Source: a virus
Reading direction: 5' to 3' (one strand)
Virus record (IMG/VR): IMGVR_UViG_3300025869_000126
Span: 1 to 20,863 of that record
Length of the DNA stretch: 20,863 nucleotides
Part shown: piece by piece, positions 1 to 20,863 of the stretch
Layout of the letters: each line of letters starts with the position of its first letter
Position numbering within the stretch: the stretch's first letter is position 1
Notes under the pieces: model-generated
What the model was told of the DNA's origin: nothing
The model's input: only the letters and a program-made list of their open reading frames with translations
The model's database searches: none
Position numbers and translations under genes: made by a program

Positions 1-187
1 GGGTTGGACGACCCTTCTCATCTTTCATAGGGCCTTTCATGCCTGCAAATCTCGCGGCAAATGAAACTCTTCTAGGATTCTTACCTTTAGGTACAGGAGC
101 TTTTAAGTTAGCACCTTCTTTGTTTTTAAAATACTTTCTGCCTGCTGCAGTTAGACCACCAGTTTTACTTTTATGTTCTTTTCTCAT
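1..187 (-). CDS. Small basic phage protein, DUF6321-like (partial, C-terminus off the left edge)
   Basis: The reading frame starts at the ATG at 187-185 and runs off the window after 62 codons. The visible protein is rich in Lys, Arg and Gly. It contains the segments GGLTAAGRKYFKNKEGANLK and RRVSFAARFAGMKGPMKDEK, which I recognise from memory as the layout of a small phage family (DUF6321): a GGL..GRK start, then an ARFAGMKGP block. The start codon overlaps the stop of the upstream gene as ATGA, so translation is probably coupled. The function is unknown. In related phages such genes sit near the portal, which suggests a virion-associated or packaging role, but this is only inference from position. 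Confidence 0.75.
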   Translation of the reverse strand, partial: MRKEHKSKTGGLTAAGRKYFKNKEGANLKAPVPKGKNPRRVSFAARFAGMKGPMKDEKGRPT

Positions 188-426
188 GTTCTATACGCTC
201 TTGTTTTCTTTGCAACGGACTTCGGCTGTTTCACATGCTGTTTGCCCTTTTTTGTTCCTTTTCGCTTTGCTCTTGTCGTGGCCGCATACTCCGCAGACGT
301 TAGACTGTCTATCGCTTTCTTGGGGAGGTATCTTTCCCCAGTAACGCTTGATTTCTTGCCAGACTTCGTTTGCCATTTTTGTTTACCCCACGACTTGAGA
401 CTTTGTTGACTTTTAGCTAGTGCCAT
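184..426 (-). CDS. Small lysine-rich phage protein, 80 aa
   Basis: This is a basic 80-residue protein. Its central block reads QKWQTKSGKKSSVTGERYLP, followed by AIDSLTSAEYAATTRAKRKG and a Lys-rich tail. That pattern is familiar from small conserved proteins next to phage portal genes, but its function is not known. I chose the ATG at 426-424 over a TTG two codons upstream because this ATG overlaps the stop of the preceding gene as TAATG, the same junction type seen elsewhere in the operon. The stop in turn overlaps the next start as ATGA. The many basic residues fit nucleic-acid or capsid contact, but nothing in the sequence proves it. Confidence 0.8.
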   Translation of the reverse strand: MALAKSQQSLKSWGKQKWQTKSGKKSSVTGERYLPKKAIDSLTSAEYAATTRAKRKGTKKGKQHVKQPKSVAKKTRAYRT

Positions 427-527
427 TACCAAATAGCGACTATAATAATAACAACTGCAATTACTGCCATACCAATTTTATGATCTGACCAATAATGCAT
501 AATTTTATCTTTTATGTTACTTATCAT
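426..527 (-). CDS. Single-span membrane peptide, 33 aa
   Basis: This is a 33-residue peptide too short for usual gene callers. It starts MISNIKDKIMHYWSDHKIG and ends in a hydrophobic stretch of about 14 residues (MAVIAVVIIIVAIW). The layout is a short amphipathic or charged N-terminus followed by one membrane span at the C-terminus. The start lies inside the stop of the preceding gene (ATGA), and its own stop overlaps the next start (TAATG). This tight packing on both sides is the main support that it is translated. The function is unknown. A membrane-active lysis or holin-like accessory peptide is possible, but no lysis gene is visible nearby. Confidence 0.65.
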   Translation of the reverse strand: MISNIKDKIMHYWSDHKIGMAVIAVVIIIVAIW

Positions 528-715
528 GATTTGTATCCTCCTCCAGCTTTTTTATATGCTTTAGCTAATGCTTGCGCTTTTCTCGCACTCCATTGCCCCG
601 CACCAGTCCCATGAGAAGCCTGAGCTTTAATACGATTAAAGATCTTTTTTCTCATACCAGGCTTGGTATAATTACCAGCCTTATTTACTGTACTTTTTGA
701 CTTTTTTACTGCCAT
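524..715 (-). CDS. Small basic phage protein, DUF5872-like, 63 aa
   Basis: This 63-residue basic protein ends with the block GQWSARKAQALAKAYKKAGG, preceded by a segment resembling KPGMRKKIFNRIKA. I recognise this tail (QWSARKAQ..AKxYKKAGGGY) from memory as the core of the DUF5872 family, widespread in phages and giant viruses and of unknown function. A G-rich ribosome site (AGGGGG) lies about 8 bases upstream of the ATG at 715-713. The gene overlaps the end of the upstream 45-aa gene by 35 bases, and its stop overlaps the membrane peptide start as ATGA. Confidence 0.82.
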   Translation of the reverse strand: MAVKKSKSTVNKAGNYTKPGMRKKIFNRIKAQASHGTGAGQWSARKAQALAKAYKKAGGGYKS

Positions 716-818
716 TTTTAATTACCCCCTGTAAAACTTTAGCTTGTTTAGCATGTGACTTAGATGCTTTCTTTAAACCTTTAATTACTTTTTTAACTGT
801 TTTTATTTTTTGTTTCAT
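681..818 (-). CDS. Small lysine-rich protein, 45 aa
   Basis: This 45-residue protein begins MKQKIKTVKKVIKGLKKASK and continues SHAKQAKVLQGVIKNG, with about one third Lys. The KKASKSHAKQAKVL pattern resembles small portal-adjacent proteins of marine phages, recalled from memory only. The start at 818-816 overlaps the stop of the upstream 84-aa gene as ATGA. The last 35 bases overlap the next gene in a different frame. The protein is probably a short amphipathic helix. The function is unknown. The alternative is that it is a chance frame, but the exact stop/start overlap argues against that. Confidence 0.65.
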   Translation of the reverse strand: MKQKIKTVKKVIKGLKKASKSHAKQAKVLQGVIKNGSKKVKKYSK

Positions 819-1069
819 TTCTTTTTATTTTTTCTGGCATTAACTCCACTAGAAACTACTGTTCCTGTAGCTGTGCCTTTGCCTAAATCTTTGACAGGTT
901 GTAAATTCTTTTTAACTTTCTTTTTAGTTGCTTTCTTGGCAGGTTCTAAAATAAGTTTTTTAGCATCTTTCATTTTAATTCTGTTAAATACACTTTTTGC
1001 AGCTTTTTTTCCTGCAGGAGTTTTGAGTGCTATTCTTCCTCCTAATTTTAATAAACTAAAAAATCCCAT
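815..1069 (-). CDS. Lysine-rich hypothetical protein, 84 aa
   Basis: This is an 84-residue, very basic protein with a short hydrophobic start (MGFFSLLKLGGRIALKTPAG) and a Lys-rich remainder, including a KKATKKKVKK segment. No domain is recognised. Its ATG shares a base with the portal stop (TAATG), and its stop overlaps the next start (ATGA), so it is coupled to the portal gene. The position directly downstream of the portal suggests a minor virion or assembly role. The basic composition would also fit DNA binding. Both are inferences. Confidence 0.75.
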   Translation of the reverse strand: MGFFSLLKLGGRIALKTPAGKKAAKSVFNRIKMKDAKKLILEPAKKATKKKVKKNLQPVKDLGKGTATGTVVSSGVNARKNKKK

Positions 1070-3471
1070 TATTGCCTTCCTATAGTTGTACTGATAATGC
1101 TATCTACATTAGATGTTAATTTTTCTGCTGAGTCCATTGCCATCTGTGCTTCTTTCAATTTACGATCTTCATCTTTGTTTTCATCATCAATCATTATTTT
1201 AGATTCTTGTAAATCCATTTTGTCTTGATGCATTTTCATATCGTCCATTAATTTTTTAGCACGCAATGCTAAGTCTTGCCTTTGAATTTCTAATTGTTCT
1301 TGTGATGAATCTTTCTTTTCACCATTCATAATTTTAGTTTTCTCTTCATCAAATTGTAAAACTTTATCTGAAGCATCCGCGGCCATCAATGCAATTTGAT
1401 TTTCCATTTCAGGTGGAAGCTGTTGACCAGCCATAATCATTTGTTGCGCTTGTGGATCTTGAATCATCTGAGCCATTTGTTGTTGATACTTCATAGCTAA
1501 GTGATCTTGCATATGAGAGACTAGAAGTTGTTGAACTGCTGGACTTTCAAATGAAGGATTCTGCATAAACGTACCATGTGTAATAATATGAGCATCATGA
1601 TTTTGTTCTGGTTTTGCTTGAAGAGGTGCCCCCTTAAGCGCCGCCATGTTTTCAGATATTGGGTCTGCACTAAATGGTTGCTGTTGTTGTTTTAAATAAC
1701 GTTGTGGTTCACTTATTCCCATTGCAGAAAATAGTTCCATACCAATTTGTTCCATGTTATAAGCTGCAGGATTTTGTTGTGCTATTGACATAATAGCATT
1801 TATTTTTGCAATCCTGTGTGCTTCTGTAGGCATGTTTGGATCTGATACTGGAATAACATCAATTGATTTTAAATTAAAATCTTTTTTAAATACTTGCTGT
1901 GCACCACCTGCGACTTCATATGGATATAAATCGGGAAGATATTCATAATCTAGACGTGTAAGTATTCGCAGGTTTTTTGTTTGTGCGGCATGTAACCGCT
2001 TGTGCACAGCGCTGAACAGCTTTGAAGACTGTTCAAGTAGAGCCATAGTCGTTCCGACTGGCCCATAGTTTGTTGCATTTTCTACTACGTTATCAGTAGA
2101 GTCTGCAAATTGCGATGCGAGTTTAGAAGCATAATCCATTAAATTAAATAATGTAGATGATGGTTCTTTAAATGGAAGTATCTGTAATGATTTTCCTAAG
2201 TCACCCGCTGGAGCGTTTACCTCTCTAAATTCACCTGGTGCAATAGGCTCGTCAGGGGCAAGGACACGTAAACCGTGTGCCTTGAATCCACCTGGCAAGT
2301 TCGCAAAGGTTCCTGCATCAATTAATTGACGCATGGAGGAAGTAGCTGTTTTGGTTAATCCACCAATAAGATGAATGTAACCATATCCGTAAAATCCTAA
2401 TCCAGGAATCATTGTATAATGTGTAAAATACATTTTCTTTTTACGCATCATATCTTCTGCATCATAGTTTCTTCTAATAGCAAGTACTTCACCATCTTCA
2501 GTCATATGTACTATGTATGGCAGTTTAATACCATCTGGGTCTTCAAATCCTGGTAAATCTATATTAACATGCATCTCTAAGATACTTGCATAATCATCAT
2601 TCTCACCAGGTTTGCTTGAACCAACAGTTTCATCTGATAATTCATCAGCTGATGTTTGGTCAATAGTATAATCTACATCTACATCTACATCCCTAAATAC
2701 TCCTGCTAATTGCATTTTCTTTATTTCGTTTTTAGATATTAAATATTTGTGAGTATAACGTTCTGCTGTTTCTAAATCAGATGCATAATAGTCTACATAA
2801 AAATCTTGTGCTTTTATAAATTCTGTAACTGGTCTTTGCAAGGCTGGATTAAAATAAGTTTTATTAAATGATGTACCATATAATGCTACATGAAATAACA
2901 TCTTATCTAACTCAGGCCCATACTCAGGCATTTGTGTTTGTGTTTGCCAATTTAAAAATTGACGTACACGATTTGATTGATCTAATTTTTCTTGAGTTTG
3001 AGTTCCCATTATTACAGTACGCACAGGGCCTTCTGTTGGAAATAATTCTTTATATGCTTTTGCTTGAAACTTTACAACTGCTTGAGCTAATACCGGATGT
3101 GTAACTCCTGATGAGCCTGGAAATGAACCAGCTGAATCATCATATTGTAATCCTAAAAGATTAATACCATCTTCTGCTATCTCATCATATTCTTCTCGTG
3201 ATTGTTTATCTCTATCAAAACCTTCTAATAACTCTTGTGCAACTGCTTGCACTTCTGCGTCTTCCATAACATCTGCTAAGTTAGCATCATGTTCTGTATC
3301 CATCATTGGTTCTTCATCAAGAAGACCCATTGCATCGGCTTCGTCTATTTCTGTTTGATCTGTTAATGTAACTTGCGCACCGCCATCTTCCATAGCCGTA
3401 ATATCTTCAGAAGTTGGTATTTCTGCTGATATCGCGTCGTCTTCCAATTGTATTCTTTTTTCTATTGCCAT
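1069..3471 (-). CDS. Portal protein, 800 aa
   Basis: The portal forms the dodecameric ring at the capsid vertex through which DNA is pumped, and it docks the terminase and tail. The assignment rests on its size, its position directly downstream of the large terminase, and the segment FPGSSGVTHPVLAQAVVKFQ (roughly residues 116-135) followed by AKAYKELFP, a pattern I know from portals of marine podovirus-like phages. The first 90 residues are acidic. The C-terminal third is rich in Gln, Met and Glu (repeated QQMAQMIQDPQAQQ-like stretches) and is probably a helical, coiled-coil-like barrel or tail. An AGGGGA ribosome site precedes the ATG. Its stop overlaps the next start. At 800 residues it is somewhat long, mainly because of the two terminal extensions. 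Confidence 0.88.
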   Translation of the reverse strand: MAIEKRIQLEDDAISAEIPTSEDITAMEDGGAQVTLTDQTEIDEADAMGLLDEEPMMDTEHDANLADVMEDAEVQAVAQELLEGFDRDKQSREEYDEIAEDGINLLGLQYDDSAGSFPGSSGVTHPVLAQAVVKFQAKAYKELFPTEGPVRTVIMGTQTQEKLDQSNRVRQFLNWQTQTQMPEYGPELDKMLFHVALYGTSFNKTYFNPALQRPVTEFIKAQDFYVDYYASDLETAERYTHKYLISKNEIKKMQLAGVFRDVDVDVDYTIDQTSADELSDETVGSSKPGENDDYASILEMHVNIDLPGFEDPDGIKLPYIVHMTEDGEVLAIRRNYDAEDMMRKKKMYFTHYTMIPGLGFYGYGYIHLIGGLTKTATSSMRQLIDAGTFANLPGGFKAHGLRVLAPDEPIAPGEFREVNAPAGDLGKSLQILPFKEPSSTLFNLMDYASKLASQFADSTDNVVENATNYGPVGTTMALLEQSSKLFSAVHKRLHAAQTKNLRILTRLDYEYLPDLYPYEVAGGAQQVFKKDFNLKSIDVIPVSDPNMPTEAHRIAKINAIMSIAQQNPAAYNMEQIGMELFSAMGISEPQRYLKQQQQPFSADPISENMAALKGAPLQAKPEQNHDAHIITHGTFMQNPSFESPAVQQLLVSHMQDHLAMKYQQQMAQMIQDPQAQQMIMAGQQLPPEMENQIALMAADASDKVLQFDEEKTKIMNGEKKDSSQEQLEIQRQDLALRAKKLMDDMKMHQDKMDLQESKIMIDDENKDEDRKLKEAQMAMDSAEKLTSNVDSIISTTIGRQ

Positions 3472-3480
3472 TTATATCCC

Positions 3481-5034
3481 CTAATAGTAACGTCTAGATT
3501 CTCTATTATAGATCTCTTTCTCTCTTTTGTCAAGGAATGTGTCAGCTGTGTTTGATACATAACCACCATTTCTCATCCACAACAGAGCTTGTGTTACTGT
3601 ATCTACTAAGTCATCATGAAGTCCTGTAGGAAATGCTCTGATCTCATCTATTACTTCCATAGCCCAATCTTTTTTAAATGGTGCATAGATTCTACCATTG
3701 TGAAATAAAGAAGATATTGCATAAGCCCGCGCAACCTTGTCTCTATCTGGTTGAAACTCAAATATAGGAATACCTGTCAAACGCAAGTCTTGTATTAAAG
3801 ATTGACCTGATGCTTTTTTCTCGATTAATACAGAATCTGGATTGTGTTCGTGGTATTTAGATACTGCTTTTTCTCTAAGCGTAGGAAAATCCCATCTACC
3901 TTTCTCAGCTCCTAATAATATAAGATTTGGAACTTCTAAACCAGAACTAAATACTCCCCATGTGGTTACAGCACTATAATCGGCTGTACTTCTTGTAGAA
4001 AATGCTGTATCCCATGATTGTATGATATATTCGCAATCAGGGGGGCTGGGATTATCCCAGTTTTGCCACCAATCTAGCTTAATTATATTACCTTCTTCCG
4101 CAGAAGGTGCTTGTCCATAGAGTGCATCGAATTTAAAGGGGGGCGTATTGTTTTTTGTACGTATTATCTCTTCAGTTGACCAACAAAATCCGTTTTCTAC
4201 GTCTGCTTCTGGCCAAAATGACTCCCCAAGCTCTAAATTAGTATAATTTTGCGACAAATATCCTTGTTTTACAAGTTTTTTTCGTGCTTCTTCGAGTTTT
4301 TCTAAAGATTCTGTAGTATTTAGGGCCGGTATGCGTACTACTTCCCACTTATCTGACATAGGTGAGCTGTCTTCCATGGCTAATAGGTGGCCAGAAAGAT
4401 CTCTTTCATGCCATCTTGTCATAACTATAACTATTTTACCACCAGGCATGAGCCTTGTACGTAAACCAGAGGCATACCACTCGTTTAAACTCTCTCTTCT
4501 AGTCTTAGAAAATGCGTCTTGCTCTGATATTGGGTCATCTATAATAGCAAGATGGGCACCAAAACCAGCAATACCTGATCCAGAACCAGCTGCTAGGAAT
4601 GAGCCTGCATCTTTTCCTTTATGTTGTAGACTCCAACTGTTTGCTGCTCTATTATCTTTACGAATGTTTGTTTGAGGGAATATAGCTTTGTACTGGGGTG
4701 TGTTTATTATATCACGAATAGCGCGGCCGAACCTTGTGGCTAAGTCATCACTGTGTGATACTGCAATCTCTTGCCAATATGGATTCTTACCTAGAGCCCA
4801 TGCTGGAAAGTATGTTGATGTTATAAGTGATTTACTAGAACGCGGCGCAACAAAGACCATGAGCCTGTCATTTTCATTGTTGGCTATCTTCATGAGTTCA
4901 TCGCATAGAACTCTATGGTGTGGGCCAATACTAAATGAGGGATTCATTAGCATTACAAATGCTAACAAGTCATCTCTTGCTTGTTTAACAGCTAGTCTTG
5001 AGGCGGCGTTTCTATCTTCTACTGTTACAGACAT
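3481..5034 (-). CDS. terL: Terminase large subunit (packaging ATPase/nuclease), 517 aa
   Basis: TerL is the motor that translocates phage DNA into the prohead and cuts it. The N-terminal ATPase has a Walker A-like APRSSKS at residues 63-69 and a Walker B HLAIIDDP at 161-168, followed by VMTRWHERDLSG (204-214). The C-terminal RNase H-like nuclease shows the expected acidic residues: D342 in QSWDTAFS, E405 in VLIEKKASG and D474/D475 in GLHDDLVDT. The order and motifs match the TIGR01630-type terminases. The P-loop has Ser where the second Gly of GxGKS/HGKS-like loops would be, although Lys-Ser is kept. A GGGGA site lies upstream of the ATG. Its start lies inside the end of the preceding 48-aa gene. 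Confidence 0.95.
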   Translation of the reverse strand: MSVTVEDRNAASRLAVKQARDDLLAFVMLMNPSFSIGPHHRVLCDELMKIANNENDRLMVFVAPRSSKSLITSTYFPAWALGKNPYWQEIAVSHSDDLATRFGRAIRDIINTPQYKAIFPQTNIRKDNRAANSWSLQHKGKDAGSFLAAGSGSGIAGFGAHLAIIDDPISEQDAFSKTRRESLNEWYASGLRTRLMPGGKIVIVMTRWHERDLSGHLLAMEDSSPMSDKWEVVRIPALNTTESLEKLEEARKKLVKQGYLSQNYTNLELGESFWPEADVENGFCWSTEEIIRTKNNTPPFKFDALYGQAPSAEEGNIIKLDWWQNWDNPSPPDCEYIIQSWDTAFSTRSTADYSAVTTWGVFSSGLEVPNLILLGAEKGRWDFPTLREKAVSKYHEHNPDSVLIEKKASGQSLIQDLRLTGIPIFEFQPDRDKVARAYAISSLFHNGRIYAPFKKDWAMEVIDEIRAFPTGLHDDLVDTVTQALLWMRNGGYVSNTADTFLDKREKEIYNRESRRYY

Positions 5035-5158
5035 ATACTGTTTTTCCCCATATCACTAATTGTGAATGTAAATCTTCTGGTGGATTATCGGGATCGTATA
5101 AGTTTAGTTGTGGGTTTAGTACCATATTTGTATCTCCTGTGATTTGTATGGTTGGCAT
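5012..5158 (-). CDS. Hypothetical protein, 48 aa (or 37 aa from an internal start)
   Basis: This short frame contains NPQLNLYDPDNPPEDLHSQL followed by VIWGKTVYVCNSRR. It has two possible starts. The ATG at 5158 overlaps the upstream stop as TAATG, but has no ribosome site. The in-frame ATG at 5125 is preceded by a good AGGAG 8 bases upstream. I list the longer form because stop/start overlap is the rule in this operon, but the shorter 37-aa product is about equally likely. The end overlaps the terminase start by 23 bases. No family or function is recognised. Confidence 0.6.
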   Translation of the reverse strand: MPTIQITGDTNMVLNPQLNLYDPDNPPEDLHSQLVIWGKTVYVCNSRR

Positions 5159-5313
5159 TAAAACTTTTTACTGTATGAAATACCAATTTTGTTTTTACCT
5201 ACGTTTAATTTTAAACCTTTGGGTATAATCTTTTTTACTTTTTTATACCCAGGTATTTTTTCTGCAGCTTTGTCAAGCTTGGGTGCTATGTATTCGTTGT
5301 ATAACTTTGACAC
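5158..5313 (-). CDS. Small basic protein with GTG start, 51 aa
   Basis: This 51-residue protein begins MSKLYNEYIAPKLDKAAEKI, followed by a Lys-rich part (GYKKVKKIIPKGLKLNVGKN). It starts at a GTG that shares its first base with the preceding TAG stop (TAGTG) and ends at a TAA sharing a base with the next ATG. The double coupling is the main evidence that it is real. No domain is recognised. Its location between the terminase subunits suggests a packaging or capsid accessory role, which is inference only. Confidence 0.6.
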   Translation of the reverse strand: MSKLYNEYIAPKLDKAAEKIPGYKKVKKIIPKGLKLNVGKNKIGISYSKKF

Positions 5314-5789
5314 TATCTACTCTTTGCTATTTTAGCTTTAGTCATTTTATTTTTTCTTTTCATTGTTTCAGCAGGTGTTTCTCCAGATAAAGCCAATGAT
5401 AAATCTACCTCACCTTCACTTGTTTTTATTGGATCATATGTTCCTGAAGGATTTTTTATACCTTTAGAACCTTTTTCTAAAATTCTATCTGTTCTTGAAC
5501 CTTTATGAACACCTTTAGTTAATTGAGTTTTTGGTTCAGCAGCCATCTTCTTACGAAGTTTGTTTTTAGCTTTACCTTCAGCACCTCTATCAAATGTGCC
5601 TTCACGTTCTTGTTTCTTTACAGAACTTAATGCTTTTTTAAATGAAGCTCCATCAGCTTTCATTCTTTTCTTTAATTTATTCATTTGAACGGCATATTTA
5701 CTTCTACCGTCTTCAGTTTTTTCTTTAGTTAACTTATCTTTATTTGCTAATAACGCTTTGATTTGCGCTTCATATCCTTCTACTGACAT
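5313..5789 (-). CDS. Lysine-rich hypothetical protein between terminase genes, 158 aa
   Basis: This is a 158-residue, highly charged protein. Its first 70 residues look helical and coiled-coil-like (heptad-like Lys/Glu/Leu in YEAQIKALLANKDKLTKEK). The middle is Lys/Arg-rich, and a less charged segment near 117-140 contains GTYDPIKTSEGEVDLSLALS. No catalytic motif or membrane segment is seen. A GGGAAG ribosome site lies upstream of the ATG, five bases after the small terminase stop. It is coupled to the following GTG gene. The function is unknown. A scaffolding, head or packaging accessory role is possible from position. Confidence 0.75.
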   Translation of the reverse strand: MSVEGYEAQIKALLANKDKLTKEKTEDGRSKYAVQMNKLKKRMKADGASFKKALSSVKKQEREGTFDRGAEGKAKNKLRKKMAAEPKTQLTKGVHKGSRTDRILEKGSKGIKNPSGTYDPIKTSEGEVDLSLALSGETPAETMKRKNKMTKAKIAKSR

Positions 5790-5794
5790 AGTAT

Positions 5795-6250
5795 TTACTT
5801 CCCTTCTACGAGTTTTAATTTTGGTGCTGCAATTTTCTTGAGTCTTTCTACATCTCTTTCTATATCTTCATCAGAGTTGCCAGATGCAAAAGCATTCTCT
5901 ACAGTCATCTCGGTGATGTTCTTTTCAGTCCACATAGCCTGGTGTTTACCAAGTAATTCAAGGGAGCGGATAGCCGCGTTGTAATCGCCTTCCTGCTCAG
6001 TTTTTTCAGCAATACGTACTAGGCGGCGTAATATATCATCCGCTTCAATTTTAGTACGCTTTGTTTGGTCGGCCTTGAGTTCTGAGATTCTCTCAGCCAC
6101 AGCAGGATTCCGTATGATTTGCCAAGCATTTTTCTTTGCATGTTGTTCTCCGTATCCAGCACGTATGGCAGCACGAACTGCGTTGAGATCTTTTATAAAC
6201 TCTAAGCAGAACTGCTCTTGTTGTGCGGTTAATGTATCGCCTTTTGCCAT
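5795..6250 (-). CDS. terS: Terminase small subunit, 151 aa
   Basis: TerS recognises the phage DNA for packaging and hands it to TerL. The N-terminal part has the Terminase_2 pattern: LTAQQEQFCLEFIKDLNAVR, then AAIRAGYGEQHAKKNAWQII and RNPAVAERISEL. This is a helix-turn-helix-like region with the typical AGY..AK.A..ll.NP.V..RI layout. A helical oligomerisation segment follows (IEADDILRRLVRIAEKTEQ), then an acidic/basic tail. The length of 151 fits the family. It is the first gene of the leftward operon. No ribosome site is visible upstream of the ATG, and a promoter-like sequence lies so close that the transcript may be nearly leaderless (see findings). Confidence 0.92.
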   Translation of the reverse strand: MAKGDTLTAQQEQFCLEFIKDLNAVRAAIRAGYGEQHAKKNAWQIIRNPAVAERISELKADQTKRTKIEADDILRRLVRIAEKTEQEGDYNAAIRSLELLGKHQAMWTEKNITEMTVENAFASGNSDEDIERDVERLKKIAAPKLKLVEGK

Positions 6251-6257
6251 AGATTAA

Positions 6258-6286
6258 ATTATACATGAAAAGGTGTTGTAATACAA
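6258..6286 (-). promoter_or_regulatory. Candidate leftward promoter for terS operon
   Basis: On the minus strand a TTGTAT (6286-6281) is followed after 17 bases by a perfect TATAAT (6263-6258). Transcription would begin about 6251, directly at the terS start codon. The -35 box matches only 3 of 6 consensus bases, so the assignment rests mainly on the -10 box and on the absence of any other leftward signal before the operon. Confidence 0.45.
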
Positions 6287-6304
6287 GGGGGGCTAGGTTA
6301 TAAT
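6276..6304 (+). promoter_or_regulatory. Candidate rightward promoter back to back with terS promoter
   Basis: TTGTAA (6276-6281) and a perfect TATAAT (6299-6304) are separated by 17 bases. The two opposing -35 boxes share the 11-base palindrome TTGTAATACAA at 6276-6286. No gene starts for 450 bases downstream, so a transcript from here would first be a structured untranslated RNA. A GGGGGGC heptamer lies in the spacer. Confidence 0.5.
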
Positions 6305-6343
6305 GTGAGTGTATATCGCATTGCGGTGTACATCTCCTGTAAT

Positions 6344-6401
6344 GAGAGGGGTTCAAAGCGCATACCACACACATCACACACTAAAAAGCGCTACCCCTCT
6401 C
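6344..6401. other. Long interrupted stem-loop
   Basis: GAGAGGGGT (6344-6352) pairs perfectly with ACCCCTCTC (6393-6401). After a four-base bulge on the left side, AGCGC (6357-6361) pairs with GCGCT (6388-6392). This makes a 14-pair stem closing a 26-base CA-rich loop. It lies in the non-coding gap between the divergent blocks and is followed at once by two further hairpins. It could be an RNA structure, a terminase recognition site or a protein-binding dyad. Confidence 0.6.
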
Positions 6402-6438
6402 GACTTAAAAAAAAGTCTAAAATTTGCTAAAATTTTTT
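6402..6438. other. Two small adjacent hairpins ending in a T run
   Basis: GACTT (6402-6406) and AAGTC (6413-6417) enclose six A. Next, AAAATTT (6419-6425) and AAATTTT (6430-6436) enclose GCTA, and the T run continues to 6438. The second is AT-only, so it would be a weak terminator at best, but together with the preceding stem it could end a short rightward RNA begun near 6311. Confidence 0.4.
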
Positions 6439-6442
6439 GAGG

Positions 6443-6468
6443 TGTATATGTATGTATGTATGTGTGTA
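6443..6468. repeat. Short tetranucleotide tract
   Basis: Four copies of TATG (6447-6462) sit inside a TG/TA alternating stretch. This is the only microsatellite-like tract noticed in the intergenic gap. It could vary in length between related phages. No function can be read from it. Confidence 0.6.
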
Positions 6469-6526
6469 GATTTTTTCCCCTGCCCCCTCTGACCGAGCAA
6501 CCCCACCCCCAAGCAACGCCTTATTT

Positions 6527-6555
6527 TTGACACATTTGAATTGTGTCAGAATTAT
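6527..6555 (+). promoter_or_regulatory. Candidate early promoter with operator-like dyad
   Basis: A perfect TTGACA (6527-6532) is followed after 17 bases by AATTAT (6550-6555, four of six matches to TATAAT). Between and over them lies the dyad TGACACA (6528-6534) and TGTGTCA (6542-6548) with a 7-base centre. A repressor bound there would block polymerase. Transcription would run into the rightward early genes from 6767. A second dyad, TTTGTTG (6557-6563) with CAACAAA (6572-6578), lies just downstream and would be at the 5' end of the RNA. Confidence 0.5.
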
Positions 6556-6556
6556 G

Positions 6557-6578
6557 TTTGTTGTATTTATGCAACAAA
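6557..6578. other. Hairpin downstream of early promoter
   Basis: TTTGTTG (6557-6563) and CAACAAA (6572-6578) form a perfect 7-pair stem with an 8-base loop. It sits where the transcript from the 6527 promoter would begin, so it may protect the RNA 5' end or be an operator half. Confidence 0.45.
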
Positions 6579-6682
6579 GCCCTTCCAACCTCGTTTGGCT
6601 ATGCGTTTTCGACATATTAGCTATGCAATCTTAGCATAATACTTGCCTTATTTATGCCACATTTATATTCTATCCTATAACC

Positions 6683-6708
6683 ATAGCAAGATAAAAAGCC
6701 CTTGCTGT
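6683..6708. other. Hairpin in the leader of the rightward operon
   Basis: AGCAAG (6685-6690) pairs with CTTGCT (6701-6706), and two outer pairs (one G-U) extend the stem to eight, with a 10-base loop. It has no T run after it, so it is not an obvious terminator. A five-pair dyad TATGC/GCATA lies upstream at 6622-6638. The rest of 6579-6757 shows no gene. Confidence 0.4.
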
Positions 6709-6766
6709 AAACCTAGCTATCCCTTCTTGATATTTAGGTTTTGAATGGCTTGACGAGGTGATGCTT

Positions 6767-7033
6767 ATGTATCGTAACTCAAACAGCGTATTCACTCAAA
6801 AAATGCTACCTATAGGCAAAAGCCCTATATATAACAGCGTTTTGAATGAGTACCAAAATAATGACACTAGTTCAAAACTAGTAATGAAGTATGCGACTAA
6901 CCCGACTTCAAGACAGCAATTTATTGCTAGGTCGGTACAAGTAAAAAGTGACAATGCGGTCACAATGTTAGCTAATAAAAAGCGACTAACCAAAAGAGAA
7001 AAGGCGATATTAAAGATGATGACAGGGAAATAA
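6767..7033 (+). CDS. Hypothetical basic protein, first rightward gene, 88 aa
   Basis: This is an 88-residue protein with no recognised domain. It begins MYRNSNSVFTQKMLPIGKSP and ends with a basic helix-like segment, MLANKKRLTKREKAILKMMT. I chose the ATG at 6767 because GAGGTG lies six bases upstream. Two earlier in-frame candidates (GTG 6758, ATG 6761) overlap that ribosome site. As the first gene after the control region it could be an early host-takeover or regulatory protein, but that is position-based inference. Its stop codon lies in the loop of a perfect nine-pair hairpin. Confidence 0.7.
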   Translation: MYRNSNSVFTQKMLPIGKSPIYNSVLNEYQNNDTSSKLVMKYATNPTSRQQFIARSVQVKSDNAVTMLANKKRLTKREKAILKMMTGK

Positions 7034-7043
7034 ACCCTGTCAT
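7019..7043. other. Perfect hairpin carrying the stop codon in its loop
   Basis: ATGACAGGG (7019-7027) and CCCTGTCAT (7035-7043) form nine perfect pairs around a 7-base loop that contains the TAA stop of the preceding gene. No T run follows, so it looks more like an mRNA stability or processing element than a strong terminator. Confidence 0.55.
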
Positions 7044-7099
7044 AATTCAGCCATAATTATATTGTATAACTTGGCTTAACAAAAAGATAGAGGTATCTT

Positions 7100-7303
7100 A
7101 TGACTAAAAAAGATTATGAGAAAGTCGCTCGAATTATTGGTAAACTTACAGCGAATAATTGTGAAAGTTTAACAAAACAAAACTTGATTAATGAATTTTC
7201 AAGTTTATTCAATGAAGATAATTACAGATTTTCACCAAGAATGTTTCAGAAGGCTTGTGAGCTTTCAAGAGATTTTAACAACATAACAGCTAAAGCGAGG
7301 TAA
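7100..7303 (+). CDS. Hypothetical small protein, 67 aa
   Basis: This 67-residue protein begins MTKKDYEKVARIIGKLTANN and contains a second part with FSPRMFQKACELSRDF. The layout (a polar helix, a variable middle, then RF.P..F..AC) resembles small phage and plasmid proteins that start MTKKDF...A, seen near replication or regulatory genes. Their function is unknown to me. AGAGG lies about 8 bases upstream of the ATG. A four-base spacing to the next gene suggests co-transcription with the two following small genes. Confidence 0.7.
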   Translation: MTKKDYEKVARIIGKLTANNCESLTKQNLINEFSSLFNEDNYRFSPRMFQKACELSRDFNNITAKAR

Positions 7304-7305
7304 AT

Positions 7306-7461
7306 ATGAATGATTACAGAATATTCAATCCAATATTTGATGAAGATATGATTGATAAATTAGATATTGAATTACTAGACGAAGATTTCATTGAGCAAGA
7401 CGCACTCACATATTCTGAGCAATTAGAAATCAACAGAGGTTTAGCACAATGGTTAAAATAA
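7306..7461 (+). CDS. Small acidic protein, 51 aa
   Basis: This 51-residue, strongly acidic protein begins MNDYRIFNPIFDEDMIDKLD and ends YSEQLEINRGLAQWLK. GCGAGG precedes the ATG by about 6 bases. It is too short to be called by default settings but fits the operon exactly: it starts two bases after the previous stop and overlaps the next gene by 13 bases. No family is recognised. Small acidic early phage proteins are often inhibitors that bind host factors, but nothing here shows a target. Confidence 0.6.
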   Translation: MNDYRIFNPIFDEDMIDKLDIELLDEDFIEQDALTYSEQLEINRGLAQWLK

Positions 7462-7592
7462 AAGATACTAAAAGCACTCAATCATTTACAGATTGGGTGC
7501 TAGACTTTCAAGAGCAACACCAAGAATTATTATCTGAAAATAACTACGAAGATATTATACTTGAGAAGGCTGTGGATAACTTTGACAAATAA
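7449..7592 (+). CDS. Small acidic protein, 47 aa
   Basis: This 47-residue protein begins MVKIKDTKSTQSFTDWVLDF and has a helical, acidic remainder (QEQHQELLSENNYEDIILEK). An AGAGG site lies about 9 bases upstream. It overlaps the preceding gene by 13 bases. It ends four bases before the TTGACA promoter-like box of the next sub-block. The function is unknown. Confidence 0.6.
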   Translation: MVKIKDTKSTQSFTDWVLDFQEQHQELLSENNYEDIILEKAVDNFDK

Positions 7593-7595
7593 TGT

Positions 7596-7623
7596 TTGAC
7601 AATATCCTATATTAGTTTATAGG
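7596..7623 (+). promoter_or_regulatory. Candidate promoter for the structured leader and amidoligase block
   Basis: A perfect TTGACA (7596-7601) is followed after 16 bases by TATAGG (7618-7623, four of six). The -35 region reads TTGACAAT, the same eight bases as the promoters at 13717 and 15865. Transcription would begin about 7630, at the start of a hairpin. Confidence 0.55.
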
Positions 7624-7630
7624 GTATTAT

Positions 7631-7655
7631 CAAGTATTATGTGGTTTAATACTTG
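7631..7655 (+). other. Hairpin at the predicted 5' end of the leader RNA
   Basis: CAAGTATT (7631-7638) and AATACTTG (7648-7655) form eight perfect pairs with a 9-base loop. It begins almost exactly where transcription from the preceding promoter should start, so it may be a 5' stabilising hairpin. The 11-base string ACTTGGCTTAA at 7651-7661 is repeated from 7069-7079. Confidence 0.6.
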
Positions 7656-7665
7656 GCTTAAATTA

Positions 7666-7787
7666 TGTGAGGTAATTCTAGCTTTAACACTAACAGTAAT
7701 GAGATGGAAACAACAAATTCCAAACTTGTTAAAGTACTTTCATTATGGCTTATGATGTTATTGTCTAGGCTAGAATTATAACTCACA
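7666..7787 (+). ncRNA. Candidate structured leader RNA upstream of the amidoligase gene
   Basis: A long closing stem is visible. TGTGAG (7666-7671) pairs with CTCACA (7782-7787), then a small internal loop (one base against three), then TAATTCTAGC (7673-7682) pairs with GCTAGAATTA (7769-7778). Inside it, TAATGA (7697-7702) can pair with TCATTA (7740-7745), and AACAA (7712-7716) with TTGTT (7726-7730). No reading frame with a ribosome site crosses it. The AGGAG of the amidoligase gene begins nine bases after the outer stem, so the element lies in its 5' leader. It does not match any riboswitch I know. It could also be a small mobile repeat with 16-pair ends, but no target duplication is visible. 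Confidence 0.5.
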
Positions 7788-7805
7788 ATCTAACAGGAGT
7801 CTTTT

Positions 7806-8993
7806 ATGACTTTACTACAATTTATACGACAACCTGTCTTTAACTTATCTAATGAGCAAATTAGAAATGTGTTAGACGATAGTCAACTACCAAATGGTTG
7901 GTCAGCAACTATGGTACAAAGATTTATTAATCAATGTCCATATGACAATCTAGTAGATTCACTCAATGACAGCTATTATGATTTGAGAAATTGCCATGAT
8001 TGTGGCGATGCTATGTATGATGATGATGCCTACTTATGTTATGAGGGTGATTATACGATTTGCTCTGATTGTTCAGATTCTAATTATTATTATTCAGAGA
8101 ATCGTGACACATATATTCATAATGATGATTATGATGAGTATGATTCTGACTATGATGATGAGGGTTATTCTGGTGTTCACAGATACGAAACAAATGTCCT
8201 TGACCACCTTGACTTCCAACTCACAGCTAGTGAGCAACAGCAACAAAACAAGGGTAAGAAACTCTTGTATTGTGGTGTTGAATTAGAGGTCGAGAGGAGA
8301 AACGATTGTCCAGATGATATTGCCCACCATATCAATACATCTGTACTACCAGACTTTGCTATCTGTAAATCAGATGGCTCACTTGACAATGGCTTTGAGA
8401 TTGTGACAGCACCAAGTACTTATGCTATGCACAAAAAGAATTGGTCAAAGTTCTTTGATGACGAGCAATGTCGAGACAATCTGAAGGGTTGGTCTACAGA
8501 TACAGCAGGACTTCATATTCACTTATCAAGAAATGCTTTAACACCTTCAGAGATTGGTAAAATACTTATATTTATCAATGACGAAACCAACAAAGATTTC
8601 ATTGACCAGATTGCTGGTCGCTCATCTCATCAATGGGCAAAGAAATCGCCCAAGAAAATTACAGATGCTTTCAATTCTTCAGACAAGTATGAGGCTGTCA
8701 ATACATCACACAGGAATACAATCGAACTTCGTATCTTTCGTAGTAATGTATCCAAGCATGGTTTCTTTCGTGTCTTAGAATTTGCATTTGCATTATCTGA
8801 CTTTGTCAAATCAACTTCAATAGCTTTGACAAGTTTACACTACACAGCTTTCTTTCGTTTCATGTCTAGACCAGAAAACAAATCGACTTACCCAAACTTA
8901 TCAGCTTGGTTAATTCGTAAAGGTCACATCAATGGAAAGCCTTCACGCTCAATTAGTGAGCAAGAAGAACTAACTAGCACAGCTACTAACTAG
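7806..8993 (+). CDS. Amidoligase (COOH-NH2 ligase) with N-terminal zinc-ribbon-like domain, 395 aa
   Basis: This is a predicted ATP-dependent ligase of the glutamine-synthetase-like amidoligase family, forming amide or isopeptide bonds between a carboxylate and an amine. The catalytic part shows the family signatures in order: CGVELEVE (156-163), KSDGSLDNGFEIVTAPSTY (188-206), GLHIHLSR (235-242) and IELRIFRSN (306-314), supplying the expected Glu, His and Arg residues. Residues 63-89 contain CHDC and CSDC pairs plus C78, a likely zinc ribbon. Residues 91-126 form a striking Asp/Tyr-rich linker. AGGAG lies six bases before the ATG. The next gene is a class II amidotransferase. Such pairs are described in phages as peptide- or metabolite-modifying systems. 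The substrate is unknown. Confidence 0.87.
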   Translation: MTLLQFIRQPVFNLSNEQIRNVLDDSQLPNGWSATMVQRFINQCPYDNLVDSLNDSYYDLRNCHDCGDAMYDDDAYLCYEGDYTICSDCSDSNYYYSENRDTYIHNDDYDEYDSDYDDEGYSGVHRYETNVLDHLDFQLTASEQQQQNKGKKLLYCGVELEVERRNDCPDDIAHHINTSVLPDFAICKSDGSLDNGFEIVTAPSTYAMHKKNWSKFFDDEQCRDNLKGWSTDTAGLHIHLSRNALTPSEIGKILIFINDETNKDFIDQIAGRSSHQWAKKSPKKITDAFNSSDKYEAVNTSHRNTIELRIFRSNVSKHGFFRVLEFAFALSDFVKSTSIALTSLHYTAFFRFMSRPENKSTYPNLSAWLIRKGHINGKPSRSISEQEELTSTATN

Positions 8994-9005
8994 AAAGGGT
9001 AACAT

Positions 9006-9953
9006 ATGTGTTTAATTATTAAAACTGACAATCCAAGTCAACTACATAGTGGTTTATTAGAAACTGCTTACGAAAACAATCCAGATGGTTTTGGTGTAAT
9101 GTTTTGTAACAATGGCAAACTACACACTCACAAAATCGTACCCAAGACTTTCAAAGATGTTGAAAAGCTATGGGATAAATACAAGAATGTTGATTCTGGT
9201 ATGGGTATCCACTTCAGATTCAACACCAATGGAGATACTAACCGAGCTATGTCGCACCCTTTTGAAGTCTTATCCAAAGCCAAAGGTGATGACAGGGATA
9301 TGTGGGTAATGCACAATGGACCTCAACTTCCTACACCCATGATTGACAACAACAAATCTGACACACATCAGTTTGTCAAATGGGTATTACGACCACAACT
9401 CTCAGCCAATCCCAAACTACTACACAATGCAGAGTGGCAAGAAATGATTGAGGAACTTATTGGTACTGACAAGTTATTATTTCTTGATGGCAAAACCAAA
9501 GAGTTTGTCATCTTCAACGAATCTGAGGGCAAAGATATGGACAATGTAGGTTGGTTATCCAATACCTATTCTATCCAACCTTCTAGCTATGGTGTGCGTG
9601 ACAAGTACTACGACTTCGAAACTAACACCATGAAAGATGTTGCCAAAGACAAATACACTTGGGCATATGATGATGAAGATTGGGCATACTCTAGCTATGG
9701 TGGTGGCTATCGTACAGTACCACGACAAAAATTCACAGGTCAGACATCTGGCAAAGTCATAGACTACACAGCCGACAAAGGGGGGCAAGTAGATACTAAA
9801 GCTGTCGAAGATGATAGCTTGATGTACAATGGCAAACATCTACAATGGGATGACCTGTGTACTAGAGACAGAGAAGAACTTGTCGAACTATGCGAAGAAA
9901 ATCCTGTGGGTGTAGCAAGTTACATTCACACCAACATTACAGGGGGCAACTAA
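9006..9953 (+). CDS. Class II glutamine amidotransferase-like protein, 315 aa
   Basis: This is an Ntn-hydrolase-fold glutaminase domain that would release ammonia from glutamine or open a gamma-glutamyl amide. The nucleophile Cys is residue 2 (MCLII), so the initiator Met must be removed. Other family features are NNPDGFG (24-30), IHFRFNTNG (68-76), SHPF (83-86) and MHNG (102-105), matching the usual PDG.G, HxR.AT, HPF and xHNG positions. The C-terminal 110 residues (from about 205) are Tyr/Asp/Thr-rich and have no recognised domain. An AAGGG site lies before the ATG. It directly follows the amidoligase, so it may supply ammonia to it or reverse its linkage. Confidence 0.87.
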   Translation: MCLIIKTDNPSQLHSGLLETAYENNPDGFGVMFCNNGKLHTHKIVPKTFKDVEKLWDKYKNVDSGMGIHFRFNTNGDTNRAMSHPFEVLSKAKGDDRDMWVMHNGPQLPTPMIDNNKSDTHQFVKWVLRPQLSANPKLLHNAEWQEMIEELIGTDKLLFLDGKTKEFVIFNESEGKDMDNVGWLSNTYSIQPSSYGVRDKYYDFETNTMKDVAKDKYTWAYDDEDWAYSSYGGGYRTVPRQKFTGQTSGKVIDYTADKGGQVDTKAVEDDSLMYNGKHLQWDDLCTRDREELVELCEENPVGVASYIHTNITGGN

Positions 9954-9954
9954 T

Positions 9955-10737
9955 ATGGACTTCACACCTAACATTAACTACTCTTACAATAACGAATACA
10001 TCTTTGGTATTCCATTCAACAAAAGCTACCAACTACTATGTCGCACCACACGAACTATAAATGGTGTGACCGAAGATGTCTGGGCAAACACCCAGAAAAT
10101 GTATGCTAGTGGAGAAATGTTTCCTAGATTCATGCAACTATCTGACATTGAGTTTGGTGTTATGAAATCTAACAAAGAGATAATCTTCAACACCACCAAT
10201 ACAGATATGAATATACCCAAGAAAAACTATACACATTTTATTATCAAGGGTACAGCAATATCAAATGGAGAGTGGCACAGATTATCTACACCTCAAGATA
10301 CTGTTAGGTGGTCTGCATTTGAACTCAAACACCTACGACACAATCGTACCATACAGCAATCTTATCCACACATGATGAATAGATTACAGAATACTTATGA
10401 TTCTGGTCAGACATTGTGGTCAAAGCTATGCGACTATTCTCTTAGAACTGTGAGAGAGATAACAACTAGGCAAAGATGTCAAGCTGTAACAAAAGAATTA
10501 TCCAGACAGAGATACTTCAACAACTTCAAGCTACCTCGTACAGCTAAGACTATTCAGTTTGAGACTATACAGTACGAAGTATCTGCTAGAAAGAAGAGAG
10601 GTTTGTCTCTTGGTACACCTCGTGTCAAAGGACAATCAGTAATATCATCTGTGTTCAACTATCCATTAGAGAACAATCACAGATACACATTGAATTGGTC
10701 ATCACTACGACACGCACATAATGGTTATGCAGTATAA
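9955..10737 (+). CDS. Unknown protein in the amidoligase block, 260 aa
   Basis: This is a 260-residue protein with no domain I recognise. It is rich in Asn, Thr, Tyr and Arg. The N-terminal half looks beta-rich (NEYIFGIPFNKSYQLLCRTT). The middle has a basic helical region with many Arg (SLRTVREITTRQRCQAVTKE). The C-terminal part holds ARKKRGLSLGTPRVKG. It has no signal peptide or membrane span. It starts two bases after the amidotransferase stop and has the same codon style as its two upstream neighbours, so it probably works with them. It could be the partner, target or DNA-binding component of the amidoligase system, but this is inference. Confidence 0.75.
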   Translation: MDFTPNINYSYNNEYIFGIPFNKSYQLLCRTTRTINGVTEDVWANTQKMYASGEMFPRFMQLSDIEFGVMKSNKEIIFNTTNTDMNIPKKNYTHFIIKGTAISNGEWHRLSTPQDTVRWSAFELKHLRHNRTIQQSYPHMMNRLQNTYDSGQTLWSKLCDYSLRTVREITTRQRCQAVTKELSRQRYFNNFKLPRTAKTIQFETIQYEVSARKKRGLSLGTPRVKGQSVISSVFNYPLENNHRYTLNWSSLRHAHNGYAV

Positions 10738-10921
10738 TACCGATTGTATACCGAAAGATTCCGATAGGTACTGATATCGAGGTAAGTAGGGTAATGACTA
10801 TCTCTTATATATAAAATATATATATAATAAAAATTGTATGTATATAGTAATATATAGGAGTCTTCCGCCACCCATTCTACCAAAAGCGTACCTCTCGGTA
10901 TCTATCGGTAGTCTATCGGTA
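10738..10921. repeat. Inverted iteron-like arrays around an AT-rich core; candidate origin or operator
   Basis: The left arm (10738-10770) and right arm (10889-10921) are 33-base imperfect inverted repeats, agreeing at 27 of 33 positions. Each arm itself holds three direct copies of a motif near TACCGATAGAT. The CCGA cores lie at 10740, 10751 and 10761 on the plus strand, and the TCGG cores at 10895, 10905 and 10916. Spacing is thus 11 and 10 bases in both arms, one DNA turn. Between the arms is an almost pure A/T stretch (about 10803-10857). Both outer ends abut TATAAT. The 10922-10962 remainder holds no gene. The layout fits a replication origin or a cooperative operator. Confidence 0.7.
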
Positions 10922-10962
10922 TAATGCCTAATTATTTTATTGACAAAAGAAAGGATTATGAT

Positions 10963-11079
10963 ATGATTACATTTACAATATTTGCACTAGGACTAGCTAC
11001 AGGAATGTTGGCTACTTATATTACATACTGCATATGGGTAATCTGTATGTGGATAATTAATCAGAAGAGGGGGATATGA
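10963..11079 (+). CDS. Small membrane peptide, 38 aa
   Basis: This 38-residue peptide is almost entirely hydrophobic from residue 2 to 32 (begins MITFTIFALGLATGMLATYI), with aromatic and Cys residues in the second part and a basic end (NQKRGI). It would form one long or two short membrane spans. AAAGGA lies before the ATG. It ends two bases before the next small peptide. No family is recognised. It could be a membrane-active early peptide, or a small substrate or anchor for the surrounding modification genes. The latter is speculation from position. Confidence 0.6.
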   Translation: MITFTIFALGLATGMLATYITYCIWVICMWIINQKRGI

Positions 11080-11080
11080 T

Positions 11081-11155
11081 ATGGAAACTATATTAACTTA
11101 TATAATCTTAATTGTTCTTGGTACTCTCGTACTTTGGTGGGGGACAACACGATGA
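11081..11155 (+). CDS. Tiny membrane peptide, 24 aa
   Basis: This 24-residue peptide begins METILTYIILIVLGTLVLWW and ends GTTR, so it is one membrane span with almost no exposed part. AGAGGGGG lies about 7 bases upstream. The ATG of the next gene lies inside its stop (ATGA). The coupling and ribosome site support translation despite the length. An alternative is that it serves only to deliver ribosomes to the next start. Confidence 0.5.
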   Translation: METILTYIILIVLGTLVLWWGTTR

Positions 11156-11676
11156 GACTAGATAAACACCTACCACCCAACGCAATACAGGTCAGATATG
11201 TACACCCATACTATGAAGGGGTGTATGATGATGAGGATAACTTTGTAGAAGAATACTGCACCAATGAAAGTACAGCTACCGATGTATACAAACTAATCAG
11301 AAAAGCACATAGGGAAAAACAATCTTACTACTACCGAAGAAGAACTAGAGGTTTATCATCTGAAGATGCTAGGAATTATGGCTCTTGGGTAGACAGACAG
11401 CACACTACCGACATACCTAAATACAACATCAAGGTCAGGAAACTTGGTCGCAGAGTTGTCATTGAATACAACCCAGAGTATGCACTCAAGATGTTTGAGA
11501 TACAAAAACAAAAACTAATCAATGCAAACAAACCCAGACACAGATCTGCCCCAAAGGTATTTATGGATGCCCAAACAGCCGCACAAGAACGAGCTAGGGT
11601 AAGTATAGAAGATATGTTTAGAGACATGGAGTTAGATACATCATTACTACCATCAGAAAGGAATGAACATGAATGA
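11152..11676 (+). CDS. Unknown basic protein in the amidoligase block, 174 aa
   Basis: This is a 174-residue protein with no recognised domain. The start at ATG 11152 is chosen because it overlaps the stop of the tiny membrane peptide and follows a GGGGGA site. An upstream TTG in frame is less likely. It begins MRLDKHLPPNAIQVRYVHPY, has an acidic patch (DDEDNFVEEY), then an Arg/Tyr-rich part (REKQSYYYRRRTRG) and a KVRKLGRRVVIEYNPEYALK stretch. The C-terminus (from about 145) is a charged helix. Its place between the amidotransferase and the cyclotransferase-like gene makes it a candidate component of the same system. Confidence 0.7.
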   Translation: MRLDKHLPPNAIQVRYVHPYYEGVYDDEDNFVEEYCTNESTATDVYKLIRKAHREKQSYYYRRRTRGLSSEDARNYGSWVDRQHTTDIPKYNIKVRKLGRRVVIEYNPEYALKMFEIQKQKLINANKPRHRSAPKVFMDAQTAAQERARVSIEDMFRDMELDTSLLPSERNEHE

Positions 11677-11962
11677 GATAGGACAGAAAGTATCCAAGAA
11701 AGATTTGAATCTCGTACAAGTAGAATGGCTCGACGCAATGTCGGATGATAACACTTGGCAAGAACTAGATGAACTACGAAAACAAAAGCTAAGACCTGTC
11801 ACCTGTGTCGGTTGGCTGCTAACACAAAATTCAGAGGTGACTATACTTATATCATCATTCGATGAAGATAGTCAATGTGGTGGTGGGGGTACAGTTATAC
11901 CTACTAACTGCGTACAAAAAATTACGAAGGTAAGGGAGAAAAATGACGACACAAACAACTAG
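11669..11962 (+). CDS. Conserved-type small phage protein, 97 aa
   Basis: This 97-residue protein contains VQVEWLDAMSDDNTWQELDE, then CVGWLLTQNSEVTILISSFD and a Gly-rich turn before TVIPTNCVQKITKV. The layout (VEWxDA.S.D..W, then VGWLL.....I.L..S.DED, then IP...I.KI) resembles a small all-beta family common in phage early regions, known to me only as hypothetical. The ATG at 11669 is chosen because AAAGGA lies about six bases upstream. The ATG at 11663 is too close to it. It overlaps both neighbours (8 and 20 bases). Confidence 0.75.
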   Translation: MNEIGQKVSKKDLNLVQVEWLDAMSDDNTWQELDELRKQKLRPVTCVGWLLTQNSEVTILISSFDEDSQCGGGGTVIPTNCVQKITKVREKNDDTNN

Positions 11963-12368
11963 CCTATTTGTATATGGCACACTCAAGAGGGGGCACAGAT
12001 TGAATAGTGTGCTAGGCGGCGGCTCAACTTTGATATACCCTGCCATAACACTATTAAACAACTACGACTTACAGGGATATGCCGACGCATTTCCTATAAT
12101 GACACTAACAGAAGAAGGAGAAGGATACAGAATATTGGGAGAACTATATTCAGTAATGCCCTCTGTCATGGATAGGGTAAACTCTATCGAGGGTGGTGCG
12201 GGTTACATACCATACATAGTAGATGTGAGACCGATAGATTCTAATGAGAAAAGAGTAGAACAAGCAATCACATTTATCTATCCTAACACCGACAAGTACA
12301 TGACCTTATCGCCTATCAATTCTACCAAGATGTCTGACATAACAGGGGAAGTAAAGGTGTGGGCATGA
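11943..12368 (+). CDS. Gamma-glutamylcyclotransferase-like (GGCT/AIG2 fold) protein, 141 aa
   Basis: The GGCT fold cleaves gamma-glutamyl amines or amides with formation of 5-oxoproline. Family features are present: FVYGTLKRG at 9-17 (substrate-binding YGTL loop), GELYSV at about 66-71, and IEGGAGYIPYIVDV at about 82-95 with a Glu at the usual catalytic place before the Y.R/Y.P strand. Length fits the family. GGGAG lies about 5 bases before the ATG. Its stop overlaps the next start (ATGA). With an amidoligase and a class II amidotransferase 2-4 kb upstream, it probably removes, trims or recycles a gamma-glutamyl linkage made by that system. Activity is not proven. Confidence 0.85.
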   Translation: MTTQTTSLFVYGTLKRGHRLNSVLGGGSTLIYPAITLLNNYDLQGYADAFPIMTLTEEGEGYRILGELYSVMPSVMDRVNSIEGGAGYIPYIVDVRPIDSNEKRVEQAITFIYPNTDKYMTLSPINSTKMSDITGEVKVWA

Positions 12369-12544
12369 TGCATTTTGTAACAAGTCTGATGATGATTATA
12401 TGTTTGACTTGCATACCAACGGCACTTATGATAGGAGTGTTTACCGATCCTTACTACAGGAATCCGCTTGTATTTGGGATACTAATTTTTACAGTTATGA
12501 TAGGAGTATTTATATGGCAAGAGACCCATACAAGAAAAAAATAG
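12365..12544 (+). CDS. Two-span membrane protein, 59 aa
   Basis: This 59-residue protein has two hydrophobic segments, one near the start (SLMMIICLTCIPTALMIGVF) and one after a short polar loop (PLVFGILIFTVMIGVFIW), then a basic tail. The start at 12365 overlaps the GGCT stop. A second ATG follows immediately at 12368. No motif identifies it. A membrane-active or superinfection-type protein is possible. Confidence 0.65.
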   Translation: MMHFVTSLMMIICLTCIPTALMIGVFTDPYYRNPLVFGILIFTVMIGVFIWQETHTRKK

Positions 12545-12765
12545 AAAAAGAAGAAGATATACTTGAAGACGGAGATTTTGTTTTAGATGGATACAGTATT
12601 CATTTAGACAAGAATGTTGCAAAACACAATGATGATTTGGAACAAGATATAAACGATTACGAAGATATACAGGAGGACTATGCCTTTCAATCCGAAGACA
12701 CACAACCTATTGCAGTCGACAGATTTGTCAGTCGCTTTGGAAAAAGCCGTCGATCATCTAGATAA
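12514..12765 (+). CDS. Small charged protein, 83 aa
   Basis: This 83-residue protein begins MARDPYKKKIEKEEDILEDG, is acidic in the middle and basic at the end (SRFGKSRRSSR). AGGAG seven bases before ATG 12514 fixes the start. A longer frame from 12400 would run deep inside the membrane gene. Unusually, its last 86 bases overlap the next gene in another frame. No domain is recognised. Confidence 0.55.
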   Translation: MARDPYKKKIEKEEDILEDGDFVLDGYSIHLDKNVAKHNDDLEQDINDYEDIQEDYAFQSEDTQPIAVDRFVSRFGKSRRSSR

Positions 12766-13003
12766 CTCAGAGACAGACGAGCCATTTATTTGTGTAAAAA
12801 CTGATAAGCCTTTCTCATTGAAGATGAGGTTTCATCAATACATCAAAGCCTTTAAGGTGCAGATGAAAGATGTAGCAGAGGTAGATGAGAATAAATATGA
12901 CCACCTTACCTTTACCGATGAAGGAGATAAAGAATTAATTATTACTTCTTCCTTAGAGAAAGACCAATTAGTATTACTAACAGATGAAGGAGACATACTA
13001 TGA
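12680..13003 (+). CDS. Hypothetical protein, 107 aa
   Basis: This 107-residue protein has a perfect AGGAGG close to the ATG (three bases between, shorter than usual). It begins MPFNPKTHNLLQSTDLSVAL. The remainder is mixed alpha/beta (KMRFHQYIKAFKVQMKDVAE), ending with two acidic strands (TFTDEGDKELIITSS). Its stop overlaps the next start as ATGA. The function is unknown. The first 86 bases are shared with the previous gene. Confidence 0.65.
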   Translation: MPFNPKTHNLLQSTDLSVALEKAVDHLDNSETDEPFICVKTDKPFSLKMRFHQYIKAFKVQMKDVAEVDENKYDHLTFTDEGDKELIITSSLEKDQLVLLTDEGDIL

Positions 13004-13329
13004 AGAAGAAAGATAAACAACTAGAGGATGATGTAAAACTTTTTGCAGATTGCTGTTCTGATTTGAAAAAACCAATAGCAGAATTATCCAAGAAGTATCC
13101 TATAAACATGATACACTCAGCACTCATGGAAGTAGGACTTCGTATGTCTATGCTTAGCATGGGTACAGAAAATACTATGGCTATCTTTGAAACAATTATG
13201 AGTAACTTAGGTGGCTATGGTACACTCATAGACCAAGACACTCGTGCCATGAGGGAACGAGGTGAAGATGAACTAGATGCAATAGAGAATTGGGAATACA
13301 ATGTCAACATCAGCAAGACCATCCATTGA
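13000..13329 (+). CDS. Hypothetical helical protein, 109 aa
   Basis: This 109-residue, probably all-helical protein begins MKKKDKQLEDDVKLFADCCS. It contains a central Met-rich helix (INMIHSALMEVGLRMSMLSM) and an acidic end. AAGGAG lies seven bases before the ATG, which overlaps the previous stop. No domain is recognised. It overlaps the next small gene by 29 bases. Confidence 0.65.
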   Translation: MKKKDKQLEDDVKLFADCCSDLKKPIAELSKKYPINMIHSALMEVGLRMSMLSMGTENTMAIFETIMSNLGGYGTLIDQDTRAMRERGEDELDAIENWEYNVNISKTIH

Positions 13330-13480
13330 CCATGTGCCAACACAGTTAAAGTATTGGGCAGACAAAATGTACGACGCAGAATTTGAAGACAGGTGGAGAG
13401 CCTATCATGAGGCTAGGACTATCTACTTAATGTACAAAAGACTTAACGATGAAGGAATAGAATATGAACCAAACTTTTAG
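13301..13480 (+). CDS. Small protein, 59 aa
   Basis: This 59-residue protein begins MSTSARPSIDHVPTQLKYWA and continues with an acidic/aromatic helix (ADKMYDAEFEDRWRAYHEAR). GGGA lies about six bases before the ATG. It overlaps both neighbours (29 and 17 bases). It is consistent with a real early gene, but no family is known. Confidence 0.6.
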   Translation: MSTSARPSIDHVPTQLKYWADKMYDAEFEDRWRAYHEARTIYLMYKRLNDEGIEYEPNF

Positions 13481-13715
13481 AAAGATAACTCCGAATAGTG
13501 GAGCCTCTTGGTATGTAAAATGGACAGCAAGTATTATTATGATAGTAGGCATGGTTATGACAGCTATAGAATTTACACCATTTAATTTATTCTTTCACTT
13601 GGGCGGAGTCACAGGTTGGTTTATTGTAGGATGGATGTGGCACGACCGAGCACTGCTAACAGTTAACTCAATAGCCATGTTCATATTCGCAGTAGGTATC
13701 TTGTTAAACTTTTAG
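13464..13715 (+). CDS. Membrane protein with WYVKW motif (DUF6552-like), 83 aa
   Basis: This 83-residue protein has three hydrophobic segments: after a polar N-terminus, YVKWTASIIMIVGMVMTAIE, then FHLGGVTGWFIVGWMWHDRA, then a final span ending GILLNF. The pattern WYVKWxAS... LxG..GW..vg..W.DRALL..N resembles small phage proteins I recall as DUF6552. The function is unknown. GAAGGA precedes the ATG. It is the last gene before a promoter-like gap. Confidence 0.72.
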   Translation: MNQTFRKITPNSGASWYVKWTASIIMIVGMVMTAIEFTPFNLFFHLGGVTGWFIVGWMWHDRALLTVNSIAMFIFAVGILLNF

Positions 13716-13716
13716 C

Positions 13717-13744
13717 TTGACAATTTATTTACATATGATAATAT
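13717..13744 (+). promoter_or_regulatory. Candidate promoter, TTGACA / TAATAT
   Basis: TTGACA (13717-13722) begins two bases after the previous stop. TAATAT (13739-13744, four of six) follows after 16 bases. The -35 context TTGACAAT matches the promoters at 7596 and 15865. It would drive the group from 13764. Confidence 0.5.
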
Positions 13745-13763
13745 ATAAAGAAAAGGAGAACTC

Positions 13764-13901
13764 ATGACAATAGATATAACTGACTACGATAGACTTACAT
13801 CGGACAATCAAGTAAGACTTTTAAATATACTTCTTGATACAAATAAAAAGCTAGAAAGAATAGCCATTGCCTTAGAAGAAAAAGAAAAGGAGAGCAAATG
13901 A
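13764..13901 (+). CDS. Small coiled-coil-like protein, 45 aa
   Basis: This 45-residue protein begins MTIDITDYDRLTSDNQVRLL and ends in a charged helix (KKLERIAIALEEKEKESK). AAAAGGAG lies seven bases before the ATG, and the stop overlaps the next start (ATGA). It is probably a short helical protein of unknown function. Confidence 0.6.
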   Translation: MTIDITDYDRLTSDNQVRLLNILLDTNKKLERIAIALEEKEKESK

Positions 13902-14170
13902 AATATGATGTAACGACTAGCCATATGTTTACACAGCATTGGATTGTTGAAGCTAAAGATAAAGACCAAGCGGCGGAAAAAGTTGCCAACGGCAAAATAA
14001 AATTTGATAAAACTTCCAGAAAGTTTGTATCTGATAAACTAACAATGGGGTTAGTCACAATACCAGATGTAGCCATTCGTTCTGTAGAACCTCTCGAAGG
14101 TCAAGAACAAGGCTTTGAAACATTTGATGTAGATGTACAGGGAAGTTATGGAGGTACAGACCCAGAATGA
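13898..14170 (+). CDS. Hypothetical protein, 90 aa
   Basis: This 90-residue protein begins MKYDVTTSHMFTQHWIVEAK, followed by DKDQAAEKVANGKI, a pattern like small alpha/beta phage proteins in which a beta strand is followed by an A..A...I.nG helix-turn. AAGGAG precedes the ATG. Its C-terminus is acidic and Gly-rich. The stop overlaps the next start. The function is unknown. Confidence 0.68.
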   Translation: MKYDVTTSHMFTQHWIVEAKDKDQAAEKVANGKIKFDKTSRKFVSDKLTMGLVTIPDVAIRSVEPLEGQEQGFETFDVDVQGSYGGTDPE

Positions 14171-14283
14171 TTATAGATGTTAGAAGTGACGAGTGTGTTT
14201 ATATTACTATAAATAATACTGTGTATTATATTGATGATTCAACAGGCGAACGCATTATGAAAAAATGGAAAGAAGAAAAATAA
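14167..14283 (+). CDS. Small protein, 38 aa
   Basis: This 38-residue protein begins MIIDVRSDECVYITINNTVY and ends with a Lys-rich helix. It looks like a beta hairpin plus helix. The ATG lies inside the previous stop (ATGA), and the next ATG follows one base after its own stop. These junctions are the evidence that it is translated. No family is recognised. Confidence 0.55.
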   Translation: MIIDVRSDECVYITINNTVYYIDDSTGERIMKKWKEEK

Positions 14284-14284
14284 A

Positions 14285-14500
14285 ATGAAAAATGTATTAG
14301 CAACCTTTACCATACAAGACAACGGCTATGAATACTTTGACTATGCCCTCTTTCCAAGAGGGATGTCTAATGATGAGATGTTAAAAGAAATGTTTGAACC
14401 TGTTGATGATAATGAGGATAGAACATTTAAGATATATAAGTTACAAGAGGTAACCAAAGAAACAGAAGATGTGTTAAGAGATTTACACATAGCATTTTAA
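14285..14500 (+). CDS. Hypothetical acidic protein, 71 aa
   Basis: This 71-residue protein begins MKNVLATFTIQDNGYEYFDY. It has an alpha/beta appearance and an acidic central loop (EPVDDNEDRT). Its ribosome site is weak (AAAGAAG), so it is probably translated by ribosomes arriving from the previous small gene. No domain is recognised. Confidence 0.62.
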   Translation: MKNVLATFTIQDNGYEYFDYALFPRGMSNDEMLKEMFEPVDDNEDRTFKIYKLQEVTKETEDVLRDLHIAF

Positions 14501-14508
14501 GGGGGCAC

Positions 14509-14676
14509 ATGAAAGAGCCAAAAGAAATACATTTAATGGATAAGCAAATAATTATAAACATCATGGATAAGATAAAAGAACAATACAATGTAGACAATCT
14601 AAAAGAAGATTCATTGGATGCTTTTCTCCATCTGTGGGATGAATTAAAGGAGGCTATCTATGCCAAAAAAAGATGA
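14509..14676 (+). CDS. Small helical protein, 55 aa
   Basis: This 55-residue protein begins MKEPKEIHLMDKQIIINIMD and continues KIKEQYNVDNLKEDSLDAFL, likely two or three short helices. AAGGGGG precedes the ATG by four bases. It overlaps the next gene by 17 bases. No family is recognised. Confidence 0.58.
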   Translation: MKEPKEIHLMDKQIIINIMDKIKEQYNVDNLKEDSLDAFLHLWDELKEAIYAKKR

Positions 14677-14899
14677 TGAGTTGGTCATACCAACAGAACT
14701 ATTAGAGAAAGACCCTAATGAACTTGCACAAAATGAGAGCGAGATACAAACGATAATATCGTATCTACAAAAAACTCGTGAGAATATTAGGTCAGCAGAA
14801 AAAGCAGGTAAGAGAATTACTAGCAAGACAGCAAAGGTAAAGACACCCGAGCCCGTAACACAAGGCAGTATACTTGATGTACTGATTAAGGATGTATAA
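14660..14899 (+). CDS. Hypothetical protein upstream of the nuclease, 79 aa
   Basis: This 79-residue charged protein begins MPKKDDELVIPTELLEKDPN, followed by a helix (ESEIQTIISYLQKTRENIRS) and a Lys/Pro-rich stretch before TQGSILDVLIKDV. A strong AAAGGAGG site lies before the ATG. Its stop shares a base with the nuclease start (TAATG), so it may be a small partner of the nuclease. The function is unknown. Confidence 0.65.
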   Translation: MPKKDDELVIPTELLEKDPNELAQNESEIQTIISYLQKTRENIRSAEKAGKRITSKTAKVKTPEPVTQGSILDVLIKDV

Positions 14900-15861
14900 T
14901 GGATTTATTAGACTCAGTTAAGTTACCAAAGTATGTATACGAAGACGGTAAACCTAGACAAAATGTATGGGATACTTCAAGCCTATCATCTTTCCTAGCT
15001 TGCCCTCGTCTGTATAATCTTACAAACCTAAATGGTTACAAGATGAAATCATACGGCACAGTAACAGGATTTGGGTCAGCAGTACATGACGGTTTTGAAA
15101 TACTGGACACAGGAAAGTTTAACAAAGAGAGCAAAGAAGAATCCATAAATAAAGCCATTAAGTATGTGCTAGAAACATATGGAGAAGATTTACAAAGTGC
15201 AGAAGACAAAGCAAGGGGACTTGAGGCGGCACTCAGAGCAATAGTATGGAGAGCAGAAGAATATTGGGATGATACCATTACAATAGCTTCCATGCCCGAT
15301 GGTGCCCCCTGTCTCGAAACAAGATTTGAAGTACCCTTTGGTAATCACAGGTTCTCTGGTCGTATAGATAAGATAGTTTTATTTGCAGGGGAGTTATACT
15401 TGTGTGATACAAAGACAACTAAAGCGGCGTTGAGTGAGCAATATTTTAAAATGTACAGACCAAACAACCAGGTGTATGCATACTTGTGGGCGGCTCGTGA
15501 AATCATGGGGTTACCTGTTAAAGGTTTTATTATTGAAGGAGTGCAAACAGGTGCTAACTTCTGTAGATTTAATCGTACAGTATTTAATGTATCTAAAACT
15601 TCTATTAATGAATGGTACATGGATGCACAGTACTCATTATCTGTAGCGGATTCTTTTTGGGATGCGGGTTACTACCCTGCAAACTTTACCGCATGTGGTA
15701 ACTATGGTGGCTGTAAGTTTAGAGAAGTGTGTGGCGAATCACCAGAACATAGGACTACATTACTTAACGAAGACTTTGATAGGCAAGTGCATGAAAGTCT
15801 ACATCAAAAGGGTGAGTTAATTCATGCAGAAGATTTATTTAAAAAACAAAATAAAAAATAA
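14899..15861 (+). CDS. RecB/Cas4-like PD-(D/E)XK nuclease with cysteine cluster, 320 aa
   Basis: This is a predicted DNA exonuclease of the PDDEXK_1 type, most likely used in phage recombination or end processing. The sequence has SSLSSFLACPRLYNL (27-41), the conserved His in GSAVHDG (59-65), GRID (154-157), the core LYLCDTKTTK with D170 and K172, and QVYAYLWAA (191-199). Cys35 together with C266, C272 and C278 forms the four-Cys pattern that holds a 4Fe-4S cluster in AddB/Cas4 nucleases. The length is normal. It is directly followed by a promoter, then by the Sak4-like ATPase and DUF669-like genes. No Cas1/Cas2 or CRISPR array is present, so it should not be called cas4. Confidence 0.88.
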   Translation: MDLLDSVKLPKYVYEDGKPRQNVWDTSSLSSFLACPRLYNLTNLNGYKMKSYGTVTGFGSAVHDGFEILDTGKFNKESKEESINKAIKYVLETYGEDLQSAEDKARGLEAALRAIVWRAEEYWDDTITIASMPDGAPCLETRFEVPFGNHRFSGRIDKIVLFAGELYLCDTKTTKAALSEQYFKMYRPNNQVYAYLWAAREIMGLPVKGFIIEGVQTGANFCRFNRTVFNVSKTSINEWYMDAQYSLSVADSFWDAGYYPANFTACGNYGGCKFREVCGESPEHRTTLLNEDFDRQVHESLHQKGELIHAEDLFKKQNKK

Positions 15862-15864
15862 TTG

Positions 15865-15892
15865 TTGACAATTTTTGTCAATATGCTATTAT
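15865..15892 (+). promoter_or_regulatory. Candidate promoter with palindromic -35 region
   Basis: TTGACA (15865-15870) and TATTAT (15887-15892, five of six) are 16 bases apart. The -35 box is the left half of a 7-base inverted repeat, TTGACAA (15865-15871) and TTGTCAA (15875-15881). A regulator bound there would cover the -35 box. It sits in the only gap before the recombination/replication genes. Confidence 0.58.
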
Positions 15893-15911
15893 TACAATAC
15901 AGGAGATAAAT

Positions 15912-16727
15912 ATGGCAAGTATTAGAAATCATACATCAACTGATGTAACTAAATTACTTCTCGTTGGAGATAGTGGCTCGGGTAAAACTGCAACGCTAGC
16001 AACACTAGCTAATGCAGGTTACAACCTACGCATACTAGACTTTGATGATGGGTTAGCTATCTTACCAGAGTTCTTAATAGACTCAGCGGTGGATAGAGTA
16101 AGTTTCGTAACACTAAAAGATCCAATAGGCAAAGCAGATGCATTTCGTAAAAGTGCAAACTTAATTGGTAATTGGAAAGATGGTGACGAAGACTTTGGGC
16201 CTGTTAATAAATGGACAAGTAAAGACGTTCTAGTTATTGACAGCTTAACATTGATGGGTGAAGCGGCTTTAAGGGGGGCACTATCGTTTAATAACAAGAA
16301 GCCTACCGACCAAGCTACTCAACCAGAGTGGGGAACCGCCGCTCGTGATGTGCAAAACATTGTTCAATATATAACAGGTTCAGAAGTTCCGTGTAATGTG
16401 GTAGTGACCACACACATGCAATACATGGAAGGAGACACGGGAGTTTCCAAGGCATACCCAACTAGTGTCGGGTCTAAACTATCTACTAAACTGGGTAGGT
16501 ATTTTAACTGCGTGTGCAGAATAGATACTAGAACATCCAGTAAGGGAACTGAGCGTACCTTACGAACTGTTTCAGATCATAGAATGGATTTAAAAGTAAC
16601 GGCTCCAAGTTTACTTGAGGCAAACGTTCCTTTAGATTTAGCTAAGTTATTTGAAGCTATTCAAACAAGTGCTCGTAAAAAATTGTCGAAAGACAATGTC
16701 ATTAACATCAAAACAGGAGGTAAATAA
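15912..16727 (+). CDS. Sak4-like RecA-fold ATPase (AAA_24), 271 aa
   Basis: This is a single-strand-annealing type phage ATPase expected to bind ssDNA and promote annealing or recombination. Walker A is GDSGSGKT (19-26). DFDDGL lies near 43-48, Walker B is DVLVIDSLT (105-113), and the sensor-like strand is VVVTTHMQY (163-171). This combination matches PF13479 AAA_24/Sak4 proteins. AGGAG lies seven bases before the ATG. The stop overlaps the next start. The next gene is a DUF669-like protein, the usual companion of Sak4-type ATPases, and the upstream gene is a RecB/Cas4-like nuclease, so the three probably form a recombination module. Confidence 0.88.
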   Translation: MASIRNHTSTDVTKLLLVGDSGSGKTATLATLANAGYNLRILDFDDGLAILPEFLIDSAVDRVSFVTLKDPIGKADAFRKSANLIGNWKDGDEDFGPVNKWTSKDVLVIDSLTLMGEAALRGALSFNNKKPTDQATQPEWGTAARDVQNIVQYITGSEVPCNVVVTTHMQYMEGDTGVSKAYPTSVGSKLSTKLGRYFNCVCRIDTRTSSKGTERTLRTVSDHRMDLKVTAPSLLEANVPLDLAKLFEAIQTSARKKLSKDNVINIKTGGK

Positions 16728-17164
16728 TGGCAGATATTCAAAACTTTTTAACCATGCATCCAGACGATATACCAGAAACGCAGGTGCTACCAGAAGGTAG
16801 TTACGACTTCGTTATCACTAGTTATCGTTCGGATAAAGTTGGTGAGAAGCAAAATGAGATTGTGCGTATCAACGTAAAGGCTCAAGCAGTTCTGGAATCA
16901 GACATCACAGATGGTGATTTGGAAAACTGTGAACCAACCAGATTGGAGTTCTGGGCTACTAAAAATGCTCTGAAACAGGGTAACCCTGTTATCTCATTGA
17001 AATCTTTCTTGTTTAGTGCTATGGGCATGGACAAGGTAGGCTTTGGTGAAGCATTAGAGCAAAGCATTGGTCAAACATTTAGCGGTGTTGTGAAACACGA
17101 AATGGTTGGCAGAAATAAAGATATACTACAGGCTTCGGTCAGTCGTATATTGAAAGCGGCATAA
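16727..17164 (+). CDS. DUF669-like protein, presumed ssDNA-binding, 145 aa
   Basis: This 145-residue protein begins MADIQNFLTMHPDDIPETQV, followed by LPEGSYDFVITSYRSD. That is the familiar 'lp.G.Y...I..se.k....G....l.v...V' start of DUF669-type proteins placed next to Sak4-like ATPases. The rest is beta-rich and suggests an OB-like fold. A single-stranded DNA-binding role is inferred from the family context and partner. The start overlaps the ATPase stop (TAATG). Confidence 0.72.
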   Translation: MADIQNFLTMHPDDIPETQVLPEGSYDFVITSYRSDKVGEKQNEIVRINVKAQAVLESDITDGDLENCEPTRLEFWATKNALKQGNPVISLKSFLFSAMGMDKVGFGEALEQSIGQTFSGVVKHEMVGRNKDILQASVSRILKAA

Positions 17165-17168
17165 TCAT

Positions 17169-18245
17169 ATGGGTGAGTATGCAGTGCACAGAAGAGTTGC
17201 GTCACAACTTGTAGATAAACCACAGATCTGCATTGTTATGGATCATCCTTCCAACGACGAAGTACGTTTGAATAAAATACTTGCAGGTGATTTTATTATA
17301 AGCAGAATCTGTACACAAGTCGGTATTGACATTAACAAATGCATGCTCACCCACGCATTCCAACTAAAGCCTGCACAGGACAACTTACAAAACTTCTTTC
17401 ACAAAAGAAGTGAGTACAAAGCTTTATGCAAAGACTCTGAGTGGAGAACGCCTTATCCGATTACCACCTATGGATACCTCAAACAGGAGATGGGTCAAGA
17501 CTTAGAACGTTTGTATAATGAAATCAATGAAGCACAGCCTAACGTAATTATTGCAATGGGTAGTATTTCATTGTGGGCACTGACGGGCTTTGATAAGATT
17601 GGTGTGTATCGGGGTGCTGTGATTGAATCTTCTACGGATTCTCTTAACAGAAATTACAAAATTATACCTTCTTATAGTCCGTCAGCCGTCTTTAAAAATT
17701 ATGGATTTAGATATCATCTTTATTCAGATTATAAAAAAGCAAAACGAGAATCAAGAACATCAAAGATAAATTACGAAGAACGAGAACTTTGGATAGAACC
17801 AAGCATAGAAGACTTATATACATTTGAAAGTAAATACATCAAAGATTTGGGTGACACCAAGCCTTTATCATTCGACATTGAAACAGCAGGCGGGCAGATA
17901 ACTTGTATTGGGTTTGCCCCCTCCTTAAACCACGCAATCGTTGTACCATTTACATATAACTATTGGGCTGAACCCGATAGGAAAAAAGCTTGGGCATGGG
18001 TTAAGAGATTATTAGAAGACGAGACCATAGTTAAAGTTGCACAGAACCAGACATATGATGTGTCATGGTTGAAGTATATGCAAGACATAGAAGTCAGAGG
18101 AACGATCCACGACACTATGCATGCACAACACTCATTGCAACCAGAACTAGAAAAAGGTCTTGGATTCCTGGGCTCCACATACACTAACGAGGGTGCATGG
18201 AAAACTTTAGCCAAGTTTTCTGACAGCACAAAAGCCGATGAGTAG
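17169..18245 (+). CDS. Family A DNA polymerase, N-terminal piece: UDG-like domain plus part of 3'-5' exonuclease, 358 aa
   Basis: Residues 1-190 resemble a family 4 uracil-DNA glycosylase: CIVMDHPSND (21-30) stands where GEAPG..ED is usual, VIIAMGSISLWALTG (126-140) matches the core strand and helix, and IIPSYSPSAVFKN (165-177) stands for the YHPS motif. The catalytic loop is degenerate, so activity is doubtful. Residues 230-350 are the proofreading exonuclease: Exo I is LSFDIETAGG with D236 and E238, Exo II is AQNQTYDVSWL with N293 and D297, and IHDTMHAQHSLQPE follows. The protein stops before the Exo III motif, which is found at the start of the gene at 18773. It should therefore act together with that product. 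Confidence 0.87.
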   Translation: MGEYAVHRRVASQLVDKPQICIVMDHPSNDEVRLNKILAGDFIISRICTQVGIDINKCMLTHAFQLKPAQDNLQNFFHKRSEYKALCKDSEWRTPYPITTYGYLKQEMGQDLERLYNEINEAQPNVIIAMGSISLWALTGFDKIGVYRGAVIESSTDSLNRNYKIIPSYSPSAVFKNYGFRYHLYSDYKKAKRESRTSKINYEERELWIEPSIEDLYTFESKYIKDLGDTKPLSFDIETAGGQITCIGFAPSLNHAIVVPFTYNYWAEPDRKKAWAWVKRLLEDETIVKVAQNQTYDVSWLKYMQDIEVRGTIHDTMHAQHSLQPELEKGLGFLGSTYTNEGAWKTLAKFSDSTKADE

Positions 18246-18610
18246 TGAAACGACCCAATTTTTTCTCAGCTAAATCCATAGATAAAGTATGGGATCAGCA
18301 ATCCGAATCTTATGTAAGATTGTGGCGAGCCGTCCTTGACCAACTGTTGCAAGATTTATTGTATGAAGGTAATGGTAAAGAAGATAGGAAAGCCCACATA
18401 TATTCGTGGCAGTGGTTTGATAAAGATATAGAAGACTTTGAATCGGTGTGTGACTTGGCTGATTTAGATGCGGCTAGAACAAGGACAGAGATTAACAAAC
18501 TAATGGAGAAGGTATATGGCAGTAACTATAAACGAAAATTTGAAGAAAGCAAAAGAGCTATTGAGTGGCGACAGAGAAAAAGAATACGGAAACAAAAAAG
18601 CCAATCATGA
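18245..18610 (+). CDS. Small phage protein with VRLWRAV..DF..VCDLA motif, 121 aa, inserted between polymerase pieces
   Basis: This 121-residue protein starts at a GTG sharing a base with the preceding TAG stop. Its core, VRLWRAVLDQLLQDLLYEG, then WFDKDIEDFESVCDLADLDA and ARTRTEINKLMEKV, matches a small helical family frequent in phage early regions (LWRAV.lqal.D ... ..DF..VC.lAgLD...vr). I know that family only as hypothetical, and a helix-turn-helix-like end is possible. The C-terminus is very basic (RQRKRIRKQK). The last 95 bases overlap the next gene. It lies inside what should be one polymerase gene. Confidence 0.75.
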   Translation: MKRPNFFSAKSIDKVWDQQSESYVRLWRAVLDQLLQDLLYEGNGKEDRKAHIYSWQWFDKDIEDFESVCDLADLDAARTRTEINKLMEKVYGSNYKRKFEESKRAIEWRQRKRIRKQKSQS

Positions 18611-18782
18611 AAACATAGCTAAACTTTGGACTGCTTATCTTAAGACAGAAGTTTCTGCCCACGATGTAGCTATCTGTATGCTACTACTAAAAGTTGCACG
18701 ACTACAACAAGGAACTCCTAGTGCCGATACATATATTGATATGGTAGGGTACTCGGCTATTGCAGGAGAGATATGCGAATAA
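18516..18782 (+). CDS. DUF6378-like small protein, 88 aa, inserted between polymerase pieces
   Basis: This 88-residue protein contains the pattern of the phage DUF6378 family: AKELLSGDREKEYGNKKANH, then LWTAYLKTEVSAHDVAICML, LLKVARLQQG and DTYIDMVGYSAIAGE. The helical layout and conserved acidic residues recall MazG-like or all-alpha NTP pyrophosphatases and nucleotide-modification-associated domains, but the activity of this family is not established. AAGG lies before the ATG. The start lies inside the preceding gene, and the stop lies 10 bases into the polymerase piece. Confidence 0.83.
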   Translation: MAVTINENLKKAKELLSGDREKEYGNKKANHENIAKLWTAYLKTEVSAHDVAICMLLLKVARLQQGTPSADTYIDMVGYSAIAGEICE

Positions 18783-20317
18783 TTAAAAATACAGAAATAG
18801 GCAAACACGAGTTATCTAAGAATCAAATGAATTGGGTGTACTGTGCTTTAGATTGCACACTTACTCATGAGATATGGACAAAGATTTACGAAGAGTTGGA
18901 TGAAGAAGTAAGGGGCACATATCAATTTGAATTAAACAGCTTAAAGCCTGCGATGAGTATGATGTTAAAAGGACTCAAAGTAGATGAGGAGAAAGTACGT
19001 AGTATAAAGGAACCTCTTAAGAAGAATAGATTAAAACTAGAACGTATGTTACATTTGTTTGCCAATGCTGTATGGGGTAAAGATTTAAATCACAACAGCC
19101 CTGTTCAACTTAAAAAACTTTTATACGAAGAACTAAACTTACCACCTGTTGTTTCCTACAAGGGGGGCAAGCAAAAGATATCTACAGATAGAGCGGCGTT
19201 GGAACAATTATCAGAAACATATCCAAGAGCCAAACCATTCTGTTACACCATACTAGCACTGCGTGATATCGACAAACACTTATCTGTATTGGCATCTACA
19301 AGAGACAAAGACGGGCGTATTCGTTGCTCGTACAATGTAGCAGGCACAGAGACAGGTCGTTGGTCTTCTTCAGAAAGTCCTTGGCGTACAGGTACTAACT
19401 TACAAAATGTGACGAAAGATTTACGCGCTGTATTCATACCTGACACAGGACAAAAAATGTTCTATGCGGATTTAGAACAAGCAGAATCTAGAGCGGTTGC
19501 ATATTTAGCAGGCGATCAAAATTATATAGATGTTTGTGAGAGTACAGACTTGCATACAGAAGTTGTTAAAATGGTCTGGCCCAACATGGGTTGGTCTGGA
19601 GATCCTAAACAAGATAGAGCACTAGCGGACAAACCTTACTATTTGCATCACAGTTACAGAGATATTTGTAAACGAGCAGGACATGGTACTAACTATGGTG
19701 TTACGGCACACTCGCTTGCACGTCAGATTAAAATAAAAGTATCACAAGCTACAAGATTTCAGTTGCTTTATTTTGGTGGTATGGTATCATTAGAATCAGT
19801 AGAACGTTGGCATAAACAAGACATCAAGGGGGGCTTCAGAGAATTGATTGACCAAGGAGAAAAACTATCTGGCAATATGTTAAAAGTTAAAGGGGCGTTT
19901 CCTGGAATCAGAGATTGGCACCGTGCTATTCGCTTAGAACTAAATGAAAAGGGTTGCTTGACAACTCCATTAGGCAGACGCAGACAGTTTTGGGATAGAC
20001 TATCAGACAATTCTACCTTACGACAAGCCATTGCTTATGTACCACAATCAACAATAGGTGACTTACTCAATCTAGGTTTGTACAGAGTATGGAATGAGTT
20101 GGCTAGTGAAGGTGTTGAAGTGTTGGGTCAAGTACATGATGCAATACTCGGTCAATGTCCTATAGATAAAATAGATGAACTAATGCCAAAAGTATTAGAA
20201 AGAATGCACAATCCATTGATGGTCGATGGACGTAAAATGATTATACCGTCTTCAGTTGAGATTGGTGACACATGGAAGGATATGAAAACATGGCACGGAA
20301 CTACCCAGATTACATAA
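18773..20317 (+). CDS. polA: Family A DNA polymerase, C-terminal piece: Exo III plus polymerase domain, 514 aa
   Basis: This is the replicative polymerase of the phage. Residues 19-35 (MNWVYCALDCTLTHEIW) carry the Exo III motif Y23-x3-D27 that is missing from the 358-aa upstream product. The polymerase domain has TGRWSS (194-199), motif A FYADLEQAESR with D233, motif B RDICKRAGHGTNYG (296-309) with R296, K300 and Y308, and motif C QVHDAILG with H455 and D456. The motif B position equal to E. coli Phe762 is His304, and the usual Glu after the motif C Asp is Ala457. GGAG lies before the ATG. It overlaps the next gene by 28 bases. Confidence 0.92.
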   Translation: MRIIKNTEIGKHELSKNQMNWVYCALDCTLTHEIWTKIYEELDEEVRGTYQFELNSLKPAMSMMLKGLKVDEEKVRSIKEPLKKNRLKLERMLHLFANAVWGKDLNHNSPVQLKKLLYEELNLPPVVSYKGGKQKISTDRAALEQLSETYPRAKPFCYTILALRDIDKHLSVLASTRDKDGRIRCSYNVAGTETGRWSSSESPWRTGTNLQNVTKDLRAVFIPDTGQKMFYADLEQAESRAVAYLAGDQNYIDVCESTDLHTEVVKMVWPNMGWSGDPKQDRALADKPYYLHHSYRDICKRAGHGTNYGVTAHSLARQIKIKVSQATRFQLLYFGGMVSLESVERWHKQDIKGGFRELIDQGEKLSGNMLKVKGAFPGIRDWHRAIRLELNEKGCLTTPLGRRRQFWDRLSDNSTLRQAIAYVPQSTIGDLLNLGLYRVWNELASEGVEVLGQVHDAILGQCPIDKIDELMPKVLERMHNPLMVDGRKMIIPSSVEIGDTWKDMKTWHGTTQIT

Positions 20318-20863
20318 AGGCTTGTGTAGATGCAGTTAAATATAGCCCCATTCCTAAACCATTTGCACAATGGACAGCTATCTCATCAATCGCAGGTGCA
20401 TTGGGAAGAAAAGTTTGGTTTCCTATGCCTAACTATAACATTGGGTCTAACCTATTTGTTATCCTAATTGCATCACCTGGTCGTAACAAATCAGTAAGTT
20501 TAATAGTACCTTTCTCAAAAGTATTCAGTAGACTTACATCACCTGTAGGTGCAACAGAAGAAGATCATAATTTTAATTCTGGTTTAGATGCATATGGATT
20601 ACGCAATCATCCTTTGTATTCTATACAAGATAGAATTACTCCAGAGAAACTTGCGGTTGATATGACTAAGATTACTCGTATGGATTTACGTTTATGTACA
20701 GAAGAGAATCCAGAATTTTATGATTCATCTTTGACTCTAGTAACTTCAGAGTTTGGTACATTCATGGGCAGGAACGAAAGATACTTGCAAATGTTTTTAA
20801 CAGATATGTGGGATGCGAAAGATCAGTATAGTCACAAAACAAAAACATCTGGTGAATATATTA
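20290..20863 (+). CDS. DUF3987-like helicase/primase-type ATPase (partial, N-terminal 191 residues)
   Basis: The frame is open to the right edge. It begins MARNYPDYIKACVDAVKYSP, continues IPKPFAQWTAISSIAGALGR and KVWFPMPNYN, then SNLFVILIASPGRNKSVSLI. That matches the DUF3987 layout: an N-terminal helical region, a 'W..l...agalgRr.w' block, then a P-loop after 'n.y..l.a.pg..Ks'. The P-loop is ASPGRNKS, with Asn replacing the usual Gly before Lys. SLTLVTSEFGTF near 155-166 would be the Walker B region. AAGGA precedes the ATG. It sits next to the polymerase and is likely the replicative helicase or helicase-primase. Confidence 0.75.
   Translation, partial: MARNYPDYIKACVDAVKYSPIPKPFAQWTAISSIAGALGRKVWFPMPNYNIGSNLFVILIASPGRNKSVSLIVPFSKVFSRLTSPVGATEEDHNFNSGLDAYGLRNHPLYSIQDRITPEKLAVDMTKITRMDLRLCTEENPEFYDSSLTLVTSEFGTFMGRNERYLQMFLTDMWDAKDQYSHKTKTSGEYI

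Follow-up and report, generated by a model that had tools for sequence, protein, structure and literature searches.

A phage amidoligase, class II glutamine amidotransferase and GGCT locus as a reduced form of a known phage module

A marine phage encodes an amidoligase, a class II glutamine amidotransferase (GATase) and a GGCT as a three-enzyme set at positions 7806-12368 of the DNA analysed here (IMG/VR record IMGVR_UViG_3300025869_000126; 20,863 nucleotides, hereafter the window). Judged from sequence comparison, this locus corresponds to the already known phage amidoligase/GATase/GGCT module in reduced form. We read it, with a probability of about 0.45, as an amide-forming enzyme that depends on glutamine and is split over two proteins, with gamma-glutamyl products processed by the GGCT; an envelope precursor would be the likeliest target. 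All open reading frames named in an earlier, sequence-only reading of this DNA were present in the list of open reading frames with translations where that reading had placed them (Table 1). Synonymous changes exceeded nonsynonymous changes in all genes tested (dN/dS at most about 0.4) and gene order was maintained in 31-40 contigs, which together argue that the locus genes are real, beyond chance. The locus lies near the start of a rightward module, upstream of replication genes.

Table 1 Features of the amidoligase locus and the evidence for each.
Feature	Position	Strand	Evidence
Amidoligase (GS/GCS-like carboxylate-amine ligase), 395 aa	7806..8993	+	PHROG, hhalign, invariant residues
Class II (Ntn) GATase, 315 aa, starts MC, C-terminal tail variable	9006..9953	+	Invariant residues, hhalign
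p260, 260-aa protein	9955..10737	+	Synteny, AF2
Inverted-repeat element	10734..10925	.	Arms 10734-10771 / 10888-10925, AT-rich interior
Sigma-70-like promoter, TTGACA-16-TATGAT, 11/12	10940..10967	+	Sequence
Membrane peptide, 38 aa	10963..11079	+	Sequence
Membrane peptide, 24 aa	11081..11155	+	Sequence
p174, 174-aa protein, ATG at 11152	11152..11676	+	Synteny, AF2
p99 (97/99-aa protein), PHROG 25889	11663..11962	+	PHROG, E 1.7e-11
GGCT/AIG2 (GGACT) gamma-glutamyl cyclotransferase-like enzyme, 141 aa	11943..12368	+	PF06094, motif
61-aa membrane protein, overlaps GGCT end	12359..12544	+	ORF; recurs in relatives

Searches of Pfam, NCBIfam and PDB sequences were uninformative for the window amidoligase, GATase, p260, p174 and p99, and family assignment of the amidoligase and GATase required profile comparisons. 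On its own, the amidoligase gave no HMMER match to PF12224, a family matched by 10 of its 17 relatives (best E 7e-4); profile-profile alignment (hhalign) to PF12224-positive phage amidoligases reached 96% (E 5e-9), and PHROGs 2443 (E 5e-5) and 7469 (E 0.006) were also matched. The catalytic domain (about residues 154-340) carries the ligase active-site pattern ExE, DGSL..G.E, HxH and E.R, invariant in the 17 relatives; E159, E161, E163, D190, S192, E198, H237, H239, R242, E307 and R309 are invariant in 17/17, and E159, E161, D190, S192, E198, H237, E307 and R309 across 13 diverse phages. Near the N-terminus, C63-C66 and C86-C89, again invariant in 17/17 relatives, form a putative zinc ribbon, in line with the earlier description of an amidoligase with a zinc-ribbon-like N-terminus.

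The GATase, which had been described as an Ntn glutamine amidotransferase directly after the amidoligase, indeed starts 12 bp downstream of it. Pfam GATase models were not reached by this protein on its own; aligned by profile to phage class II GATases, it reached 98% (E 2.4e-13, hhalign), and both C2 (the N-terminal catalytic Cys after Met) and the glutamine-site residues were present, with C2, R71, N104, G105 and D119 invariant in 17/17 relatives. About 2 kb beyond it, the protein previously called GGCT-like matches PF06094 (E 2e-10; 41.7 bits versus a curated cut-off of 22.8) and retains the YGTL motif (Y11-L14) and the catalytic Glu, E83, in 13/13 relatives. Catalytic residues, whose conservation had been put forward as a check, are thus invariant in all three enzymes.

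Absence of conserved linkage had been named in advance as one refuting observation; linkage of the three enzymes is instead kept in relatives. Amidoligase and GATase were adjacent in all relative contigs with room to judge (29/29) and in 60/60 such loci of a wider set, at identities down to about 25%. A GGCT followed the GATase within 5.2 kb in 17/17 contigs, and the three-enzyme form occurred in every contig of the marine phage group that reached the locus. tblastn gave no match to the window GGCT in named phages, where the family was recovered by profile search. Moreover, in two unrelated phages, C75C1 and Podoviridae ctfjg026, GATase and GGCT are fused as a single protein near an amidoligase or amidoligase-like gene, strengthening the link among the three enzymes; adjacency, GGCT linkage and fusions together indicate that the linkage is functional. 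When the partners of amidoligases are ranked, the GATase is almost always present, the GGCT frequently and an ATP-grasp in some cases, which points to amidoligase plus GATase as the minimal catalytic unit. On the other side stand amidoligases with no neighbouring GATase detected, seen in Microcoleus phage My-WqHQDG (L019) and Clostridioides phage AR1086-1 (L020). One scan for bacterial relatives found none.

Iyer 2009 and Hardies 2013 are credited, reportedly, with describing a five-gene phage module. According to PMC5498523 and PMC11945000, this 'peptidoglycan modification module' occurs in phiEco32, LUZ24, PaP3, tf, RIO-1 and PSA-HP1. Its amidoligase, class II GATase and GGCT stand in the same order as here and likewise ahead of replication genes; in LUZ24 the order is amidoligase-GATase-...-GGCT ahead of the primase. 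Unlike that module, the window and its long relatives (32-38 kb) gave no ATP-grasp or COOH-NH2 ligase match, and the window amidoligase carries the N-terminal four-Cys motif. The ATP-grasp profile that found nothing in the long contigs of the lineage, records that may be incomplete, detected its targets in phiM6, LUZ24 and phiEco32; the COOH-NH2 ligase profile (PF14395) matched in 0/4 long contigs, with LUZ24 and phiEco32 positive as controls, and tblastn was also negative. Other phages vary the arrangement: OM43 phages MEP401 and MEP402 (PMC10580990) carry adjacent amidoligase and GATase genes about 30% identical to those of the window, but with a longer amidoligase, no GGCT match and no p260 or p174, and they belong to another phage family. 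Sinorhizobium phage phiM6 and Rhizobium phages RHph_N3 also have amidoligase and GATase together (with GGCT in phiM6), but place an ATP-grasp gene between them, and phiM6 adds a COOH-NH2 ligase homologue, neither of which was found here. In C75C1 (PF12224 amidoligase) and ctfjg026 (amidoligase-like by motif only), the gene lies near GATase and GGCT functions, as here, although the functions that are fused there are separate genes in the window.

The stretch that holds the ATP-grasp gene in LUZ24 is here filled by p260 and p174. Both proteins are real and keep their place in relatives, and the profile and structure searches called for earlier matched neither of them to a known family or fold. 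Directly after the GATase in 31/31 contigs of the lineage, p260 evolves fast (19-35% identity to aligned relatives); its AF2 model (pLDDT 68.6) predicts a beta-rich domain at about residues 1-105 followed by helices and gave no Foldseek or VIA match, and searches returned no phage-genome match and only scattered, weak PHROG matches. The p174 gene follows p260 in 22/22 contigs and precedes p99 in 30/30; its N-terminal two thirds are conserved and its C-terminus is variable, and its AF2 model (pLDDT 78.5) gave no confident fold match, nor did p174 match phage genomes. An IF3-C/SepF-like fold for p174 (weak Z of about 4) was not trusted. Because LUZ24 has its ATP-grasp between GATase and GGCT, a hidden ATP-grasp was considered for p260 or p174 and rejected, as record L199 encodes an ATP-grasp as well as a p174-like protein, the latter preceded by a 193-aa protein that may, by eye, be a p260 relative. 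The 97-aa frame of p99 spans 11669-11962 and becomes 99 aa if the upstream ATG (11663) is used; p99 recurs in Pelagibacter phages giving no amidoligase match (the pelagiphage matches are weak) and is probably independent of the enzymes. The gene-neighbourhood tabulation showed the three enzymes recurring together and p260 and p174 syntenic within the lineage. The earlier interpretation is supported in part: the enzymes are linked, but membership of all three unassigned proteins in the system is not supported.

Absent from the earlier reading was an inverted-repeat element of roughly 190 nt, conserved with covariation in 27 relatives and without an Rfam match. Its folding z was better on the + strand in only 14/27 relatives, so that folding favours neither strand and the element may be RNA or DNA. 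TTGAC is retained just downstream in most relatives. Since the promoter-like site and the element split the stretch, the GGCT may have transcription separate from the amidoligase and GATase.

In the reading that we prefer, Cys2 of the GATase would release ammonia from glutamine (or attack a gamma-glutamyl amide), the ammonia would pass to the amidoligase, and the latter would use ATP, activating a carboxylate to form a new amide, with the GGCT processing or removing gamma-glutamyl groups as 5-oxoproline. Expression would probably be early, since the locus lies close to where the rightward module begins and ahead of replication genes; comparable genes of PSA-HP1 are expressed immediately (PMC7082346). 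Cell-wall modification has been proposed for the module (PMC5498523, PMC11945000 and PMC10580990). No biochemical demonstration for any module member was found in the literature searched. The likeliest target would be a host envelope precursor, for example a peptidoglycan stem peptide, and the benefit could be superinfection exclusion or host takeover.

A tentative alternative, to which we give less weight, is a write/trim system, as inferred in the earlier reading. The amidoligase would attach a tag, either an amino acid or a peptide, to a protein or an envelope peptide through an isopeptide bond, and GATase and GGCT would act as erasers of gamma-glutamyl linkages instead of providing ammonia. 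PMC5498523 places GGCT and GATase among the degradation genes, and their fusions would fit a combined processing enzyme; however, the strictest partner of the amidoligase is the GATase rather than the GGCT, as expected of a donor subunit, and the OM43 phages with amidoligase and GATase give no GGCT match. Small molecules, too, are substrates of the amidoligase and GGCT families, which counts towards a small soluble product, such as a gamma-glutamyl or amidated metabolite or a nucleotide (counter-defence signal, osmolyte or nucleotide derivative), in place of an envelope component. An ArdC-like antirestriction gene adjoins the cassette in sister phages, in the same leading region, but neighbourhood is weak evidence for a pathway and the cassette proteins showed no domain for handling nucleotides; we consider this product unlikely.

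That the genes share no pathway and are co-located merely through the fixed genome order of the lineage would fit the synteny of the whole region (including p107 and p109). For the three enzymes it is contradicted by amidoligase-GATase adjacency across differing genome backbones and hosts and by the fusions in two phages of other backbones, whereas for p260, p174, p99 and the membrane peptides it is not; overall, we regard it as very improbable. As the two ligases thought to build the other linkages of the module were not found, the product cannot be the same linkage set. It is doubtful that a minimal self-sufficient set, consisting of the three enzymes plus p260 and p174 as lineage-specific members, produces a modification of amide or gamma-glutamyl type unknown from the five-gene module, under regulation by the covarying inverted repeat as an undescribed structured RNA or DNA element.

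Comparative genomics revealed this type of phage module years ago, but no demonstrated product was found in the literature searched. The covarying inverted-repeat element offers a separate testable object within the locus. The presence of the three-enzyme form throughout the marine group suggests that amidoligase and GATase are the irreducible core, which would make the module small enough for reconstitution and testing.

Every open reading frame (ORF) of the three-enzyme locus named in the sequence-only reading was found in the 20,863-base IMG/VR virus contig, and the locus is placed near the beginning of the window's rightward module (table). The amidoligase matched PHROG amidoligases and carries the motifs GVELEVER, DGSLDNGFE, GLHIHLS and TIELRIF; E159, E161, E163, D190, S192, E198, H237, H239, R242, E307 and R309 were invariant in 17 relatives, as were cysteines 63, 66, 86 and 89 of the N-terminal ribbon, and eight catalytic positions were unchanged even among 13 diverse phage amidoligases. 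By itself, the window protein did not match Pfam model PF12224, which was matched by 10 of the 17 relatives (best E = 7 × 10−4); profile–profile comparison linked it to known phage amidoligases (96%, E = 5 × 10−9). The class II glutamine amidotransferase (GATase) begins with Met-Cys, shares R71, N104-G105 and D119 with 17 of 17 relatives and resembled phage class II GATases in profile comparison (98%, E = 2.4 × 10−13). The gamma-glutamylcyclotransferase-like protein (GGCT) scored above the PF06094 cut-off, with YGTL and E83 kept in 13 relatives; its reading frame was split in two pieces in one contig (L118:7592-7955), through gene decay or sequence error.

Coordinates of the locus, its surroundings and ArdC-like genes of sister phages
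Feature	Position	Strand
Terminase genes; 800-aa ORF (portal-like by size and place)	left part of window	minus
Amidoligase	7806-8993	
GATase	9006-9953	
p260 (260 aa)	9955-10737	
Inverted repeat between p260 and p174, arms of 38 nt each	10734-10771 / 10888-10925	
Two membrane peptides	10963-11079; 11081-11155	
p174 (174 aa)	11152-11676	
p99 (97/99 aa)	end at 11962	
GGCT	11943-12368	
Replication genes: PD-(D/E)XK nuclease, AAA ATPase, split DNA polymerase A	right part of window	plus
DNA polymerase A, UDG-like and 3'-5' exonuclease ORF	17169-18245	
121-aa ORF and DUF6378 ORF	between the two polymerase A ORFs	
DNA polymerase A, polymerase ORF	18773-20317	
ArdC-like genes near amidoligase cassette, sister phages	L163:4716-5588; L070:1462-2331; also L067, L069	

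Gene order was conserved wherever contigs had room: at the contig level, GATase followed amidoligase in 29 of 29, p260 followed GATase (31 of 31), p174 followed p260 (22 of 22), p99 followed p174 (30 of 30) and GGCT followed p99 (28 of 28), with GGCT within 5.2 kb of GATase in 17 of 17. A wider amidoligase scan, down to 25–32% identity, placed GATase directly downstream at all 60 newly fetched loci with room, some of them on contigs already counted. Named phages with the adjacent pair include MEP401, MEP402, ctgrD200, Acinetobacter phage JM313 and the Marvin group, and the pair lies inside a wider module in phiM6, RHph_N3_13, LUZ24 and phiEco32. GATase and GGCT domains form a single protein in phages C75C1 (L022:4001-4897, near a PF12224 amidoligase) and ctfjg026 (L023:4001-5218, alongside an amidoligase-like gene). 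No adjoining GATase was detected in Clostridioides phage AR1086-1 or Microcoleus phage My-WqHQDG; in the latter, a Kdo/WaaP-kinase-like protein neighbours the amidoligase (L019:2618-3498) in its stead. The proposed three-enzyme set is confirmed, and its linkage is functional.

With dN/dS no higher than about 0.4, p260, p174, p99 and GGCT are under purifying selection and so are real genes. The fastest evolving is p260, with 19–35% identity to aligned relatives versus 65–82% for the same relatives' GATases; neither its model (pLDDT 68.6) nor that of p174 (78.5) had a convincing fold match. A member of PHROG 25889, p99 probably travels independently of the enzymes, since weak homologues occur in Pelagibacter phages absent from the amidoligase search results.

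The inverted repeat has phased CGA/CGG units of roughly 11 nt, an AT-rich interior and, just 3', a promoter-like TTGACA-16-TATGAT. Nearly all relatives examined had a comparable 170–240-nt element in the same place, with differing arm sequences; folding energies fell under shuffled controls in 27 of 27 (z = −3.5 to −13.5), and 10 of 14 consensus pairs had changed on both sides, a covariation reached by 0 of 500 shuffles. Shuffling leaves relatedness in place, but all slid structures scored lower than the actual one. Rfam gave no match. Folding was better on the plus strand in only 14 of the 27, and the element may act as RNA or as a dyad in DNA, for instance a replication origin or an operator array. 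Upstream of the amidoligase, a 210-nt stretch (7596-7805) that is a possible structured leader also folded better than shuffled sequence (z = −5.6; −3 or below in about two-thirds of relatives).

Amidoligase, GATase and GGCT belong to a known five-gene phage module (PMC11945000; gene table in PMC3890496), and OM43 phages carry the first two (PMC10580990). Profile searches found no ATP-grasp in five long window relatives (32–38 kb); matches in phiM6, LUZ24 and phiEco32, from which the profile was built, show only that the search works, and the more distant relatives L199 and L200 were independent positives. Searches of four of the five for a COOH-NH2 ligase, by tblastn as well, were negative, with LUZ24 and phiEco32 scoring as positive controls. 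Both L199 and L200 have ATP-grasp 3' of GATase, followed downstream in L199 by a p174-like gene, and each record also contains a GGCT at a separate place. The window lineage, of uncultured marine phages, is accordingly best read as carrying a reduced variant of this known module type, and may have lost ATP-grasp. The graded series of gene sets (amidoligase and GATase alone, then adding GGCT, then ATP-grasp, then COOH-NH2 ligase) suggests that amidoligase and GATase are the core.

One subgroup of sister phages, with about 79% terminase identity, encodes an ArdC-like antirestriction protein (PF08401 and PF18818) at the amidoligase end of the module. In L163 its gene separates the small terminase gene from amidoligase–GATase–p260; the window had no match to such a gene. 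Comparable genes of PSA-HP1 are expressed immediately upon infection (PMC7082346). Both this neighbour and the timing are consistent with a role in early host takeover or in defence but do not prove one. Judged by enzyme families and gene co-occurrence, the system may perform split, glutamine-dependent amide formation coupled with gamma-glutamyl processing, probably of the envelope.

Follow-up and report, generated by a model that had tools for sequence, protein, structure and literature searches.

The locus under investigation raises the question of which function is served by a set of short repeats that face each other, as two opposed arrays, across an A/T-rich core between two genes of an uncultured phage. 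It is contained in a 20,863-base IMG/VR record (IMGVR_UViG_3300025869_000126), whose entire length is termed the window and whose coordinates are used throughout. Based on the sequence comparisons described below, we regard the element, with moderate confidence, as a phage DNA replication origin in which two iteron arrays oppose each other. Leftward portal and terminase genes fill the first ~6.3 kb of the window and all larger genes from ~7 kb onward are rightward, encoding amidoligase-like, glutamine-amidotransferase-like and GGCT proteins, a PD-(D/E)XK nuclease, a Sak4-like ATPase, a family-A DNA polymerase and the start of a DUF3987 protein, with the amidotransferase and GGCT names derived partly from the initial annotation and partly from database matches. 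The element sits between the stop of a gene coding for 260 residues and a small membrane-protein-like ORF starting at ~10963, and it is flanked by the amidoligase-like (7806-8993), glutamine-amidotransferase-like (9006-9953) and GGCT (11943-12368) genes. An SSB-like protein is encoded downstream. The family-A polymerase is split into a protein with UDG-like and 3'-5' exonuclease parts (17169-18245), a 121-aa protein and the polymerase domain (18773-20317). The features relevant for our considerations are the following:

10738-10770, plus strand: left arm, with iterons at 10739-10748 (ACCGATTGTA), 10750-10759 (ACCGAAAGAT) and 10760-10769 (TCCGATAGGT); same place and layout in relatives
10889-10921, minus strand: right arm, with minus-strand iterons at 10890-10899 (ACCGAGAGGT), 10900-10909 (ACCGATAGAT) and 10911-10920 (ACCGATAGAC); conserved in relatives
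10805-10859, no strand assigned: A/T-rich core, proposed unwinding element, holding TTGTATGTATATA as the window's version of a conserved motif
10802-10860, plus strand: predicted long hairpin within the core from a computed fold (z of the inner region -4.1 on the plus and -2.3 on the minus strand)
10940-10967, plus strand: sigma-70-type promoter (TTGACA-N16-TATGAT), which points away from the element and overlaps with the beginning of the small ORF that follows
9955-10737, plus strand: p9955, fast-evolving 260-aa protein whose gene ends at the left arm
12680-13003, plus strand: p12680, 107-aa protein, candidate iteron-binding (specificity) protein
20272-20863, plus strand: start of a DUF3987 primase/helicase-like gene, cut by the end of the window; proposed partner at the origin

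The two arms are imperfect inverted copies that match in 27 of 33 positions, as stated in the initial annotation, and they outscore every other 33-mer inverted repeat that the window contains within a range of 300 bp. When the window was shuffled 283 times with its dinucleotides kept, the top inverted repeat of each shuffle matched in 21-26 positions (mean 22.6) and none attained 27. Equally confirmed was the spacing of the cores, with CCGA located at 10740, 10751 and 10761 in the left arm (11 + 10 bases) and TCGG at 10895, 10905 and 10916 in the right arm, where the spacing is mirrored (10 + 11). Tandem short repeats at helical distance, as they characterize iteron origins, are thus found three per arm at 10-11 bp and are kept in relatives, and an adjacent A/T-rich melting region has its counterpart, at the sequence level, in the 55 bp between 10805 and 10859, whose A/T content of 91% is, by a narrow distance (50/55 vs 48/55 elsewhere), the highest of any 55-mer in the window. 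This stretch corresponds to the ~55 A/T bases that had been described between the arms, but the arms themselves are separated by 118 bp. The gap is indeed devoid of genes, apart from a mechanical 52-aa TTG ORF on the minus strand. The TATAAT sequences that had been noted at both outer edges are present at 10733-10738 and 10920-10925 but incidental, because both read on the plus strand and are hence not mirror copies, the left one includes the stop codon (TAA) of the preceding gene, and relatives lack both. The site placed inside the GGCT gene at ~12229 is found at 12230, as a lone site and not as part of an array.

It is the arrangement of the sites rather than their number that is unusual. 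Single sites resembling ACCGATAGAT are found 17 times in the whole window against 14.9 expected, which is at chance level, and arrays are not spread through the genome. Upon position-specific scoring of their own iterons in ten genomes, helically spaced groups were located inside the element only, except for one chance pair. The presence of a single array per genome speaks against a regulator that acts at numerous operators. Imperfect inverted repeats also occur in a second intergenic region (7578-7800), upstream of the amidoligase gene, where 24 of 33 positions match at 7662/7757; this score is equalled in 30 of the 283 shuffles and is not significant.

The comparison with related phages, which had been proposed for the arms, found them kept at the same place. 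A search with the neighbouring protein p9006 identified 38 near loci that are syntenic across the region, 22 of which span the site of the element, and in all 22 the opposed iteron arrays occupy the same place and rank first or second among the inverted repeats of the interval. Among 38 examinable distant loci from a profile search, with 46-53% identity in the neighbouring protein, 27 show the same layout. The 11 element-free distant loci are also devoid of p9955, p11152, p11943 and p12680 and share only the amidoligase module with the element carriers. The amidoligase-like and glutamine-amidotransferase-like genes appear to travel as a module because they are found also in phages without the element and its cluster. 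DUF3987 is present in element-bearing contigs and absent from three long element-free ones. In one clade, p9955 is absent and the element directly follows p9006. The A/T core is present in all elements seen; the motif common to relatives is AATCGTATGTATATA or AATCGTATATTA, often preceded by ACTATATATAGT, and the core is bordered by G-rich and C-rich stretches or hairpins. The phage family carrying the element is uncultured and mostly marine. Relatives of p12680 were found neither among the cultured phages of the collection nor in 84,980 prokaryote species genomes, and a comparable inverted array was not found in the cultured phages Kuura and PaP2, which share the DNA polymerase or DUF3987.

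A further conserved feature concerns the promoter located to the right of the right arm, which was detected in 26 of 44 elements compared to 1.9% of random 80-mers, with a pattern defined by a -35 box of TTGAC or TTGCA, a spacing of 16-17 bp and a -10 box of TANNNT. Several of the remaining clades carry TTGACG at this place, which is outside the scoring of the strict pattern. The outermost site of the right arm is located ~11-23 bp upstream of the -35 box, and this proximity would equally suit an operator, where a phage regulator binds both arrays, joins them or covers the core, and controls the strong outward promoter of the early and replication operon. The fact that the candidate binder is encoded in the operon under control of this promoter would be in line with such a transcriptional switch, as would the known co-evolution of regulators and operators in phage immunity. 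We nevertheless consider this function, which is the main rival of an origin, unlikely. There is no fixed helical phase between the arms, whose distance is 158, 160 or 162 bp in near-identical phages (and thus changes by 2 and 4 bp) and varies widely between clades, which disfavours the looping operator that the initial annotation had offered as an alternative; the distance from arm to promoter varies as well. Moreover, the arrays are confined to a single locus, a simple operator would account neither for the conservation of the long A/T core nor for its hairpins, and a lysogeny switch is made unlikely by the fact that no integrase was found. Both functions could still apply to the same element, as it is common for an iteron initiator to control its own promoter.

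Whether the arms act as DNA or RNA is reflected in their mismatches, as RNA pairing would favour G-U mismatches on one strand. The counts of 94 G-T type and 91 A-C type mismatches, along with 271 transversions, show no such bias, and the arms contain direct repeats that would be superfluous for a stem. By the pattern of their substitutions, the arms thus behave as opposed DNA sites, and an RNA stem formed by them was rejected on the wobble count. The properties of the core are distinct. In most lineages, the folding of its inner plus strand surpasses that of shuffled sequences (z mostly -2 to -5), and usually also that of the minus strand. In one clade, a hairpin of 11 pairs, other than the one at 10802-10860 of the window, shows clear covariation: its pairing amounts to 99%, 12 cells carry double changes compared to 4.2 in shuffles, and the wobble changes are solely of the plus-strand type. 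The core thus appears to contain strand-specific structure, in the form of either exposed single-stranded DNA or RNA. The described folding and covariation would be expected from a structured non-coding RNA or a plus-strand mRNA leader, where several hairpins are enclosed by a long stem of the two arms and the molecule serves as regulator or primer. In light of the behaviour of the arms, the restriction of the covarying hairpin to one clade and the absence of any Rfam model matching the element at gathering score, with loose E-value matches far under the curated cut-offs, we find this interpretation improbable. Still, RNA or an exposed plus strand inside an origin would yield the same signal in the core, and the proposed RNA may in this way be part of the origin itself.

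A connection between the element and a protein emerges from four closely related phages (L080, L084, L085 and L089), whose cores are 91-100% alike but whose iterons differ. The sequence of the site switches in both arms, usually together, between an ACCGA-type (L080 and L089), a TCGA/CCGA-type (L085) and an ACATGG-type (L084). Most early proteins of these phages are 85-100% alike, whereas the identity of p12680 is 63-71% for differing motifs and 91% for the same motif (L080/L089). The opposite is observed for p9955 (82-84%) and p11152 (about 73%), which differ more in the pair with the same motif. The correlation between the identity of p12680 and the similarity of the motif is described by a rho of 0.75 in 25 close, non-independent pairs, and about three switches in one clade carry most of this signal. 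In the same comparison, ten other protein families show values between -0.34 and 0.31, and p12680 thus appears to be the only one of 11 families that tracks the motif switch. Since no correlation with the motif is seen for the genes that separate p12680 from the element, physical linkage fails to explain the relationship. The correlation vanishes across all 630 pairs, as expected if motif similarity saturates, and the assignment thus relies on close pairs. Some of the pairs fit poorly, namely L034/L036, where p12680 is still 78% alike despite strongly different motifs, and L017/L025, where it is just 73% alike despite a shared motif. The switching of both arms together with a small early protein fits the relationship between iterons and a cognate binder, and along with the conservation of the arms and the single array per genome it lends partial support to the iteron origin of the initial annotation. 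In the chimeric locus L190:1-450 (contig 3300034190_001337), the arms are of two types, the left of the L085 and the right of the L089 type, and p12680, with 99% identity to L085, matches the left arm, which suggests that the core was a site of recombination and that mixed arms are tolerated.

Based on these relationships, we propose p12680 as candidate iteron-binding protein. Its switch-associated residues cluster in a predicted beta1-H2-beta2-beta3 region and spare the N-terminal helices. The AF2 model (pLDDT 77) shows a succession of helix-strand-helix-strand-strand with no fold match in the PDB, and searches of Pfam, PHROG and PDB sequences retrieved no relative, so that the protein was not recognized as an initiator of a known Rep or O-type family. 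Its acidic character, with a net charge of -2 to -10, implies that binding may require a basic surface, such as the modelled helix 44-61, or a partner protein, or may not occur. Other candidates were dismissed. The protein p9955 was favoured at first because its gene ends at the left arm, but it was rejected as obligatory binder since it is absent in L082, L091, L093 and L098 despite the presence of the element, and it does not track the motif; its AF2 model is poor (pLDDT 60) with no meaningful fold match. Neither does p11152 track the motif, and the product of a 71-75 aa gene upstream of p7806 diverges regardless of it.

Further observations concern individual genes of these and related phages. 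Fast divergence between near-identical phages (60-67% identity) is seen for the 71-75 aa gene that precedes the amidoligase gene (L084:2892-3119, L085:183-398, L089:2904-3119). A 339-aa ORF beside ribonucleotide reductase genes of the L085 contig (G016, reversed, 17006-18025) has 72% identity compared to 99-100% in its neighbours and is possibly a mobile or inserted gene. The p13898 family contains a second copy after p11152 in one clade (L071, L078, L080, L084, L085, L086 and L089; e.g. L084:7464-7718 and 9831-10091).

The global switch in GC skew, which had been considered as a mark of the origin, maps elsewhere than to the element and, taken by itself, counts against an origin here. Its minimum is found at ~6725, where the two gene blocks diverge, and it follows gene direction, a coincidence that leaves it with little to say about replication. 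At four-fold sites of genes running in the same direction, the skew is lower to the left of the element than to its right in 14 of 15 contigs, with pooled values of -0.31 in the 2 kb on the left and of -0.11 and +0.04 on the right. This difference would lend weak support to an origin, as the genes are orthologous, with codon use as a possible cause, and the contigs are related.

In the mechanism that we envisage for an origin, protomers of p12680 would line up on the iterons along one face of the helix, and the two rows would join into a single complex by which the intervening core is melted. At the hairpins of the exposed plus strand, the DUF3987 primase/helicase, the family-A polymerase and the SSB-like protein would then find a place to land or to prime. 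Transcription from the outward promoter would add negative supercoiling and, as the promoter would express an operon including the gene of the binder itself, might provide a means of self-regulation. The origins of most uncultured phages are unknown. Here, the sequence by itself points to a probable one, along with a candidate initiator unrecognized by databases and natural variants of its specificity in near-identical genomes. Origin recognition and the fast change of origin type thereby become directly testable with a 107-aa protein and 200 bp of DNA. If the proposal holds, interchangeable 'origin types' could evade origin-directed nucleases or the interference from related phages and satellites.

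The described architecture bears resemblance to several known systems. In the parC locus of plasmid R1, two sets of ~11-bp iterons flank a central region, and this likeness, together with the occurrence of one element per genome, would be compatible with a phage protein that binds the element for centromere-like partition or for packaging. However, the repeats of parC run in direct rather than inverted orientation around a central promoter and interact with different proteins, the small terminase gene is ~4.5 kb away from the element, and a partition ATPase was not recognized among the genes covered by a general scan, which makes this assignment quite improbable. The arm-type sites of phage lambda attP, too, are short repeats that follow each other at about 10 bp within opposed arms, and a recombination site with such sites on both sides would look similar. 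In this case, a tyrosine or serine recombinase was found in none of ten contigs (five of 32-38 kb), with control searches being positive, and there is no sign of prophages as no relative of p12680 was found in the 84,980 prokaryote genomes. We thus rejected the attP of an integrating phage and assign only a very small probability to any attP-like site.

Further correspondences exist to replication origins. Iteron plasmids such as R6K, RK2, F and their relatives share the tandem repeats, the A/T-rich melting region, the nearby initiator gene, for which we have a candidate, and a likely autoregulation, but their iterons are longer (typically 17-22 bp) and located on one side, and the binder proposed here matches no Rep family. 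As proposed for the element, short tandem sites and a phage initiator are combined in lambdoid origins (ori-lambda and Stx phages, with O as initiator) with a meltable A/T tract, nearby transcription and replication genes in the same early region. In contrast, lambdoid iterons (four in lambda and six in Stx phages) reside on one side of the tract inside gene O (PMC7466680), whereas here two opposed arrays flank the core in an intergenic region, with no O-type homologue found near the element. Diversifying iterons with a cognate initiator, again a candidate in our case, are shared with the PLE satellites of Vibrio cholerae, where RepA binds three ~30-bp semi-palindromic iterons and replication modules are exchanged, for which the phage nuclease Odn was suggested to select (PMC8263062). 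The element differs by its ~11-bp units in mirror arrays and by a switching that takes place among the phages themselves, with no driving nuclease known. Thus, iteron and initiator switching has precedents in the literature, where we did not find a description of this element. Since p12680 has no relatives in the cultured phages and prokaryote genomes searched, and Kuura and PaP2 carry no comparable array, we view the element as a variant on known iteron origins with a candidate binder of unassigned family. Tentatively, and with less confidence than in its assignment as origin, it might even define a new kind, combining opposed iteron arrays, a melting core with strand-specific hairpins, a small initiator of unfamiliar fold and a specificity that flips between near-identical phages.
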